Below are positions 1 to 64,000 of a stretch of DNA of 64,000 bases, piece by piece. Numbering within the stretch: position 1 is the first letter of the stretch; each line of letters opens with the position of its first letter. Origin of the DNA: Bryobacterales bacterium. Lineage in GTDB: Bacteria > Acidobacteriota > Terriglobia > Bryobacterales > Bryobacteraceae. Made by a program: the position numbers and the translations under genes. The stretch spans positions 124,001-188,000 of the forward strand of contig JADZCM010000001.1 of the NCBI GenBank assembly GCA_020851555.1, given 5' to 3'. A model generated the notes under the pieces. The model was not told the origin of the DNA and did no database searches. It was given only the letters and a program-made list of their open reading frames with translations.

Positions 1-48
1 GGCGTGGATGATGACGATATCCGCACCGAGGAATTTGCCGGGTATTGA
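1..48 (+). CDS. 3' tail of an upstream gene (partial)
   Basis: An open frame enters from the left edge and ends with TGA at 46-48; the visible tail reads GVDDDDIRTEEFAGY. The next gene starts three bases after the stop, which fits a translationally coupled operon. Fifteen residues are too few to name a family, and chance openness of the frame cannot be excluded. Confidence 0.3.
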   Translation, partial: GVDDDDIRTEEFAGY

Positions 49-50
49 AG

Positions 51-1403
51 ATGGGCGCCAAGACCGGCCTGGGCACGGGCAGCGTGGATTACCAGGCGCT
101 CAGAGAGCGCGAAGCCGGGCTGCAACGGATGCTGATGGTCTGGATCGTCACCGGCCTGGCCTTCATGCTCCTGCCCGGCACCTTTCTCGGAGTCTGGAAC
201 CTGATCGCGATTGCAGGTGAACACACTGCCGCCCGAGTGGATCCGGCGTGGATCCAGGCTCACGGGCACGCCCAGATCTTCGGTTGGATCGGGACCTTCA
301 TTCTGGGCATCGGCTTTTACTCCCTCACCAAGATGGGGCGCATCCCGGAATTCGCGATCGCTCGTGCCTGGGTGAGTTGGGCGCTGTGGACCCTGGGCGT
401 GGCCTTGCGCTGGGCGACGAATCTCTGGCTGTGGCAGTGGCGGTGGCTGCTGCCGGCGTCAGCCGTGCTCGAACTCTGCGGCTTGCTGGTGTTTCTGATG
501 ACGGTTGGCGGCCACCGCACGGGAGCGGGCCGAACGCAGCAGGGCGCGGTGGGCGGGCAGGTGTGGATGATCGCAGTGGGAGCCGGAAGCGCCGGATTCC
601 TGGCCAGCCTGGCCGCGAACCTGATCCTCACGTTCCAGGCGGCGCTCACGGGAGCGGGCCCGGCCGTTTCGCACGGCGTCAATCAGCGCTTGCTGGTCCT
701 GTTCACGTGGGCATTCCCGGTGGTCATCATCTGGGGCTTCAGCGCGCGCTGGTTGCCGGTGTTTCTTGGCCTGGCGAATCAAAGGCCCCGAGCCTTGGAA
801 GCCGCGCTGGCGGTGAACGTGGCGGGTGTTGGCGCGGCCATGGCGGGATGGTGGTTGGCTGCCGGCGCCGCATTCCTCGCGGCGTCGGGCCTGGCCGCAG
901 TCTCGCTGCGGGTGCTAGGGCCGTCCGTCAGGCCGCCGAAGATTATCGGCGTGCACCCCGCCTTTCCGCTTTTCGTCCGCATCGCCTACGTCTGGCTGTT
1001 GATCGCGGCCGCCATTTCCGTGAGCGCGGCGCTGTGGGACAGGTCGGGCGGGCTGTGGGGCGCGTCGCGGCACGCCCTGACGGTCGGCTTCATGTCCACC
1101 ATGGTCTTCGCCATTGGCCAGCGCGTTTTGCCCGCCTTCTGCGGGATGCGCATTCTCTACAGCCCGCGATGGATGGGCGCGTCGTTGTGGCTGCTGGCCG
1201 TTGGATGCTTCTTGAGAGTGGCCTCGGAGATCGGCGCGTACGAATCCTACGCGCCATTCTTGTGGCCCTTGCTGCCGGTTTCCGCGGTCATCGAGATGAT
1301 CGCGGTCACGGTCTTTGCCGGTAATCTCCTGCTCACGCTTAGCAGGACTCCGGCGCATCTGGCCGGGACAGGCTCTGCCGGCTGGCGGCTCACCGCCGCG
1401 TGA
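51..1403 (+). CDS. NnrS-like multi-spanning membrane protein
   Basis: Polytopic membrane protein of about 450 residues with roughly twelve hydrophobic segments. The stretch HGHAQIFGWIGTFILGIGFY near residue 70 is typical of the NnrS family, haem- and copper-containing membrane proteins that protect denitrifying and other bacteria against nitric-oxide stress. A TTG at 45 is also in frame, but the ATG at 51 follows the upstream stop directly and is preferred. The gene lies 55 bp upstream of an RIC-type iron-sulfur repair gene, and that pairing supports a role in the nitrosative stress response. A distant relation to haem-copper oxidase subunit I would give a similar look; the NnrS call rests on the His-Gly-His motif and the neighbour. 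Confidence 0.7.
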   Translation: MGAKTGLGTGSVDYQALREREAGLQRMLMVWIVTGLAFMLLPGTFLGVWNLIAIAGEHTAARVDPAWIQAHGHAQIFGWIGTFILGIGFYSLTKMGRIPEFAIARAWVSWALWTLGVALRWATNLWLWQWRWLLPASAVLELCGLLVFLMTVGGHRTGAGRTQQGAVGGQVWMIAVGAGSAGFLASLAANLILTFQAALTGAGPAVSHGVNQRLLVLFTWAFPVVIIWGFSARWLPVFLGLANQRPRALEAALAVNVAGVGAAMAGWWLAAGAAFLAASGLAAVSLRVLGPSVRPPKIIGVHPAFPLFVRIAYVWLLIAAAISVSAALWDRSGGLWGASRHALTVGFMSTMVFAIGQRVLPAFCGMRILYSPRWMGASLWLLAVGCFLRVASEIGAYESYAPFLWPLLPVSAVIEMIAVTVFAGNLLLTLSRTPAHLAGTGSAGWRLTAA

Positions 1404-1458
1404 TCGGAGTCACAGCCCCCGGAGGGGCATTGCCATAGGATTGAAAGAGAGAGGACAA

Positions 1459-2184
1459 ATGCTGGGAATACAGGAACAAACAGTGGGACAGATCGCCGCC
1501 AGTTCACTGGCCGCGGTGAAGGTTTTCGAGCGGCTGGGGATCGACTATTGCTGTGGGGGCAATCGTCCCCTGGCCGAGGTCTGCCAGGAGAAGGGTCTGG
1601 ATCCGTCAGCCCTCCAGGGTGAACTGGAGTCGGCGATGAGCGCGGCTTCGGCGGATGCCGAGGACTGGAGCGCGGCGCCGCTGCGGGAACTCATCGCGCA
1701 CATCCTGAAGACGCACCACGAGTACCTGAAGCGCGAACTGGGCCCACTCGGTGCGCGTCTGGACAAGGTGTACCGCGTCTACAACGAGAAGTACGGCCCC
1801 ACGCTGACTGGCCTGCCGGAAGTCTACGACGGTCTGCGAGCCGAGTTGGAAATGCACATGCACAAGGAGGAGATGATTCTGTTTCCTTCGATCGGCTCTT
1901 ATGAGGCGGCGGCTCAGTCGGGCTCGCCGCTGCCGCGAACTCCCTTCGGGAGCATCGCCAACCCGATCCGGATGATGGAAGCAGAACACGACAGCGCCGG
2001 AACGGCTTTGACCGAGATCCGCAAGATCACGGCGGACTTCGCCATTCCGGATTATGCCTGTGTCACGTTCCGGTCCCTGATGGCCGGGCTCCAGGAACTC
2101 GAGCGGGATCTGCACCTGCACATTCATCTCGAGAACAACATCCTGTTTCCGCGCGCGATCGCCCTCGAAGCCACCGGGCGGTAA
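1459..2184 (+). CDS. ric: Iron-sulfur cluster repair di-iron protein (RIC/YtfE/ScdA)
   Basis: 241 residues. The N-terminal DUF542/ScdA_N domain carries the motif DYCCGG near residue 30; the rest is a hemerythrin-like four-helix bundle with His and Glu ligands spread over H-x-E type helices (for example LEMHMHKEE and LHLHIHLENN). RIC proteins repair iron-sulfur clusters damaged by nitric oxide or oxidants, acting in the cytoplasm. The ATG at 1459 follows GAGAGAGGAC, a reasonable ribosome binding site, and gives the usual family length; the frame is open further upstream but that part overlaps the previous gene. It lies just downstream of the NnrS-like gene and is probably in one transcript with it. 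Confidence 0.9.
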   Translation: MLGIQEQTVGQIAASSLAAVKVFERLGIDYCCGGNRPLAEVCQEKGLDPSALQGELESAMSAASADAEDWSAAPLRELIAHILKTHHEYLKRELGPLGARLDKVYRVYNEKYGPTLTGLPEVYDGLRAELEMHMHKEEMILFPSIGSYEAAAQSGSPLPRTPFGSIANPIRMMEAEHDSAGTALTEIRKITADFAIPDYACVTFRSLMAGLQELERDLHLHIHLENNILFPRAIALEATGR

Positions 2185-2371
2185 GCGGGGGCGGAGGGTC
2201 AGTTTCGTTTCCGGAAAGACGATTCAGGGCGCCCGGCGAACCAGTCTGTTCAAGCAGCAATCGCCGGGAGCCTGGCCTCCAGGGTTTGCATCTGTACTAC
2301 GTTAGCGGACCGGCCTGATTTGTGGCATCGTCAGCGGGAACCGGCGGCTGCGCGGCGGCGGCCGGCCCGCC

Positions 2372-3316
2372 TTATCCCAGCCACTTCTCGGAGGCTCTCA
2401 GGGCCGCCAGTTCGGAATCCTTGATCGGATAGGAGTATTCGGCCCCCGGGAATGCGCCGCTGCGCACTTCGGCGACATACTCGGCCACGGCCATCTCGAC
2501 CAGCACCAGCAAACCGTCCCGCCGCTCCACGCGGCCCAGGTGCTTGAGGTCCGGCGCGCCGTCCAGGTAGTCGGCGAACTTCCTGGCCACCTGCGGCAGG
2601 TAGCACTTGGCGAACCAGGGCCGGAACGGCTGGTAGAAGCCCACCAAGTCGTGCATAATCAACAGTTGACCGTCCAGCTTGCCCCCGGCGCCGATCCCGT
2701 ACACGGGAATCCGGAGTTGACGAGCAATCTGCGCCGCGGGCTCCTCGGGCATGGCTTCGAGCAGGATGGCGAACACTCCAGCCGACTGTAGGGCCAGGGC
2801 GTCCTCGAGGGTCCTTTCGAAGCTCTCCCGGCTCTTTCCCTGCACGCGATACCCGCCGAACGAGGCGGTGCTCTGCGGCGTAAGCCCAAGGTGCCCCATA
2901 ACCAGGATTCCGCCGTCCACCATGGCCTTCACCTGCCGGAGTTGGCGCTGCCCTCCCTCGCACTTGATGGCGTCGGCGCCCGCTTCCTTCACGAATCGCA
3001 TGGCGTTGACCACGGCGTCGCGGGGGCTCGGCTCATAGCTTCCTTGCGGCATGTCGCCGATAAGAAAGGTGTTAGGCGCGCCGCGGCGGGCCGCCGAGGC
3101 CAGCGTGATCATCTCGGCCATGGTCACCGGGTTGGTGGTCGGGTGACCCAACTGGACCATTCCACCCGAATCTCCCACCAGGATCATGTCGACTCCGGCT
3201 CGCTCCGCGGCATGGGCGAACGGCACGTCATAGGCGGTTACCCAGGCGACGGGTATGGCCTGCTGTTTCATTCTGTACAGGTCCGTCAGGGACCGCTTGG
3301 CTGGTTTGTGGCTCAT
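2372..3316 (-). CDS. panB: 3-methyl-2-oxobutanoate hydroxymethyltransferase (ketopantoate hydroxymethyltransferase)
   Basis: 314-residue TIM-barrel enzyme that makes ketopantoate from 2-oxoisovalerate and methylene-tetrahydrofolate, the first step of pantothenate and CoA synthesis. Metal and substrate residues known from E. coli PanB are kept: Asp-Ser in LVGDSGG, Asp in LIGDMPQ, Lys in IKCEGG and the catalytic Glu in LLEAMPEE, then GIGAG. It is about 50 residues longer than E. coli PanB; 25-30 of these lie as an insertion before the standard C-terminal helix (AEYVAEVRSGAFPG). The ATG at 3316 begins at the expected MSHKP start; the frame is open upstream but that sequence is not PanB-like. No panC or panD is nearby. 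It is transcribed away from the sigma-factor operon. Confidence 0.92.
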   Translation of the reverse strand: MSHKPAKRSLTDLYRMKQQAIPVAWVTAYDVPFAHAAERAGVDMILVGDSGGMVQLGHPTTNPVTMAEMITLASAARRGAPNTFLIGDMPQGSYEPSPRDAVVNAMRFVKEAGADAIKCEGGQRQLRQVKAMVDGGILVMGHLGLTPQSTASFGGYRVQGKSRESFERTLEDALALQSAGVFAILLEAMPEEPAAQIARQLRIPVYGIGAGGKLDGQLLIMHDLVGFYQPFRPWFAKCYLPQVARKFADYLDGAPDLKHLGRVERRDGLLVLVEMAVAEYVAEVRSGAFPGAEYSYPIKDSELAALRASEKWLG

Positions 3317-3660
3317 CTCTATCTGGTTAACCGTCCATGAGTCGGCATGGCCCCGCCGGGGCCGTCCGTTCGGCGGATGCGGGAACACCCTGAATTGCTG
3401 GAGGCGCTGCCCGGATTTCCCGGTAGCTGCCAGTATACACCACCCCGGCAGACCGAGTGGTTTTGCCTTTTCCTTCAATACCTTGTAACCTGAGAGTCTG
3501 CCGCAGCGCCCTTCTTTGTGAGGTAGTGCGGGTGAGCGCGGTTGCACTTGAGTTGACGGCCCTCCTGGGAAGCCGGGCGCCGGGCAGTCCGCCGTCCGCG
3601 GCAGGCGTGGCCGGCTCCGGGGCGGCCCCGGCGGTTTCCCGGGTGCAGGCGAGCAGGCAC
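3317..3660. other. Divergent intergenic region between panB and the sigma factor
   Basis: Control region for both neighbours. On the minus strand a TATACT box (complement of 3432-3437) could serve panB with a leader of about 110 nt; no good -35 was seen. The part from 3532 is open in the sigma-factor frame from a GTG and encodes an Ala/Gly/Pro-rich segment, so the sigma gene could begin there. Nothing else recognisable. Confidence 0.4.
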
Positions 3661-4257
3661 ATGCTGGTTGACGCCGAACTGATCGAACGCGCCAGGGGAG
3701 GAGACGACGCAGCGTTCAATCAGATTGTCCTCGCCTGCCGCAGGCGGGTGTTGGGAACAATCGCCAGGCTGATCGGCCGCCGGGAGGATGTGGAAGATGT
3801 GGGGCAGCAGGTCTTCCTCCGGCTCTATCTCTCGCTCGATCAGCTCAGGACGCCGGACGTGTTCGATCCCTGGCTGTACCGCTTGACCGTGAATGCGGCG
3901 TATGATTATCTTCGGAGACAGCGCCGGCGCAGCGAAATGCGAATGGCCGACCTGCCCGAACTGGTGGTGCAGTCGGCCGACGCGGCGGCGGGCAGCTTGC
4001 GGCAGAAGGAGGAGAGCGAGAAGGCCAGGATTCGGGAGTACGTGCAAGGCCTGCTGGCGTCGGTTTCCGAGTCTGACCGCGCCCTGCTCATTCTGAAAGA
4101 GGTCGAGGGCCTCTCGCTCAAAGAGCTTCAACGGGTTTACGGCGTGAATGAGAACGCGCTGAAAGTGAGACTGTTCCGGGCACGGCAGAGAGTGTTGAAA
4201 GCCCTTGCCAGAGAGCGCTCGGGACAGGAGGAAGGCAGTGAGAGGGAAGGATCATGA
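3661..4257 (+). CDS. ECF-type RNA polymerase sigma factor
   Basis: 198 residues from the ATG at 3661. Region 2 runs from about residue 15 to 85 (GDDAAFNQIV, EDVGQQVFLRLYLSL, WLYRLTVNAAYDYLRRQRRR) and region 4 from about 130 to 180 (ALLILKEVEGLSLKEL followed by an HTH and VRLFRARQRVLKAL). This is the two-domain layout of group 4 (ECF) sigma factors, which redirect RNA polymerase to stress or envelope genes. A GTG at 3532 preceded by GAGG would add 43 low-complexity residues; I prefer 3661 because region 2 follows at once, though its ribosome site is weak. The stop overlaps the next start as ATGA, so the next gene is translationally coupled and is the natural candidate for its regulator. Confidence 0.9.
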   Translation: MLVDAELIERARGGDDAAFNQIVLACRRRVLGTIARLIGRREDVEDVGQQVFLRLYLSLDQLRTPDVFDPWLYRLTVNAAYDYLRRQRRRSEMRMADLPELVVQSADAAAGSLRQKEESEKARIREYVQGLLASVSESDRALLILKEVEGLSLKELQRVYGVNENALKVRLFRARQRVLKALARERSGQEEGSEREGS

Positions 4258-4616
4258 ACCCGAACGTGCCCGACAACCTTGAGGATCAACTCGGCCTCGA
4301 GTTGGACAGGCTTTTTCTGACCTACCGGGAGGCCTGCGCCGCTCCGGAGGCCGGTCCGGATTTCATGCCGCAGCTCTGGCGGATGATCGAGGCCCGCCGT
4401 TCCGTCAGCAGCGCCTTCGGGCGCTGGACCAAGGCTTTTGTGACCGCCGCGGCCGCGCTGTGCATCCTGCTGGGACTCCTCCAGAGCTACGTGCCGTCCC
4501 GGCCCACGTTCTACACGCAGACCTACATCGAGGCGCTCCAGGCGGAGAACAGCGCCGAAGGCGCCACTTATTTTGAGGCGCTCTGGACGGAGGACGGAGG
4601 CGCGAGCTTCCAGTGA
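4254..4616 (+). CDS. Small single-pass membrane protein, candidate anti-sigma factor
   Basis: 120 residues. An N-terminal cytoplasmic part of about 60 residues is followed by one transmembrane helix (AFVTAAAALCILLGLLQSYV, about 62-81) and a short outer tail of about 40 residues. Position directly after an ECF sigma gene with ATGA overlap is the classic place for an anti-sigma factor. However, no zinc-finger anti-sigma motif (His-x3-Cys-x2-Cys) is present and I do not recognise the family. The anti-sigma role is inferred from position and topology only. It ends in a GTGA overlap with the next gene, so three genes are coupled. Confidence 0.7.
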   Translation: MNPNVPDNLEDQLGLELDRLFLTYREACAAPEAGPDFMPQLWRMIEARRSVSSAFGRWTKAFVTAAAALCILLGLLQSYVPSRPTFYTQTYIEALQAENSAEGATYFEALWTEDGGASFQ

Positions 4617-5053
4617 AACCGCTCCGGTTCTCCGTCGCGCTTCAGCTCTTCGTGGTCTTCGCCAGCGGCGTGCTGGTGGGGGGACTGGGCTACCGCCTCT
4701 ACAACTCCCTCCCTGCCGGGCGGCAGACCATGAAGGCCCCTCCTCCGCCGCCCGGCCGGGGAGGCCGCTTCCCGTTTCGCGAGCGGTACGTGCAAGAGAT
4801 GCGGGAGCGCCTGAAGCTGCGCGAGGAGCAGGTCCGCAGGCTCAACGACATCCTGGAAATGACGGGCCGGAGCGTCTGGGACGCCAAGCGCCGGCAGGAC
4901 ACGGAGATGAAGGCGCTTCAGGATCGCCAGCAGGCTCAGATCCGGGCCATGCTCGACCCGCCACAAGTCACCGAATACGAGAAGATGCTGCGGGAACGCG
5001 AGGAGCAGATGAAGCTGAATCGCGGCCGCTCCCGCCCTCCCCGCCACGACTGA
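4613..5053 (+). CDS. Membrane-anchored Spy/CpxP-like periplasmic protein
   Basis: 146 residues starting at a GTG that overlaps the previous stop (GTGA). One N-terminal membrane segment (LQLFVVFASGVLVGGLGYRL) is followed by a Pro-rich linker with a PPPPPGRGG stretch and then a highly charged helical domain. The helices contain two repeats resembling the LTxxQ motif of Spy, CpxP and CnrX-type sensors: LKLREEQVRRLNDILE and MLDPPQVTEYEKML. Such proteins bind unfolded proteins or metals in the periplasm and feed into envelope stress regulation. With the sigma factor and the membrane protein upstream it could form a sensor/anti-sigma/sigma chain; that is an inference from order and overlap. Confidence 0.65.
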   Translation: MKPLRFSVALQLFVVFASGVLVGGLGYRLYNSLPAGRQTMKAPPPPPGRGGRFPFRERYVQEMRERLKLREEQVRRLNDILEMTGRSVWDAKRRQDTEMKALQDRQQAQIRAMLDPPQVTEYEKMLREREEQMKLNRGRSRPPRHD

Positions 5054-5204
5054 TCTCCAGCATTTCCGCATTCGATCATTCCGGGGAAACCCGCCCTTCG
5101 GCGCGCACATCCCATAGGTAGACAGAGGAAGGCTTTCGGATGGAATCCGGATTGCTCCAGGGCTGGGAGAATACGGAAACCGGAAGTCTTGGGGAGTGCC
5201 TGTG

Positions 5205-6383
5205 ATGGTCCGAGTCAATGTGCCTCTGGATACAAGCCGCACGGGATACGAAGCGGAAACGCTCCGGCAGCACCTGCGGAGATTGATCGTCGGGCAGGAC
5301 GAGGCGGTCAGCCGGATCGTGGACGTCTACCAGATGTATCTGGCCGGGATGAACAGCCCGGACCGCCCCGTGGGCAGCTTCCTTTTCCTGGGACCGACCG
5401 GGTCGGGCAAGACCCGAATCGTGGAGGCCGCGGCCGAAGGGCTGCTGGGAAACTCCCGTGCCGTCATCAAGATCGACTGCGCGGAGTTCCAGCACAGCCA
5501 TGAGATCGCCAAGCTGATCGGATCGCCTCCCGGCTACCTCGGGCACCGTGAGACACACCCCCTGCTGAGCCAGGAGATTCTGAGCCAGTACCACACCGAT
5601 AAGGTCAAGCTCAGTTTCGTGCTGTTCGACGAGATCGAGAAGGCCAGCGATGCGCTCTGGAACCTGCTGCTCGGCATTCTGGACAAAGCCACTCTGACTT
5701 TGGGCGACAACCGCCGGGTGGACTTCTCCCGGACCGTGGTTTTTCTGACGAGCAACCTCGGCGCGAGCCAGATGAGTTCCATTCTGAGACCCAGTCTGGG
5801 ATTCGCGGCTTCCGAAGTGAGCCGCGCCGTGGACGAAGGGACCCTGTCGGGCGAGCTCTCCGGCAAGATCGCCCGCGCCGGGGTGGAAGCGGCGCGGAGG
5901 CGGTTCACTCCCGAGTTCATGAACCGGCTGGACAGGGTAGTGGTATTCCAGCCGCTCGGCCAGGCCGAACTGCGGCAAGTTCTTGACATCGAACTGCGTC
6001 TGTTGCAGCAGAGGGTCTTCGACTCGGTGGGGCCGCACTATTTCGTGTTCACTGCGTCCCCGGAGGCGAGGGAGTACCTGTTGAAAGAGGGCACCGACGT
6101 CAAGTACGGCGCCCGCCACCTGAGGCGCGCCATCGAGAGGCTGGTGGTGCAGCCCCTGTCGAGCCTGATCGCCACGGACCAATTGAGCAACGGCGACCTT
6201 GTGCATATCGACTTCGACGCGGCCTTGGGGGAGTTGACCTTCCGGAAGCAGGCCGAGGGAATGGGGATGCAGGCCATGGCCGAGATGGCGGGTGTGATTC
6301 CGGGCGCGGCGGTGACGGCTGCCAGCGCCGCCGCCGCCGAGAACCCGCGGGCCGCTTCCGCGCGGGGCTCCCGCCGGGCCTGA
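5205..6383 (+). CDS. Single-ring AAA+ ATPase resembling the ClpB/ClpA second ring
   Basis: 392 residues, corresponding to only the D2 ring plus the small C-terminal domain of ClpB/ClpA. Visible motifs: Walker A GPTGSGKT (about 63-70), pore loop PPGYLGH (about 108-114), Walker B FVLFDEIEK (about 138-146), sensor 1 FLTSNLGA, arginine finger region FTPEFMNRLDRVVVF, sensor 2 GARHLRRAIERL. All ATPase residues look intact, so it is probably an active unfoldase or remodeller. There is no N-terminal substrate domain, no first ring and no ClpX zinc domain. The ATG at 5205 has GGGGA at proper distance; a GTG at 5196 is less likely. The tail is Ala-rich and its stop codon lies inside the left copy of a 172-bp repeat, so the original end may have been altered. 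It follows the Spy-like gene by 151 bp on the same strand. Confidence 0.85.
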   Translation: MVRVNVPLDTSRTGYEAETLRQHLRRLIVGQDEAVSRIVDVYQMYLAGMNSPDRPVGSFLFLGPTGSGKTRIVEAAAEGLLGNSRAVIKIDCAEFQHSHEIAKLIGSPPGYLGHRETHPLLSQEILSQYHTDKVKLSFVLFDEIEKASDALWNLLLGILDKATLTLGDNRRVDFSRTVVFLTSNLGASQMSSILRPSLGFAASEVSRAVDEGTLSGELSGKIARAGVEAARRRFTPEFMNRLDRVVVFQPLGQAELRQVLDIELRLLQQRVFDSVGPHYFVFTASPEAREYLLKEGTDVKYGARHLRRAIERLVVQPLSSLIATDQLSNGDLVHIDFDAALGELTFRKQAEGMGMQAMAEMAGVIPGAAVTAASAAAAENPRAASARGSRRA

Positions 6384-6546
6384 GGGGCTGCACTTCCGTA
6401 CGCACCGTGGGATGGACTCCCGCCGGCCCCTCCGCGAGCCCGGCCAAGGCTCCCGCCCAAATCAGCTTGCCGCCAAAGTACACGTTATGGTCGGTCTCGA
6501 CCGGTCCCCGTACGCCGCCGGCAGGTTCCCCTCGGCGATCTCTTCG
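6375..6546 (+). repeat. 172-bp direct repeat, left copy
   Basis: Matches 11934-12105 in the same orientation with about four mismatches and no gaps (constant offset 5559). It begins at the stop codon region of the AAA+ gene and ends 30 bp before transposase homology begins. The complementary strand contains an open reading stretch with the words NVYFGGKLIWAGALAGL, but no start, RBS or family is evident, so it is treated as a non-coding dispersed repeat. Confidence 0.9.
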
Positions 6547-6577
6547 ACTCTTCCCACGGCAGCGCCGGTTTGCGAGC

Positions 6578-7486
6578 CGGTACACGGCGGCCGACGCCGA
6601 ATTGCTGGCGCGGGTGGACGAGGCGCACGAGACGCTCAGCGGGCCGGCCACGTAGAAGATACTGTAACGGGAGTGCTACGACTTTGGCGACCAGCGCTAC
6701 CAGCGCTTGGCGCGCATTTCGGTGGCTCACCTGTACCGTTTGCGGCAGAGTCGGAGCTACCGCCAGCAGCGCGTGCGCTACCAGAAAACCCGGCCGACGG
6801 CGGTGGCCATCGGCGAGCGGCGCCGGCCGGACCCGCAAGGCCGGCCGGGGTTTCTGCGGGTGGACACGGTGCATCAGGGCGACCGGGATGGGGAGAAGGG
6901 GCTCTATCACATCAACGCCGTGGACGAGGTGACGCAGTGGCAGATCGTGGGAGCCACCGCGCACATCAGCGAAGCCTGGCTGGAACCGGTGCTGGCGGCC
7001 CTGCTGGAGCAGTTCCCGTTTCAGCGGCGGAGTTTTCATTCCGGCAATGGCAGCGAGTTCATCAACCAGACGGTGGCCCGGCTGCTGAACAAACTGCTGG
7101 TGGAGCAGACCAAGTCGCAGCCGCGGCACTCCAACGACAACGGCCTGGTGGAAGGCAAGAATGGGGCGGTGATCCGGAAGCACATCGGCTATGGGCACAT
7201 CGCTGCGGAGCATGCCGAAGCGTTCCAGGCATTCTACCGGGAGCATTTCAACCCCTACCTGAATTTCCACCGGCCCTGCGGCGGCCGTGGCATTAAAGCG
7301 GCAACTGCAATTCGCCCACCCAACCTGCAACTGAATCCGCTTGAGGAAGAGCCCGGCGTCAGCACGCTGGAGACCGCCGCGCGAAGCGAGCGCGAACCGC
7401 TGCCCGAGCCGGCGCCCGTGCGGACCGGCGAAAAGGGACGGCCGCGGCCCGGCACCGTGCAAGCACTTACCGGGCCGCGACCATAA
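6578..7486 (+). pseudogene. Degenerate DDE transposase (integrase-core type)
   Basis: Reads as one frame interrupted by two stop codons, TAG at 6653 and TAA at 6665. Before them stands a helical segment (RYTAADAELLARVDEAHETL); after them the text continues with the YDFGDQRYQRLARISVAHLY region, then an integrase core: LRVDTVHQGD (first Asp), then FHSGNGSEFIN where the family has FHSDNGSEFIN, then the Glu in LVEGKNGAVIRKHIGYGH. So the second catalytic Asp is Gly. After HRPCG near 7280 the normal C-terminus is replaced by unrelated Pro/Glu/Arg-rich sequence, suggesting a deletion. Three independent lesions make this a dead element. Its stop lies 11 bp from the end of the convergent receptor gene. 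No inverted terminal repeats were found. Confidence 0.85.
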
Positions 7487-7496
7487 GGAGCGGCGT

Positions 7497-10466
7497 CTAG
7501 AACATATACCGCAACATGAACTGGATCTGCCGCGCCGTGCCCACCCCGATGGCCCGGTTCATGGGCGACGTGATGCGTCCGAAAGTTCCCGGCGAGGAGA
7601 AATCCGCCTTCGGCGTGCCCAGGTGTACCCGGTTGGGCAGGTTGAAGAACTCCGCCCGGAACGTGATGCGGTTCCTCTCGTTGATGTTGAAGTTCTTGCT
7701 CAGGGAAAGGTCGAACATGTTGACGCCAGGCCCGCGGCCCAGGTTGCGGCCCGCGTTGCCCCACATCCCGACCTTCGGCATGGCGAACGCCTCGATGTTG
7801 AACCAGTGGTCCAGCGTCTGGTCAGCCGCATGGACCGGAATGCCCGGCACCACGTCTGGTCGCTGTTTCTTGTTGTTGCCGTCCGGCAGGTCCTTCGAGC
7901 TGCGGCTGACCGTGAAATTCACGGTGCGGCCGGTGCGCATGGCATGGATGACGCTCATCTCCCATCCACCGACGACCTTGCCCGGCATGCCGCTCCACCT
8001 CAGGAAACGTTGGCCGGGGCCAAAAGGCAGGTTCCAGAATACGTTAGTGGTTATGGTATGACGGATATCGTAGTCGCTGTCCGCCTTCTCCGCCCGCCGG
8101 TTGTTCACGTTTTGTGGCGCGACGGATTCGCCCCCGCCGATCATGCCGTCGTTCAGCGAGTGGCCCCACATGTACTCGGTCTGCCACATCAGGCCGTTCG
8201 TCATACGCCGTTTCAAGGAAATCTGCATGGCGTTGAAGTTGCTGTTGCCGTCGTCTCCCCGGCTGTCGAACTGCCCGAAGGTAGGCCACGGCCGCTTGCC
8301 GGTTGCCGGATCGATCAGGTTCAGATAGGTGCGGGAAAGGATCTTGTGCGCATTGTTCGCGACGTATCCTACCTGCATGGTAAACGCCGCGGGTAACATC
8401 TGCTGGATGGATAACCCCCAGTGCTGGGTATACATGTCGCGGCGGTTCGGGGCCATGTGCCGTGGCGTCAACCCCTGTGCCTTGGCTTGCGGGATGAAGG
8501 CCTCGAGCGGGAAGGAAAGCCCGGGGGCGTCCTTGGCGGTCAGCTTGAACTTCTCCTGCGTGCTGTCGATGGCTCCCATCATGTCGTCGAACTGGCCGGG
8601 GCCGTAGTACACTCCGTAGCCGCCGCGGAACACGGTCTGCTGTTTCAGCCGGTCGGGCGCCCAGGCGAAGCTGAAGCGCGGCGCAATGTTATCCCAATCC
8701 GGCTTATATGGCGGAGTGCCGGGCGGTGCGAAATTGCCGATCTTCGTGTCAAAGACCAGGATGCGATCCTTGACCTCCTTCATCACCGAGTAGTATTCGT
8801 ACCGCACTCCCAAGTTCAACGTGAGCGTGCGCGTGGCTTTCAACTCGTCCTGCGCGTAGCCGAATAGCAGGGTCCGCCGTCCGCCCCTGGTGGCCATCGC
8901 CGCATCGATGCTCAGACTGTCCAGGCGGTTGTTCACGAAGTCGTTTACCGAGGCGAAACTGGCCGATGTGGCGGACGTCCACCCGACGTTGGCGTGGATG
9001 CGGCGCACCTCGCCTCCGAACTTCAGGGTGTGCCGTCCTCTGAACCAGCTCAGGTTATCGAGCAGCGAATAGCTGACTGCCATCTCGCTGTTGCCTTTGC
9101 TGTCCGGCAGGTCGGTGAGGCCGGGAACGGTGAACTTCCCGAACATGAAGCCGTAATTCAGTTCCTTGCGCGGCACCCGGTGGATGCCCGCCCGCGTCTC
9201 ATTCACCACCGCCGGGCTGAAGGTGCGCTGCAACTGCACCACCAGGTCCTTGGTGTACTGGTCCTCCGTGTCCGCCCACTCCGGGCGGAAGCCGCCGGGA
9301 GTCCACAGCAGCGCCTTGTTGGCGTTGTACCGGCCGAACAGCGTGGTGCGCTCGGTCAGGTTGTAGTCCATCCGGAACATCATGCTGTCCTCGGTGTCTT
9401 TCACCGACCATTCCTGGGTGAGTTCATCGACGTTGGGGTCCTTGGTGACGCGGTTGCCGAGCGGATAGGCGTCGATCATTCCGCGCAGGTTCGGCGTGGT
9501 CACACGCGAGCGCAGCGCCGGGCTGGGCACGGTGTAGGTGTAGACCGAACTCTGCCGCTGCCGCAAGCCTTCGTAGTTGCCGAAGAAAAACATCTTGTCG
9601 TGCTTGATGGGCCCGCCGAAGCTGCCGCCGAACTGGTTGAGACGGAACGGCGCCAGCTTCGGCCCGTCGAATATGGTGCGCGCGTCCAGCGCGCTGTTGC
9701 GGAAATACTCGAACAGCCCTCCGTGAAAATCGTTGGAGCCGCTCTTTGAAACCAGGTGCACCTGGCCGCCCATGCCGCCGCCGGACTCGGCCGAATACAA
9801 CGAGGAGCTGACCTTGAACTCCGAAATCGAGTCCATGCTGACGATGAGCCGTGCTTTGGCGCCGTAAGTCGGGTCCTTGATGGCGGTGTTGTCCACGCCG
9901 TCGAAGGTCCAGTTGTTGTCGTCGTTGGCGCGTCCGGCGAAACGGACGTCGTCCAAGAGCCCCTCGCCGGTATTCACTGCTCCGGCCGCCAGCACCATCA
10001 GGCTGGCCCAACTGCGCCCGTTGATGGGCATCTGGCTCACCTGCTCGGATGAAACCACGGTGCCGATCTCGGCCGAAGCGCGGTCGAGCGGCGCGGCGAC
10101 GTCGCGCACCTCAATGGTGGTGGCGGTGGAGGCGATCTCCAGTTTCGCGTCCAGCGTCAGGGTCTGGCCCACCAGCAACTGGACTTTCTCGAATTGCACC
10201 GTCCGGAAACCCGGGGCCTGGATCCTGACGGTATAGATGCCGATGGGCAGTTGCGGGATCATATAGGCGCCGCTCGCGCCCACTTCCCCCTCGCGGCCGA
10301 GACCCGAGCTCTCGTGCTCGACCAGAACCTTGGCTCCCAGAATCACGGCGCCGGTGGCGTCGGTCACGGTGCCGGTGATCGCACCGCGGTCCAATTGCGC
10401 CACGGCGGGCGCCGCGAAAAGTGCTAGCGCGATTGAGACTACAATGAAAAATCGTTCGTAGTTCAT
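7497..10466 (-). CDS. TonB-dependent outer-membrane receptor, Oar-like with carboxypeptidase-regulatory domain
   Basis: 989 residues. Signal peptide (about 1-23, ending PAVAQ), then a carboxypeptidase-regulatory-like Ig fold (about 28-110, GAITGTVTDATGAVI and GIYTVRIQAPGF), a plug domain (SEQVSQMPINGR, NWTFDGVDN) and a long beta barrel with Oar-type words (SGSNDFHGGLFEYFRNSALD, FGGSFGGPIKHDKMFFFGNY). It ends in the aromatic residue typical of barrels (RYMF). These receptors import large or bound nutrients with TonB energy and are strongly expanded in Acidobacteria. The ATG at 10466 follows AAGGAG. It lies 35 bp downstream of a phytase gene on the same strand, so phytate-derived or phosphate-linked ligands are the likely cargo; the ligand cannot be read from the sequence. 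Confidence 0.93.
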   Translation of the reverse strand: MNYERFFIVVSIALALFAAPAVAQLDRGAITGTVTDATGAVILGAKVLVEHESSGLGREGEVGASGAYMIPQLPIGIYTVRIQAPGFRTVQFEKVQLLVGQTLTLDAKLEIASTATTIEVRDVAAPLDRASAEIGTVVSSEQVSQMPINGRSWASLMVLAAGAVNTGEGLLDDVRFAGRANDDNNWTFDGVDNTAIKDPTYGAKARLIVSMDSISEFKVSSSLYSAESGGGMGGQVHLVSKSGSNDFHGGLFEYFRNSALDARTIFDGPKLAPFRLNQFGGSFGGPIKHDKMFFFGNYEGLRQRQSSVYTYTVPSPALRSRVTTPNLRGMIDAYPLGNRVTKDPNVDELTQEWSVKDTEDSMMFRMDYNLTERTTLFGRYNANKALLWTPGGFRPEWADTEDQYTKDLVVQLQRTFSPAVVNETRAGIHRVPRKELNYGFMFGKFTVPGLTDLPDSKGNSEMAVSYSLLDNLSWFRGRHTLKFGGEVRRIHANVGWTSATSASFASVNDFVNNRLDSLSIDAAMATRGGRRTLLFGYAQDELKATRTLTLNLGVRYEYYSVMKEVKDRILVFDTKIGNFAPPGTPPYKPDWDNIAPRFSFAWAPDRLKQQTVFRGGYGVYYGPGQFDDMMGAIDSTQEKFKLTAKDAPGLSFPLEAFIPQAKAQGLTPRHMAPNRRDMYTQHWGLSIQQMLPAAFTMQVGYVANNAHKILSRTYLNLIDPATGKRPWPTFGQFDSRGDDGNSNFNAMQISLKRRMTNGLMWQTEYMWGHSLNDGMIGGGESVAPQNVNNRRAEKADSDYDIRHTITTNVFWNLPFGPGQRFLRWSGMPGKVVGGWEMSVIHAMRTGRTVNFTVSRSSKDLPDGNNKKQRPDVVPGIPVHAADQTLDHWFNIEAFAMPKVGMWGNAGRNLGRGPGVNMFDLSLSKNFNINERNRITFRAEFFNLPNRVHLGTPKADFSSPGTFGRITSPMNRAIGVGTARQIQFMLRYMF

Positions 10467-10501
10467 TGGATCTCCTTATCCTGTTCTTTCCCGGCGCGGC
10501 A

Positions 10502-11623
10502 TCACCGCCGCCGGTCTCCAGTCGCAAAGCCGGCCTTCGCCATTCGCAGCTTGGGCGTCCCGGAATGTGCCACATCCTCCCAGCGGTAGAGCAGAAAATT
10601 GCGGTCCTTGCTGTTCATTGCCACCAGCAGACCGTGGGGAAACCGCGGTCCAAGCGCGGCGGAGGTGACCTCTATCCCATCGGTGGAATGGGCGCCGCCG
10701 GCGGCGATCTTCAACAACTCCGAGTGGTCGTGGGGTTTGCCCGGCGCTCCTTCGCGCCGGTAAATCCGATATTGGCTGCTGCCTTTGATCTGGTCCGTGC
10801 ACACAATGTAGCCGGTTCGGGCGTCACGTTCGTAGATGGCGATGCCTTCGCGGTCGCCTGAAAAGCCGGTCTGCCCGAAGAGCGCCAACTCAAGCGGCGC
10901 GCCGGAATGGCTGGGGTCGGCATGATACTTGTGGATGCCACAGCGCTCGTCGGCGTAGTACACGTAACCGAGAGTGTCGTCCACGGCAACCGCTTCGATC
11001 TCGCCCGCGCCGCTGAAGTTCCCGAAACTGCGCACCCAGGCGGCGCGCACGCGGCCCTCGCCGTTGTCCTCCAGCCGGTACTGCTCCAGGTAGCCTTCAC
11101 GCGGACCCGTCTTGGGCGCGACGATGGCGAACACCACGCCGTCACGCGGGCGCCGGTAAAGGGCAATGCCCATCGGCTCCGCGCCGGCGCCTGTGCGGCC
11201 CGCCAATACTCCGGTTTGTCCAAAGGCGGTGATGTCGGTGATGCCCGAGCCGTCCGCCGCGATACGAAACACCCGCAACCGCCGCTGCAGCCGTTCGGTG
11301 ACCACCGCGATATCCACCGTGCCGCCACCCAGGCGCAACCCGTACTCGACATCCACGTTGTTCGGCCGGTCCAACTCGCCCGCCACCTGACGGATCGCAC
11401 CGTCCAAGCCGAAAACTACCAGGGCGCCGCGTGGGGATTTTACCTTGTTTGTACCGAGGATCAGGCTGCGGGCGGGATCCGAGGGGTGAATCCAGATGGC
11501 AGGGTCGTCGGCGTCGTCCGCTACAGCGGCCGTAGCCAGAACGGCCCGGATCTCAACCGGCCCTTGCACGCGCGGTGCGGCCCATGCCACAAACAACGTA
11601 CAGATGACGCACGTCCTTAGCAC
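10502..11623 (-). CDS. Beta-propeller phytase (3-phytase), secreted
   Basis: 373 residues with a signal peptide (about 1-21, VICTLFVAWAAPRVQG). The body reads as a six-bladed beta-propeller phytase: ADDADDPAIWIHPSDP near the N-terminus, then LDRPNNVDVEYGL, AVDDTLGYVYYADERCGIHKY, SGDREGIAIYE and SSQYRIYRREG, with acidic calcium-binding residues in the repeats. Such enzymes release phosphate from phytate outside the cytoplasm and need calcium. The start is a GTG at 11623 with GGGGGTG upstream. It is the first gene of an operon with the TonB receptor; phytase genes of this family are often found next to TonB receptor genes. A perfect TTGACA (complement of 11669-11674) and a TATGAT (complement of 11650-11655) lie upstream but only 13 nt apart, so the promoter is uncertain. 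Confidence 0.9.
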   Translation of the reverse strand: MLRTCVICTLFVAWAAPRVQGPVEIRAVLATAAVADDADDPAIWIHPSDPARSLILGTNKVKSPRGALVVFGLDGAIRQVAGELDRPNNVDVEYGLRLGGGTVDIAVVTERLQRRLRVFRIAADGSGITDITAFGQTGVLAGRTGAGAEPMGIALYRRPRDGVVFAIVAPKTGPREGYLEQYRLEDNGEGRVRAAWVRSFGNFSGAGEIEAVAVDDTLGYVYYADERCGIHKYHADPSHSGAPLELALFGQTGFSGDREGIAIYERDARTGYIVCTDQIKGSSQYRIYRREGAPGKPHDHSELLKIAAGGAHSTDGIEVTSAALGPRFPHGLLVAMNSKDRNFLLYRWEDVAHSGTPKLRMAKAGFATGDRRR

Positions 11624-11933
11624 GTCATCGTCACCCCCGCGTTTGACGTATCATAGGCGCGACATGTTTGTCAAGTTCGAGTCTTGTCTCGCCAGGAACT
11701 TCGCACAGGGGACAGATGGGGCTTGCTTGAAGGGCCAAACGTCGGGGTGCGACGGGTCAGGCCGGCAAAGCTGAGATTCACAAGGCGGGTTTTAGCCTTC
11801 TGGGGGGTGGCTCTACGGGGGGTGACAGCGGCTGCGGCGTGGTTCGAGGAACAGGGGGTCGACCCCCGGCAGGAGGCTGAGGTCAGACTGGAAGGGCGGT
11901 CTTCAGAGAGCGGGGGGGGCGCCGGTGGGCGCG

Positions 11934-12105
11934 CGGGCCTGAGGGGCTGCACTTCCTTACGCACCGTGGGATGGACTCCCGCCGGCCCCGCCGCGAGCCC
12001 GGCCAAGGCTCCCGCCCAAATCAGCTTGCCGCCAAAGTACACGTTATGGCCGGTCTCGACCGGTCCCCGTACGCCGCCGGCAGGTTCCCCTCGGCGTTCT
12101 CTTCG
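11934..12105 (+). repeat. 172-bp direct repeat, right copy
   Basis: Same sequence and orientation as 6375-6546, about 168 of 172 positions identical by eye. Sequence on either side of the two copies is unrelated. Together the copies bracket the dead transposase and the receptor/phytase operon. Confidence 0.9.
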
Positions 12106-12141
12106 TATCTCTGAAGTTAGTTCACCGGCACCGCGTGCGGG

Positions 12142-12216
12142 GCGGTCCCCCTGGACCGCGACCGGGGCCTCCGCCGGCCTCGCTCGCGTGCGCCGCGGCC
12201 GGACCGGGGGTCCGGC
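12142..12216. repeat. Pair of GC-rich perfect palindromes
   Basis: Two hairpins: GCGGTCC/GGACCGC (12142-12148 with 12153-12159, 4-nt loop) and GCCGGACC/GGTCCGGC (12198-12205 with 12209-12216, 3-nt loop). They share the core GGACC/GGTCC. No T-tract follows, so these do not look like ordinary terminators; they look like a structured dispersed (REP-like) element. Only one block is present in the window. Confidence 0.45.
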
Positions 12217-12358
12217 GCAGACGAGGGCGTCCGCCCCACAACGGTGAGCGCACTTGTGAGACAGCAAGCTAACGCCAAGGCCCAAGCGTCAAAGGCGGCC
12301 AAGCGGGCGCGTTACGTCCGCCTCGCGCCCGGCGGCTTCCGCCTTCCCGCCCAAGCGT

Positions 12359-13120
12359 TCAGAACTTCGGCACGCGGCGCAGGATGGCGGCGGTGTCGCC
12401 GCCCGCCGGCAGGGTCACGAAATGGACCGGCTTCCAGGTCTTGTCCAGCGCGCCGATGTAGCGGGCGCTGTCGCGGTCCACCCCCATCAGCACCAGCGTG
12501 TAGGACTGGTCCTTGTAGCGCAGGGCGCGGTACTGGAGCCCCGTGCCGGTGTCGGGACGCCAGTGGTCTTCGGAGGGAACGCCGAGCTTGCGCACGATCG
12601 AGTTGTAATCGTCGCTTCCGTCCAGTTGCAGCGCCAACTGCTCCATCCCGCGGTAACTCACCGGGCGGTTCATGACCACAACCAGAACAATCAGCGCCGA
12701 AATGGCGAGCGCCAGCGCGCCGCCGATCAGGCGGCCGATCTTGGCCTCGGCGCCGGGAGCGGGACCCTCCGCGCCGGAGCGCGGCGGCGCGTCCGGCGTC
12801 CGTCCGGCGCCGGCCGGCGCGCCCCCCATCCTGGGCATGGCCAGCAGCCGCCGGTCTCGCGGCCACACGGCTCCCGCCTTGTACTCCAGTTCCTTGCGCA
12901 GGCCCACGATGACCACCGGCGCGTCCACGCGGACCACCTCGCCCACCAGGCGCCGCGGGATCCAGACCTCCTGGCCCGTCTTGGCGTTGACGACGAGGAT
13001 CTCCGACCAGGTGCCGCGCCCCATCCGCCATTCGTTGTGCTCGAAGTTCAGGATGGCGGGATAGAAAGAGAAACTCCGGTCCCCCAGGTTGTCGAGCGTG
13101 AGGCCGTCAGGGTCGGGCAT
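12359..13120 (-). CDS. Single-pass membrane protein of unknown function
   Basis: 253 residues. The first 95 residues form a soluble N-terminal part (WIPRRLVGEVVRVDAPVVIV), followed by a Gly/Ala/Pro-rich linker, one transmembrane helix (LIGGALALAISALIVLVVVM, about 132-151) and an extracytoplasmic domain of about 100 residues (DDYNSIVRKLGVPSEDHW and YKDQSYTLVLMG). The last domain faintly resembles the BamE/SmpA fold pattern of a short helix plus lG-x-P turn, but that is only an impression. A TAATAT box lies 12 nt before the ATG on the minus strand and there is no clear ribosome site. Divergent from maeB. Confidence 0.7.
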   Translation of the reverse strand: MPDPDGLTLDNLGDRSFSFYPAILNFEHNEWRMGRGTWSEILVVNAKTGQEVWIPRRLVGEVVRVDAPVVIVGLRKELEYKAGAVWPRDRRLLAMPRMGGAPAGAGRTPDAPPRSGAEGPAPGAEAKIGRLIGGALALAISALIVLVVVMNRPVSYRGMEQLALQLDGSDDYNSIVRKLGVPSEDHWRPDTGTGLQYRALRYKDQSYTLVLMGVDRDSARYIGALDKTWKPVHFVTLPAGGDTAAILRRVPKF

Positions 13121-13211
13121 TGCGCTGCACCAATATTAGCGCAGACGGAGCCGGGTGCATCCCGGTTACCCGCGGGCGGATACTGGAGAGTACGGCAAAG
13201 GAGGCACTCGA

Positions 13212-15473
13212 ATGGCGGTTCGCGAACAGGATGCGCTAGAGTACCACTCGGCGCCGGCTCCGGGGAAGTTGGCGGTGGTGCCGACCAAGCCCTGCCGCAC
13301 GCAGCGGGACCTGAGCCTCGCCTACACGCCCGGTGTGGCCGTTCCCTGCCGGGAGATCGAACGCGATCCCGCGCTGATCTACAAGTACACGGCCAAGGGG
13401 AATCTGGTGGCGGTGGTGACCAACGGCACGGCGGTGCTGGGGTTGGGCAACATCGGCGCGGCGGCCGGCAAGCCCGTCATGGAAGGCAAGGGCGTGCTGT
13501 TCAAGCGGTTCGCCGACATCGACGTCTTCGACCTCGAACTGGCGACCGAGGATCCCCGGGAGGTGATCCGCGTCTGCCAGTTGATCGAGCCCACCTTCGG
13601 TGGGATCAACCTGGAGGACATCAAGGCGCCCGAGTGCTTCGCCATAGAGGATGAACTCCAGCGGACGATGAAGATCCCGGTGTTTCACGACGACCAGCAC
13701 GGCACCGCCATCATCACCGGGGCGGCCTTGCTGAACGCCCTGGAGCTGGCCGGGAAGAAGATCGATGAGGTGTCGATCGTCTTCAGCGGCGCCGGCGCGG
13801 CGGCGCTCTCCTGCGCGGCTCATTACCTGAGGCTGGGAGCGCGCCGCGACAACATCGTCATGAGCGACATCCATGGGGTTCTGTACCTCGGACGCACCGA
13901 GGGAATGAACGGCTACATGGAGCGGTTCGCGTCCGACACGAACGCCCGCACGCTGGCCGAAGCCCTGGTGGACGCCGACGTTTTCGTCGGCCTGTCGGCG
14001 GGCAATATCGTCACGCCGGACATGATCCGGCGCATGGCGCCCAACCCGATCATCTTTGCGCTGGCGAACCCCGACCCGGAAATCTCCTACGACGCCGCCA
14101 CGGCCGCGCGTCCGGACGCCATTATGGCGACGGGACGGTCCGACTTTCCGAACCAGGTCAACAACGTTCTCGGCTTCCCCTTCATCTTCCGGGGCGCCCT
14201 GGACGTGCGCGCAACCGCGATCAACGAGCCGATGAAACTGGCCGCCACGCACGCCCTGGCGGCGCTGGCCAAAGAGGACGTTCCCGACGCCGTCCGGCGG
14301 GCCTACGGCGTGGAGTTCATGGAGTTCGGCCGGGACTACATCATTCCCAAGCCGTTCGATCAGCGCGCGCTCCTGTGGGTGGCTCCGGCCGTGGCCAGGG
14401 CCGCCATGGAATCCGGCGTGGCGCGGATGCCCGTGGACCTGGAACAGTACGAGGAGCAGTTGCGCAAGCGGCTGGGCAAGGCCGAGGAGGTCATGCGGGT
14501 CATGGTGCACAAGGCCCAGCGGGATCCCCGGCGGGTGGTCTTCCCGGAGGGCGAGGCTACCAGGATTCTCCGGGCATCCCAGATCCTGGTGGAGGAAGGG
14601 ATCGCCCACCCGGTTCTGATCGGATGCGCGGAAACCATCCGAGCCACGGCGGAGGAACTGCATCTGGACCTGGACGGTGTCCGGATCGTGGAGCCCGCCC
14701 GCTTCCCGAGGCTTCAGGCGTACGCCGAGGAACTCTACCGGCTCCGCCACCGCAAGGGCGTCACCCGGAGGGAAGCCGCCGAGCTGATCCTGGACCACAA
14801 CATCTTCGGCTCCATGATGGTCCACTTGGACGACGCCGACGCTCTGATCGGAGGACTGACGACGCACTATCCGGACACGATCCGGCCCGCCTTGCAGGTC
14901 CTGGCCGTGCGGCCGGGACTCCGCCACGTGTCGGGCCTGTACGTCCTGATCACGCGCCGGGGCGACATGTATTTCCTGGCCGATACCACGGTGAACATCG
15001 AGCCCAGCGCGGAGGACCTGGCCGAGATCGCGATCGTGGCGGCCGAAACGGCGCACCGCTTCGACGTCGAACCGCGCGTGGCGATGCTCTCCTTCTCCAA
15101 TTTTGGAAGCACCCGCCACGCCCTGTCGGACAAGGTCCGCCGCGCCACGGAACTGGTGCGCGAGATGGCGCCCGGCCTGATGGTGGACGGGGAGATGCAG
15201 GCCGACACCGCGGTGGTGCCCGAAATCATCGACGAAACCTATCCCTTCAGCCGGCTGAAGGGCGGCGCCAACGTGCTGGTGTTCCCGAACCTGGAGGCGG
15301 GCAATATCGCCTACAAGCTGCTCATGCGCCTCGGCGGCTGCGAGGCGATCGGGCCGATCCTGATGGGGCTGTCCAAGCCGGTCCACGTGTTGCAGCGCGG
15401 CAGCGAGGTGAACGAGATCGTGAACATGGCGGCCATCGCGGTGGTGGACGCCATCGAGAGCGTGAAGCGCTAA
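13212..15473 (+). CDS. maeB: NADP-dependent malic enzyme with C-terminal phosphotransacetylase-like domain
   Basis: 753 residues, matching the two-domain MaeB architecture. Residues about 1-425 are malic enzyme: [15 protein letters not shown] and [20 protein letters not shown] carry the catalytic Tyr/Lys area, [18 protein letters not shown] follows, then the Rossmann nucleotide site [14 protein letters not shown]. Residues about 430-753 resemble phosphate acetyltransferase ([13 protein letters not shown], then [18 protein letters not shown]). In this class the second domain is usually inactive and senses acetyl-CoA. The enzyme converts malate to pyruvate, CO2 and NADPH in the cytoplasm. The ATG at 13212 has a strong GGAGG eight bases upstream. 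It is convergent with the DUF362 gene, 19 bp away. Confidence 0.95.
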
Positions 15474-15492
15474 ACGCCTTCCGGCCGGCGGA

Positions 15493-16692
15493 CTAGGCCC
15501 GCATCTGGCCCTTCCAGAAGGCCTCGAAGTCGAACATCGCCTCTTTGACAGGCACGCCGCGGACTTCGATCCGCGAGAGGTCAGCCGACCCCATCCCCAC
15601 CGATTCAGCCAGCAGCATGATGTTCTCCGCGTACTGATGCGTCTCGCCGGGCGGTATCAACTGTTCCGGGGGATGGCCCTTGGGATCCTTGTAGACGCGG
15701 AAGGGAGCCTCGTTCCTCCCCGCGCGCGGGTTGTAACCCATGGTCGCGACGCCGACTGCGTCCGTGCACACGCAATTGCGCCCCACCAAGAGCAACTGGG
15801 GCTTGCACGGCTTGCTGCCCAGGCACCAGGGGCCCTCGCCGCCGACGCAGGACTCGATGCCGTCCAGAACCGCCAGATCGATGGGACGCGCGCCGCAGAT
15901 GTCCGTGATGAGCCGCGGCAGGCGCCAGCCTTCATAGCGGTTCGACTTGGGATCGAGTTCCGCCGGCACGCCGGACGGCGGCTGAACCCTCCCGTAGTGG
16001 AACACGGTTTCGCGGGAGCCGTACAGCAAGGCGGGCGTGATGCCGAAGAGGTTTTTCATGGACATGGTGATGCCCATCTCTTCGTGGTTCTTCATCTTGC
16101 CCACGCTCACGAAGAAATCGCAGTCTTCGTAGGAGCGGTTCAGCGTGAAGGCGGAAAAGATCATCGGCGCGGTCCTGACCTGGAGCGTGGAGTAGCTCTT
16201 GCTCAGGCCGAGCCCGTTGGTGTCCTCGAACTCCACCACCGGAGCGGCATTTCTGATGGCGTTCACGTCCCAGCCGCCGCTCAGCAGCTTGTCCTCCAGC
16301 GGGATCCCTTCTCTTCGTCCGGCGCTCTCGAGGATCCGAACGCGCCGGGCGCCGAGTTTGCCGAATACGGCCGTGAGCGCGCCAACCACTCTGGGATGCA
16401 CCCAGTGCGTCTGTCCGGCGGTGTACCCTTCGTAGCGGCCCCCGCCGGTCAGGTTCAGCTTCATGGCGACGGTCTTGTCGCGGACGAGCCCGCCGAGCCC
16501 GCCGATCTGATCGAACATCGTCTCGAAACGGGCGACGAGGTCTTCGTCGTAGCTGGGCACCTTAGCGACGGCTACAGGCGCCACCGGCGCCGCCGCGGCC
16601 GCCTGGGCTCTGCCGGCGGCGAGCACGCCTGCCGCCAGCCCTGAGACGGCGAGCCAATCCCGCCGTGAGAAGTTACCGGTCGTAGTTTGCAT
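15493..16692 (-). CDS. DUF362 domain protein, TAT-exported
   Basis: 399 residues. The N-terminus has a twin-arginine signal (FSRRDWLAVSGLAAGVLAAG, then an Ala-rich cut region). The mature part reads as DUF362: VAMKLNLTGGG, GHPRVVGALTAVF-like region, FFVSVGKMKNHEEMGITMSM and LAVLDGIESCVGGEGPW. Its biochemical role is unknown; the family is often linked to ferredoxin-like or uronate/epimerase contexts. A strong AGGAGG lies five bases before the ATG. It is the last of three consecutive minus-strand genes (RidA, unknown 521-residue protein, this one) with gaps of 58 and 25 bp, all exported, so a shared extracytoplasmic task is likely but undefined. Confidence 0.85.
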   Translation of the reverse strand: MQTTTGNFSRRDWLAVSGLAAGVLAAGRAQAAAAAPVAPVAVAKVPSYDEDLVARFETMFDQIGGLGGLVRDKTVAMKLNLTGGGRYEGYTAGQTHWVHPRVVGALTAVFGKLGARRVRILESAGRREGIPLEDKLLSGGWDVNAIRNAAPVVEFEDTNGLGLSKSYSTLQVRTAPMIFSAFTLNRSYEDCDFFVSVGKMKNHEEMGITMSMKNLFGITPALLYGSRETVFHYGRVQPPSGVPAELDPKSNRYEGWRLPRLITDICGARPIDLAVLDGIESCVGGEGPWCLGSKPCKPQLLLVGRNCVCTDAVGVATMGYNPRAGRNEAPFRVYKDPKGHPPEQLIPPGETHQYAENIMLLAESVGMGSADLSRIEVRGVPVKEAMFDFEAFWKGQMRA

Positions 16693-16717
16693 CGTATCCT
16701 CCTCGGCCTACCGGATA

Positions 16718-18283
16718 TTATTGCTCCAACAGCACGCCTCCCCAAACCGCCAGTTCGCGAACCGCCAACTCCGTCCACTGGCCCGTCCTGTTGAGCGTAA
16801 GTTCCACGGCGGCGGCGCCCGGCTGGTGCAGCCACGCCCGCTTGAAAGACCCGTTCACGCGCAGGGTGATGGCCTCGGCCGGGAAGCCGGAGTAGTTGAG
16901 CAACTGAATCAGCACAGGACCGCTGGGACCGCCCGTGCCGGCGTAGACGAGCACCGACGGGACATTAAACGCCGAGACGCCCATCTGCTCGGTCGAAAGC
17001 AGGTCCAGCAGGTCCCGGGCCACCTCTTCCGGGTCAGGCGGATCGTCTCTGTAGACCACCACGCGTCCCTTCGCCAGCGGGAGTTCGACGTAGGGTTGAT
17101 CCTTGGAAGCAACGCCCCAGGATGGGCCCGCCACTACCAATCCCCCCTGCCCGGCGAAGTTCCCGAGAAGGGCGCGCTCCTCGCTGGTGGGCGCAGAGAG
17201 GTCCGCCGCAAGCAGGGCCTGGAGGCCGGCCAGCGCCTCCCGGTCAAGCCGCGGACGGAGGATGACCCGGTATGGGATCTGCCGGCGGGCCGCAAGGTTC
17301 AGATACTCGTTGCTGGCATCCGGAGAGGGACCCGCGGGGTCCACGACGATCCCCAGCTTCCCGTAGGGTGTGAAGCTCCGCCACTCGGCGTGCTCGGCGG
17401 CGAACTTGAGGCAGGCCGCCAGGCGCTCCCACTTCGCCAGGGCTTCGGGCGCTTTCCGGAGCCACGCGGCACGCCACTGGTCGTCGGGTGCGATGATCCA
17501 GCGCCCCCCAGCCACGGCAGCCTCCGCGGCGCACCTGAGGAAGCCGGTCGCGGCGCCGTCCCGCGGCTCGGAGCTGATCCAGACCGGACGCCCGGGGGCC
17601 GCGGCTCGGAGATACCGGACCAGCCAGATGTTCGAATCGATCCATGAATCGGCGGAGGGGCCGGAACGGATGCCCATGTCGGCCAGGTTCCTGGCTCCCG
17701 GCCAGACCCCCTGCACAATCGCAACGGCTGAGCTTGAGGCGAACGCCTCTGCCGGCGTCCCGGCGACGGTGAGGACGAGGGCCGCGCTTCCGGCCGAACG
17801 AAGGGCGTTCGCCACTTGTGCCGTCAGCGCTGCCCCACCCTCCGGGCCGCCGTCTACCATCAGACCGTCGAGACCGGCCTCTATCGCCGGAGGAACGAAG
17901 CGCGCTGGGCTCGCGCCGGCGTAGACCAGCCCCAGCACGGCAATTCCTTTTTCGCGGGCGCGCCGGGCGTATGCGCCCACGAGCGCATGCTGTTTCTCTT
18001 CGACGGAGGGCTCGCCCCCCGAACTCCAGGTAACCAGCAGGCAGTTCACCGGCGAACCGGCCAGCAGATCGAGGGTCTCCGGTTCATACCAGCGGGCCAG
18101 CGCCTCGCGGACGGCAGAATCCTGCGGCAGCGTGCCGTCGAGCGTTCTCCGGGCCACCTCCAACGGGCCGCCCTGCCAGCGGATGGGGACCCAGGACTCA
18201 GGGCCTCCCGCCGGCGCCCCGAAGGCGGCGGAAAGAGCGATGCACCCGAGAGCCAAAGCTGGCCAGCGGCTGGCTCCGATCAA
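16718..18283 (-). CDS. Exported protein of unknown function, possible glycosidase-like barrel
   Basis: 521 residues with a signal peptide (about 1-22, LALGCIALSAAFGAPAG). The start is a TTG with GGAGG five bases upstream; the nearby ATG at 18288 runs into a stop at once. The central part alternates beta and alpha segments (GIAVLGLVYAG, AGLDGLMVDGGPEGG, GRWIIAPDDQWRAAWLR) as in a TIM barrel, then a segment like a glutamine-amidotransferase or beta-galactosidase trimerisation fold (LLGNFAGQGGLVVAGPSWG), then a beta-rich end. I do not recognise the family. No catalytic residues can be named. It sits between the exported RidA and DUF362 genes. Confidence 0.75.
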   Translation of the reverse strand: MIGASRWPALALGCIALSAAFGAPAGGPESWVPIRWQGGPLEVARRTLDGTLPQDSAVREALARWYEPETLDLLAGSPVNCLLVTWSSGGEPSVEEKQHALVGAYARRAREKGIAVLGLVYAGASPARFVPPAIEAGLDGLMVDGGPEGGAALTAQVANALRSAGSAALVLTVAGTPAEAFASSSAVAIVQGVWPGARNLADMGIRSGPSADSWIDSNIWLVRYLRAAAPGRPVWISSEPRDGAATGFLRCAAEAAVAGGRWIIAPDDQWRAAWLRKAPEALAKWERLAACLKFAAEHAEWRSFTPYGKLGIVVDPAGPSPDASNEYLNLAARRQIPYRVILRPRLDREALAGLQALLAADLSAPTSEERALLGNFAGQGGLVVAGPSWGVASKDQPYVELPLAKGRVVVYRDDPPDPEEVARDLLDLLSTEQMGVSAFNVPSVLVYAGTGGPSGPVLIQLLNYSGFPAEAITLRVNGSFKRAWLHQPGAAAVELTLNRTGQWTELAVRELAVWGGVLLEQ

Positions 18284-18341
18284 ATCATCCTCCGGACGGC
18301 GGCTTCGCGCCGGCGCCGCGAGCCGCTGGAAGTTGCACGTT

Positions 18342-18803
18342 TCAGATGTACGCGATCACGTCGATTTCGACGAGCGAATCGCCCGGAATGCCGCCGGCCG
18401 CCGCTATGGTCGTGCGCACGGGCGGTTCCGCCCCGAAGCGTCCCTGGAACACCTCGTTCATCCCCTGGTAGTCCTTAAGATCATTCAGGTAAACATTGCA
18501 CTTCAGGACTTTCTCCATGGATGAGCCTGCCAGTTCCAGGTTCTTCTGAACCTGGTCCAGCACGGTCTTGGTGTGAGCCTTGATGTCTCCCGGGTAGTGC
18601 GCGCCGACTCCCGCGATAAACACGAGGTTGCCGTACGAAACCACGCTGTTGAAAAGCGGCGGTTTGGCCGGAGGTCTGGCGCCGGCCGGCCGGTGAACCG
18701 TCTTGACCGGCTTGTCCTGCGCGGCGGCAGGCGCCACTGCGGCCACCGCGGCGGCGGCCGCCCCCCTCTTGAAAAACTTGCGGCGATTGGTCGTTGCTTT
18801 CAT
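18342..18803 (-). CDS. RidA-family protein with TAT signal peptide
   Basis: 153 residues. RidA (YjgF/UK114) enzymes hydrolyse reactive enamine/imine intermediates; the core here includes NLVFIAGVGAHYPGD, VLKCNVYLNDLKDY and PPVRTTIAAAG with the conserved Arg that binds carboxylates. Unlike cytoplasmic RidA, it has a 28-residue extension NRRKFFKRGAAAAAVAAVA, a twin-arginine signal, so the mature protein should act outside the cytoplasm. The ATG at 18803 has GGGAGG about nine bases upstream. First gene of the three-gene exported set. Confidence 0.88.
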   Translation of the reverse strand: MKATTNRRKFFKRGAAAAAVAAVAPAAAQDKPVKTVHRPAGARPPAKPPLFNSVVSYGNLVFIAGVGAHYPGDIKAHTKTVLDQVQKNLELAGSSMEKVLKCNVYLNDLKDYQGMNEVFQGRFGAEPPVRTTIAAAGGIPGDSLVEIDVIAYI

Positions 18804-18865
18804 CTCCTGGGTCCTCCCGGTTTGAAGTCAGAACACGATCATGCCATAGATGAAACCGCCCGTGA

Positions 18866-19198
18866 GAACAGCCCTCCCGGGGGCCGCGCCGGCCGGCGGA
18901 AGGAGCGCTGATCCAGGCTATCGCCCGGTCGCGCGCGGCCGGGAAGAGCGACGCCGAACTGGCGGCGGCGCGTGATTTCCAGCGCCGCGCGCAATTCTAC
19001 ATCGACTATGTGGAGGCCGAGAATTCCATGGGCTTCCCCGCATCCGCGGAGGCTCTGCGCATATTGACCGACGCTCTGGATTTCGTGCGCAAGGGGCAAC
19101 TCGTACTGCGGGGAGTCCCAGCCGGCCGGGAACGGCCTCTCTCGCCCGAGGCGCGGCTCCGGAACGCCGGAACGCCCCCGAACCGGCAGGGCAAGTGA
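18866..19198 (+). pseudogene. C-terminal remnant of ammonia-forming cytochrome c nitrite reductase (nrfA-like)
   Basis: The frame from 18866 to the TGA ending at 19198 resembles the last 80 or so residues of NrfA: AELAAARDFQRRAQFYIDYV followed by EAENSMGF and ALRILTDALDFVRKGQL. In NrfA the text continues ENSMGFH with a haem-ligand His; here it is ENSMGFP. Nothing upstream codes for the CxxCH haem sites, and the frame is closed by TGA at 18863 and 18851. I therefore read it as a truncated relic rather than a gene. It lies between RidA and MerR genes on the plus strand. Its last 25 residues (after GQLVLR) match nothing I know. Confidence 0.6.
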
Positions 19199-19279
19199 GC
19201 GGCCGCGCCGCCGGACGGCGCGAGGCGGTTGACGTGGCCGGCGGGTTCCCGTAGGATGGCGGTAGTCCCTCTGGTTCCG

Positions 19280-19666
19280 ATGTCCGCCGACATGCTGGAC
19301 ACAGCTCCGCCGCCGATCCCCGACAAGCTCTACTTCCGCGTCGGCGAAACGAGCCGTCTGGTGGGTGTCGCGCCATACGTGCTGCGGTTCTGGGAGACCG
19401 AGTTTCCGCTGCTGCACCCGAAGAAATCAGGGCGTGGCCACAGGCTGTATCGCCGCAGGGACGTCGAGCTGTTTCTACAGATCAAGCACTTACTTTACGA
19501 GAAGCGGTTCACCATTGAGGGCGCAAGGCAGGCTCTGAAGTCACGCTCCAAACCGTCTGCACGGCCGGCCGGGAAGGGCGCGAGCCAGGGCCGGTTGTTC
19601 CCAGAGGCGGCCGGAATGGCGGAAGTGCGCGCGGAACTGATGGAGATCCTGAAGCTGCTGAGGTAG
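19280..19666 (+). CDS. MerR-family transcriptional regulator
   Basis: 128 residues. Winged helix-turn-helix of the MerR type: YFRVGETSRLVGVAPYVLRF, then WETEFPLLHPKKSGRGHRLY and RRRDVELFLQIKHLLYEKRF. The C-terminal half is short and carries no obvious effector domain, so it is of the small MerR class seen next to housekeeping genes in acidobacteria. Start uncertain: ATG at 19280 fits the family best, ATG at 19256 is preceded by AGG at too small a distance. A weak hairpin GGAAG/CTTCC at 19669-19682 separates it from convergent rnc. It lies immediately after the nrfA relic. Confidence 0.85.
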   Translation: MSADMLDTAPPPIPDKLYFRVGETSRLVGVAPYVLRFWETEFPLLHPKKSGRGHRLYRRRDVELFLQIKHLLYEKRFTIEGARQALKSRSKPSARPAGKGASQGRLFPEAAGMAEVRAELMEILKLLR

Positions 19667-19690
19667 GCGGAAGGGGGCTTCCCAGCCTTA

Positions 19691-20446
19691 TTACGGCCCG
19701 CTTGCGCCGCCCCGGTCCGAGGGGTCTCCCGCACCGCCGGAGGCAGCCAACTTGGTCAGGAGCAGTTCGGCCGCCTTCTGGCCGGCGGCCTTCTTGGTGC
19801 GGGCCTCGGCCTGCATGACCCAGTCCGGCCCCAAAAGCACCTCCACGACGAAGGTCTTGGCATGCTCCGGTCCGGTCTCTCCGACCACCAGGTAGCGCGG
19901 CAGGGGAAGGCCGCGGGCCTGCGCCAGTTCCTGGAGCGCGCTCTTGAAGTTGGTCAGCGGGCCGTCGCCGGCTTCCGGCTCTGAGCGCAGGCCTCCCAGC
20001 ACGTGCTTTGACACGAAGGTCCGCGCCGCATCCAGGCCTGCGTCCAGGTAGATGGCTCCAATGACCGCCTCCAGCGCGTCGGCCAGCAGGGCTTTCTTGG
20101 CGCGCCCTCCGGTGAGTTCCTCGCCTCTCCCCAGCAGAAGGTGCGCGCCGAGGTCCAGGGCGCGCGCCGCCTCCGCCAGGTGTACCGCGCTGACGTAATG
20201 CGCCTTGAGCTTGGAGAGGCGCCCTTCGGAGAGGTCCGGGTAACGGAGGAACAGGAGTTCGCTCACGAGCAGTCCGAGCACGGAGTCCCCGAGAAACTCC
20301 AGCAGTTCGTTGTGGGCCTGCGGCGATTCCCCGGCGGCGGACTTCTCGTAAGCGCAGGATTTATGGGTGAGGGCGCGGCGCAGGAGGCTGGGGTCGCGAA
20401 AGGAACACCCGATCGCGCGCTCGACGGCTTCCCGCTCCGCGCTCAT
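19691..20446 (-). CDS. rnc: Ribonuclease III
   Basis: 251 residues. The endonuclease domain has the RNase III signature NELLEFLGDSVLGLLV (about 46-61) with the acidic catalytic residues, and the second acidic site in LLADALEAVIGAIYLDAG. The double-stranded RNA binding domain follows (NFKSALQELAQARGLPLPRY, then ARTKKAAGQKAAELLLTKL). It processes rRNA precursors and other duplex RNA. Length is usual, with a slightly longer Gly-rich tail. Last gene of a minus-strand set with two TPR protein genes upstream (26-bp gap). Confidence 0.96.
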   Translation of the reverse strand: MSAEREAVERAIGCSFRDPSLLRRALTHKSCAYEKSAAGESPQAHNELLEFLGDSVLGLLVSELLFLRYPDLSEGRLSKLKAHYVSAVHLAEAARALDLGAHLLLGRGEELTGGRAKKALLADALEAVIGAIYLDAGLDAARTFVSKHVLGGLRSEPEAGDGPLTNFKSALQELAQARGLPLPRYLVVGETGPEHAKTFVVEVLLGPDWVMQAEARTKKAAGQKAAELLLTKLAASGGAGDPSDRGGASGP

Positions 20447-20472
20447 TTTGATCCGGGAGGGAGTCCGTACGG

Positions 20473-21297
20473 CTACGGAGCCGGCGCCGCGCCCTTCTGC
20501 TTAAGCTGGACGGCGCGGTCCCGCTCGGCCTGCGCAATCTTCTTTACCTGCGGATTCAAGTCCGAGGCGGCCAGGACCTTGTCGAGCGTCGCGATGGCGT
20601 CGTCGTACTTGCCGGCGCGGTTGTAGGTCGCAGCCAGACGCACGTAGGTCGAGGGCTCAGGCTCGGTCGAAAGCGACAGCACGGTCTTGTACTCCTCGAT
20701 GGCCTTGTCGTTCTGGTTGCGGGCCCAGGCGGCCATGGCGAAGGACTCGTGCGCCTGGGCGGCGAAGTCCTTCTTGGCCATCTCCCATTGCTCGTCGGTC
20801 AGGCCGGGATTGGGCTTGGGCGCGGTCTTGAGGATCTCCAGGGCCTTGTTGGCGTAGCCTTCAGCCACTTTCAGTTTCTCCTCACGGTCCAGGTCGTGCT
20901 CCCGGGTCCTCTGCGCGATCGCCCCGGCGAGCAACAGCATGGCCTGATAGTGCTCCTTGTCGGCTTCCAGGGCGCGCTCCGCGTAAACGATCATCCGGTC
21001 GGCGTCGCCCTTCTGCTGGTAGGACACGGCAGCAAAAAAGAGCGCCAGCGGTTTGAATTCGGAATCGGAGAATTTTTGAACCAGTTCATTGCTGGCCTTA
21101 ATCCTGCTGTCCGGATCCTGCGCCTGGAGGATCGCCATGACCGCCTGGGCTTCCGGCTGCGACTTAACCTGCGGCTGCTTGGCAACCGGGGAGCCGGCGG
21201 GGGCGGCCTGGCCTCCGGCAGGCTGAGCCTGGCCCAAGGCCAGCCCGGCTGCGCAAGCCAGCACAATCGCCCCGCGGAAAACAAATCGGTAATTCAT
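20473..21297 (-). CDS. Exported tetratricopeptide-repeat protein
   Basis: 274 residues. Signal peptide (about 1-22, AIVLACAAGLALGQ), then a short Pro/Ala/Gln-rich linker, then several TPR-like helical pairs (LALFFAAVSYQQKGDADRMI, ALEADKEHYQAMLLLAGAIA, YVRLAATYNRAGKYDDAIAT LDK). TPR arrays are protein-binding scaffolds; partner unknown. The ATG at 21297 has AAGGAG seven bases upstream, with the same GGATAAGGAG leader word seen before the TonB receptor gene. It lies 60 bp downstream of the second TPR gene and 26 bp upstream of rnc, likely one transcript. Confidence 0.85.
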   Translation of the reverse strand: MNYRFVFRGAIVLACAAGLALGQAQPAGGQAAPAGSPVAKQPQVKSQPEAQAVMAILQAQDPDSRIKASNELVQKFSDSEFKPLALFFAAVSYQQKGDADRMIVYAERALEADKEHYQAMLLLAGAIAQRTREHDLDREEKLKVAEGYANKALEILKTAPKPNPGLTDEQWEMAKKDFAAQAHESFAMAAWARNQNDKAIEEYKTVLSLSTEPEPSTYVRLAATYNRAGKYDDAIATLDKVLAASDLNPQVKKIAQAERDRAVQLKQKGAAPAP

Positions 21298-21357
21298 TGG
21301 GAACTCCTTATCCTAGGTATGGCACTCAACTTCTTTGACGCGCTGGGGCAAGCCCAG

Positions 21358-22845
21358 TTACTGTCTTCTAAACCCTTCCTTGAGTCCCTTGCTCGCGGCC
21401 TCTCGGACCGCGGCAGGCGCGCCCTCCACCCTCAGCACGGACTCATAGTGACTGGCGGCGCTCTCCGACTCACCCGCCAGATCGGCCAATCGCCCGAGGT
21501 AGAGGTGGCTGTAGGCCTCCGTCTGGGGATCGGGAGACGATTGTAACACCTTGAGGAACAGCTTTTCAGCGGTCTCGGGGTCTTTTTCCAGCGCTGCGAT
21601 GCGGGCCAGTCCGTAGTAGGCCCTGGCCTCGATGGGGCGCTCCTGCGTTTCCGTCAGCAGGCCGAGTAACACTTCTTTGGCCTTCGGGTACTGCCGCCCG
21701 GCGTACAGCCGTTCGGCCTCGTCCAGCGCTTTTTCCGCCGCGGACGGCTGCGGTTCCACCCGCCTGGGCCCGGGCTTGGCCTTCCGGACGGGCCGCACGG
21801 AGGAAAACTCCACATTCTCAAGCCGGCGTTCCTCTTTACGGAAATCGATCGAGGAGATAAGTTCCGGATAGTACAGGCGAATGCCCGTGTCCTGGGCCTC
21901 GAAGCGCGCCAGTTGCTCGGCGAAGTGGGGGGTGAGGACAAAGCCCTCTCCCAGAGCCTGGTCGACCAGCGCCTGCTTTCGCGCAGGCGGGCCCGGCTGC
22001 AACCGGCTCTCCACGGCCTTGATGAGCGATTCGTTCGCCAGCATCAGGAAATCGTCTTTGAAAGCTTCGTCCAGGTACGGCGCGCCCAGCGCATAATCGC
22101 CGACCGCCTTCTTCGCCAGCAGCGCCTCGGAGTGGCGGGTGGCCAGGGGGTCGAGCAGAAAGTGCAGGTAGGCGTGCCGCACGTCGTCGGTCTGCGGTTC
22201 AGGCGAAGGAGTGACCACCACGAAAGACTCGTTGGCGTAGCTCCGGGTGTGGATCTGGTGCGGCGCCGCCAGCAGGTCCACGTAGACCTGGAAGCGCCAG
22301 CCCCGGATGCCGCCCGCCTCGGTGCGGAGATAGCCGCTGACCTGGGCCACCGCCTGCGTAACGGGGGCATGATAGCGCGCGATGACGGCGTCGATGTCGG
22401 GCTGGGCCTTCTTCCAGAGAGACTCGATGCCTGCCTCGCGGTAGAAGCGCGCGAGAAGCGGCTGGAAGCCATCGAGCGCGGCCACGTCGGGCGGCAGTTC
22501 GTTCCGCTTGAGGCGGAGAGTAAAAGCCGGAGGATCGCCCGCGATCAGGCCGAAGGAGATGTACTGGCTCAGCTCCGCAGTCCAATCCCGCTGCCGGTGG
22601 GATTCGAAGAACTCCTTCAACTCCGGGAGACACGGGATCTTCCTGGCCGCCAGTTCCCGGCGCACGGCCTCACGCAGGGGGTGGTTGGACGACGATTCGA
22701 GGTCCGCGTCGTAGCCGGCGGCATTGATGGCGGCCAAAACGGTGAAAAGAGCCGGGCTGGCGTCGAGTTGCCCCTGTTCCGCCGGGCGGCACGGCGCGGC
22801 GCAGAGGGCGAGCCCGATCACGGCCGTCAGAAAACGAACGGGCAA
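21358..22845 (-). CDS. Exported protein with C-terminal TPR repeats
   Basis: 495 residues from a TTG at 22845 preceded by AGGA; the reading frame is open further upstream but that part overlaps the divergent isomerase gene, and a signal peptide begins exactly here (LPVRFLTAVIGLALCAAPCR). The middle part (about 100-350) is of unknown fold, with SYANESFVVVTPSPEPQTDD and HFLLDPLATRHSEALLAKK suggesting a peptidase-like or DUF domain without visible metal motif. From about residue 385 come TPR repeats (ALDEAERLYAGRQYPKAKEV, AYYGLARIAALEKDPETAEK, YLGRLADLAGESESAASHYE). Probably periplasmic. First gene of the TPR-TPR-rnc set. Confidence 0.8.
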   Translation of the reverse strand: MPVRFLTAVIGLALCAAPCRPAEQGQLDASPALFTVLAAINAAGYDADLESSSNHPLREAVRRELAARKIPCLPELKEFFESHRQRDWTAELSQYISFGLIAGDPPAFTLRLKRNELPPDVAALDGFQPLLARFYREAGIESLWKKAQPDIDAVIARYHAPVTQAVAQVSGYLRTEAGGIRGWRFQVYVDLLAAPHQIHTRSYANESFVVVTPSPEPQTDDVRHAYLHFLLDPLATRHSEALLAKKAVGDYALGAPYLDEAFKDDFLMLANESLIKAVESRLQPGPPARKQALVDQALGEGFVLTPHFAEQLARFEAQDTGIRLYYPELISSIDFRKEERRLENVEFSSVRPVRKAKPGPRRVEPQPSAAEKALDEAERLYAGRQYPKAKEVLLGLLTETQERPIEARAYYGLARIAALEKDPETAEKLFLKVLQSSPDPQTEAYSHLYLGRLADLAGESESAASHYESVLRVEGAPAAVREAASKGLKEGFRRQ

Positions 22846-22866
22846 AATTGGTCCTGCACTCTCTAA

Positions 22867-22874
22867 ACTATAGT
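22867..22874. promoter_or_regulatory. Palindromic -10 box shared by two divergent genes
   Basis: ACTATAGT reads the same on both strands and offers TATAGT (22869-22874) to the isomerase gene and TATAGT (complement of 22867-22872) to the TPR gene. A partial -35 (TTGGTC, 22848-22853) serves the plus strand with a short 15-nt spacer. Symmetric -10 elements are known to drive divergent transcription. Confidence 0.45.
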
Positions 22875-22893
22875 GTAGCTCAGGGAGAGATCC

Positions 22894-23652
22894 ATGCGGC
22901 TCGGAGCAGTCACCTACAACGTCCTCAAGGATTGGGACATCGAGAAGATCATCACGACGCTCGGCGATCTCGGGTACGAAGCCGTGGAACTCCGCACCAC
23001 GCACAAGCACGGCGTCGAGCCCTCCATGGGTAAGGAGGACCGCCTGCGGGTGCGGAGGCGCTTCGAGGCCGGCAAGGTCCGCCTGCTGAGCTACGGCACG
23101 GTGTGCGAGTTTCATTCACCCGACGCCGGGGAGCGGGCCCGGCAGACGGCTCTGGCGAAGGACTTCGTGGTTCTGGCTCACGATACGGGCGCACTCGGGG
23201 TGAAGGTCCGGCCCAACGGGTTGCCCAAGGAGGTCCCGCGCGAGACCACCATCGCCAACATCGGCGCCTGCCTGCGCGAGGTGGCGGAGTTCGGCGCGGG
23301 ATACGGCGTCGAAATCTGGATGGAGGTGCATGGCGCGGAGACGCAAATCCCGTCCGTGTCCGCCGCGATTCTGAAGGCCGCCGACCACCCGAACGCCGGG
23401 GCCTGCTGGAACAGCAACCCGACGGACGTAGTGAACGGCTCCGTGAAATCGAGCTTCGAGCTGTTGCGCCGGCACATCAAGAATGTCCACATCACGGAAC
23501 TGGCCGATCCGAAGTACCCTTGGCGCGAGCTGTTCACGCTCCTCAAAAGCTCGGGCTACGACCGCTACACCCTGTGCGAGGTGCAGGAAAGCCCGGAACC
23601 CGAACGCTTCCTGCGGTACTACAAGGCGCTGTGGAACGAGTTAGTCCGCTGA
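22894..23652 (+). CDS. Sugar phosphate isomerase/epimerase (xylose-isomerase-like TIM barrel)
   Basis: 252 residues of the AP-endonuclease-2/xylose-isomerase-like TIM-barrel family. Barrel strands and metal-site words are visible: GAVTYNVLKDWDIEKII at the start, LGYEAVELRTTHKHG, GVEIWMEVHGAETQIP (Glu ligand), ACWNSNPTDV and IKNVHITELADPKYPW. No signal peptide, so cytoplasmic. Substrate cannot be told from sequence. The ATG at 22894 follows AGGGAGA. Its last 126 bp occur a second time at 29433-29558. It is followed by the XdhC gene on the same strand. Confidence 0.85.
   Translation: MRLGAVTYNVLKDWDIEKIITTLGDLGYEAVELRTTHKHGVEPSMGKEDRLRVRRRFEAGKVRLLSYGTVCEFHSPDAGERARQTALAKDFVVLAHDTGALGVKVRPNGLPKEVPRETTIANIGACLREVAEFGAGYGVEIWMEVHGAETQIPSVSAAILKAADHPNAGACWNSNPTDVVNGSVKSSFELLRRHIKNVHITELADPKYPWRELFTLLKSSGYDRYTLCEVQESPEPERFLRYYKALWNELVR
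23527..23652 (+). repeat. 126-bp repeat, intact copy (3' end of isomerase gene)
   Basis: The last 41 codons and stop of the isomerase gene. The same 126 bp recur at 29433-29558 in the same orientation with eight substitutions and no gaps. This copy is in frame with a whole gene and is taken as the parent. Confidence 0.9.
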
Positions 23653-23713
23653 AGGAGGGCGCTCCGAGCGGCGGCGTATTCGCCAGTTAGGCCAACCGGT
23701 ACAGATCGTAATC

Positions 23714-23719
23714 TACAAT
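23714..23719 (+). promoter_or_regulatory. -10-like box TACAAT directly before the XdhC gene
   Basis: TACAAT ends eight bases before the ATG at 23728, so transcription would begin about at the start codon (leaderless mRNA). No -35 at normal distance and no properly spaced ribosome site (AGGG abuts the ATG). Confidence 0.4.
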
Positions 23720-23727
23720 GTGTAGGG

Positions 23728-24564
23728 ATGGACGTCTACAGTGAGATTGTGCGGCTGCGGCGCGAAGGCCACAGATCCGCGCTGGCTACGATTGTCGCCT
23801 CCAGCGGATCCATTCCCGGCTATTTGGGGGCCAAGCTTCTGGTCCGCGAGGACGGATCGATCGCCGGCACGATCGGCGGCGGCTGCATCGAAGCCCAGGT
23901 CATCACCGCCGCCCGCGAGGTGCTCGAAACCGGGCGGGCCAGGCGCCTGACTTTTGACCTGAGCGGTCCGCAGATCGAGGAGAGCGGGCTGATCTGCGGC
24001 GGAGAAATGGAGGTTTTTCTGGAGCCGGTGTTCCCCCAGCCAGAGGCATTCATTTTCGGCGCGGGCCATATCTCCCGGAGTCTGTCCAAGATCGCCAGCC
24101 TGGCCGGGTTCGAAACCGTGATTGTCGACGACCGCGAGTCGTTCGCCAGCCGTGAGCGGTTCCCGGAAGCGGCCCGGATTCACACCGCTCCTTATGAGGA
24201 GATATTTCCGAAGCTCGGCATCAACGCGTTCAGCTATCTCCTCATCGCCACCAGGGGGCACAAGGACGACCTGCGGGTGCTCAGGCTGGCCGCCGCCGGG
24301 CCGGCCCGGTACGTTGCCATGATCGGCAGCCGGCGGAAAGTGGCGGAGATGGCCAGCCTGCTTGAGAAGGAAGGCCTCCCCGCAGCCGCGCTCGATCGCA
24401 TCTACGCCCCGATGGGACTGGACATCGGAGCGGTCACGCCCGAGGAGATCGCCGTCTCGGTGGTGGCCGAAATGATCGCGGTTCGCAGAAACGCGGCCTC
24501 GGGCTGGCGGGCGCTGTCCATGTCGGTGTCCAAAGGTGGAAGGCAGTCGGGGCCCCCGGGATGA
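23728..24564 (+). CDS. XdhC/CoxI-family molybdenum cofactor maturation protein
   Basis: 278 residues. N-terminal XdhC domain with SGSIPGYLGAKLLV and GTIGGGCIEAQV; C-terminal Rossmann domain with FIFGAGHISRSLSKIASLAG and VIVDDRE, then AMIGSRRK and PMGLDIGAVTPEEIAVSVVA. Such proteins bind and sulfurate the molybdenum cofactor and hand it to xanthine-dehydrogenase-like enzymes; they are not subunits of the final enzyme. Its stop overlaps the start of the MocA-like gene (ATGA), and the structural genes of a molybdoenzyme follow. This is the first gene of the cluster and 75 bp downstream of the isomerase gene. Confidence 0.92.
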   Translation: MDVYSEIVRLRREGHRSALATIVASSGSIPGYLGAKLLVREDGSIAGTIGGGCIEAQVITAAREVLETGRARRLTFDLSGPQIEESGLICGGEMEVFLEPVFPQPEAFIFGAGHISRSLSKIASLAGFETVIVDDRESFASRERFPEAARIHTAPYEEIFPKLGINAFSYLLIATRGHKDDLRVLRLAAAGPARYVAMIGSRRKVAEMASLLEKEGLPAAALDRIYAPMGLDIGAVTPEEIAVSVVAEMIAVRRNAASGWRALSMSVSKGGRQSGPPG

Positions 24565-25157
24565 GCATTGCCGGCATCATCCTGGCCGCGGGCGGGTCCC
24601 GCCGGATGGGGACGCCCAAGCCCTTACTGGAACTGAACGGGGAGACCTTCCTGGACCGGCTGATTCTGACGCTGGGAGCCACCTGCGCTCCCGTGATCGT
24701 CGTCCTGGGCTGCGGCGCGCCGGCCATCCGGGCTGGGTTGCGGCATGCGGACCTCGCCACAATCCTTGTGAACCCCGACTATTCGCGCGGCCAGTTGAGT
24801 TCCCTGCAATGCGGGATGGAAGCAATCCCGCCCTCGGCCGAAGGGGTGATGTTCACCCCCGTGGACCAACCCGCCGTGCGGCCCTCGACGGTCGCGCACC
24901 TGGCGCGGGCGTTCCAGCGACGCGCGCCGGAGCAGTTGCTCGTGGTGCCGCGCTGCCAGGGCCGGCACGGCCATCCCGTGTGCGCGGCGCGGGAACTGAT
25001 CTCTGAATTCCTCGCCCTCCCCCCGGAGTCCCAGGCGCGCGAAGTGGTCCGGCGTCACAGGGACCATACCCTTTACCTCGACGTCGACGACGCCGGAACC
25101 ATCCTGGACGTAGACGATCCGGAGTCGTACCAGCGTCTCAGGAACGCGGAGTCCTGA
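24561..25157 (+). CDS. mocA: Molybdenum cofactor nucleotidyltransferase (MocA-like)
   Basis: 198 residues. The nucleotide-binding signature LAAGGSRRMGTPKPLLEL stands at the N-terminus, followed by TPVDQPAVRPSTVAHL and the C-terminal DVDDAGTILDVDDPESYQRL. The family transfers CMP (MocA) or GMP (MobA) to molybdopterin; next to an XdhC and a xanthine-oxidase-type enzyme the cytidylyltransferase role is the better guess. Cytoplasmic. Translationally coupled to XdhC through ATGA overlap. After it comes a gap of almost 400 bp before the enzyme subunit genes. Confidence 0.88.
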   Translation: MSIAGIILAAGGSRRMGTPKPLLELNGETFLDRLILTLGATCAPVIVVLGCGAPAIRAGLRHADLATILVNPDYSRGQLSSLQCGMEAIPPSAEGVMFTPVDQPAVRPSTVAHLARAFQRRAPEQLLVVPRCQGRHGHPVCAARELISEFLALPPESQAREVVRRHRDHTLYLDVDDAGTILDVDDPESYQRLRNAES

Positions 25158-25554
25158 AGCCCGGCAGCGTTTTCCAATCCAAGAAAGGCCCTGAAGCGGG
25201 GGAGGGAGGGGTGAACTGAGCTTCCGGAGTGAGGCAGCCAGTCCGGGGAGTTGCCGCCGTTCATCATGCTCCATATGCAGGCGCATATCCTGGCAGGTTA
25301 CCCGCGCCGCCGGCGCCCTGTGCCCGTCTCGGACTCCTTCCTCCTTCGCCGGTCTCGGGATCACCTTGGGCTGGAAACCGCCCCCGTTTCAGAATCATCT
25401 TGCGTTGGGCAACTTCGCAGAATCCTTAAGGCTGGTTTGCGTGTTATACTGGCGCCGGTTGCAGTGTTGTAGCTGGAAACCTCGATGATATGCCGGGCAG
25501 CATGTCAGGACGAGGAATGCCGAGCACGAACTCACTGATGGGGAGGAGTGTCCC
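25158..25554 (+). other. Intergenic region upstream of the molybdoenzyme subunits
   Basis: 397 bp without a convincing gene. Near its end is TATACT (25445-25450), a possible -10 for the subunit genes with a leader of about 100 nt; no matching -35 was found. GGGGAGGAG lies just before the ATG at 25555. I see no folded leader resembling the Moco riboswitch, but I could not compute structure. Confidence 0.4.
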
Positions 25555-26184
25555 ATGGGGAAACGAACATCACCAGGGGATCGCCGCGACGATTTAAGCC
25601 GGCGGCGTTTTGTCAACACGGTGGCCGTGGGGGCCACTGAGGCGGCTGTCCTTACGGTTCCCGGCAAGGCCGGAGCGCAACTGGCCCCGCCGCCCCCTAC
25701 GGACGCCGAGTCCGTCACCGTAGTGCTGAACGTCAACGGCCGCGACCACGTTCTGAGAGTCGAACCAAGATGGACCCTGTTGCAGGTGTTGCGCGATCAT
25801 CTGGGTCTCACCGGCACCAAGCAGGGCTGTGAACGCGGAGAATGCGGCGCCTGCACCGTGCTGATCGGCGGCGTGGCGCGCTACTCCTGCATGACCCTGG
25901 CCGTTGAGGCGGCCGGCGCTCAGATCACGACCATCGAGGGCTTGATGCGCGGCGAAGAATTGGGCCCCGTGCAGCAGGCTTTCCTGGAGGAGGACGCGTT
26001 ACAGTGCGGCTACTGCACTCCCGGACAGATAGTGAACGCCGAAGGTTTGCTGCGCAGGACGCCGGCGCCGTCACTGGACCAGATCCGCGAGGGCGTCAGC
26101 GGCAATCTGTGCCGTTGCGGAGCCTACGCGCACATCTTCCGGGCCGTCGGGCGGGCTGCGCAGCTTAGAAAGGAGGGGAGGTGA
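25555..26184 (+). CDS. Molybdenum hydroxylase iron-sulfur subunit, TAT-exported (PaoA/CoxS-like)
   Basis: 209 residues. A twin-arginine signal LSRRRFVNTVAVGATEAAV stands near residue 14, so the enzyme is exported folded. Two [2Fe-2S] sites are complete: the plant-type one with Cys92, Cys97, Cys100 and Cys112 (QGCERGECGACTV, YSCM) and the helical one with Cys151, Cys154, Cys186 and Cys188 (QCGYCTPGQIV, NLCRCGA). The protein passes electrons from the molybdenum centre to FAD. It is the first of three subunit genes spaced by only 3 bp each. The TAT signal and order (FeS, Mo, FAD here) recall the periplasmic aldehyde oxidoreductase PaoABC of E. coli. Confidence 0.93.
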   Translation: MGKRTSPGDRRDDLSRRRFVNTVAVGATEAAVLTVPGKAGAQLAPPPPTDAESVTVVLNVNGRDHVLRVEPRWTLLQVLRDHLGLTGTKQGCERGECGACTVLIGGVARYSCMTLAVEAAGAQITTIEGLMRGEELGPVQQAFLEEDALQCGYCTPGQIVNAEGLLRRTPAPSLDQIREGVSGNLCRCGAYAHIFRAVGRAAQLRKEGR

Positions 26185-26187
26185 GCC

Positions 26188-28437
26188 ATGGCTGAAACGA
26201 CACCCAAACCCTGGGGCGAGACCACGGTGGTCGGAAAGCCGCTGCCGAGGGTGGACGCTTATGAGCGCGTCAGCGGAACGGCCGTGTACACGCTGGACCT
26301 GCTGCTGCCCGACATGCTGCACGCGGCGACGCTGCGCTGTCCTCACCCGCACGCACGCGTCAAGAAGGTGGATTTTGCCAAGGCGCTGAAGATGCCGGGG
26401 GTCCGCGCCGTCTTGAGCGACGCCGATCCGGAGGCCAATATTCCCTGGCACTCGGGACCGGGCGGCAAGCCGGCGAGCCGGCTGTTCGATTCGCACTGCC
26501 GGCACGAGGGGGAGGAAGTCGCCGTGGTGGCCGCCGAGAGCCCGCAGCAGGCCTGGGACGCGGTGCGCGCCATCCAGGTGGAATACGAGACGTTGCCCTT
26601 CGTCGTCAGCATGGAGGAGGCGCTGAAGCCTGGGGCTCCCGCCGTCCAGGAGGGCGGAAATCTGGGCTCCAAGCCGAACGTGTACAGCCGGGGCGATGTG
26701 GACAAGGGCTTCGCCGAAGCCGATGCCTTGATCGAGGAAACTTTCACGACTTCCTGTGAGATCCAGTCTCCCATGGAGACCTTTGTGTCGGTGGCGCGCT
26801 GGGACGGCGACAACCTCATGGTCTGGGACTCCAGCCAGGGGCCCTTCGCCGTGCAGAGCGGACTGGCCAGGCTGCTCGACATGCCGCTGAACAAAGTGCG
26901 GGTGATCTCGCAGTTTATGGGGGGCGGGTTCGGCAGCAAACTGGACCTGAGCAAGCACACCGTCATAGCCGCGCTGCTGGCGAGGAAGACCGCCCGGCCG
27001 GTGAAACTGGCCCTGAGCCGGGAGGAGTCGTTCTTGTGTGTCGGCAACCGTCCCGCCCACACCATGACCCTGAAAGCCGGAGTGAAGAAGGACGGCACGC
27101 TGACCGCGCTCCAGTTGACCGGAACCGGAGAGGTGGGAGCCTACCCGGGGAGCACCACGGTCGGCGGACAGGTCATGGAACTCTATAGCTGCCCCAACGT
27201 CCGGACTGAAGAGACGTCGGCGCTCATCAACGCGGGACAGAACCGGCCCATGCGGGCGCCCGGGTACGTTCAGTGCTCCTGGGCCCTGGAGCAGGTCCTC
27301 GACGCGCTCGCCGAGAAGATCGGAATGGACCCGGTGGACCTGCGCATCAAGAATTTCATCGCCGTCCACCAGGCCCAGAAAGGCCTGCCCTACACTTCCG
27401 CCGGGTTGCGGGAGTGCCTGATGGAAGGGGCCAAGGCTTTCGGCTGGAAGGAAGCCCGCGCCCGGGCCAGGGGGAACGGAACGTGGCTCCGGGGCGTGGG
27501 TGTGGCCGGCTGTTTGTGGGGCTATGCGGGCGGTCCTCCTTCGACTGTAATTGTCGGTCTTAACGCGGATGGCAGCGTGATCCTGAACATGGGCGCGGCG
27601 GATATCGGCACCGGCACCAAAACGGTCATGGCCATGATCGTTGCCGAAGAGTTGGGCGTGCCGCTCGACCGGATACGCATCGAACACGCGGATACCGGAA
27701 CCACGCTGTATTCCGCCCCCAGCGGCGGCAGCAAGACCGTGCCTTCCGATTCGCCGGCCGTACGCGCGGCGGCGCTGGATCTGAAATCCAAGCTGCTGGA
27801 ACTGGCGGCTGAGCAGCTAAAGACGCCGGTGGAGAGCCTGGAGTTGAGAGGCGGGGAGATTTCGGCTCGAGGCGGTTCGCAGAAGGTGGCCATCGGCAAC
27901 CTGGCCGCCTTGCGGCAGCAGCAGGCACTGGTGGGCGTGGGAAAACGCGCCCCTAATCCCACGGGCAAAACGGCCAGGCCGTTCGCGGCGCATTTTGCCG
28001 AGGTTGAAGTAAACCGCTATACGGGCGAAATACGCGTGCTGCGGATGGTGGCGGCGCAGGACAGCGGCCGGGTACTGAACCTGCTCACCTACCGCAACCA
28101 GGTTTTCGGCGGCCTGACCATGGGGATCGGCTTCGCCCTAACCGAGAGGCGGGTCATGGACCAGCCTACCGGCAAGATGGCCAACGCCAACTGGCACGAC
28201 TACAAGATTCCGACGGCCATGGATGTCCCGGCGGAACTGACGTGCGTTCCAGTTGACATGCACGACCACGAATGGAACAACACCAGCACAAAAGGTATCG
28301 GGGAGCCGGCCACCATCCCCGCCGCGGCGGCGATTGCCAATGCTTTTTACCACGCTACGGGCGTGCGGGCCAGATCGGCGCCGATGACGCCTTCCGCCGT
28401 CATCGGCCTTCTTTCTCAGGGAAAGGTCAAGGGGTAA
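26188..28437 (+). CDS. Molybdenum hydroxylase large subunit (xanthine dehydrogenase/CoxL/PaoC type)
   Basis: 749 residues. N-terminal aldehyde-oxidase a/b hammerhead domain (PLPRVDAYERVSGTAVYTLD, LHAATLRCPHPHARV), then molybdopterin-binding segments including QFMGGGFGSKLD near residue 245, and the catalytic Glu in TKGIGEPATIPAAAAIANA near residue 705. No CoxL-specific AYXCSFR loop is seen, so it is not a CO dehydrogenase; substrate is probably an aldehyde or N-heterocycle. It has no signal of its own and must be carried out with the TAT-bearing FeS subunit, as known for related enzymes. An in-frame ATG at 26188 follows GGAGGGGAGG. Confidence 0.95.
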   Translation: MAETTPKPWGETTVVGKPLPRVDAYERVSGTAVYTLDLLLPDMLHAATLRCPHPHARVKKVDFAKALKMPGVRAVLSDADPEANIPWHSGPGGKPASRLFDSHCRHEGEEVAVVAAESPQQAWDAVRAIQVEYETLPFVVSMEEALKPGAPAVQEGGNLGSKPNVYSRGDVDKGFAEADALIEETFTTSCEIQSPMETFVSVARWDGDNLMVWDSSQGPFAVQSGLARLLDMPLNKVRVISQFMGGGFGSKLDLSKHTVIAALLARKTARPVKLALSREESFLCVGNRPAHTMTLKAGVKKDGTLTALQLTGTGEVGAYPGSTTVGGQVMELYSCPNVRTEETSALINAGQNRPMRAPGYVQCSWALEQVLDALAEKIGMDPVDLRIKNFIAVHQAQKGLPYTSAGLRECLMEGAKAFGWKEARARARGNGTWLRGVGVAGCLWGYAGGPPSTVIVGLNADGSVILNMGAADIGTGTKTVMAMIVAEELGVPLDRIRIEHADTGTTLYSAPSGGSKTVPSDSPAVRAAALDLKSKLLELAAEQLKTPVESLELRGGEISARGGSQKVAIGNLAALRQQQALVGVGKRAPNPTGKTARPFAAHFAEVEVNRYTGEIRVLRMVAAQDSGRVLNLLTYRNQVFGGLTMGIGFALTERRVMDQPTGKMANANWHDYKIPTAMDVPAELTCVPVDMHDHEWNNTSTKGIGEPATIPAAAAIANAFYHATGVRARSAPMTPSAVIGLLSQGKVKG

Positions 28438-28440
28438 GCC

Positions 28441-29412
28441 ATGCTGAGAGCGTTCGCATATCAGAAGCCGGCGTCGGTCAAGGCGGCAGCCCAGGCCGCC
28501 GCGCGTCCCGGCGCCCACATCCTGGCGGGAGGCACCGATCTGCTGGGCTGCCTGCGTGACGGAGTATTCACGGCGGATTCGGTAGTGAGTCTCAGCGGCC
28601 TGCCGGCGCTCAAGGGTATCAGCGCCAACCCGCGAGGCGGTTTGCGGATCGGGGCGCTTACCACCCTGGCCGACGTCGCCGGCGACGCGCGGGTTCAGGA
28701 GTCCTACCCGGTTCTGGCCCAGGCCGCCGCTTCGGCCGCCAGCCCGCAGTTGCGGAACCAGGGGACCATCGGCGGTAATCTCTGCCAGAGGCCGCGGTGC
28801 TGGTATTACCGCGGCGATTTCCATTGCCTGCGCAAAGGCGGAGATACCTGCTTCGCCGTGGGAGGCGAGAACGAGTACCACTGCATCTTCGGCGGGGCGC
28901 CCTGCTTCATCGTTCACCCCTCGGACACGGCGCCTGCCTTGCTGGCGCTGGACGCCCGCCTGAGCATCACGGGACCCAGAGGCTCGCGGACCATCCCGCT
29001 TAGCTCTTTCTTCGTACTCCCGGAAAAGAACGTCAGAGCGGAGAACATCCTGGCAGCCGGCGAGGTAATCACCGAGATCCTGTTGGGGCCGCCGCAGACC
29101 GGGGCTCGCAGTCTGTACCGCAAGGTCCGGGACCGCGGCGCGTTCGATTTCGCGCTGGCGGGCGCCGCCGTTGTGGTGGTGATGTCAGACGGCAAGGTGA
29201 GCGCGGCGCGCATAGTGTTGAGCGGCGTGGCGCCGGCGCCGTGGCGGGTGCCGGAAGCCGAGAATCTTCTGGCCGGCAGGCCGCTCGACGCCGGCGCAAT
29301 CTCACAAGCCGCCGCGGCCGCGGTGAAAGGCGCCTTCCCGCTCTCGAAGAACGAGTATAAGATAGCACTCGTCAGGGGCATACTGGAGGAGACGCTGGCT
29401 TCGCTGGCCTGA
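28441..29412 (+). CDS. Molybdenum hydroxylase FAD-binding subunit with extra cysteine cluster (PaoB-like)
   Basis: 323 residues. FAD-binding words of the PCMH/CoxM type: GAHILAGGTDLLGCLRDG near 25-41 and QLRNQGTIGGNLCQ near 104-116. Between them and the C-terminal domain there is an insertion with six cysteines (Cys115, 120, 129, 137, 148, 155; RPRCWYYRGDFHCLRKGG, DTCFAVGGENEYHCIF). A similar Cys-rich insertion binds a [4Fe-4S] cluster in PaoB and in 4-hydroxybenzoyl-CoA reductase beta, so an extra cluster is likely. The subunit would pass electrons to an outside acceptor. Last gene of the enzyme operon; 20 bp later the duplicated isomerase fragment begins. Confidence 0.92.
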   Translation: MLRAFAYQKPASVKAAAQAAARPGAHILAGGTDLLGCLRDGVFTADSVVSLSGLPALKGISANPRGGLRIGALTTLADVAGDARVQESYPVLAQAAASAASPQLRNQGTIGGNLCQRPRCWYYRGDFHCLRKGGDTCFAVGGENEYHCIFGGAPCFIVHPSDTAPALLALDARLSITGPRGSRTIPLSSFFVLPEKNVRAENILAAGEVITEILLGPPQTGARSLYRKVRDRGAFDFALAGAAVVVVMSDGKVSAARIVLSGVAPAPWRVPEAENLLAGRPLDAGAISQAAAAAVKGAFPLSKNEYKIALVRGILEETLASLA

Positions 29413-29432
29413 GGCAGGCGGAACGTCATCGG

Positions 29433-29558
29433 GAGCTGTTCACGCTCCTCAAAAGCTCGGGCTACGGCCGCTGCACCCTGTGCGAGGCGCAGGAAAGCGC
29501 GGAACCGGAACGCTTCCTGCGGTACTACAAGGCGCTGTGGAGCGAGTTGGCCCGCTGA
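29433..29558 (+). pseudogene. Degenerate copy of the isomerase 3' end (126-bp direct repeat)
   Basis: Same length and frame as 23527-23652 and ends with the same stop. Eight substitutions; six change an amino acid (Asp to Gly, Tyr to Cys, Val to Ala, Pro to Ala, Asn to Ser, Val to Ala) and two are silent, which points to loss of selection. No start codon or upstream gene body is present. It sits between the FAD subunit gene and the promoter of the CorA-like gene. Confidence 0.9.
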
Positions 29559-29575
29559 GCCGGGTTGGGTATAAT
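29547..29575 (+). promoter_or_regulatory. Sigma-70-type promoter of the CorA-like gene
   Basis: TTGGCC (29547-29552) and a perfect TATAAT (29570-29575) are separated by exactly 17 nt. The start codon is seven bases after the -10 box, so the mRNA should begin at or next to the ATG. The -35 lies within the degenerate isomerase copy. Confidence 0.6.
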
Positions 29576-29582
29576 CGGCGCG

Positions 29583-31277
29583 ATGGCCGCCCGGCTGCTG
29601 CACCTGCACACCTACTTCCTGTTCCCTTTCTCCATTGACAAAGAGACGGTGTTGGAGGAGCACGGCAAGGTGTGGCCGCCGAGCCGGCGATGGATCGACG
29701 GACTCGACGACTGGCTGGCATGGCACAAGGACGACCCTCGCTCCAACAGCCTGAGGGCGCTGGGGCGGTGGAAGCGGGCGGCCTACAGCCGCTTCGACGC
29801 CGACTCGCCGGCCTACCAGGACATGGTCTTTTTCCACCCCGTGGTGCGCCGGGTTTTCTTCGACACGACCGATGAATCCGGCGGAGCGGGCGGCCACGAA
29901 GCGCTGCTTCGCTGCTACGAGATCCCGATTCCCCAGGATGCCAGGCTGTGGCTGGAGGCCTCCGACCTCAAGGGACGCGGGGCCAAAGTCGAGGTCACCG
30001 ACCTGCGGCTCTTCCTGTTCGCCAACGGGATGGGGATTCTTTCGATCGGGGTGGAAGCTTTCAACCTGACAGCGGCGCAGGGTCTGTGGATCAATGAGAC
30101 GCTGCGCAAGGTCTATCCCTCCAGCGCCCGGCAGGTGCGGGAGGGACGTTTTCCCAACCGGATCGCACTGACGCTGGAACGGGCCGGAGCCGCGGCGCCG
30201 CTGGTCGAAGAGGCGTTCGAGCGGGCCGAGATGACCGGAATGCTTCCGCCGCTGTCCCGGACGATCACCGATCTCCTGTATTTCACCGACTACAGCCGCC
30301 AGGAGTACGAGCCGGTGTTGGACGAGCGCATGATCGTCTACACCTACTTCGGGCTGGACCCCACGGGTCTACCCGAGGGCTTTCTTCAGTCCGAGGATTA
30401 CCAGGTGCTGCTGAGCCGCTTCCTGTACGTGGACCGCGCCGCCGAGGGTTACCGTTACGAACCGGAATTCACGCGGCAGCAGATGGAGCGGCAACTCTAC
30501 CGGCGATGGGCGCACCAGGGCACTTATTACGGCTTCACCAGTTACAGCAACATCACGGCAACCGTGGGCGCCTTCGATTGCGACGAACACCAGTTGCACG
30601 AGGGTTTCCTGATCCACCGCATGTTCAGCACGCGGTACTACCTGATGGCGCTGGTGGCGCTGTTCTACCGCGCGGCTCTGCTCGATTTCTCCGAGCGTAC
30701 GGCGATGGTCTCCAAGCAGCTCTACCTGGACCAGGAGGACAACCGCTTCGCTCTGGAGAACATCCGGCTGGCCAGCGACCTGCGCGGCGACTTCCTGCAT
30801 TTCTCCAACTACTGGTACTTTTACGAACTGGCCAACAAGGACGAGGAGAACGAACACTTCGCCATGCAGTGCCGCGAGTACCGGATCCAGAGCATGAAGG
30901 GGGAAATTGAAGAGGAGATCGAAAAACTGAACGCTTCGCTGCACAACTTCTATCAGTTCCGGAACACGGAGGCGGTCAACCGGCTGACGGTCTTGAGCCT
31001 GCTGCTGGGCGCCGGGGCGGTGGTCACCGGCTTCTTCGGGATGAACTTCGGACGCGACTTCGCGCGCTTCTTCTTCGAACCGGACAAGTCCGCGCTGCCG
31101 GCCCACTATGCCGCGCTGATCTTCGTGGTGTTGATGGCTTTCGGCACCATCGGCTTCGGCCTGTTTGTGGTGGCCAGGAACTGGTCCGACTACTGGGAGA
31201 CTCTGGCGACCCAGCGAACCGCAAGCAGGGGGAAGGAATCCGCCAGCCTGCGCAAAGGACTACCCCCGCGCAGGTAG
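29583..31277 (+). CDS. CorA-like transporter with very large N-terminal domain
   Basis: 564 residues. The C-terminal 100 residues have the CorA layout: a long helix, TM1 ending in the motif GFFGMNFG (near residue 487) and TM2 (AALIFVVLMAFGTIGFGLFVV). CorA/MIT family proteins carry magnesium or other divalent ions through the inner membrane as pentamers. The roughly 460 residues before the stalk helix are far longer than in standard CorA (whole protein about 316) and I do not recognise them; they contain several aromatic-rich strands and helices (YFGLDPTGLPEGFLQSEDY). No ribosome site before the ATG at 29583, in line with the leaderless promoter. Confidence 0.75.
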   Translation: MAARLLHLHTYFLFPFSIDKETVLEEHGKVWPPSRRWIDGLDDWLAWHKDDPRSNSLRALGRWKRAAYSRFDADSPAYQDMVFFHPVVRRVFFDTTDESGGAGGHEALLRCYEIPIPQDARLWLEASDLKGRGAKVEVTDLRLFLFANGMGILSIGVEAFNLTAAQGLWINETLRKVYPSSARQVREGRFPNRIALTLERAGAAAPLVEEAFERAEMTGMLPPLSRTITDLLYFTDYSRQEYEPVLDERMIVYTYFGLDPTGLPEGFLQSEDYQVLLSRFLYVDRAAEGYRYEPEFTRQQMERQLYRRWAHQGTYYGFTSYSNITATVGAFDCDEHQLHEGFLIHRMFSTRYYLMALVALFYRAALLDFSERTAMVSKQLYLDQEDNRFALENIRLASDLRGDFLHFSNYWYFYELANKDEENEHFAMQCREYRIQSMKGEIEEEIEKLNASLHNFYQFRNTEAVNRLTVLSLLLGAGAVVTGFFGMNFGRDFARFFFEPDKSALPAHYAALIFVVLMAFGTIGFGLFVVARNWSDYWETLATQRTASRGKESASLRKGLPPRR

Positions 31278-31299
31278 ACGGCGCGGCAATGGGGGTTTG

Positions 31300-32208
31300 T
31301 CACCCCGCTTTCTGGTGCATCGGACACCCCGTCTCGGAAAAGCTGCAGTTGTCATGTTCGAACTGGATGGTGGTGTGCTCGAGGTGGAAACGGCGCAGCA
31401 GTTCTGCGTTGATGCGCCCCAGAATAGTCTCGCTTTCCGAGGGAGGCACGTCCGCGATGCGCACATGGCAGCTCAGGGCGTGGGTGTGGGAGGACAGGCT
31501 CCAGACGTGCAGGTCGTGGACGTCCAGGACGCCCTCGACACCCCGTATGGCGCCGGCTACCGAGGGCAGGTCCATGCCGCCGGGCAATCCCTCGAGCAGT
31601 ATGTTCAAAGCCTCCCGGATGACGTCCCAGGCGGTCCAGACGATCAGGGCGCCGATCAGGATCGAAAGAAGCGGATCCACCCGCTGCCAGCCCGTGAACC
31701 GGATCAGGACCGAGCCGAAGAGGATTCCCACCGAGCCGAGGGCGTCGCCCAGCATGTGCAGGTACGCGCTGCGGATGTTGAGGTCCCGCCGTTGATCGTG
31801 CCGCATGGCCCACATGATCGCCAGGTTGAGAACCAGGCCCAGCCCGGCCACCACGAACATGGCCGTTTCGTTCACGCTGCGCGGAGCGAGCAGCCTGCGG
31901 TAGCTCTCCCAGAAGATGAAACCGGCCAGCAGCAGCAGAGCGAGGGCGTTGACGAAGGCGGTCAGGACGCCGGCGCGGTGATACCCATAGGTCCGCACGT
32001 CGTCGGCCGGCTTGGCCTGCCAGTAGCAGCCAAGCCAGGCCAGGAGCAGGGCCAGGGCATCGGTGAAGTTATGTCCGGCGTCCGAGAGCAGCGCGAGGCT
32101 GCCTGCCTGTATGCCGGTCAGGGCCTCGACGGCTACGAACGCCACGGTGGCCGCAAGCGACCACTTCAGGACTCGAATGGTTCCAGGTTGGCGGGCGTGG
32201 TCGTGCAA
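31300..32208 (-). CDS. Cation diffusion facilitator (CzcD/ZitB-type metal efflux)
   Basis: 302 residues. Six transmembrane segments with the metal-site motifs SLALLSDAGHNFTDALAL in TM2 and HMLGDALGSVGILFGS in TM5, i.e. the H-x3-D and H-x3-D pairs of zinc-type CDF exporters. The cytoplasmic C-terminal domain (DVHDLHVWSLSSHTHALSCH) is the ferredoxin-like metal sensing fold, and the tail has two Cys (NCSFSETGCPMH) that may bind metal too. It moves zinc, cadmium or cobalt out in exchange for protons. The start is a TTG at 32208 with GAGG upstream and a TAAAAT box (complement of 32227-32232). Convergent with the CorA-like gene. Confidence 0.92.
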   Translation of the reverse strand: MHDHARQPGTIRVLKWSLAATVAFVAVEALTGIQAGSLALLSDAGHNFTDALALLLAWLGCYWQAKPADDVRTYGYHRAGVLTAFVNALALLLLAGFIFWESYRRLLAPRSVNETAMFVVAGLGLVLNLAIMWAMRHDQRRDLNIRSAYLHMLGDALGSVGILFGSVLIRFTGWQRVDPLLSILIGALIVWTAWDVIREALNILLEGLPGGMDLPSVAGAIRGVEGVLDVHDLHVWSLSSHTHALSCHVRIADVPPSESETILGRINAELLRRFHLEHTTIQFEHDNCSFSETGCPMHQKAG

Positions 32209-32465
32209 CCGAGGCCTCTATCTACTATTTTACAGGCGTATGGCCCTGCCCCGGACCGTATGCACGGGCCGCTGGAGTGCGGCCGCGGCGCCAGACCGTC
32301 AACTTGACGGATTCGAGCAGCTCCTTCCCGGACCAGCCCGCGCAGCCATCCGCGCTGCAATGCCGCGCCTTGCGCGGGGCGCGTTCGCCCCGATCCTGCT
32401 TCTTTTTCTCGACGGCGTTGTCGCGGGCTGCGGCCGCCGCGGGGTTCCGGTTATACCCGCCACGC

Positions 32466-32471
32466 TATGAT
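32466..32471 (+). promoter_or_regulatory. -10-like box TATGAT before the first APC permease
   Basis: TATGAT ends 11 bases before the ATG at 32483; there is no Shine-Dalgarno word between them. Predicted mRNA leader about 4-5 nt or none. Confidence 0.35.
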
Positions 32472-32482
32472 AGCGGTTTGCC

Positions 32483-33877
32483 ATGACGGTGGAACGGGCA
32501 CAGGCTGACACGGGGCTGGTGAAGGGATTGGGGTTGTTCGACGCCACCACCATTGTGATGGGGTCGATGATCGGCTCGGGCATCTTCATCGTCTCGGCGG
32601 ACATCGCCCGGCAGGTGCAGAGCCCGGGGCTGTTGATCCTGACCTGGGTGGCCACGGCGGTGCTGACGGTTCTCGCCGCGCTCAGCTACGGCGAGCTGGC
32701 GGCGATGATGCCCGAAGCCGGCGGGCAGTACGTCTACCTGCGGGAGGCCTTTGGGCCCCTCAGCGGTTTTCTCTACGGCTGGACGCTGTTCCTGGTCATT
32801 CAGAGCGGCACCATAGCGGCTGTAGCCGTGGCCTTCGCCAAGTACACCGGGGAGTTTCTTCCGGCCATCGCTTCGGACCGGTATCTGCTTCGCCTCGGAC
32901 CGGCCGGGGTAAGCACGCAGCAGGCGCTGGCGATGCTGGTGCTGATCCTGTTGACGTGGGTGAACACACGCGGAGTGAAGACCGGCGCCGGAGTCCAGAA
33001 CCTGTTCACGGCGGTCAAGATCGCCGGGCTTCTGGGGTTGGTCGGCTTCGGGCTCGCGGCCGGAAACGCGGCGGGCGCGGCGGCGGGCAACTTCAGCGGC
33101 TTCTGGCGGAATCCGGACTGGACGTTCGCCACGATCCGTATCGTGGGCGTCGCGATGGTCGGCGCGCTGTTCTCATCCGACGCCTGGAACAACGTCACGT
33201 TCGTGGCGGGGGAGGTACGCAAGCCCAGGCGGAACGTACCTCTCGCGCTGGGTCTGGGAGTGGGAGTTGTTTCGGTGATCTACCTCGCGTCGAACCTGGT
33301 CTACCTGCGCCTGCTGCCTCTCGCGGCGATCCAGAACGCGGCGGAGGACCGGGTGGCCACGGCCGCGGCGGCGAACATCTTTGGTCCGGTGGCGGTTCAG
33401 ATCATGGCGGCTGCCATCATGATCTCGACATTCGGCTGCATCAACGGCATGGCTCTGGCGGGAGCGCGGGTGTACTATGCCATGGCGCTGGACGGACTCT
33501 TCTTCAGGCCGGCCGGGAAACTGGACCCGGTTCACCGCACCCCCGCCGTCTCCCTTGGGGTGCAGTGCGCGTGGGCTTGCCTTCTGACACTCACCGGGAC
33601 CTACAGCAACCTGCTCGATTACGTGATCTTCGCGGTGCTCCTCTTTTATATGATGACCATTGCGGGTCTGTTCGTTCTGCGCCGGCGCCGCCCGGATGCG
33701 GCGAGGCCCTACCGGGCTTTGGGCTATCCTTATCTGCCGGGCCTGTACATCGTTCTGGCGGGGTTGATTGAGGTCCTGCTCCTGATCTATAAGCCGGTTT
33801 ACACGTGGCCGGGGCTGGGCATCGTACTTCTTGGCGTGCCGGTCTACTATCTTTGGAAAAAGAAGGAAAACGCATGA
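32483..33877 (+). CDS. APC-family amino acid permease (first of a pair)
   Basis: 464 residues, about twelve transmembrane helices. Begins with the APC motif GLFDATTIVMGSMIGSGIFI at the first helix and continues with SYGELAAMMPEAGGQYVYLR and LREAFGPLSGFLYGW, as in LAT/YfnA-like amino acid/polyamine-organocation transporters. The later text GCINGMALAGARVYYAMALD and the loop RRRRPDAARPYRALGYPYLP are also typical. Substrate, probably a neutral amino acid, cannot be told. Its stop overlaps the start of a second APC permease (ATGA). Confidence 0.9.
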   Translation: MTVERAQADTGLVKGLGLFDATTIVMGSMIGSGIFIVSADIARQVQSPGLLILTWVATAVLTVLAALSYGELAAMMPEAGGQYVYLREAFGPLSGFLYGWTLFLVIQSGTIAAVAVAFAKYTGEFLPAIASDRYLLRLGPAGVSTQQALAMLVLILLTWVNTRGVKTGAGVQNLFTAVKIAGLLGLVGFGLAAGNAAGAAAGNFSGFWRNPDWTFATIRIVGVAMVGALFSSDAWNNVTFVAGEVRKPRRNVPLALGLGVGVVSVIYLASNLVYLRLLPLAAIQNAAEDRVATAAAANIFGPVAVQIMAAAIMISTFGCINGMALAGARVYYAMALDGLFFRPAGKLDPVHRTPAVSLGVQCAWACLLTLTGTYSNLLDYVIFAVLLFYMMTIAGLFVLRRRRPDAARPYRALGYPYLPGLYIVLAGLIEVLLLIYKPVYTWPGLGIVLLGVPVYYLWKKKENA

Positions 33878-35340
33878 GTCTTCTCGCCACCAAGCCTCTG
33901 AGCCGCATCATCGCCGAATCCGAGGGCGGCGCCCACTCGCTGAAGCGCACGCTTGGCCCGATGAGCCTGGTGGCCCTGGGAATCGGCGCCATCATCGGCG
34001 CGGGGCTGTTCTCGCTGACGGGAATCGCGGCCGCCGAAAACGCCGGCCCGGCCATCGCCCTGTCCTTTCTAATAGCTGCCATCGGATGCGCTTTCGCCGG
34101 GCTTTGTTACAGCGAATTCTCGACCATGATTCCGATCGCCGGCAGCGCCTACACCTACGCGTACGCGACCATGGGCGAATTCCTGGCCTGGGTTATCGGC
34201 TGGGACCTGGTGCTGGAGTACGCGGTGGGCGCGGCGACCGTCTCCATAAGCTGGTCGGCTTACGTGGTGAGCCTGCTGCACGACTGGGGCATCAACCTCC
34301 CGCCCTACCTGGTGGCCTCGCCCTGGCAGCCTGTCCAGTTGCCCAACGGAGAACTGGTTCACGGGCTGGTGAACCTCCCGGCCGTGTTCATCATCTGCGT
34401 GATCTCGATCCTGCTGATGATCGGCATTCGGGAATCCGCCAGCGTGAACGCGGTGGTCGTCGTGATTAAAGTGGCGGTGGTGCTGGTGTTCATCGGGGTC
34501 GGGATCTGGTTCGTCAAGGGCTCCAACTACGTTCCCTTCATCCCGGAGAACACGGGCCGGTTCGGGGAGTTCGGCTGGAGCGGGGTGCTGCGGGCCGCGG
34601 GCGTGATCTTCTTCGCCTACATCGGATTCGATGCCGTCTCGACGGCGGCTCAGGAGGCGCAGGAACCGCAGAAGAACATGCCGATCGGGATCATCGGGTC
34701 GCTGATCGTCTGCACCATCCTGTACGTGGCGTTCGCCGTGGTGCTGACCGGTCTGGCGAACTACAAAGAGTTCAAGGGGATGGCGGCGCCGGTGGCGGTA
34801 GCCATCGCCTACACGCCGTACCTGTGGCTTCAGCCGTTGATCAAGCTGGCCATCATCGCCGGGTTCACCTCGGTGATCCTGGTGATGCTGCTCGGCCAGT
34901 CACGGGTCTTTTTCTCCATGTCGCGGGACGGGCTTCTCCCGGCCATCTTCTCGGATATCCACCCGAAGTTCCGCACCCCGTGGCGCTCGAATATCCTGTT
35001 CATGGTCTTCGTGAGCCTGTTCTCGGCCTTCGCGCCCATTTCGGTTGTGGGCCACATGACGAGTATCGGCACGCTGCTGGCCTTCGTCATCGTCTGCGCG
35101 GGGATCCTGGTCATGCGCCGGACACAGCCTGATGCGCCGCGTCCGTTCCGTACACCGTGGGTCCCGGTGGTGCCCGTGCTGGGTATCCTGGTGAACTTCG
35201 CCATGATGTACGGGTTGGGGTGGGAAAACTGGGCCCGGCTGGTGGGTTGGCTGATCATCGGGCTGTGTATCTATTTTAGTTACAGCCGCCACCACAGCCG
35301 CCTGCACAGGAGCCACGCGGCGCCTAACGTAAGAAGTTGA
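33874..35340 (+). CDS. APC-family amino acid permease (second of a pair, CAT-like)
   Basis: 488 residues, twelve or more transmembrane helices. Starts at ATG 33874 with AAGGAAA upstream; the frame is open before it but belongs to the previous gene. Motifs: GPMSLVALGIGAIIGAGLFS, YSEFSTMIPIAGSAYTYAYA, FFAYIGFDAVSTAAQEAQEP and the C-terminal MRRTQPDAPRPFRTPWVPVV. This matches the cationic/neutral amino acid transporter branch (YfnA/CAT). It is only distantly similar to the permease upstream, so not a recent duplication. The two genes overlap by four bases, which suggests joint expression. Its 3' end overlaps the convergent GltS-type gene by 17 bp. Confidence 0.93.
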   Translation: MSLLATKPLSRIIAESEGGAHSLKRTLGPMSLVALGIGAIIGAGLFSLTGIAAAENAGPAIALSFLIAAIGCAFAGLCYSEFSTMIPIAGSAYTYAYATMGEFLAWVIGWDLVLEYAVGAATVSISWSAYVVSLLHDWGINLPPYLVASPWQPVQLPNGELVHGLVNLPAVFIICVISILLMIGIRESASVNAVVVVIKVAVVLVFIGVGIWFVKGSNYVPFIPENTGRFGEFGWSGVLRAAGVIFFAYIGFDAVSTAAQEAQEPQKNMPIGIIGSLIVCTILYVAFAVVLTGLANYKEFKGMAAPVAVAIAYTPYLWLQPLIKLAIIAGFTSVILVMLLGQSRVFFSMSRDGLLPAIFSDIHPKFRTPWRSNILFMVFVSLFSAFAPISVVGHMTSIGTLLAFVIVCAGILVMRRTQPDAPRPFRTPWVPVVPVLGILVNFAMMYGLGWENWARLVGWLIIGLCIYFSYSRHHSRLHRSHAAPNVRS

Positions 35341-36514
35341 TCATCGCCGTGATCATCAGGGCGTTGGCAAAGTCGATCAAAAACGCCCCGACCAGTGGGA
35401 CCACGATGAAGGCCTGCGGCGCCGGGCCGTACTTCTTGACCAGCACGTCCATACACGCCAGTGAGTTGGCCGTGGTTCCCAGCATGAAGCCGCAGAAGCC
35501 GCCCGCCATCACCGCCGACTCGTAGTCCCGTCCCATCACGCGGAAAGAAAGCGTCAGGCAAAGAACCCAGACCAGGGCCACCTGCGCCGCCAGGATCGCC
35601 ACCATCGGAAGAGCAAGGTGCGCCAGTTCCCACAGGCGCAGCGTGAGCAGCGCCATCACGATGAACAGATTCAGCGAGATGTCCCCCAGCGCCTCCAGAT
35701 GGCGCTGCGAGAGCTTCAGCACAAGGAAGCGGTCGTCCAGGTTGCGCAGCACGCCGGCGGCGATCATCGCTCCGACATAAGACGGGAGTGTCAGATTCAG
35801 CCTCTCAAAGCCCGCGCTCAGCAGCGTTCCGAGGCCCATGGCGATACACACTCCGGCCACGCTCCTCAGCAGGCTTGACTGATCGTCCCCGCGCCGCTCC
35901 CCCGTCTCGTGCGGCCCGGCCGGCCCGCCGGCGTGCGCCTGCAGGCGGTGCCTGCGGATCAGCCATCCCCCGATGTACCCGCCCAGCAAGCCGCCGCTGG
36001 TGATGCCGAATGTCGCCGAGGCGATGCCGAGCACGGGTGCGCCGGCGATTCCCAGGCTCTCGAAAGTGCCGCCGAAGGCAAGCGCCGTCGCAGGGCCTCC
36101 CGTGAGCGCCACCGAACCCGTGATGATCCCGATGAACGGGTGCAGCCCGAAAAGGCGCGCCAGCGCGATGCCCAGCAAGTTCTGTAGCACCGCGGCAAAG
36201 ACGGCCAGTGAGAAGAAGCGGAGAACCTGCGACCCGCCCCGGCCCAACGTGCGCAGGCTGACGCTCATGCCCACCGTGGTGAAGAAGGCGACCATGAGGA
36301 TGTCGCGCAGAACCATGTCGGTCTCCAGGTTCAGGAAGCGGTCGCGCAAGGTCAGCGTCAACAGCGCGTAGACCATGCCGGCTGCCACGGGAGCGGGGAT
36401 GTTCAGCCGGTCGAGGAGGCGGAACCGGCCCTTCAGCCATCCCCCCAACAGGACGCCGAGGGCGGCCAACGCCAGCACCTGAACGGCGTTCAGTTTGAGG
36501 AGCGGAACCGGCAC
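35324..36514 (-). CDS. gltS: Sodium/glutamate symporter, GltS type
   Basis: 396 residues, about ten to twelve hydrophobic helices in two inverted halves. The diagnostic re-entrant loop words are present twice in related form: TGSVALTGGPATALAFGGTF and MAGGFCGFMLGTTANSLACM. GltS couples glutamate uptake to sodium. Start is a GTG at 36514 without a ribosome site; a TAGAAT box lies only six bases upstream. The C-terminus overlaps the convergent permease gene. Together with the two APC permeases it makes an amino-acid uptake cluster. Confidence 0.9.
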   Translation of the reverse strand: MPVPLLKLNAVQVLALAALGVLLGGWLKGRFRLLDRLNIPAPVAAGMVYALLTLTLRDRFLNLETDMVLRDILMVAFFTTVGMSVSLRTLGRGGSQVLRFFSLAVFAAVLQNLLGIALARLFGLHPFIGIITGSVALTGGPATALAFGGTFESLGIAGAPVLGIASATFGITSGGLLGGYIGGWLIRRHRLQAHAGGPAGPHETGERRGDDQSSLLRSVAGVCIAMGLGTLLSAGFERLNLTLPSYVGAMIAAGVLRNLDDRFLVLKLSQRHLEALGDISLNLFIVMALLTLRLWELAHLALPMVAILAAQVALVWVLCLTLSFRVMGRDYESAVMAGGFCGFMLGTTANSLACMDVLVKKYGPAPQAFIVVPLVGAFLIDFANALMITAMINFLR

Positions 36515-36823
36515 CTGAGGATTCTACCGCACTCGTTGGCCGCACCAGGTCTATCAACCGGTGATGAAATCAGGGCGTGCGGCGTGCGGCCCTGACGTTT
36601 GGGGCCGGCGGCGAGTACGTGCCCGCTGCGTACCCCACTATTGCGGCGGCGTATACTCTGGTTTTGCCCCGGCTTGGCCATGCCCAGGCGGCCCGCCGGC
36701 TGAAAGAGGTCATGGAAAGCGTCATAGCCGTGAATCCCGAGCCGGCGGCCATTCGGCCGCGGCTCGTGCGGCGAGCCTTCCGGAACTGCATGTTACTCTG
36801 TGCGACGCGATGCGCGTGAAAGG
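36515..36823. other. Divergent intergenic region, gltS to synthase-like gene
   Basis: 309 bp. Apart from the gltS -10 box there is a TATACT (36652-36657) without a -35. A plus-strand frame of 80 codons (36577-36819) is open but has no ribosome site or recognisable content. Nothing else seen. Confidence 0.4.
36521..36526 (-). promoter_or_regulatory. -10-like box TAGAAT directly before gltS
   Basis: On the minus strand TAGAAT ends six bases before the GTG start at 36514; transcription would begin at the start codon. No -35 of good quality was found. Confidence 0.35.
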
Positions 36824-38845
36824 ATGGAGGCCACGCTGAAGCCGCGGCTGTTCGCGCCCACCGTAGTCCTGAGCGCGTTCCTGCTCTTCCTGGCCCAGCC
36901 CGTGGCCGGCAAGGTGCTGCTGCCGTGGTTCGGCGGGTCGGCCGGGGTGTGGGCCACCTGCCTGGTTTTTTTCCAGGGCCAGTTGCTGCTTGGCTACCTC
37001 TACAGCCACTGGCTGGTGAGCGGACTGCGGCCGAAGGCCCAGGCGCTATCGCACGCCGCAGTGCTGGCCACGAGCGTCCTGCTGCTGAGGTTCGCGGCGA
37101 ACGGAGGCCGGCGCCCGGCGGGGGATGGCGATCCCACGCTGCCCATCCTGGGCACGCTGGCGGTGATGCTGGGCCTGCCGTACCTGGCGCTCGCCACCTC
37201 GACCCCCCTGGTCCAGACATGGTACGCACGCAGCCGCGGCTCGGCGATGCCCTACCGTCTGTACGCATTTTCCAACGCCGGTTCGCTGGCGGCCCTGCTG
37301 TGCTACCCGGTGCTCGTCGAGCCGTACCTGAGCCTGCGTTCGCAGACGATGGCGTGGTCGGCGGGCTATGTGGTCTATGCGGTGCTGGCGGGGGCGCTGG
37401 CCTTGGCAGGTTACGGCCAGCGGGCGGCGGTGAGTCCCGGCTTGCGAACTGCCGAGTCCCCGGCGACGCCTCCGGGATGGGGGAGAAGGCTGCTGTGGGT
37501 GGCGCTGGCCGGGTGCGCCTCGGCCCTGCTTCTGGCCTCTACGAACCTCCTCACCGAGGATGTCGCCCCGGTTCCTTTTCTCTGGATTCTGCCGTTGGGG
37601 CTCTACCTTGCCAGCTTCATCCTGTGCTTCGCGCATGGTCCCTGGTACAGCAGCCGCCTGTTCGGCTGGCTGGTGACGCCGGCGCTTTTCGGGCTGGCGT
37701 TCGTCATGATCTACTCGCGCAGCGGGGCGAACCTGGTGTTAACCGCCACCCTGTTATGCGGCGGACTGTTCGTCTGCTGCATGTTCTGTCACGGGGAGCT
37801 GGCCAAACTGCGGCCCGAACCCGCCTTCCTGACCCGCTTCTACCTGATGGTGGCGCTGGGAGGCGCGCTGGGAGGCGCGCTGGCCGCCCTGGCCGCTCCG
37901 CATCTGTTCGTCGAGTACTTCGAGTTCCCGATCACCCTGGCGCTCTGCGCGTGCCTGGCGTGGACGCTCACGCCCAGAAGCACGGCCTCCCTGATCCGGC
38001 TGGGACTCACGCTGGCTCTGGTGGGCTACGTATCGGAACTGGCGTACTTGCCGATGCAGCAAGCCAGAGTGGCGGCGCGCAACTTCTACGGGACCCTGAA
38101 GGTCATCGACTCCGGCGAGGGGCCCGCGGCCGTGCGCACCCTGCTCCACGGGGGCATCAGCCACGGTTCACAATGGCTCGCCCCGGACAAGCGGCGGCTC
38201 GGCACGGCCTACTACGGACCGGCATCCGGCGGCGCGTTGGCGATCCGGCACTTGAACGGCGGCGCAAGGCGCGTCGGCGTCGTGGGACTTGGCCCGGGCA
38301 CGATGGCCGCCTACGGCAGGGCGGGCGATTACTACCGGTTCTATGAACTCAACCCGCTCGTGATCCGGATGGCCGAGACGCAGTTCACCTATCTTACGGA
38401 CTGTCCCGCCACGGTGGAAGTGGTGGAGGGCGACGCACGGCTTTCGCTCGAGCGCGAAGCCGGCCAGCGGTTCGACGTCCTGGCCATAGACGCTTTCTCG
38501 GGGGATTCCATCCCGGTTCACCTGCTCACCCGGGAGGCATTCGAGATCTATCTGCGCCACCTGCGGCCGGAAGGCGTCCTGGCGATCCATGTTTCCAACC
38601 GCTTCCTGGATTTCACGGAGGTCGTGGCGGCGATCGCCTCCAGCCTGGGGCGCGAGTCGCTGGCGGTCTTAAGCCCGGGCAGCGCCCAAGACCGGACTCT
38701 GGCTGCCACCTGGGTCCTGGCCAGCGCCAACCGGGAGTTCCTGGCGTCGCCGGTCTTCAAGCCCGGCGGAAGGAAGATCACGCCCGCAAGGCGCCTGCGC
38801 TTGTGGACGGACGATTACAGCAACCTGTTCCAGGTGCTCCGCTAG
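36824..38845 (+). CDS. Membrane protein fused to a spermidine-synthase-like domain
   Basis: 673 residues. The first 400 or so form about ten to twelve transmembrane helices (LFLAQPVAGKVLLPWFGGSA at the start, then LLWVALAGCASALLLASTNL). The remainder is a spermidine-synthase-like methyltransferase fold: VGVVGLGPGTMAAYG as nucleotide-binding glycine loop, YRFYELNPLVIRMAE, VVEGDARLSLE and LAIDAFSGDSIPVHLLTREA. Such fusions are common in acidobacteria and planctomycetes; their true reaction is not established. ATG at 36824 is preferred over a GTG at 36800; neither has a good ribosome site. Convergent with the isomerase gene 9 bp away. Confidence 0.85.
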   Translation: MEATLKPRLFAPTVVLSAFLLFLAQPVAGKVLLPWFGGSAGVWATCLVFFQGQLLLGYLYSHWLVSGLRPKAQALSHAAVLATSVLLLRFAANGGRRPAGDGDPTLPILGTLAVMLGLPYLALATSTPLVQTWYARSRGSAMPYRLYAFSNAGSLAALLCYPVLVEPYLSLRSQTMAWSAGYVVYAVLAGALALAGYGQRAAVSPGLRTAESPATPPGWGRRLLWVALAGCASALLLASTNLLTEDVAPVPFLWILPLGLYLASFILCFAHGPWYSSRLFGWLVTPALFGLAFVMIYSRSGANLVLTATLLCGGLFVCCMFCHGELAKLRPEPAFLTRFYLMVALGGALGGALAALAAPHLFVEYFEFPITLALCACLAWTLTPRSTASLIRLGLTLALVGYVSELAYLPMQQARVAARNFYGTLKVIDSGEGPAAVRTLLHGGISHGSQWLAPDKRRLGTAYYGPASGGALAIRHLNGGARRVGVVGLGPGTMAAYGRAGDYYRFYELNPLVIRMAETQFTYLTDCPATVEVVEGDARLSLEREAGQRFDVLAIDAFSGDSIPVHLLTREAFEIYLRHLRPEGVLAIHVSNRFLDFTEVVAAIASSLGRESLAVLSPGSAQDRTLAATWVLASANREFLASPVFKPGGRKITPARRLRLWTDDYSNLFQVLR

Positions 38846-38854
38846 CCCGGCGGA

Positions 38855-39703
38855 TCAGACGGTTAACGCCTGAAGGTACGGACAGCTCTCCTGGAGCGCT
38901 TCCATGTTCATCTCGACGTAGTAGTTCTGCATGCCACCGGCGCGCATGGCGGCAAAGACGCCCTTCCAGTCAATCGAGCCCTTGCCCACCGGCGCCTGCC
39001 TGCCCTCCGCGGTGCGGTCCGCCAGGTGCAGCGACAGAAACCTCCCGGGGTATTTCTTGATGAATGAGACGGGATCCATGCCGGCGCCGGCCACGTTCAC
39101 GATCTGGCACTGCATCTTCACCAGCTTGGGGTCGAAGGTGCGGATCAGTTCGTCGAAGATCAGCACGCCTTCCAGTTCCACAAGTTCCATTCCGTGATTG
39201 TGGAATCCGAGCTGGATTCCCGCCTTCAGGGTCTCGGCCCCCAGCTTGTTGGAATCCGCGGCCGCCTTTCTCCAGTCGGCCAGCGTCGCATTCTTGGGGA
39301 GGCCGAAACTGGCGATGATCATCTGCTTCAGGCCAAGCTCCCGGGCGTATGCGATCCTGTCGGCCAGGTTCTCCTGGAGTTCACGCAACCCGTAGTGACA
39401 GCTATCGCATACGATGCCCGCCGCGGTGAACTTCTGCCGCAGTTCAGCCGCGGAGAGCGATAGCAAAGGCTTGAATTGGGCGTAGCCGGGAGGTGAACAG
39501 GTCTCGGCGGCGCGGTACCCGATGGCGGCAAGCTGCCGCAGTGTGCCGTCCACGTCCGCGACAAACTCCTTGGCGATGGGGTAAGTCTGGAAGCCGATGG
39601 GCAGGCCAAACGGGGCGGCCGGCGCCCTTCCGGCCAGGCACCCCAGGGCCGCTGCGCCTCGCGCACCTCGTGCGAGGAATTCTCTTCTCGATGCCAGGGT
39701 CAT
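38855..39703 (-). CDS. TAT-exported sugar phosphate isomerase/epimerase
   Basis: 282 residues. The twin-arginine signal SRREFLARGARGAAALGCLA stands at the N-terminus. The mature part is a xylose-isomerase-like TIM barrel: PIGFQTYPIAKEF, ELGLKQMIIASFG, IQLGFHNHGMELVELEGVLI (His/Glu ligands) and FLSLHLADRT, ending in NYYVEMNM. ATG 39703 has GGAAGG at six bases, better than the upstream starts. Such periplasmic isomerases usually act with exported Gfo/Idh/MocA oxidoreductases, and one is encoded divergently 147 bp away. Substrate unknown. Confidence 0.9.
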   Translation of the reverse strand: MTLASRREFLARGARGAAALGCLAGRAPAAPFGLPIGFQTYPIAKEFVADVDGTLRQLAAIGYRAAETCSPPGYAQFKPLLSLSAAELRQKFTAAGIVCDSCHYGLRELQENLADRIAYARELGLKQMIIASFGLPKNATLADWRKAAADSNKLGAETLKAGIQLGFHNHGMELVELEGVLIFDELIRTFDPKLVKMQCQIVNVAGAGMDPVSFIKKYPGRFLSLHLADRTAEGRQAPVGKGSIDWKGVFAAMRAGGMQNYYVEMNMEALQESCPYLQALTV

Positions 39704-39850
39704 TATTGTCCTTCCTATGGCGCCCACCATACACCGCGGACTCCGGTGGGCCTCCTTGATCTGGGATTATACGGCAGGTGGCCGGGTAACCGCAGGGCAG
39801 AAGAGGCTTGCTCGGGGCGTTTGGGATAGAATATGCGTCTAGGTGCTGCC

Positions 39851-41206
39851 ATGAACAATGAGAAGCAGTCGCGTAGATCGTTTTTGAGAGACTCCGCCGT
39901 CGCGGGAGCGGGCGCGTCCGCCTTCACCATCATCAAGCCGGAACTGGTCCGGGGGGCGGGCAAGGAGAGGTTGAGGGCCGGACTGATCGGCGCGGGAGGC
40001 AGAGGCACGCAAGCCTCGGTGAACCTGCTTAGCGGGGATCCGGCCGTCGAACTGGTGGCCGTGGCCGACCTCATGCCGGACCGCCTGGAACAGTGTCTGA
40101 CGCAGTTGCGCAACCCGAAATACCTCCAGTCGAACGTGGGCCGCGTGGCGAAGGTCACCGGGCAGAGCGTGGTCGACCTGGTCGGCTCGATATCCCAACG
40201 CGTCAAAGTGGACGGCGATCACGCCTTCTCGGGCTTCGACGCCTACAAGCGCGTGCTCGCATCGGATGTCGATGTAGTGCTGTTGTGCGCTCCGCCCGGA
40301 TACCGCCCCTTGCACCTGGAAGCGGCGGTCGAGGCGGGTAAGCATCTTTTCGTCGAGAAGCCGTTCGGAACCGACGCCGTGGGGGTCCGGCGCTCGATGG
40401 CGGCGGTCAGAAAGTCGGAGGAACGCAAGCTCACGCTGGTGAGCGGAGCGCAACGCCGTTTCCAGAAGGAGTACCGGGAGACCATCGAGAAGATCCAGGG
40501 CGGCGCCATCGGAGACATCCTCGCGGCCTATGCCTACTGGATCGGTTCGCCGGTGCTTCAGTTCCTGGGCGCCGGCTGGCCCGGGCCCAAGGGCAAGCGC
40601 GACCCGAAGTGGTCCGACATGGTGTTCCAGAACCGCTCGTGGTACTCCTTCCTCTGGATCTGCGGAGACCAGATCGTCGAGCAGCACATGCACAACATCG
40701 ACGTCTGCAACTGGGTGATGGGGACGCACCCGGAGCGCGTGGTGGCGTCCGGCGGCGCGGCCTGGCGGCCCAGGGAAGAGGAATACGGCAACATCTACGA
40801 CCACCTGGTAGCGGACTTCGTGTACCCCAACGGCGTTCACATGCTCAGCCACTGCCGGCAATACCCGTCGGGGAGCTACGAGAACGTGAGCGAGTTGATC
40901 GTGGGCAGCAAGGGCCGGAGTAACTGCACTAACCTGGGCGTGCCGGGCATGGACCCGTATGTTCAGGAGCACATCGAGATGTGCCGGAGCATCCGCGGCG
41001 ACGGACCGTACATCAACCACGGCACGGCGGTGGCCCAAAGCACCATGACCTGCATCATGGGCCGGGAAGCGGCCTACTCGGGGCGGGAGATCACCTGGGA
41101 CATGGTGATGAACTCCAAGCAGGACCTGTTCCCCAAAAACCTGGACATCAACGCCAGCCTGGAGACGCCTCCCTTGCCGGTCCCCGGGCAATACAAGTTC
41201 GTCTGA
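39851..41206 (+). CDS. TAT-exported Gfo/Idh/MocA-family oxidoreductase
   Basis: 451 residues. A twin-arginine signal QSRRSFLRDSAVAGAGASAF is followed by the NAD(P) Rossmann fold (LRAGLIGAGGRGTQASVNLL) and the family motif KHLFVEKPFGTDA with the catalytic Lys. The C-terminal beta-sheet domain has WICGDQIVEQHMHNIDVCNW. It probably binds its cofactor before export and works as a sugar oxidoreductase, as known for glucose-fructose oxidoreductase. AGGTG lies five bases before the ATG at 39851. A TAGAAT box (39827-39832) may be its -10. Confidence 0.93.
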   Translation: MNNEKQSRRSFLRDSAVAGAGASAFTIIKPELVRGAGKERLRAGLIGAGGRGTQASVNLLSGDPAVELVAVADLMPDRLEQCLTQLRNPKYLQSNVGRVAKVTGQSVVDLVGSISQRVKVDGDHAFSGFDAYKRVLASDVDVVLLCAPPGYRPLHLEAAVEAGKHLFVEKPFGTDAVGVRRSMAAVRKSEERKLTLVSGAQRRFQKEYRETIEKIQGGAIGDILAAYAYWIGSPVLQFLGAGWPGPKGKRDPKWSDMVFQNRSWYSFLWICGDQIVEQHMHNIDVCNWVMGTHPERVVASGGAAWRPREEEYGNIYDHLVADFVYPNGVHMLSHCRQYPSGSYENVSELIVGSKGRSNCTNLGVPGMDPYVQEHIEMCRSIRGDGPYINHGTAVAQSTMTCIMGREAAYSGREITWDMVMNSKQDLFPKNLDINASLETPPLPVPGQYKFV

Positions 41207-41739
41207 TTGGCGCCTTACTCACGGGGATAACGCCGCCCGGCGCCGTCACCGCCTCGCGGAGGCGGGGGACAGCCCGGATGGAGTTCATTGTCGGGCGTCT
41301 CACTGTAGCCGGTTCGAGGACGCTCCGGAATCACGACATACCGCGCGGGTTCTTTTGCTCATCAACCTGCTCAGCCTCGACCGCCACCCGCTGCGCCCGG
41401 TGAAACGCGCAAAGGCGACTCCGGTGCTTTCCGGCACACCCTCGGCACGACGGCGCCGGCATGGCCGGAAAAGTTATAATAGTGAGGGCGACAACGAGGG
41501 CGGACAAGCAGGGACTCTCTTCTTCGCTCCGCCTGTGCAGGTCGTACTTGGCATATGCAAGCCGCACGTTATGGGTTCAGGACGCATTTGAGCGCCTGCC
41601 GGCGACGGTTGTGCATCTTCCAACTGAACTCCGGATCTACTCGCCGGAGTAAATAGCCAGGCTCGGAAAGCAGCGGAATCCGGACAGTTGACGGCGCTGG
41701 CCCCGGCAACTCAAGCACCGCCGGACAACCCGGCTACCA
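41207..41739 (+). other. 533-bp gene-free region before the cyclic glucan synthase
   Basis: No convincing gene. It holds a hairpin at 41249-41265, a TATAAT at 41475-41480 and a TTGACG at 41688-41693. Neither box has a partner at 16-18 nt. If 41475-41480 is the promoter, the giant gene has a leader of about 250 nt. Confidence 0.5.
41249..41265 (+). terminator. Hairpin after the oxidoreductase gene
   Basis: CCGCCTC/GAGGCGG, seven perfect base pairs with a 3-nt loop, 43 bp after the stop codon at 41206. No T-tract follows, so termination would need a factor or is weak. Confidence 0.3.
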
Positions 41740-44700
41740 GTGCGCGGCACTACGTCCGTCCCGGCTACCGCGCGGCTGGAGGGATTGAAAACGAAACAGA
41801 AGCGTTCATTCCACTTTCTGGCAGGCCTGAGAACATCCATTGCGAGCAGGCTGAAAAAGCGTGAGCAGGAGACGGAGCAACTCCTGCGCTCGGAACTGTT
41901 CAGCACCGAACAACTCACGCAACACGCCCGGGCGCTCGCCAGCAATCACGTGGCCGGCAAGAAACGGCAGCCGGACTATCTCCTGGCGCGCCTGAGCGCC
42001 AACGCCCGGGTGTTGACCATGGCGCACGCGATGCTGGCGTCGGCTGTGGAAAGGGGCCAACGGGTTACGCCGGCGGGCGAGTGGCTGTTGGATAACTTCT
42101 ACTTTCTTCAAGAACAGATCCGCATGATCCGGCGCCACCTTCCCAAGCGTTACAGCCGCGGGCTGCCGCGCCTTCTAACCGGGCCCATGGCGGGTTACCC
42201 GCGAGTGTACGACATAGCGCTGGAATTGATATCGCACCTGGACGGGCGGCTGGACGCGAAAATGCTCAGCAGTTTCATCGCCGCCTACCAGACGGTTGCC
42301 ACCCTCCGGCTGAGCGAATTGTGGGCGCTGCCGCTCATGTTGCGCCTCGCCCTGATCGAGAATCTCCGGCGCGTCGCCACCCGGATGATGGCCGACAAGC
42401 ACGATCGCAACGCGGCCGCTTACTGGGCAGGTCGCATGACCGAGGTGGCGGAGAACAATCCAGAGGATCTCATCCTTGTGATGGCCGAACTCTGGCGTTC
42501 CCAGCCGCCGCAATCGGGCGCCTTCGCGGCCGAGTTGACTCGCCGGATCCAGGGGCAGGGCGCCGCTTTGGCGCTTCCGCTTACCTGGCTCGAGGAGCGG
42601 CTTTCCAGCTTGGGACTTACCAGCGAACATCTCGTTCATGCTGAGGGACAGCGGCAGGCGGCCGATCAGGTTTCGGTCGGGAATTGCATTGGCAGCCTGC
42701 ATTTCGTGGAGACGATGGATTGGGGCGAGTTCGTCGAGACCACCAGCGCTGTCGATCAGGCGCTCCGCAAGGACCCGGCCGACGTCTACGGCCGGATGGA
42801 CTTCACCACCCGGGACCGGTACCGTCACGCGGTCGAAGATCTGGCCAACCGCAGCCCGATGGCCGACGACGCGGTCGCGCGGCAGGCCAGCGGACTGGCG
42901 GACGCCGCCGCCTCGGGATACGGACCCAGGCACCCCGCCTCTCACGTCGGCTATTACCTGGTGGATGAGGGTTTTCCCCTGCTGGAGCAGGCGGTGGGAG
43001 CGCGCGTGCCGGTCGCTGCCGGCTTGCGCAGGATACTGGGCCGGTTTCCGCTGGCGGTTTACGCCGGCGGCATTTCCGCGGCCACGGCGGCAATAGCGGC
43101 GCTGCTGCTCACACGCTCCGGAGCCGGAGCCACCGGTATGGCCACCCGCCTGGCCCTGGCCGCCCTGGTGGCCGTCTGTGCCAGCAAGGCGGCCGTTGCA
43201 GCCGTGAACTGGCTGGCGACGCTGCTTGTTCCCCCCGGTTTCCATCCTCGGATGGATTTTTCCAAGGGGATCCCGCCGGAATCGCGCACCCTGGTGGCGA
43301 TTCCCACCATACTGGCGAGCGCCGCGGGTATCCAGACGCTGCTGGAGCGCCTTGAAATCCATTACCTGGCAAACCGCGACCGGAATCTGCATTTCGCGTT
43401 GCTGACGGATTATCTTGACGCGCCGCAAGAGTCGATGCCGGAAGATGCCGCCCTGTTGCGGCTGGCGGTTGAAGGCGTGGAATCGCTGAACCGCCAGTAC
43501 GGGGAAGAGCGCAGCGATGCATTCTTTCTGTTCCATCGCCCCCGCCTTTGGAATCCCGGCGAACGGACGTGGATGGGCTACGAGCGGAAGCGAGGCAAAC
43601 TGGCCGCACTGAACTCCTTGCTGCGCGGCGCCGGGGATGGATTGTTCTCCACCGTGGTGGGCGACACGTCGGCTCTGTCCAACGTCAGGTATGTCATCAC
43701 GCTGGACACCGATACGGAACTCCCGCTGGACTCGGCGCGGGCTCTGGTCGAGACGATGGTGCACCCCTTGAACCATCCCCGCTACGATTCCGGCAAAGGC
43801 CGTGTCACGAAGGGATACGGCATCCTCCAGCCGCGCATTGCAACCGCGGCCAGGGCCGCCAACCGGTCGTTGTTCGCCGGTCTTTTCGCGGGTGACTGCG
43901 GAATCGACATTTATACGCGGGCCGTGTCCGACGTGTATCAGGATGTCTTCGGTGAAGGCTCCTTCGTGGGTAAGGGAATCTACCATGTGGATGCGTTTCA
44001 ACAGGCGCTACAGGATCGTTTTCCCGAGAACCTGATCCTCAGCCATGACCTTATTGAGGGTTGCCATGCGCGCTCCGGACTGGCGACCGAGGTCGTCCTC
44101 TACGAGGACCCCCCGTCCCGCTACGCCGCCGATGCCGGCCGGAGACACCGCTGGATTCGCGGGGACTGGCAGATCGCCCTATGGCTGCTGCCGTGGGCGC
44201 CGGGACCGGATGGCCGCTGGCGGAAGAACTCGCTTTCTCTCCTGTCCCGCTGGAAGATCTTCGATAATTTGCGCCGCAGCCTGGAACCCGCTGCGCTGAC
44301 GCTCCTGCTGCTGGCCGGCTGGACCGTGCTGCCCCATCCGTGGTGGTGGACCCTGGCCACGGCTTCTATCCTCCTGGCGCCGGCCGCGCTGGCTTTCCTC
44401 ACGGATCTGGTCCGGAAGCCCCGCGAGGTCCCCTGGCGGCTTCACCTGTGGACCGTGGCGCTTGAGGGCCGGCGGCATTTTGCCCGGGGGGCGCTCTCGG
44501 CGGTGCTGTTGCCCTACGAGGCGTTCCTCAGCCTCGACGCCATTGCCCGCGCGGCGACGCGGATGGCGATTACGCGAACGCGTTTGCTGGAATGGCGGAC
44601 GGCTGCCGAAGCCGAACGCGGCGCGCACTACCGCCTGCGGCCGTCCTTTCGCATGATGTGGGCCGCGCCGGCCGTGGCGCTCTTGGCGGCCGTATGGCTG

Positions 44701-47700
44701 GCCCTTCGACATCCCGCTGCCGCGCCGGCGGCGGCGCCGTGGCTTGGACTGTGGCTGGTTTCGCCGGCCATCGCCTCGTGGCTCAGTTTCCCGCAGACGC
44801 CTCGCAAGGTGACGCTGCGGCCGGTAGAAACGCGATTTCTGCGCCGGATTGCCCGCAAAACATGGCTGTTCTTCGAGACCTTCGTCACCGCCGAGCATCA
44901 CTGGCTGCCTCCCGACAATTTCCAGGAATACCCGGTCTCCAGGATCGCCCATCGGACCTCGCCGACCAACATGGGCCTGGCGTTGCTGGCCAACCTTGCC
45001 GCTCACGATTTCCGGTACCTTTCGTCCGGCCGGCTGATCGAAAGGACACGGCAGGCTCTGGATACCATGCAGCGTCTGCCGCGGTTCCGGGGACATTTCT
45101 ATAACTGGTATGACACCCTCACGCTGGAGCCGCTTCCTCCCCTTTACGTCTCCTCGGTCGACAGCGGGAACCTGGTGGCGCACCTGATCGTACTGCGCGC
45201 CGGCCTGGAGAACTTGCCGGGCGCCAGAATTCTCTCGGCGCAGATCGCCGCCGGCCTGCACGACGTGCTGCTCAACCTGCCCGGCGCGGTTCCCCGCAGC
45301 AGGCCCGAGGCCGGTTCCAAAGCGCCGGAATTCCCCGCCGCGGCGCTGGCGGAATGCCGGGACTGCATCGAGGAGATATACCTGGCGACTGGAACGGCTG
45401 CTTTGCACGCGGCTCTGCGGTCGGCCGCGCAAGCGGCTTCGCGGGCGGCAGAACAGTTGCCGGACGCGCCGCCGGAGAATCTCCACGTATGGATGCAGTC
45501 GTTCCGCCGCCAGTGTCTTGATCATCTGGAGGAACTGGAGTTTGTCGCCCCATGGCTTGCCTTGAATCCGGTTTCTCCGCCGGCCGCCGCGGACCAGCGC
45601 GCGGACGAGGTGGATCTATTGCGCGGCCTGAGAGAAGCCATGGGCCGGCTGGAAGGAATCCCTGCCCTGAGCGACATTCTCGCTCTCGCACGGGATGTGG
45701 GAGAACGAATCCATCTGTTGCCGGCGGATTCTGTCGCGCCCGGACTCAGCCGGCTTGGCGGCGCGTTGGCGCTCGGCGCACGCCGCGCTGAGCAGCGCAT
45801 AGCCGAAATCGAGGAATTGTCCCGGCGCATCGCCGGCCTGACGGAAGTGGAATACGACTTCCTGTACGACAACTCACGCTGTCTTCTGGCCATAGGCTAC
45901 CGGGTGGAAGAACACGTCCGCGACAGCGGCCTTTACGATCTGCTTGCCTCGGAGGCTCGGCTGTGCAGCTTTGTGGCGATCGCACAGAACCATCTACCCC
46001 AGAAACACTGGTTTTCCCTGGGACGCCAGCTCACCTCTTTGGGTGGAAACGTGGCGCTGCTCTCCTGGGGCGGTTCCATGTTCGAGTACCTGATGCCGTT
46101 CCTGGTGATGCCGTCCTATCCCAACACCCTGATCGAGCAGACCTGCCACACGGTGGTCAAGTGGCACCTCCGGTATGGCCGGGAGCGCGGCACACCGTGG
46201 GGTGTATCGGAATCCAGCTATCACGCAACCGATGTCCACCTCAACTACCAGTACCGGACGTTCGGCGTCCCCGGTTTGGGACTGCGGCGCGGCTTGAGCG
46301 AGGACCTGGTCGTGGCGCCCTATGCTTCCGCGCTGGCGTTGATGGTGGCGCCCGCCGAGGCTTGCTCCAATCTCGCACGGATGGCGGCCGAGGGGTTCGA
46401 AGGGGATTACGGCCTTTATGAAGCGATCGACTACACGCCGGTCCGCGTTCCGCGCGGCCAGAAGCATGCTATCGTCCGCTCTTTCATGGCTCACCACCAG
46501 GCGATGAGCTTTCTTGCTCTGGCCCACCACCTGCTGGACCAACCGATGCAACGGCGCTTCCTGGCCAGCAAGCTGTTTCAGTCCGCCGAAGCACTGCTTC
46601 AGGAGCGCGTGCCCAGGGCGGTGCCTCTCTACCCGAGCGTGGTGGATGCGGGAGGCGCCCGTCGCAAGCCCCAGAGCCAGGAGAGCCTCATGCGGTCCTT
46701 CACCACTCCGCATACGGCCCGGCCTGAGGTGCACCTGCTTTCCAACGGAGACTATCACGTGATGGTCACCAACTCCGGCGGTGGCTACAGCCGCTGGAGA
46801 GATCTCGCGGTGACGCGGTGGCGGGAGGATGCCACCCGCGACCACTATGGGACGTTCTGCTATATCCGCGATGCAGCCGGCGGCGCGTTCTGGTCCGCGG
46901 GGTTTCAGCCCTCGCGGAGCCCGGTGAAGGACTACGCAGCGGTTTTCTCCCAAGCCCGGGCCGAGTTCCGGCTCCACAGCCGCGGCCTGTGGACACATAC
47001 CGAGATCGCCGTCTCTCCCGAAGACCCCGTCGAAATCCGCCGTATCCGCATCACCAATCCGGGGGAAACCGCCCGCCTTCTCGAATTGACGAGCTACGCG
47101 GAAGTCGTGTTGACCTCCCAGGCGAACGACGAAGCCCATCCGGCCTTCAGCAATCTCTTTGTGCAGACTGAACTTCTGGAGCCGCAGTGCGCAATCCTGT
47201 GCGCGCGGCGCGCCCGGTCGCCGCAGGAGCCCACTCCGCACATGGTGCACCTGATGATTGTGGATGAAACCGCGACCGGCAAAACGTCGTACGAAACAGA
47301 CCGGATGAAGTTCCTGGGGCGCGGCAGGAGCATCGTTAACCCGGCGGCCATGGACCAACCGGCCCTCTCCGGCACCGTTGGTTCCGTGCTCGACCCGATC
47401 GTGGCTATCCGGCGGCTGGTGCTGGTCAAACCGGAGCAGAGAGCAACCATTCACATCGTCAGCGGCGCCGCCGGCAGCCGCGAGGAAGCCATTCGGCTGG
47501 CCGTGAAATACTGTGACAGCCGCCTCGCCGACCGCGTCTTCGACATGGCCTGGACCCACGCCCAGGTCATCCTGCGGCAAATCAACGCCACCGAGGAGGA
47601 TGCGCAGTTGTACGGACGGCTGGCCAGCCCGGTGATCTTCGCAACGCCGTGGCGGCGCGCCAATCCGGGAGTGTTGATGAAGAACCGCCGCGGCCAGCCG

Positions 47701-50550
47701 GATCTCTGGGCCTACGGGATATCCGGGGACTTACCCATCGTGCTCCTCCGCATTCACGACCGCGCGAACATCGAGTTGGCCCGCCAGGTCATCCAGGCTC
47801 ACGCCTACTGGCGGATGAAGGGATTGGAAGTCGATCTTGTCGTCTGGAACGAGGAGGATGCCAGCTACCGGCAGCCCCTGCACGACGAAATTATGGGCCT
47901 CATCCCCGGATTTTCTCAGGCGTATACGGGCGGCCAGCGGGGCGGCATTTTTATCCGGGCTGCCGCGCAGATGTCGGAGGAGGGGCGTATTCTCTTCGAG
48001 TCCGTGGCGCGGGTCGTCCTCACCGACAGCGGAGGAACGCTGGCTGAGCAACTGGAACGGAGGAGGCAGGCCGAACCGGCGCTGCCGCTTCTGCGGCTGT
48101 CCAGACCGGCGGCCGCGAGCGGCGTGGTGGGGCCCTTTCAGGAGCAAGGCGGCCTGGCGTTCTTTAACGGCATCGGCGGTTTCAATCGCGAGGGAAATGA
48201 GTACGTGATTGTCACCGGCGCGGGACACAGGACCCCCACGCCGTGGGTCAACGTGTTGGCGAATCCGGATTTCGGTACAGTCATATCCGAGAGCGGCGGC
48301 GCCTACACCTGGATTGCGAACGCGCACAGCTTCCGCCTCACTCCCTGGCACAGCGATCCAGTCAGTGACGCCACCGGAGAAGCCCTCTATCTCCGCGATG
48401 AGAGTAGCGGCCACGTCTGGTCGCCCACCCCGCTGCCCGCCGGCGGAATATCCCCGTATACCACGAGGCACGGTTTCGGGTACTCGGTGTTCACGCATAC
48501 GGAACAAGGCATCTACAGCGAACTCCGGGTCTTTGTGGCGATCGACGCACCGCTGAAGTACTCCGTTCTGCGAGTTCGCAACACCACCTCAGAGCCTCGC
48601 CGGCTGACTGCCACCGCATATTGCGAGTGGGTGCTCGGTGAACTGCGCTCGAAGACGGCGATGCACGTAATCAGCGAACTGGACCTGACCACCGGCGCTC
48701 TGTTCGCGGCCAATCGATACAACACGGAGTTCGCCGGGCGAGTGGCGTTCCTGGCCTGCAACGCGCTGCCTCGTTCCGTTACGGCGGACCGGACAGAGTT
48801 TCTCGGGCGCAACGGCACAGCCGCCAGTCCGGCGGCCCTGACCCGGAGCGGCCTTTCCGGAAAGGCGGCCGCGGCGCTCGATCCTTGCGGCGCCATGCAG
48901 GTTGGCCTGGACCTGGCGCCCGGACAGGAACGCGAAGTGGTGTTCCTCCTCGGCGCGGGCCAGAACGCCGCCGACGCCCGAAGCCTGATACAACGATTCG
49001 GAACTTCGGGCGCCGCCCAGCGCGCTCTGGACTCCGTTCACGCGCACTGGCAACGCGTACTCGGGACGGTCCACGTGGAAACGCCCGATCCGGGCGTTGA
49101 CCTGCTGGCGAACGGCTGGCTCCTGTACCAGACGCTTTCATCGCGCCTGTGGGCCAGGAGCGGATTTTATCAGTCCGGCGGAGCCTACGGTTTCCGCGAT
49201 CAGCTTCAGGATGTGATGGCGCTCGTGCATGCCGAGCCGGCGCTGGCGCGCGAGCACATCCTGACCTGCGCCGGGAGGCAGTTTCGCGAGGGCGATGTCC
49301 AGCATTGGTGGCATCCGCCCGGCGGCCGCGGGGTGCGCACTCACTGCTCGGACGATTACCTGTGGCTGCCTCTGGCCGCCGCCCACTACGTCCTTAGCTG
49401 CGGCGACAGCCGCATTCTGGACGAGAGAATTCCCTTCCTGGACAGCCCGCCCCTCGATCCCGATGTGGAATCCCGCTATGAACAGCCTTCGCGCTCCGAA
49501 GATACAGCTACATTGTATGAGCACTGCGTTCGCGCCATCCGGCGCGGCCTGCGGTTCGGGCGGCACGGGCTTCCCCTCATCGGGCGAGGCGACTGGAACG
49601 ACGGGTTGGATCTGGTGGGAGCGGGCGGTGAGGGTGAAAGTGTCTGGCTGGCGTTTTTCCTGTACCACGTCCTTGATCGCTTCGGCGAGGTGGCCGAACA
49701 ACGCGGCGATGCCGGCTTCACCGAGGTGTGCCGTTCGGAGGCTGCGCGCTTGCGCAGCAGTATCCATGAGCATGCCTGGGACGGCGAGTGGTATCGCCGC
49801 GCCTATTTCGACGACGGAACGCCGCTCGGGTCGGCTCAGAATCCCGAGTGCCAGATCGATTCGATCCCGCAAAGTTGGGCGGTGCTTTCCGGGGCGGGAG
49901 ATCCAGCGCGGACCCGCGCGGCGATGGACTCGGTGTACCGCCGCCTCGTCGACAAGGAGAACTCGCTGGTCCGGCTTTTCGCCCCACCGTTCGACAAGTC
50001 CGAACTGAATCCGGGCTATATCAAGGGATACTTGCCGGGCGTGAGGGAAAACGGGGGCCAGTACACGCACGCCGCGGTCTGGGCCGTGATCGCGTATGCC
50101 GCTCTGGGAGATGTCCGCCGCGCCTGGGAACTGCTTTCCATGATCAACCCGGTGAAGCGCGGCGCGGGGTGGGACGGGAGTGCGCGCTACAAAGTGGAGC
50201 CGTACGTGGTGGCCGCCGACGTTTATGCCGTGTCCCCCGCTGCCGGGCGGGGCGGGTGGACCTGGTACACGGGCGCAGCCGCGTGGATGTACCGGCTCAT
50301 CATGGAATGGCTGTTGGGACTCCGGCTGGAGAACGGAGGATTGCGCTTCAACCCCGCAATGCCGGAGGAATGGCAGCAATTCAACGTCCGGTACCGTTCC
50401 GGCCAAACGCAGTATCACATCACGGTGCGGCGGGCGGGCAGCGGCACTGAGGTGACCGGCGTCGTCCTGGATGGAGCCGGCCAGCCGGACCAATCCATCC
50501 CTCTTATGGACGACCGGCGCGAGCACGTCGTGGAAGTTCTGGTCGGCTGA
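41740..50550 (+). CDS. Cyclic beta-1,2-glucan synthase (NdvB/ChvB/Cgs type)
   Basis: 2936 residues, the size of the Rhizobium/Brucella enzymes. Order: helical N-terminal part; membrane helices about 430-500; a processive glycosyltransferase (GT84) domain with ITLDTDTELPLDSARAL near 655 and RRHRWIRGDWQIALWLLPW near 801; more helices about 845-885 and 965-1020; a glucoamylase-like domain about 1035-1610 (WFSLGRQLTSLGGNVALLSW, GVSESSYHATDVHLNYQY); then two beta domains and an (alpha/alpha)6 GH94 phosphorylase-like end (YGFRDQLQDVMAL, HWWHPPGGRGVRTHCSDDYL, GRGDWNDGLDLVG). The last part trims chain length in Cgs. Product: osmoregulated periplasmic cyclic glucan. GTG start at 41740 is uncertain (no ribosome site; TTG at 41785 is an alternative). 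Confidence 0.9.
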   Translation: MRGTTSVPATARLEGLKTKQKRSFHFLAGLRTSIASRLKKREQETEQLLRSELFSTEQLTQHARALASNHVAGKKRQPDYLLARLSANARVLTMAHAMLASAVERGQRVTPAGEWLLDNFYFLQEQIRMIRRHLPKRYSRGLPRLLTGPMAGYPRVYDIALELISHLDGRLDAKMLSSFIAAYQTVATLRLSELWALPLMLRLALIENLRRVATRMMADKHDRNAAAYWAGRMTEVAENNPEDLILVMAELWRSQPPQSGAFAAELTRRIQGQGAALALPLTWLEERLSSLGLTSEHLVHAEGQRQAADQVSVGNCIGSLHFVETMDWGEFVETTSAVDQALRKDPADVYGRMDFTTRDRYRHAVEDLANRSPMADDAVARQASGLADAAASGYGPRHPASHVGYYLVDEGFPLLEQAVGARVPVAAGLRRILGRFPLAVYAGGISAATAAIAALLLTRSGAGATGMATRLALAALVAVCASKAAVAAVNWLATLLVPPGFHPRMDFSKGIPPESRTLVAIPTILASAAGIQTLLERLEIHYLANRDRNLHFALLTDYLDAPQESMPEDAALLRLAVEGVESLNRQYGEERSDAFFLFHRPRLWNPGERTWMGYERKRGKLAALNSLLRGAGDGLFSTVVGDTSALSNVRYVITLDTDTELPLDSARALVETMVHPLNHPRYDSGKGRVTKGYGILQPRIATAARAANRSLFAGLFAGDCGIDIYTRAVSDVYQDVFGEGSFVGKGIYHVDAFQQALQDRFPENLILSHDLIEGCHARSGLATEVVLYEDPPSRYAADAGRRHRWIRGDWQIALWLLPWAPGPDGRWRKNSLSLLSRWKIFDNLRRSLEPAALTLLLLAGWTVLPHPWWWTLATASILLAPAALAFLTDLVRKPREVPWRLHLWTVALEGRRHFARGALSAVLLPYEAFLSLDAIARAATRMAITRTRLLEWRTAAEAERGAHYRLRPSFRMMWAAPAVALLAAVWLALRHPAAAPAAAPWLGLWLVSPAIASWLSFPQTPRKVTLRPVETRFLRRIARKTWLFFETFVTAEHHWLPPDNFQEYPVSRIAHRTSPTNMGLALLANLAAHDFRYLSSGRLIERTRQALDTMQRLPRFRGHFYNWYDTLTLEPLPPLYVSSVDSGNLVAHLIVLRAGLENLPGARILSAQIAAGLHDVLLNLPGAVPRSRPEAGSKAPEFPAAALAECRDCIEEIYLATGTAALHAALRSAAQAASRAAEQLPDAPPENLHVWMQSFRRQCLDHLEELEFVAPWLALNPVSPPAAADQRADEVDLLRGLREAMGRLEGIPALSDILALARDVGERIHLLPADSVAPGLSRLGGALALGARRAEQRIAEIEELSRRIAGLTEVEYDFLYDNSRCLLAIGYRVEEHVRDSGLYDLLASEARLCSFVAIAQNHLPQKHWFSLGRQLTSLGGNVALLSWGGSMFEYLMPFLVMPSYPNTLIEQTCHTVVKWHLRYGRERGTPWGVSESSYHATDVHLNYQYRTFGVPGLGLRRGLSEDLVVAPYASALALMVAPAEACSNLARMAAEGFEGDYGLYEAIDYTPVRVPRGQKHAIVRSFMAHHQAMSFLALAHHLLDQPMQRRFLASKLFQSAEALLQERVPRAVPLYPSVVDAGGARRKPQSQESLMRSFTTPHTARPEVHLLSNGDYHVMVTNSGGGYSRWRDLAVTRWREDATRDHYGTFCYIRDAAGGAFWSAGFQPSRSPVKDYAAVFSQARAEFRLHSRGLWTHTEIAVSPEDPVEIRRIRITNPGETARLLELTSYAEVVLTSQANDEAHPAFSNLFVQTELLEPQCAILCARRARSPQEPTPHMVHLMIVDETATGKTSYETDRMKFLGRGRSIVNPAAMDQPALSGTVGSVLDPIVAIRRLVLVKPEQRATIHIVSGAAGSREEAIRLAVKYCDSRLADRVFDMAWTHAQVILRQINATEEDAQLYGRLASPVIFATPWRRANPGVLMKNRRGQPDLWAYGISGDLPIVLLRIHDRANIELARQVIQAHAYWRMKGLEVDLVVWNEEDASYRQPLHDEIMGLIPGFSQAYTGGQRGGIFIRAAAQMSEEGRILFESVARVVLTDSGGTLAEQLERRRQAEPALPLLRLSRPAAASGVVGPFQEQGGLAFFNGIGGFNREGNEYVIVTGAGHRTPTPWVNVLANPDFGTVISESGGAYTWIANAHSFRLTPWHSDPVSDATGEALYLRDESSGHVWSPTPLPAGGISPYTTRHGFGYSVFTHTEQGIYSELRVFVAIDAPLKYSVLRVRNTTSEPRRLTATAYCEWVLGELRSKTAMHVISELDLTTGALFAANRYNTEFAGRVAFLACNALPRSVTADRTEFLGRNGTAASPAALTRSGLSGKAAAALDPCGAMQVGLDLAPGQEREVVFLLGAGQNAADARSLIQRFGTSGAAQRALDSVHAHWQRVLGTVHVETPDPGVDLLANGWLLYQTLSSRLWARSGFYQSGGAYGFRDQLQDVMALVHAEPALAREHILTCAGRQFREGDVQHWWHPPGGRGVRTHCSDDYLWLPLAAAHYVLSCGDSRILDERIPFLDSPPLDPDVESRYEQPSRSEDTATLYEHCVRAIRRGLRFGRHGLPLIGRGDWNDGLDLVGAGGEGESVWLAFFLYHVLDRFGEVAEQRGDAGFTEVCRSEAARLRSSIHEHAWDGEWYRRAYFDDGTPLGSAQNPECQIDSIPQSWAVLSGAGDPARTRAAMDSVYRRLVDKENSLVRLFAPPFDKSELNPGYIKGYLPGVRENGGQYTHAAVWAVIAYAALGDVRRAWELLSMINPVKRGAGWDGSARYKVEPYVVAADVYAVSPAAGRGGWTWYTGAAAWMYRLIMEWLLGLRLENGGLRFNPAMPEEWQQFNVRYRSGQTQYHITVRRAGSGTEVTGVVLDGAGQPDQSIPLMDDRREHVVEVLVG

Positions 50551-50608
50551 CAGACATTGGAGTCACGGCGGACCCGTCCAATGTGCGGTCATTCCCATTC
50601 GGGAGGCG

Positions 50609-50624
50609 GCGAGGAGCGCCTCGC
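50609..50624 (+). terminator. Short hairpin after the glucan synthase gene
   Basis: GCGAGG/CCTCGC with a 4-nt loop, 58 bp after the stop codon. No T-tract. Weak candidate. Confidence 0.25.
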
Positions 50625-50821
50625 GGCTGCCAGGAGCACCAGCCGCCCGCACCGGGACAGGCGCACCCGGCGCTGCCGCTCAGGCCGTCCGGCCGCATGC
50701 CTTCCACGCAGCCCGATGGCGTGCGGGGGCGGCCTCCTGCCGGCCATCGGCGTAACCAAGCTGGAGCCCCGCTCCAACCTGCTCCGAGCGGCCTGAAAGC
50801 GTCCCTGGGGACCGGGCCTGC

Positions 50822-50827
50822 TAAGAT
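50822..50827 (+). promoter_or_regulatory. -10-like box TAAGAT before the OPT transporter gene
   Basis: Ends eight bases before the ATG at 50836, with no ribosome site between; fits a leaderless start. Confidence 0.3.
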
Positions 50828-50835
50828 CGGCGGAT

Positions 50836-52848
50836 ATGGCCTTGCCACGATTGCCCGCCGAGCGGGAGATGACGCTTAAGGCGATAGCGCTCGGCTTGTT
50901 GCTGGCGTTCGTGTTTGGGGCGGCCAACGCCTACCTGGGGATGCGCGCCGGACAAACCGTCTCGGCCACCATCCCGGCGGCCGTGATCGCCATGGCGTTG
51001 TTCCGGCTCCCCGTACGCGGGTTGCGCGGCAGCATCCTGGAACAGAACATCGCGCGCACCGCTGCCTCGGTGGGCGAGGCCGTGGTGGCGGGCGCCATCT
51101 TCACCATCCCGGCGTTTCTGCTGGTCGAACTGGACGGCGTGCGGCTGTGGCAGAACCTGAGAGCGCACTACTGGGAGGCGGCGTTTATTCTCCTGGCCGG
51201 CGGCCTGATCGGGGTCTTCTTCATCATTCTGTTGCGCCGGCCCCTGTGCGTGGACGCGGGATTGCCATGGCCCGAGAGCGTGGCCAGCGCCGAAATCGTC
51301 AAGGCCGGAGACCGGTCCGGCGGGGCCACGCGCTCCATTTTCGGGGCCATGGCCTTCGGCGGCCTGGTCCAGATCCTGAAAAGCGACAAGGGCTTCCCAA
51401 TCTTCCGCGATTACGCCGAGGGCTTCCTGGCGTTTCCGAGATCGGTGATCCGGCACTTCGACTTCTTGAAGCATCCGATCGGCAACGTCACGCACGCGGG
51501 CGGCATCGCCTGGTCCACGCCGAGCCTCTCCCCCGCCCTGCTGGGGATCGGCTATATCATCGGGCCGCGGCTGGCTTCCATCAACGTGGCCGGCGGGGTG
51601 ATCGCCTGGTGGCTGCTGATCCCGCTATTGCTCTTCTTCGACCCGGACCTGCCGGCCAGACTCGGCAACGCCTCACCCGACGTGGCGGCGTATACGGTCT
51701 GGTACAACGTGGTCCGGCCGGTGGCGGTCGGCACCATGCTGGTGGCGGCGTTCTACACGCTCTTCTCGATACGCTCCTCGATCAGCCGCGCCCTCAAGAG
51801 AGCTTTCAGCGCCCCGGCGGCAGCCGCCGGAGAGCAGGCGGCGCAAGACCCGCGGGAGAAAGACATTCCAGCCAGGTGGGTGGTGATAGGGACGATGGCG
51901 CTGGTGGCGCCGATCACCGCCATCTACTACCATTTCACGCAGGCTTGGACGGCGGCCGCCGCGTCCGCGCTGGTCATGACGGTGACCGGCTTCCTGCTTT
52001 CCGCGGTCGGGGGCTACCTGACAGGGCTGGTGGGAGGCAGCAACCAGCCGGTCTCGGGGCTGACGCTCTCGGCGCTGGTAATCGCGGCCCTGGTGCTGCT
52101 GGCGATCGGCGTGACGGGTCCCGCCGGCGTGGCGGCGGTGCTGGGAGTGGCGGCGGTAGTGTGCTGCGCCTGCTGCGTATCCGGTTCGCTGATCCAGGAC
52201 CTGAAAGCCGGCCACCTGCTGGGCGGCACCCCCTGGAAAATGCAGGTGGTGGAAATCGTGGCGGTGGTGCTGGTTTCCTTCTTCGTCATGGGCCCGATCA
52301 TTGTTTTGCACGAAGCGAACCTGGCCACGGGGGGGATCGGAGGGCGCGCGCTGCCGGCGCCGCAGGCCGGCTTGATGGCTCAACTGGCGAAGGGGATCGT
52401 CGGCGGCGAGATGGCGTGGGGCCTGCTCGGCATCGGCGCGGCCTTCGGCGTGGCGTTGATTCTATGCGGAGCACGCGCACCGATGCTGGTCGCCGTGGGC
52501 ATGTACCTGCCCTTCGACACATCCTCGGCGATCTTCTGCGGCGGGGTTCTGAAGGCTGTCGCGGACCGGATCGTGGCGGGCCGCGACGCGGATGCGAAGG
52601 CGAGGGTAGAGGAAAAGGGCACGCTCATCGCCTCGGGGTTGATTGCCGGAGAGGCGATCGTGGGGATCCTGCTGGCCGTGCTGTTCGTCTCCGGGATTTC
52701 CTCGATCGCCGGCCTGCTTACCGGCTCAGACCAGCCAGGCTTCTACGCCAAATGGGGCTCTTGGCTTTCGATCCTCGGCTTCGCCAGCCTGGCGTACCTG
52801 CTGGTCCGCGTGCCTACCAGAGGTGGCCGCGAAGATCACATCGTGTAG
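50836..52848 (+). CDS. Oligopeptide transporter, OPT family
   Basis: 670 residues, about fifteen hydrophobic helices. Early text LLLAFVFGAANAYLGMRAGQ and SATIPAAVIAMALFRLPVRG is typical of prokaryotic OPT proteins, as are GSILEQNIARTAASVGEAVV, LPWPESVASAEIVKAG and GAALLGIGYIIGPRLASIN-like segments (LLGIGYIIGPRLASINVAGG). The C-terminal half has YLTGLVGGSNQPVSGLTLSA and GARAPMLVAVGMYLPFDTSS. OPT transporters take up peptides or metal chelates using the proton gradient. Substrate unknown. Ends with a 13-bp overlap with the convergent barrel gene. Confidence 0.92.
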   Translation: MALPRLPAEREMTLKAIALGLLLAFVFGAANAYLGMRAGQTVSATIPAAVIAMALFRLPVRGLRGSILEQNIARTAASVGEAVVAGAIFTIPAFLLVELDGVRLWQNLRAHYWEAAFILLAGGLIGVFFIILLRRPLCVDAGLPWPESVASAEIVKAGDRSGGATRSIFGAMAFGGLVQILKSDKGFPIFRDYAEGFLAFPRSVIRHFDFLKHPIGNVTHAGGIAWSTPSLSPALLGIGYIIGPRLASINVAGGVIAWWLLIPLLLFFDPDLPARLGNASPDVAAYTVWYNVVRPVAVGTMLVAAFYTLFSIRSSISRALKRAFSAPAAAAGEQAAQDPREKDIPARWVVIGTMALVAPITAIYYHFTQAWTAAAASALVMTVTGFLLSAVGGYLTGLVGGSNQPVSGLTLSALVIAALVLLAIGVTGPAGVAAVLGVAAVVCCACCVSGSLIQDLKAGHLLGGTPWKMQVVEIVAVVLVSFFVMGPIIVLHEANLATGGIGGRALPAPQAGLMAQLAKGIVGGEMAWGLLGIGAAFGVALILCGARAPMLVAVGMYLPFDTSSAIFCGGVLKAVADRIVAGRDADAKARVEEKGTLIASGLIAGEAIVGILLAVLFVSGISSIAGLLTGSDQPGFYAKWGSWLSILGFASLAYLLVRVPTRGGREDHIV

Positions 52849-53429
52849 GAGAAGCCGGCCGAGATCTCGTTCAGGCGCAGCCAGCCTTGCGGCCCCGCCG
52901 GGAAATTGAAGTCCGGCTTTGGGGACATGTATTGCCGGAAGTCCAGGCGGATGAGGAACCGGTCGGAGGTCCTCACTTTGACGCCGGCGCCATAGTTGAT
53001 GCCGAACTTCATCTCCCCGCCGCCGTAAGATACCGAACTCCCCGGCGGCACGAAGTTGCTGAACTGAGCGCCGCCCGCGATGAACGGCCGGACCTTGGAG
53101 CCTTCGGGCCGGGCGTAGAGCAAAAAGTCGTAGAAACCCTGGTGGGTCGCCATGCCGTAGACCGTTCCCGCGAGGTCCAGGTTAGTGCGGTTGTAGGCGT
53201 AGCCTACTTCGTGGCCCGCATACTCGTGAGCGTTCAAAGTGACGCGGAAGCCGAAACGGAACCCGCTGTTCAGCTTGACCACGGCCGGCGGGGAGGCCTG
53301 CTCGTAGAGCTTGTTGTTGGAGAGCCTGCTTACTCCAAACTGGGGGCCGATTTCCAGCACTTGGGCGGAGACGCCCCCGGCCAGCGCGAAGAACAGCGGC
53401 ACTACAACTCCATTCCGAATCGGACGCAT
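52836..53429 (-). CDS. Small outer-membrane beta-barrel protein of unknown function
   Basis: 197 residues. Signal peptide (about 1-22, VVVPLFFALAGGVSAQ), then alternating amphipathic strands typical of an eight-strand barrel (FRFGFRVTLNAHEYAGHEVG, VRPFIAGGAQFSNFVPPGSS, MKFGINYGAGVKVRTSDRFL). It ends RLNEISAGFSYTM, with an aromatic residue near the end. Similar in layout to OmpA-barrel/OmpW-like proteins, but I cannot name the family. Ends 10 bp... overlaps the OPT gene end by 13 bp; the upstream lutC gene ends only 10 bp before its start. Confidence 0.75.
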   Translation of the reverse strand: MRPIRNGVVVPLFFALAGGVSAQVLEIGPQFGVSRLSNNKLYEQASPPAVVKLNSGFRFGFRVTLNAHEYAGHEVGYAYNRTNLDLAGTVYGMATHQGFYDFLLYARPEGSKVRPFIAGGAQFSNFVPPGSSVSYGGGEMKFGINYGAGVKVRTSDRFLIRLDFRQYMSPKPDFNFPAGPQGWLRLNEISAGFSYTM

Positions 53430-53438
53430 ACTTCTATC

Positions 53439-54071
53439 CTAAACGACTACGACGTGAAATTCTCCAGGGCCGTGCACGCCGCGGATCAGGATCTGCTCGA
53501 TATCGGCGGTGCGGCTGGGTCCCGTAATCAAGACCATGGAGGATGTAACTTCGGCCGGGGAGGGAACCACGGTAAACAACTCGTCGAGGCCGGTAAGCAT
53601 CTTCTCCCTGGGGAAAACCGCTATGTGGACCGGCGGAAGCAGCGAGATCATGCGGGCCTCCTCGCCGCTGGAGAACATGACCAGCGAGCCTGTGTCGGCC
53701 AGGCCGAAGCCGGCGCTGGTGATTCCGAAGTCCGCCGCCGCGCACAGCCGCCGCAGTTCCGCTTCATCCTCCAGGCCGCTCCGCACCCCCGGCAGAGAGG
53801 AAATCCCGCACTCCCGCAGAAAAGCCGCGTTGGACGCCACGGCGGGGCGCCCGCCGGTCAGCGAGGCGACGCGGGAGCGCGCATCGTCCGGCGAGGAGGC
53901 CCGATGAAAGACGCCGCCGAGCGCCTCCAGCGCGGAGGCGAACTGCGAGAGGCGGGTCTCCATGTCCATGTCCGGCACGGCCAGCCGCGCCTCCGGCAGG
54001 GGGGCGGGCGGCTGCCCGGCGCTGCGCCCCAACGCGGTGCGCACTTTGTGGAGGACGTGATCGCGGGACAT
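53439..54071 (-). CDS. lutC: Lactate utilization protein C (LutC/YkgG)
   Basis: 210 residues of the LUD domain family. Words such as GITSAGFGLADTGSLVMFSS and PPVHIAVFPREKML near the middle and VLITGPSRTADIEQILIRGV near the end match LutC/YkgG. LutC is the third part of the LutABC L-lactate oxidising complex in the cytoplasm. The start ATG overlaps the stop of lutB (TGATG). The frame is open far upstream inside lutB but only this start gives the family length. The end is GEFHVVVV. Confidence 0.93.
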   Translation of the reverse strand: MSRDHVLHKVRTALGRSAGQPPAPLPEARLAVPDMDMETRLSQFASALEALGGVFHRASSPDDARSRVASLTGGRPAVASNAAFLRECGISSLPGVRSGLEDEAELRRLCAAADFGITSAGFGLADTGSLVMFSSGEEARMISLLPPVHIAVFPREKMLTGLDELFTVVPSPAEVTSSMVLITGPSRTADIEQILIRGVHGPGEFHVVVV

Positions 54072-55513
54072 CAGCGGCTCCCTGCCTGGCGTGTGCGCCA
54101 CATCTGGCGGAAACTCCGGGACGGCAGCGGCGGAAGGTCCCGGACGCTGGTCCAGGCCTTGAGAGGACCGGCGCTCAGCGGAAAGGGCACGCCGCGGAGC
54201 CACTTCCCGTCCCCGGAACCGGAGAGAACGAGCGACCCCATCATGCCGGCCAGTTCGTACAACTTCGGGCGCCTCATCAGCCAGGACCAGACGCGGAATC
54301 CGAGGCGCTCCAGCCGGGATGCGCCCTCGCGGCTCTGCGCCTTCACCACCTCGCCGCGCAATTCCAGGATCAGCTTGGGGAGGTCGATCTTCACCGGGCA
54401 GACTTCCGCGCACGCCCCGCAGAGACTGGAGGCGAACGGCAGCCAGGGGTCGTGCGCGATGCCCAGGAACTGCGGGCTGATGACCGTCCCGATGGGCCCG
54501 GAGTAAACCCAGGGGTAATTGTGGCCGCCGATCTTGCGGTACACCGGGCAATGGTTCAGGCATGCGCCGCAGCGGATGCAGTAGAGCGACTGGCGCTTCT
54601 CCCGGTCCGCAAGGAGGCGGCTGCGGCCGTTGTCGAGCAGCAAAACGTAGAACTCCCCGGGGCCGTCGGCTTCGTTCGCCCGCCTGGGGCCGGCCAGAAA
54701 AGAGGTATAGACCGTGAGGGGCTGCCCCGTGGCGCTCCGGCCCAGCAACTTCAGGAACACGGCCAGGTCCTGCGCGCGAGGGATCAGTTTCTCGATGCCG
54801 GCGACGGCCACGTGGACCCGGGGCAGCGTCGTACACATGCGGCCGTTGCCTTCGTTGGTCACCAGCACCACGGCTCCGGAGTCCGCCACCAGGAAGTTGG
54901 CGCCGGAGATGCCGATGTCGGCGGCCAGGAACTTCTCGCGCAGCACCCGGCGGGCGATCTTGGTCTGGTTCTCCGGGACCGTCTCCCGCTCCACGCCCAG
55001 CGTGCGGGTGAACAGATCGGCGACGTCGTAGCGCGTCAGGTTCAGGGCGGGCGCCACGATGTGGTAGGGCCGGGAGCGCGCCAACTGCACGATGAACTCG
55101 CCGAGGTCGCTCTCGACGGCCTCCAGTCCGTGCTGCTGGAGGTGCTCGTTCAGCCCGATCTCCTCGGTGGTCATCGACTTGACCTTGGTCAACAGCCGGG
55201 CGTCCTTCTCGCGGGCGAGTTTCACCAGGAACTCCGCCGCTTCGCCGGCGTCCCTGCACCAGACCACCCGGCCGCCGCGCGCCTCCACGTTGGATTCAAA
55301 CTGCTCCAGGTAGTAGTCCAGATTCTCGATGGCGAGCTTCTTCAGGGCGCCGGCCCGCTCGCGCAGTTCCTGGTAGTCGGGCAGAACGTCCGGACGGATG
55401 GTGGCGAGGCGCTTCTCCATGAGGCGTCCGGTGGCCGAGTAGATGGCGTCCTGGAGGCCGGAATCCGCCAGGGTTTCCCGGAACTGCGCATGCGGGGCGG
55501 TGGACATTTCCAT
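54071..55513 (-). CDS. lutB: Lactate utilization iron-sulfur protein B (LutB/YkgF)
   Basis: 480 residues. The LUD domain lies in the first 300 (LLTKVKSMTTEEIGLNEHLQ, DIGISGANFLVADSGAVVLV), then two [4Fe-4S] ferredoxin motifs: YCIRCGACLNHCPVYRKIGG and LCGACAEVCPVKIDLPKL. This is the LutB/LldF pattern. The protein carries electrons from L-lactate oxidation, with LutA and LutC. The ATG at 55513 lies four bases downstream of the lutA stop; a second ATG at 55507 is possible. Order lutA-lutB-lutC with overlaps shows one operon. The C-terminal 60 residues are basic and Pro-rich. Confidence 0.95.
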   Translation of the reverse strand: MEMSTAPHAQFRETLADSGLQDAIYSATGRLMEKRLATIRPDVLPDYQELRERAGALKKLAIENLDYYLEQFESNVEARGGRVVWCRDAGEAAEFLVKLAREKDARLLTKVKSMTTEEIGLNEHLQQHGLEAVESDLGEFIVQLARSRPYHIVAPALNLTRYDVADLFTRTLGVERETVPENQTKIARRVLREKFLAADIGISGANFLVADSGAVVLVTNEGNGRMCTTLPRVHVAVAGIEKLIPRAQDLAVFLKLLGRSATGQPLTVYTSFLAGPRRANEADGPGEFYVLLLDNGRSRLLADREKRQSLYCIRCGACLNHCPVYRKIGGHNYPWVYSGPIGTVISPQFLGIAHDPWLPFASSLCGACAEVCPVKIDLPKLILELRGEVVKAQSREGASRLERLGFRVWSWLMRRPKLYELAGMMGSLVLSGSGDGKWLRGVPFPLSAGPLKAWTSVRDLPPLPSRSFRQMWRTRQAGSR

Positions 55514-55517
55514 GGGC

Positions 55518-56243
55518 TTAGTGCGCGGCCAGAACCTGGGCCAGGTGCAGGGCGCGGATAGGCAGGCCGTCCCGCGAGAGCGCGCCGCGCAACTGTAGCA
55601 GGCAACTGGCGTCGACACCGACCACGGCATCGGCGCCTGTCTTGACGATGGATTCGATCTTGGTCCGGGACATCCCGCCGGAGATGGAAGGGAACTTCAC
55701 CGAGAAGGTGCCGCCGAAACCGCAGCATTCCTCCGGTATGTCCATTTCACGCAGGGTGAGGCCCTGGACGCGCCCCAGAAGCCGCCGCGGGCCTTCCTTG
55801 ATTCCCAGTTCGCGCAGGCCGTGGCAACTGTCGTGGAAGGTCACCACCCCGTCGTAGCGTGCGCCTACGTCCTCGACGCCAGCCACCTCGAGCAGGAACT
55901 TGCTGAACTCCCAGACGCGCGGTTTCAGGCGCCGCACCGCTTCCAGCCGGGCGGGATCCCTGGCGAAGAGCTCATCATAGTGGTGCGTGATCATCGAAGC
56001 GCAGGAACCGGAGGGCACGACGACGTAGTCCGCGCCGGCCAGCACCTCCAGACAATGGCAGGCTACCTCACGCGCCTCGTCCCGGTATCCCGTATTGAAA
56101 GCGGGCTGGCCGCAACAGGTCTGCTTCTCGGGGAAGTCGACCGTGTACCCTATGCGCTCCAGGACATCGGCCGCCGCCAGCCCCACCTCGGGAAAAAGCT
56201 GGTCCACGATGCAGGTGACGAAGAGCGAGACGCGAGCCGGCAT
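55518..56243 (-). CDS. lutA: Lactate utilization Fe-S oxidoreductase A (LutA/YkgE)
   Basis: 241 residues. Two cysteine-rich CCG domains of the LutA/glycolate-oxidase-subunit type: TCIVDQLFPEVGLAAADVLE and KQTCCGQPAFNTGYRDEA in the first half, TFHDSCHGLRELGIKEGPRR and EECCGFGGTFSVKFPSISGG in the second. These bind iron-sulfur centres in L-lactate oxidation. The ATG at 56243 gives family length; the frame is open upstream without a ribosome site. A TACAAT box on the minus strand (complement of 56253-56258) ends nine bases before the start. Confidence 0.95.
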   Translation of the reverse strand: MPARVSLFVTCIVDQLFPEVGLAAADVLERIGYTVDFPEKQTCCGQPAFNTGYRDEAREVACHCLEVLAGADYVVVPSGSCASMITHHYDELFARDPARLEAVRRLKPRVWEFSKFLLEVAGVEDVGARYDGVVTFHDSCHGLRELGIKEGPRRLLGRVQGLTLREMDIPEECCGFGGTFSVKFPSISGGMSRTKIESIVKTGADAVVGVDASCLLQLRGALSRDGLPIRALHLAQVLAAH

Positions 56244-56252
56244 GAATAGGAG

Positions 56253-56258
56253 ATTGTA
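56253..56258 (-). promoter_or_regulatory. -10-like box TACAAT before lutA
   Basis: Minus-strand TACAAT, nine bases from the lutA ATG. The intervening CTCCTATTC is not a ribosome site. No clear -35. Fits a leaderless or nearly leaderless operon mRNA. Confidence 0.4.
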
Positions 56259-56385
56259 CCACCGCCGTGCAGCGCGGCAGGCGTAAGGCGGACCCTCGCT
56301 CAGACGGCGCGCGGCGGGATTCGGACGCCCGCCCCTCAGCACCCGCCGTCAGGCGCGGCCGTTCAATGGAAGCGGCGGGACAAGG

Positions 56386-57015
56386 CTACTTGGCCGGCGC
56401 GGCGGCGGGAGGCCTTGCCGGGACGACGGGCGTAGAGGCCGGGGCGCTCGCGGGTTTCGCGGCCGCGGGCTTGGCGGCCGCCACCGGAGCGTTCTTGTCG
56501 TACAGGGCGATGATGTCGTTGGTCACGTCTATGGTGTTGCTGATGTAAACCACCGGCGACTGTTCGGAGCTGATGTCCAGAATCACGGCGTAGGCATTGT
56601 CCCGCGCGTACTTGTCGATCACCACCTGCATCTTCTCGAAGAGGCCCTGCTGGATGCGGTCAAGATCCGCCTGGAAATCGGTTGCGGCGTCTTCCTGATC
56701 GCGATTCCACTGCTTGGTCTTGGTGTCGATGTCGCGCGCCAGCGTGTTCTTCGCCTCGTCGCTCATCGTGTTGCTGCCGCGGCTCAGTTGATCGCGCAGG
56801 GACTGAATCTCGTTCTGCTTCTTCTCCAAATCCTTGCGCACCGGATCGTAGCGCCGCTGGAGTTCCGAGCCCGCCTTCTGCCCCTCCTGCGTGTTCTCCA
56901 TGGCAGCCCGCAGGTTGATGACGCCGATCTTGGTCGGCGGGGCCGACGATTGTCCGAAAGCCAGGGTGGCGAGTCCCAGGACGAGGATCGCGGAAAGCAG
57001 CATCGGTCTGGTCAC
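56386..57015 (-). CDS. skp: Skp/OmpH-family periplasmic chaperone
   Basis: 209 residues from a GTG at 57015 that has AGGAG seven bases upstream; ATG 57003 lies four codons later. Signal peptide (LLSAILVLGLATLAFGQ), then the OmpH/Skp helical hairpin: KIGVINLRAAMENTQEGQKA, a long charged coiled coil (DLEKKQNEIQSLRDQLSRGS) and the C-terminal strand part YAVILDISSEQSPVVYISNT. The last 35 residues are an Ala/Pro/Lys-rich tail, not found in E. coli Skp. Skp holds unfolded outer-membrane proteins on their way to BamA, which is encoded 55 bp upstream on the same strand. Confidence 0.9.
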   Translation of the reverse strand: MTRPMLLSAILVLGLATLAFGQSSAPPTKIGVINLRAAMENTQEGQKAGSELQRRYDPVRKDLEKKQNEIQSLRDQLSRGSNTMSDEAKNTLARDIDTKTKQWNRDQEDAATDFQADLDRIQQGLFEKMQVVIDKYARDNAYAVILDISSEQSPVVYISNTIDVTNDIIALYDKNAPVAAAKPAAAKPASAPASTPVVPARPPAAAPAK

Positions 57016-57069
57016 GAATAAGCTCCTAAGTCGAATCTTCTTAATAGAATAGCATGCTGGCCGCATCCC

Positions 57070-60063
57070 TCAGAACGTGCGGCCGATGGTGAAGCGGATG
57101 GTCCTGCTCTTCTCCAGCCAGGGGAAAGGCTGGCCGTAGCTGGTGACGGCGTTGATGAACGTCGCCTGGTTCGGGAAGAAGGAACGGTCGGCGACGATCG
57201 GCGGCTGGACGACCTGAAACACGCGTGTCGGGTTGTAAGCCCAATACAGCCGGAACGGCGCGTTGACCACCGGCATCATCACCTGAAACTCGATCCCCGT
57301 GGAGGTGCGCATCTTCTGCAAGCCCGGCGCGATAATCGCACGGCCGTCGAAACCCGCCTGCGGGAACTGGCGGTTGAGATCGCCGATCCGGTCTGGTGTC
57401 AGCGTCAACTGATTGGGGCGCAGGATTTTGTTGACGCCGGCGTCAAAAAAGAGCGCCAGGTTCACCGGGCCCACCAGCGGGATCCGGTATTCGAAGTTCC
57501 CGACGGCCTGCGTGTCGCCGCCCGCCATCGTGAGCTGGTAGGTGGGGATGGTCTGGTACACGGCGTGGTACTCCGGTTTGCCGTCGACGATGACCTTCTG
57601 CGTCCGCGCCGAACCGTCGTCGTTCAGCACGTTGATGGACGCCACGCTGGGCACGAAGACCCACGGAGTGATCCCCCAGATTTCAAACCCGCGCACGTCC
57701 TGCTCTCCTCCCATGTAGAAACGGTTGAAGGGAGGCGCCAGTTTGCCGCCGTAGCCGGTGAGAAAACTCACCATCCCCCGCATCCCGATCACATGGTTGG
57801 CCCAGAAGCCCCTGCGGAAATAGGTCGTGCTGAATGTGGGCCGGATCAAGTTGACGTTCCCGCCCAGAGGTCCTCCGGCGTACTCGACCGAGAAGAAGAA
57901 GCTCTTTCCGCGGCTGGGCGTGATCGGGTGGTCCACCGTGTTGTACGTGTAAGAGGGGATGACCTTGCTGGTGCGGATGCCGGTGAGCGAGTTGGGACCG
58001 GCGATGGCCTGCTGGAAGTTCAGATAGTCGAAGTAGTTCTTGGCCGCGTTGGTCAGCACCGTGATGTTCGAGATGTCGTAGCCGTAAGTCAGCCCGATGC
58101 GGGCGAAGGTTCTCCTCAGCGGGTAACTGGTGAAGACGGTGAAGCCGCGGCCGTTGGAAACGTAGTTCAGCAGGTTCTGGGTCCCCAGCGAGCTGTACAG
58201 GGGCAGCAGGTTGCGCCCCGACAGGAGCGATACTTCGCGTCCCTGGTCGAAGTTGAAGCGCTGCATGTAAATGGTGAAGCCCGTGCTGATGGGGCGGTCG
58301 AACAGGTAGGGCTCCGTGAAGCCCAGCGTCGCGCTGCGGATGCGGTCCCCGAACTGCGTCTCGACACTGAGGGTCTCGCCCAGCCCCAGGAAGTTATTGG
58401 TCGAGTAGTTGAAGCCGATGAAGCTGCCCGCGATGCCCGAAACCCCTCCCTGCAAACCTATGGAGTTCTTGCCGCGCTCCTTGACTTTGAGCGTGATGTC
58501 CACGGTGCTGTTGCGCGTGTCGCGCTTGATGTCCGCGGCCTCCTTTTCTTTCAACGCCTCGAAGTAGCCGAGCTGGTTAAGCCGCAGAATGCTCAGCTCC
58601 CACATGCGCGAGCTGAACATGTCGCCTTCATCAATGAGCAGTTCGCGGCGGATGACCTTGTCGCGCGTCGTCGTGTTGCCGGAAAAGTCGATGCGCCGCA
58701 CGAAGAACTGCTTGCCCTCATCCACATTGATCGTAAGATCCAGCTTGTTCGTGTTGGGGATCAGGTCGAAGCTGGGCTCGGGGACGAAATCGATGTAGCC
58801 GAAGCTGCCGTAGTACTTCTGGAACTCTTCCAGACCCTTGCGCAGCTTCTCGGTGGAGAAGTATTCGCCGGGCTGCATCCGGAAGATGCCGGTGGTGATG
58901 AAGTCAGTGGTCCGGAAGACTTTGACTCCGGTGTAGTTCACCTTGTTCAGAACGTAGCGGCGGCCTTCTTCCACCTGGATCGAGACGTCGGCCCGCTTGC
59001 CCGGGCGGTTCAGGAATAAAGGAGGCACCCGGAACTTCCCGCCGCCCACGTCGCGGATCTGGACCTTGTGGTCGAGCGCCCTGGCCGTGAAGTAGCCGCG
59101 CCGCTGGTAGAAGTCGCGCAGCAGTTCCATGTCCATGTCCAGCTTGGTCGAGTCGTAGGCCTTGGTGAAGATGTTCTCAAGGAAGATGGAGTAGGGCACG
59201 CCGATCGGACGGAGGCCCCGCATGGAGCGTATGACGGTGCGGTCCTTGTAGGACGGGTTCCCCTCGATGTCGATCTTGCCGACCTTGACCTTCGCGCCCT
59301 CGTTCACGTGGAAGGCGATGGCGAGAGAGGATGGGGGAAGCTGGCGGATCTCCGGAGTGACCTCCGCGAACTGCCGGCCGCGTTCCGCGAGGAATTCCTG
59401 GAGCACGACCCGGGCGCGCTGGACCTTGCTCGGGTCGTACATCGACTCGATGCTGAGACCCACGCGGCGCTCCTTGAAACGGTCCAGAATCTCGGAGATG
59501 GTGATGGACTTGATGCCGGGGTAGGTGATGGACCGGACCACCTGCCGCTCGGTGAGCATGAACCGCAGGATCTGCCCCGTGGCGCCGGGCTCCAGTTCCA
59601 CGCGGATGTCATCGTAGCGGCCGGTGTTCCAAAGGGCCATGAAGTCGCGGCGCAGGCTGTCGGGGTCGATCTTGTCGCCCCGCTTGGTGAAGATCATGGC
59701 GCGCAGGGTATCCTGCGGCACGCGCCGTGCGCCCCGGAATTCGATCGCCTCGATCACGTCCTCCGCCGCCGGCTTGGCGGCCTCGGGGCGCGGCGCCGCG
59801 GGCGGCTGCTCGAAGGGGGAGGGCGCCTGCTTGGCCGGTTCCGGTTCGGCGGGAGTTTCGGGCTTCGCCGGCGGGGCCGGGGGGCGCGCCGGCTCGAACG
59901 GACTCTGCCCCTGCGAGGACGGAGCCTGCTGGGATGAAGGACGCGCCGGCTCAAACGGGTTCTGCTTGGCGGGCGCAGGATCCTGCTGCGCGAACGCGGC
60001 CGTGGCCGCCACTCCCAGGCAGACAAGCGCCCATCCCAGGCCGGAGAGCCTGACACAACTCAT
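57070..60063 (-). CDS. bamA: Outer membrane protein assembly factor BamA
   Basis: 997 residues, longer than E. coli BamA (810). Signal peptide (LGWALVCLGVAATAAFAQ), then a Pro/Ala/Gln-rich segment of about 90 residues with the repeated word PFEPARP, then POTRA domains beginning at VIEAIEFRGARRVPQDTLRA (others at SITYPGIKSITISEILDRF, VGKIDIEGNPSYKDRTVIRS and FFVRRIDFSGNTTTRDKVIR), then the 16-strand barrel (YSTNNFLGLGETLSVETQFG, GGEQDVRGFEIWGITPWVF with the VRGF motif), ending IRFTIGRTF. BamA folds outer-membrane proteins. ATG 60063 preferred (AAGGA upstream); a GTG at 60084 would add seven residues. Upstream of skp in one operon. Confidence 0.95.
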   Translation of the reverse strand: MSCVRLSGLGWALVCLGVAATAAFAQQDPAPAKQNPFEPARPSSQQAPSSQGQSPFEPARPPAPPAKPETPAEPEPAKQAPSPFEQPPAAPRPEAAKPAAEDVIEAIEFRGARRVPQDTLRAMIFTKRGDKIDPDSLRRDFMALWNTGRYDDIRVELEPGATGQILRFMLTERQVVRSITYPGIKSITISEILDRFKERRVGLSIESMYDPSKVQRARVVLQEFLAERGRQFAEVTPEIRQLPPSSLAIAFHVNEGAKVKVGKIDIEGNPSYKDRTVIRSMRGLRPIGVPYSIFLENIFTKAYDSTKLDMDMELLRDFYQRRGYFTARALDHKVQIRDVGGGKFRVPPLFLNRPGKRADVSIQVEEGRRYVLNKVNYTGVKVFRTTDFITTGIFRMQPGEYFSTEKLRKGLEEFQKYYGSFGYIDFVPEPSFDLIPNTNKLDLTINVDEGKQFFVRRIDFSGNTTTRDKVIRRELLIDEGDMFSSRMWELSILRLNQLGYFEALKEKEAADIKRDTRNSTVDITLKVKERGKNSIGLQGGVSGIAGSFIGFNYSTNNFLGLGETLSVETQFGDRIRSATLGFTEPYLFDRPISTGFTIYMQRFNFDQGREVSLLSGRNLLPLYSSLGTQNLLNYVSNGRGFTVFTSYPLRRTFARIGLTYGYDISNITVLTNAAKNYFDYLNFQQAIAGPNSLTGIRTSKVIPSYTYNTVDHPITPSRGKSFFFSVEYAGGPLGGNVNLIRPTFSTTYFRRGFWANHVIGMRGMVSFLTGYGGKLAPPFNRFYMGGEQDVRGFEIWGITPWVFVPSVASINVLNDDGSARTQKVIVDGKPEYHAVYQTIPTYQLTMAGGDTQAVGNFEYRIPLVGPVNLALFFDAGVNKILRPNQLTLTPDRIGDLNRQFPQAGFDGRAIIAPGLQKMRTSTGIEFQVMMPVVNAPFRLYWAYNPTRVFQVVQPPIVADRSFFPNQATFINAVTSYGQPFPWLEKSRTIRFTIGRTF

Positions 60064-60237
60064 CAGGAGCTGGTTCCTTTCCACTCTGCGTCTAGGTAAG
60101 GACGCACGGGAGCATTTTGCCGTTTCACGGGTGATTCTCGAGCCAGCGAAGACTGCGAAGATAACATTCTATCGCGAACCGGCCGGCGAAGAAAAAGCAC
60201 GGCAGGGCTGAACCCCTGTGTCCGGAGACCGCGGCTC

Positions 60238-60717
60238 TCATCCCAGCGAACGGCGGATCCGGGGGTACAGCCCCAGGAGCAAGCCAAACAACAGATGCGA
60301 GAAGACCAGCGACTTGCGCGGCGCGACAGCCAGGTAGCGGCCCAGCCCGGCGCGAGGCAGAAGAACCTCGAACACCACGTAGTACCAGGACAATGCCGCC
60401 AGCGGGCCGAGCAGCGCGACGCGCCGCAATGCCCAGGTGTGCCGCATCGCGAGTCCGAAGAACAGTCCGCCCATTCCGCCCGAGAAGACCACCAGTGAGA
60501 GCCCCGCGGCGGCGGCCGTCAGACTGTGCCGGTACAGATCCCGGCCGAAAAGGGCCGTGGCCATCCTCACGGGTACGGCCCAGGCGGCCTCGCCGGCCGC
60601 GAGCGAGCCGAGCGCATAATACGCAACGACGGCCAGTCCGGCCAGCACCCCGGTTTGCAGTCCCGCCAGAATCGTCGCCGCCGTGTCTGTCCCCAGAGGA
60701 AGCCAGGTATCTCTCAT
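60238..60717 (-). CDS. Small polytopic membrane protein of unknown function
   Basis: 159 residues with four hydrophobic helices (ATILAGLQTGVLAGLAVVAY, SLVVFSGGMGGLFFGLAM, VALLGPLAALSWYYVVFEVL, SHLLFGLLLGLYPRIRR). No family recognised. ATG at 60717 without a ribosome site. It lies between the exopolysaccharide operon and bamA on the same strand, 105 bp after the kinase gene. Confidence 0.6.
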   Translation of the reverse strand: MRDTWLPLGTDTAATILAGLQTGVLAGLAVVAYYALGSLAAGEAAWAVPVRMATALFGRDLYRHSLTAAAAGLSLVVFSGGMGGLFFGLAMRHTWALRRVALLGPLAALSWYYVVFEVLLPRAGLGRYLAVAPRKSLVFSHLLFGLLLGLYPRIRRSLG

Positions 60718-60822
60718 CGGGTGGGCGCCTGAGACGCAGCCGGGGTTGGCAGGAACACGAAACGCGGCCTTCCTGCCGCGAAATGGGCGTCATGGCGAAG
60801 GCCGGGGCCGCGGCCCATCGCG

Positions 60823-61683
60823 CTACCGCTCCTCTTCTTCCTCTTCAGCCCGCCACTCCCTCTTGTCCTTGTAGTAGTAGCTCGAATAGTAGTAGGTGTA
60901 CTTGCTGTAGAGCTCCCCGGCCCGCGCTCCGTTGGCTACGATCCCCAGGACGTTGTTCTCGCACAGCGACTGCATCGCGCGCGTGACCGAGTCGATGGTC
61001 GTCACGCCGATGCGCACGACCAGAACCGTGCCGTCGGTCATGGTGGCCAGCAGGTTGGCGTCGGCGGCGAACAGCAGCGGCGGGCTGTCCAGCAACACCC
61101 AGTTGAAGATGGAGGGCAGTTGTTCGAGCAGAGTCCTCGTCTCGGTCAGGTTCAGCATCTCCAGGGGATTCGACACCGCGGTTCCCGCCGTCATCAGGTA
61201 CAGGTTCGTCCCCGCGATCCTGCGAACTACGTCGGCAAGGCCCGCCTGCCCCGCCAGGAAGTCCGTTGCGCCCGGCGTCCGCTCGATCTGGAAGATGTTG
61301 TGCAGCACGGGCCGGCGAAAGTCGAAGTCCGCCAGCAGCGTGGGGTTATCCGTCAGTTGCGCTTCCGCCAGGGCCAGATTCACCACCGTGAACGACTTCC
61401 CTTCGGCGGGACAGGGACTGGTCAGCACGACCGAGTGCAGCGGCTGGAGTTTCTGGAGATGGTTCAGACGGGTCCGCAGGGTCCTGAACTCCTCGCTGTG
61501 CGCGTCGCGAGAGCGGGTGGGGTCGATCACGAAGAAATCGGGCGCGGGCGTGTACGGGATCTCCGGCGCCGCCGACAGCAGGTCCTCCAGGCCGGGGATG
61601 ATGCGCACCGGGGGTCTCCTGGGGCGCTCCCCGCCTTCCCCACCCTGCTCCGCCCTGCGCAATGCATCGTAGATCCGGCTCAT
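60823..61683 (-). CDS. BY-kinase (CpsD/CapB-type tyrosine kinase) of polysaccharide export
   Basis: 286 residues. P-loop ATPase of the bacterial tyrosine kinase class: Walker A SPCPAEGKSFTVVNLA, Walker A' LLADFDFRRPVLH (usual form DADLRRP, here with Phe at two places), Walker B VLLDSPPLLFAADA. The C-terminus has the Tyr cluster YSKYTYYYSSYYYKDK, the usual autophosphorylation site, followed by a very acidic end (EEEEEER). It works with the Wzz-like protein encoded just upstream to control polymer length and export. GGAGG lies five bases before the ATG. 20-bp gap to the upstream gene. Confidence 0.92.
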   Translation of the reverse strand: MSRIYDALRRAEQGGEGGERPRRPPVRIIPGLEDLLSAAPEIPYTPAPDFFVIDPTRSRDAHSEEFRTLRTRLNHLQKLQPLHSVVLTSPCPAEGKSFTVVNLALAEAQLTDNPTLLADFDFRRPVLHNIFQIERTPGATDFLAGQAGLADVVRRIAGTNLYLMTAGTAVSNPLEMLNLTETRTLLEQLPSIFNWVLLDSPPLLFAADANLLATMTDGTVLVVRIGVTTIDSVTRAMQSLCENNVLGIVANGARAGELYSKYTYYYSSYYYKDKREWRAEEEEEER

Positions 61684-61703
61684 AGAACCTCCAACAACGG
61701 GCG

Positions 61704-63359
61704 CTACGCGCCCCGGGTGTAGTAGTAGTAGACGGAGCCCAGCATCAGCAGGAAACCCGCAATGCAGGCGCTGGACCAGGCCACCCAGGCCAGGCGGCGT
61801 TTCCTCTGTACCATCACGTCATTCTCCACGAGCGGCACGCTGCCCAGCACGGGCAGGCCCGTGTACGCTCTGACGTCCTTGAGATTCTTCAGCGACGTGT
61901 CCTTCACCTCCCGCGCACCGGCCAGGACAAAGCCGAGGGCCAGGCCGATGGCCGAGCCGATCACGACCACCATCGGCCGGTTAGGCTCCGACGGCGACTG
62001 CGGCAGGGACGCCTGCTCCAGCACCTCCAGCAGTTCACCTTGCTTGCGGGTCTCCAGTTCCGTGGCCATCGACGACTGGCTGCTCTTCATCGTGAGATCT
62101 TCATACTGCTGCTTCGCGATCTGGTAGTCGCGCGTGAGTTGCGCATAGTCCCGCTCGCTGATGGGGCTGGCCTCGATGCGGTCCGTGTATAGTTTGATCT
62201 GCTTGTTGAGGCGGGCCTGCTCCTCCACGATGCGCTCGATTTCCATCTCTTTGGTCTGGATCGTGCTCTGGTAGCGCTCGATTTCAATCTGCGCTTGCCG
62301 CTGCTCCCGCGACGGAGCCGCAACCTCGGGTTTGGGCGCGGCGGCCGCAGCCGCCCGCTGTTCCGTTTTCAGTATCTCGTCCCGGGACTGCTTGAGGGTC
62401 GCGAGTTGGGCTTCGGCATAGCGCACATCCGGATGCGAAGGACTGTACCTCTGGCGGAGGGCCGACAACTGGGCTTCCCCGTTCAGGATCTGCCGCTCCA
62501 GTCCGATCAGCCGCTCGTTCTTTACAGCCACTTCCATGTTGAGGGCCGGATTGGCCGGGACGGCGTCGTACTGCTCCTTGGCGACCCGGAGGCCGTTTTC
62601 CAGCAGCAACTTGTCCTGGGTCGCGCGGTTGAGCGACGCAGCGGCATTGGAAAGTTGCGCCTCCAGGGTCCTGAGGGCCGTCAGGTTGGCGGTCAGGTTT
62701 TCCGGCAACCGCCCCGAGAACTTCAACTTGTAGGCCGTCAACCGGTTTTCGATCTCGTCCAGGTTCTTCTTGGCGCCGTCCACCTGCTCCTTGAGGAAGT
62801 CCGTGGTCTGCAAGGAGTTGGTGGACCGGCTGCGGGTGGTTTCGTCCTGGAACATGGTGATGATCCGGGCCACGACCTTCTGCGCCAGATAGCGGTCTCC
62901 GTACCGGAACGAGACACGGAAAGCCGTGGAGGCGGGCCGGCCTTCGGCGGCCTCGCGCATAGTGGCAACCGCGGAGATGCGGATGTCGTTCTGCATGCCC
63001 TCGATCAGGTCCTCGTCGGGGATGCGGCCCTTCCGGCTGGGGTACAGCCCGAACTCGTTGATCAGGGTCATGAGGTTGGAGCGGCTTCGCACCTGCTGCT
63101 CCATGGCGGCGATGCGCTGCCCCAACTGGAGGTTCACGTTGGAGGGCACGTAGCGCTCCGGCACCGTGGGAGGCACGATGCGGATGGTTCCGTCCGAAAC
63201 GTAGGTGTCGGGCCACAGGAAGGCCACCACTACGGAGATCACAAGCCCCGCAAAGGCCGGACCCAGGATCCAGCCACGGTGCCTCCGGACGACATCGATG
63301 AAGTCGGTGACGTCCATCGGTCTACGGCTTACGGTGTAAGCTTCAGGGCTGGGCTGCAT
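61704..63359 (-). CDS. Wzz/GumC-like polysaccharide chain-length/co-polymerase protein
   Basis: 551 residues. N-terminal Wzz domain with a membrane helix (GWILGPAFAGLVISVVVAFL), a long periplasmic coiled-coil region (about 180-430, e.g. DEIENRLTAYKLKFSGRLPE and QIEIERYQSTIQTKEMEIER), a Pro-rich turn (LPQSPSEPNRP) and a second helix (MVVVIGSAIGLALGFVLAGA), plus one more hydrophobic stretch at the end. It lacks a fused kinase; the kinase is the separate gene downstream. Start at ATG 63359 follows a strong AGGAGGTG seven bases upstream. It lies 35 bp after the export protein gene. Confidence 0.92.
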   Translation of the reverse strand: MQPSPEAYTVSRRPMDVTDFIDVVRRHRGWILGPAFAGLVISVVVAFLWPDTYVSDGTIRIVPPTVPERYVPSNVNLQLGQRIAAMEQQVRSRSNLMTLINEFGLYPSRKGRIPDEDLIEGMQNDIRISAVATMREAAEGRPASTAFRVSFRYGDRYLAQKVVARIITMFQDETTRSRSTNSLQTTDFLKEQVDGAKKNLDEIENRLTAYKLKFSGRLPENLTANLTALRTLEAQLSNAAASLNRATQDKLLLENGLRVAKEQYDAVPANPALNMEVAVKNERLIGLERQILNGEAQLSALRQRYSPSHPDVRYAEAQLATLKQSRDEILKTEQRAAAAAAPKPEVAAPSREQRQAQIEIERYQSTIQTKEMEIERIVEEQARLNKQIKLYTDRIEASPISERDYAQLTRDYQIAKQQYEDLTMKSSQSSMATELETRKQGELLEVLEQASLPQSPSEPNRPMVVVIGSAIGLALGFVLAGAREVKDTSLKNLKDVRAYTGLPVLGSVPLVENDVMVQRKRRLAWVAWSSACIAGFLLMLGSVYYYYTRGA

Positions 63360-63394
63360 TGCGCGACACCTCCTTCCGGCCGCGATGATCTGTG

Positions 63395-64000
63395 CTAGTC
63401 CGGGACAACGATCTGGTCTCCGCTTTCCAGCAGGATATTCTGCCCCAGGTTCTTGCCCTGCGCCCATTCCCTGTAGTTGAACTTGTAACGCTTGGGGCCG
63501 CGGATGATCATGACGTTCTTGGTGTCGGCGTATTGGCGGAAACCGCCCGCGATGGCGAGGGCTTGGGAGACCGTGGTGGGAACCACCAACTGGTATTGTC
63601 CGGGCCGGCCTACCTCGCCGATCACGAAGTACTTCTTGCTGTTGACCTGGGAGACCTGCACCATGACTTCAGGCTCGGTGATGAACTGGGTGAAGGCCTT
63701 CTTGAGGTTTTCGGACAACTTGTCCGGAGTCAGGCCGCCGGCCAGGACGTCGTTGAGCAGCGGGAGCGAGATCATGCCGTCCGGGCGCACCGCCACGGGG
63801 CCGCTCAGTTCGGGTTCCCGCCAGACGCGAATCGTCAGTACGTCTTCCGCTCCGATGACGTAGGTCTTGGGGTCGATCGGCGCTCCGACAGCTCCCGTGG
63901 CCTGCTCGTCACCCGCCCGTGAGGGGGCCGCGGGCGCCGGCTCCTTCGCCTGCTCCTGAGCCGGTTCCGCGGACAGGCGGACAGAGACCGCGACGAGACA
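63395..64000 (-). CDS. Polysaccharide export outer-membrane protein (Wza-like), 5' end outside the window
   Basis: 201 residues visible; the start lies beyond the right edge, and the text opens within a signal peptide (LVAVSVRLSAEP). After an Ala/Pro/Glu linker comes the export domain (YVIGAEDVLTIRVWREPEL, VRPDGMISLPLLNDVLAGGL) and an SLBB domain (YFVIGEVGRPGQYQLVVPTT), ending in LESGDQIVVPD. Wza-type proteins form the outer-membrane channel for capsule or exopolysaccharide. It is first of the leftward operon Wza-Wzz-kinase as far as seen. Confidence 0.93.
   Translation of the reverse strand, partial: CLVAVSVRLSAEPAQEQAKEPAPAAPSRAGDEQATGAVGAPIDPKTYVIGAEDVLTIRVWREPELSGPVAVRPDGMISLPLLNDVLAGGLTPDKLSENLKKAFTQFITEPEVMVQVSQVNSKKYFVIGEVGRPGQYQLVVPTTVSQALAIAGGFRQYADTKNVMIIRGPKRYKFNYREWAQGKNLGQNILLESGDQIVVPD

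What the first reader, a model, noticed from the sequence alone, without database searches (positions are those of the whole stretch)
6375..12105. 172-bp direct repeat brackets a phytase/TonB-receptor unit and a dead transposase
Copies at 6375-6546 and 11934-12105 agree at about 168 of 172 positions with no gap, in the same orientation, and the sequence outside them is unrelated. Between them lie a transposase relic and the receptor/phytase operon. The left copy starts at the stop codon of the AAA+ gene. The layout suggests the unit was inserted or shuffled through the repeat, or that a dispersed element landed twice. No target-site duplication could be proven.
Basis: partly seen in the sequence, partly recalled or inferred. 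Interest (0 to 1): 0.6.

Follow-up and report, generated by a model that had tools for sequence, protein, structure and literature searches.

The report
Duplicated RHS-gene relic beside phytase operon
The 172-base repeat is real, but it is no mobile element: it is a broken scrap of an RHS (polymorphic-toxin) gene, fused to the last bases of the neighbouring AAA+ gene, that was copied once during a local rearrangement, so it is largely ordinary genome scar tissue.

Summary
The repeat is confirmed: 6375-6546 and 11934-12105, 168/172 identical, ungapped, same strand, and the only two full copies in the 3.69-Mb genome. It is not a mobile element. About 117-125 of its bases are a minus-strand fragment of an RHS core gene (NVYFGGKLIW..). 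Three relatives of that fragment (82-86%) lie 95 kb away in an array of orphan RHS C-terminal modules. The first nine bases are the native 3' end of the AAA+ gene (conserved ..SRRA/G-stop). Both copies share one frameshift, so one already decayed AAA-end/RHS junction was duplicated, most simply from left (A) to right (B). Copy A abuts a twice-truncated IS transposase fragment (726 bp, 97% identical to an intact ORF on another contig). Copy B abuts a separate dispersed intergenic element. No relative has the flanking genes adjacent, so no empty site was found. The phytase and TonB-type receptor pair is conserved in Bryobacterales, but receptor-first (13 loci) or divergent (5); the window's phytase-first order occurs in none of the 18 paired loci. 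Best reading: rearrangement scars around a shuffled phytase locus, with the repeat duplicated as a by-product. The exact mechanism is not resolved. Low to moderate interest.

The parts
5196..6383 (+). AAA+ (ClpX/ClpB-like) gene; its last two codons and stop lie inside repeat copy A
   Evidence: Pfam AAA_2 and ClpB_D2-small; C-terminal ..SRRA/G-stop conserved in relatives
6375..6546 (.). repeat copy A, probably the older copy: 9 nt AAA end, about 35 nt intergenic, then a minus-strand RHS-core relic (about 6419-6543)
6547..6556 (.). 10-bp filler between copy A and the IS fragment
6557..7282 (+). internal fragment of an rve-type IS transposase, both ends missing, two in-frame stops
   Evidence: 97% identical (22 mismatches in 726) to C50:21939-22664, where the ORF is intact; Pfam rve
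7497..10466 (-). TonB-type outer-membrane receptor, second gene of the operon here
   Evidence: Pfam OMP_b-brl_4 and CarboxypepD_reg; groups with receptors paired to phytase in relatives
10502..11623 (-). beta-propeller phytase, first gene of the operon here
   Evidence: Pfam Phytase PF02333, E 3e-46; 60-68% identity to Bryobacterales phytases
11934..12105 (.). repeat copy B, most likely derived from A because it carries 9 nt of the AAA gene end
12106..12266 (.). separate dispersed intergenic element (X), starting where copy B ends
   Evidence: 87% copy on C44 and 80% copy on C36, each beginning within a few bases of a gene's stop codon
12359..13120 (-). conserved protein without a Pfam match; right flank of the block

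Best explanation
The repeat is a duplicated scar. A decayed fragment of an RHS core gene, of the kind left behind in arrays of orphan RHS C-terminal modules, came to lie directly downstream of the AAA+ gene (inferred). During a later rearrangement that placed the IS fragment and the phytase/receptor genes between the AAA+ gene and 12359-13120, a 172-bp stretch covering the AAA gene end and the RHS relic was copied, so that it now stands on both sides of the block. Shown: the RHS identity, the shared frameshift, the shared AAA end, the two-copy number, the truncated IS, and a gene order unlike relatives. Inferred: the direction (A to B) and the mechanism. Candidate mechanisms are Campbell-type integration of a circle carrying the block, or tandem duplication followed by deletion; duplication plus deletion would also account for the phytase-first order. 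The repeat has no function of its own beyond possibly serving as homology for recombination.
For: RHS identity: the inner part matches C1:29451, 31454 and 35144 at 82-86%. The 31454 copy lies in an ORF with TIGR03696 Rhs_assc_core, 61.5 bits against a cut-off of 32.5. Homologues of that ORF lie in relatives' frames of 1287-1872 aa; two were read and show YD-type repeats, one with NVYFAGR..TDRLGSV. One duplication: both copies lack the same base relative to RHS and share the same 44-nt non-RHS prefix. Direction..SRRA/G-stop is conserved at the AAA C-terminus, and copy B carries those 9 nt without the gene. Copy number two, absent from 60 relatives except for 22-44-nt matches. Rearrangement: AAA+ and 12359-13120 are not near each other in relatives; phytase-first in 0 of 18 relatives; the window receptor falls among receptor-first receptors. 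R divergence (2.3%) is similar to IS-fragment divergence (3.0%).
Against: No relative with an empty site was found. No remnants of an extra receptor or phytase copy were found in the intergenic stretches, which tandem duplication might have left. Copy B ends exactly where element X begins, which a simple target duplication or circle integration leaves unexplained. Misassembly of this draft genome at the repeat cannot be excluded without reads.
Confidence: 0.62

Rival explanations
1. A dispersed mobile element (MITE-like) inserted twice, once on each side of the operon.
For: Two near-identical copies with sharp edges.
Against: Only two full copies in the genome. The ends are not inverted repeats and there is no target-site duplication. 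Most of it is an RHS-core pseudogene fragment and it includes the AAA gene end.
Confidence: 0.05
2. The phytase/receptor block entered as a circular molecule that carried the 172-bp sequence and recombined with the resident copy (Campbell integration), leaving the repeat on both sides.
For: The geometry repeat-block-repeat in direct orientation is the expected product; the left edge runs natively into the AAA+ gene and only the block between is foreign to that junction.
Against: The circle would have had to carry the AAA gene end as well, so it must come from this lineage. No circle, integrase or donor was seen. 172 bp is short for homologous recombination. Phytase and receptor are native to Bryobacterales, not exotic.
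Confidence: 0.2
3. Two independent orphan RHS fragments that happen to flank the block, as left by repeated exchange of RHS C-terminal modules.
For: Orphan RHS fragments occur on the same contig, and such exchange is documented (PMC10539506, PMC5361080).
Against: A and B are 97.7% identical and share a frameshift and 44 nt of non-RHS sequence, whereas other RHS fragments in the genome are 82-86% identical to them.
Confidence: 0.07
4. Assembly artefact: a misjoin of the contig at the repeat.
For: The genome is a 57-contig draft, and a short repeat is a classical misjoin point.
Against: The copies differ at four positions and the contig is 242 kb; GC is similar across the block (61-69%).
Confidence: 0.06

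Closest known systems
Orphan RHS C-terminal modules (rearrangement hotspot, polymorphic toxins)
   Same: A partial RHS core followed by different tails, several copies on one contig, same core segment
   Different: The window copies are far shorter (about 120 nt of core), frameshifted, and carry no C-terminal domain or immunity gene
Beta-propeller phytase / TonB-dependent receptor locus of Bryobacterales
   Same: Same two gene families, about 35 bp apart, same strand
   Different: Phytase first and receptor second here; receptor first (13) or divergent (5) in the relatives found
Composite transposon or target-duplicated insertion
   Same: Direct repeats flank a gene block and a transposase relic lies inside
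   Different: The repeats are not insertion sequences; the transposase fragment lacks both IS ends; no short target duplication seen

Membership tests
RHS core (TIGR03696 context) | homology to the RHS core strand preceding DRLGSV | tested here: met
   82-86% DNA identity to the segment directly upstream of a TIGR03696 match in the same genome
RHS core (TIGR03696 context) | open reading frame through the core | tested here: not met
   one base missing in both copies, frames split: a relic, not a gene
MITE / dispersed element | many copies with the same ends | tested here: not met
   two full copies; none in 60 relatives beyond 22-44-nt matches
MITE / dispersed element | terminal inverted repeats and target-site duplication | tested here: not met
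   ends compared
Composite transposon | flanking complete insertion sequences | tested here: not met
   flanking repeats contain no transposase; IS fragment internal and truncated
Beta-propeller phytase | Pfam PF02333 match | tested here: met
   158.4 bits against a cut-off of 21
Beta-propeller phytase | phytate hydrolysis | not testable with these tools
   needs an assay

The most novel reading that the evidence does not exclude
Orphan RHS fragments act as recurrent homology for moving unrelated gene blocks, so that the phytase/receptor operon was circularly permuted and re-inserted through an RHS scrap.
Probability: 0.08. Interest if true: 0.5.

Novelty: new member of a known kind. Interest (0 to 1): 0.2.

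Why it matters
It removes a supposed mobile element from the list and shows how decayed polymorphic-toxin fragments can look like insertion boundaries. The permuted phytase/receptor order is a small, checkable case of operon shuffling in Acidobacteriota.

Tried and rejected
Dispersed element: rejected by copy number and content. RNA family: no Rfam match in the window. Plasmid origin of the repeat: no match among 72,556 plasmids. Tandem duplication remnants of phytase or receptor: only chance-level matches, best E 0.004 over dozens of queries and on the strand opposite to the operon. Empty site in relatives: none, because the flanking genes are not neighbours elsewhere. Pfam gives no match for three of the four orphan RHS-array proteins tested and only a sub-cut-off one (Wzt_C) for the fourth; NCBIfam does name the core. 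A literature search for phytase next to TonB receptors in open-access papers gave only three off-topic papers.

Full report
Observation. A whole-genome search finds only these two full copies (E 3e-88 and 4e-80) plus three partial relatives at contig 1 positions 29451-29568, 31454-31570 and 35144-35260, which match only the inner 117 bases or so at 82-86%. Sixty relatives have nothing beyond 22-44-base matches. One correction: the left copy starts six bases before the AAA+ stop codon.

What the repeat is. Read on the minus strand, the inner part encodes ..ETDHNVYFGGKLIWAGALAGLA... The partial relative at 31454 reads NTDYNVYFGGKLIWAEASAGLAAGPVGTDRLGSVVWRNG in an ORF that continues into a TIGR03696 RHS-associated core (61.5 bits, cut-off 32.5). 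Homologues in relatives lie in open frames of 1287, 1766 and 1872 residues. Two of these were read; both carry YD-type repeats, and one reads NVYFAGRSIILNDTAVVTDRLGSV. So the repeat is a piece of an RHS core. In both window copies one base is missing relative to the RHS genes (tcgag-acc against tcgaacac), which splits the frame, so it is a relic. The relatives at 29-35 kb of the contig form an array of partial RHS cores with different tails, as known for orphan RHS C-terminal modules (PMC10539506, PMC5361080).

One duplication, with a direction. The copies share the frameshift and a 44-base prefix that is not RHS. The first nine bases of that prefix, CGGGCCTGA, are the last two codons and stop of the AAA+ gene at copy A. 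Several relatives end the same protein in ..SRRG-stop or similar, so this is the native gene end. Copy B carries these nine bases without the gene, which favours A as the source. Nine matching bases by chance at this GC have a probability of roughly 1e-5 to 1e-4 (my estimate). Of the four differing positions, by the alignment, one (6431) looks changed in A and one (6491) changed in B.

The surroundings are a mosaic. Right of copy A, after ten bases of filler, lies an internal 726-bp fragment of an rve-type IS transposase, 97% identical to a copy with an intact ORF on contig 50, lacking both ends and holding two stops. Right of copy B, beginning at the base where the repeat ends, lies a separate dispersed intergenic element of about 160 bp with copies on contigs 44 and 36. 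Genes on either side of the block, the AAA+ gene and 12359-13120, are conserved in relatives but lie far apart there, and the other window neighbours do not follow them.

The phytase/receptor unit. Both genes are genuine and native to Bryobacterales. In 18 loci from relatives where the orthologous receptor is found beside the phytase, the receptor comes first on the same strand in 13 and the two are divergent in 5. In the window the phytase comes first. In the receptor tree the window falls in a group whose other ten members are all receptor-first (100/99), although its own branch is long and its composition unusual. The permuted order is therefore probably derived, which fits a rearrangement of this block.

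Mechanism. Shown: a pre-existing AAA-end/RHS-relic junction was duplicated once and now brackets a rearranged block. Inferred: the copying accompanied the rearrangement. Circle integration through the repeat, and tandem duplication followed by deletion, both give this geometry. Duplication plus deletion would explain the gene order more simply, but no remnants of deleted gene copies were found. The similar divergence of the repeat pair (2.3%) and of the IS fragment (3.0%) is compatible with one period of activity, no more.

Verdict. The 'dispersed element' reading is rejected, the 'shuffled' reading is partly supported, and a special role of the repeat is not shown. Interest is low to moderate.

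Noticed in passing
window 12106-12266: About 160-bp GC-rich intergenic element with further copies on C44 (87%) and C36 (80%), each starting within a few bases of a gene's stop codon; short pieces of it (40-48 nt) recur in two other genera.
   Followed up: partly
L006:7641-13120 (contig 1, about 29.6-35.1 kb): Array of orphan partial RHS cores with different tails; two tails carry HEALH / HELVH motifs that look like zinc-metallopeptidase sites.
   Followed up: partly
window 7497-11623: Phytase-first gene order, whereas 13 relatives are receptor-first and 5 divergent; the window receptor has an unusually long branch and odd amino-acid composition.
   Followed up: partly
L015 (contig 50, 21.6-22.9 kb): Intact ORF of the rve-type IS transposase of which the window holds a fragment; near-repeats of acaagatgagcctgaa lie upstream.
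   Followed up: no
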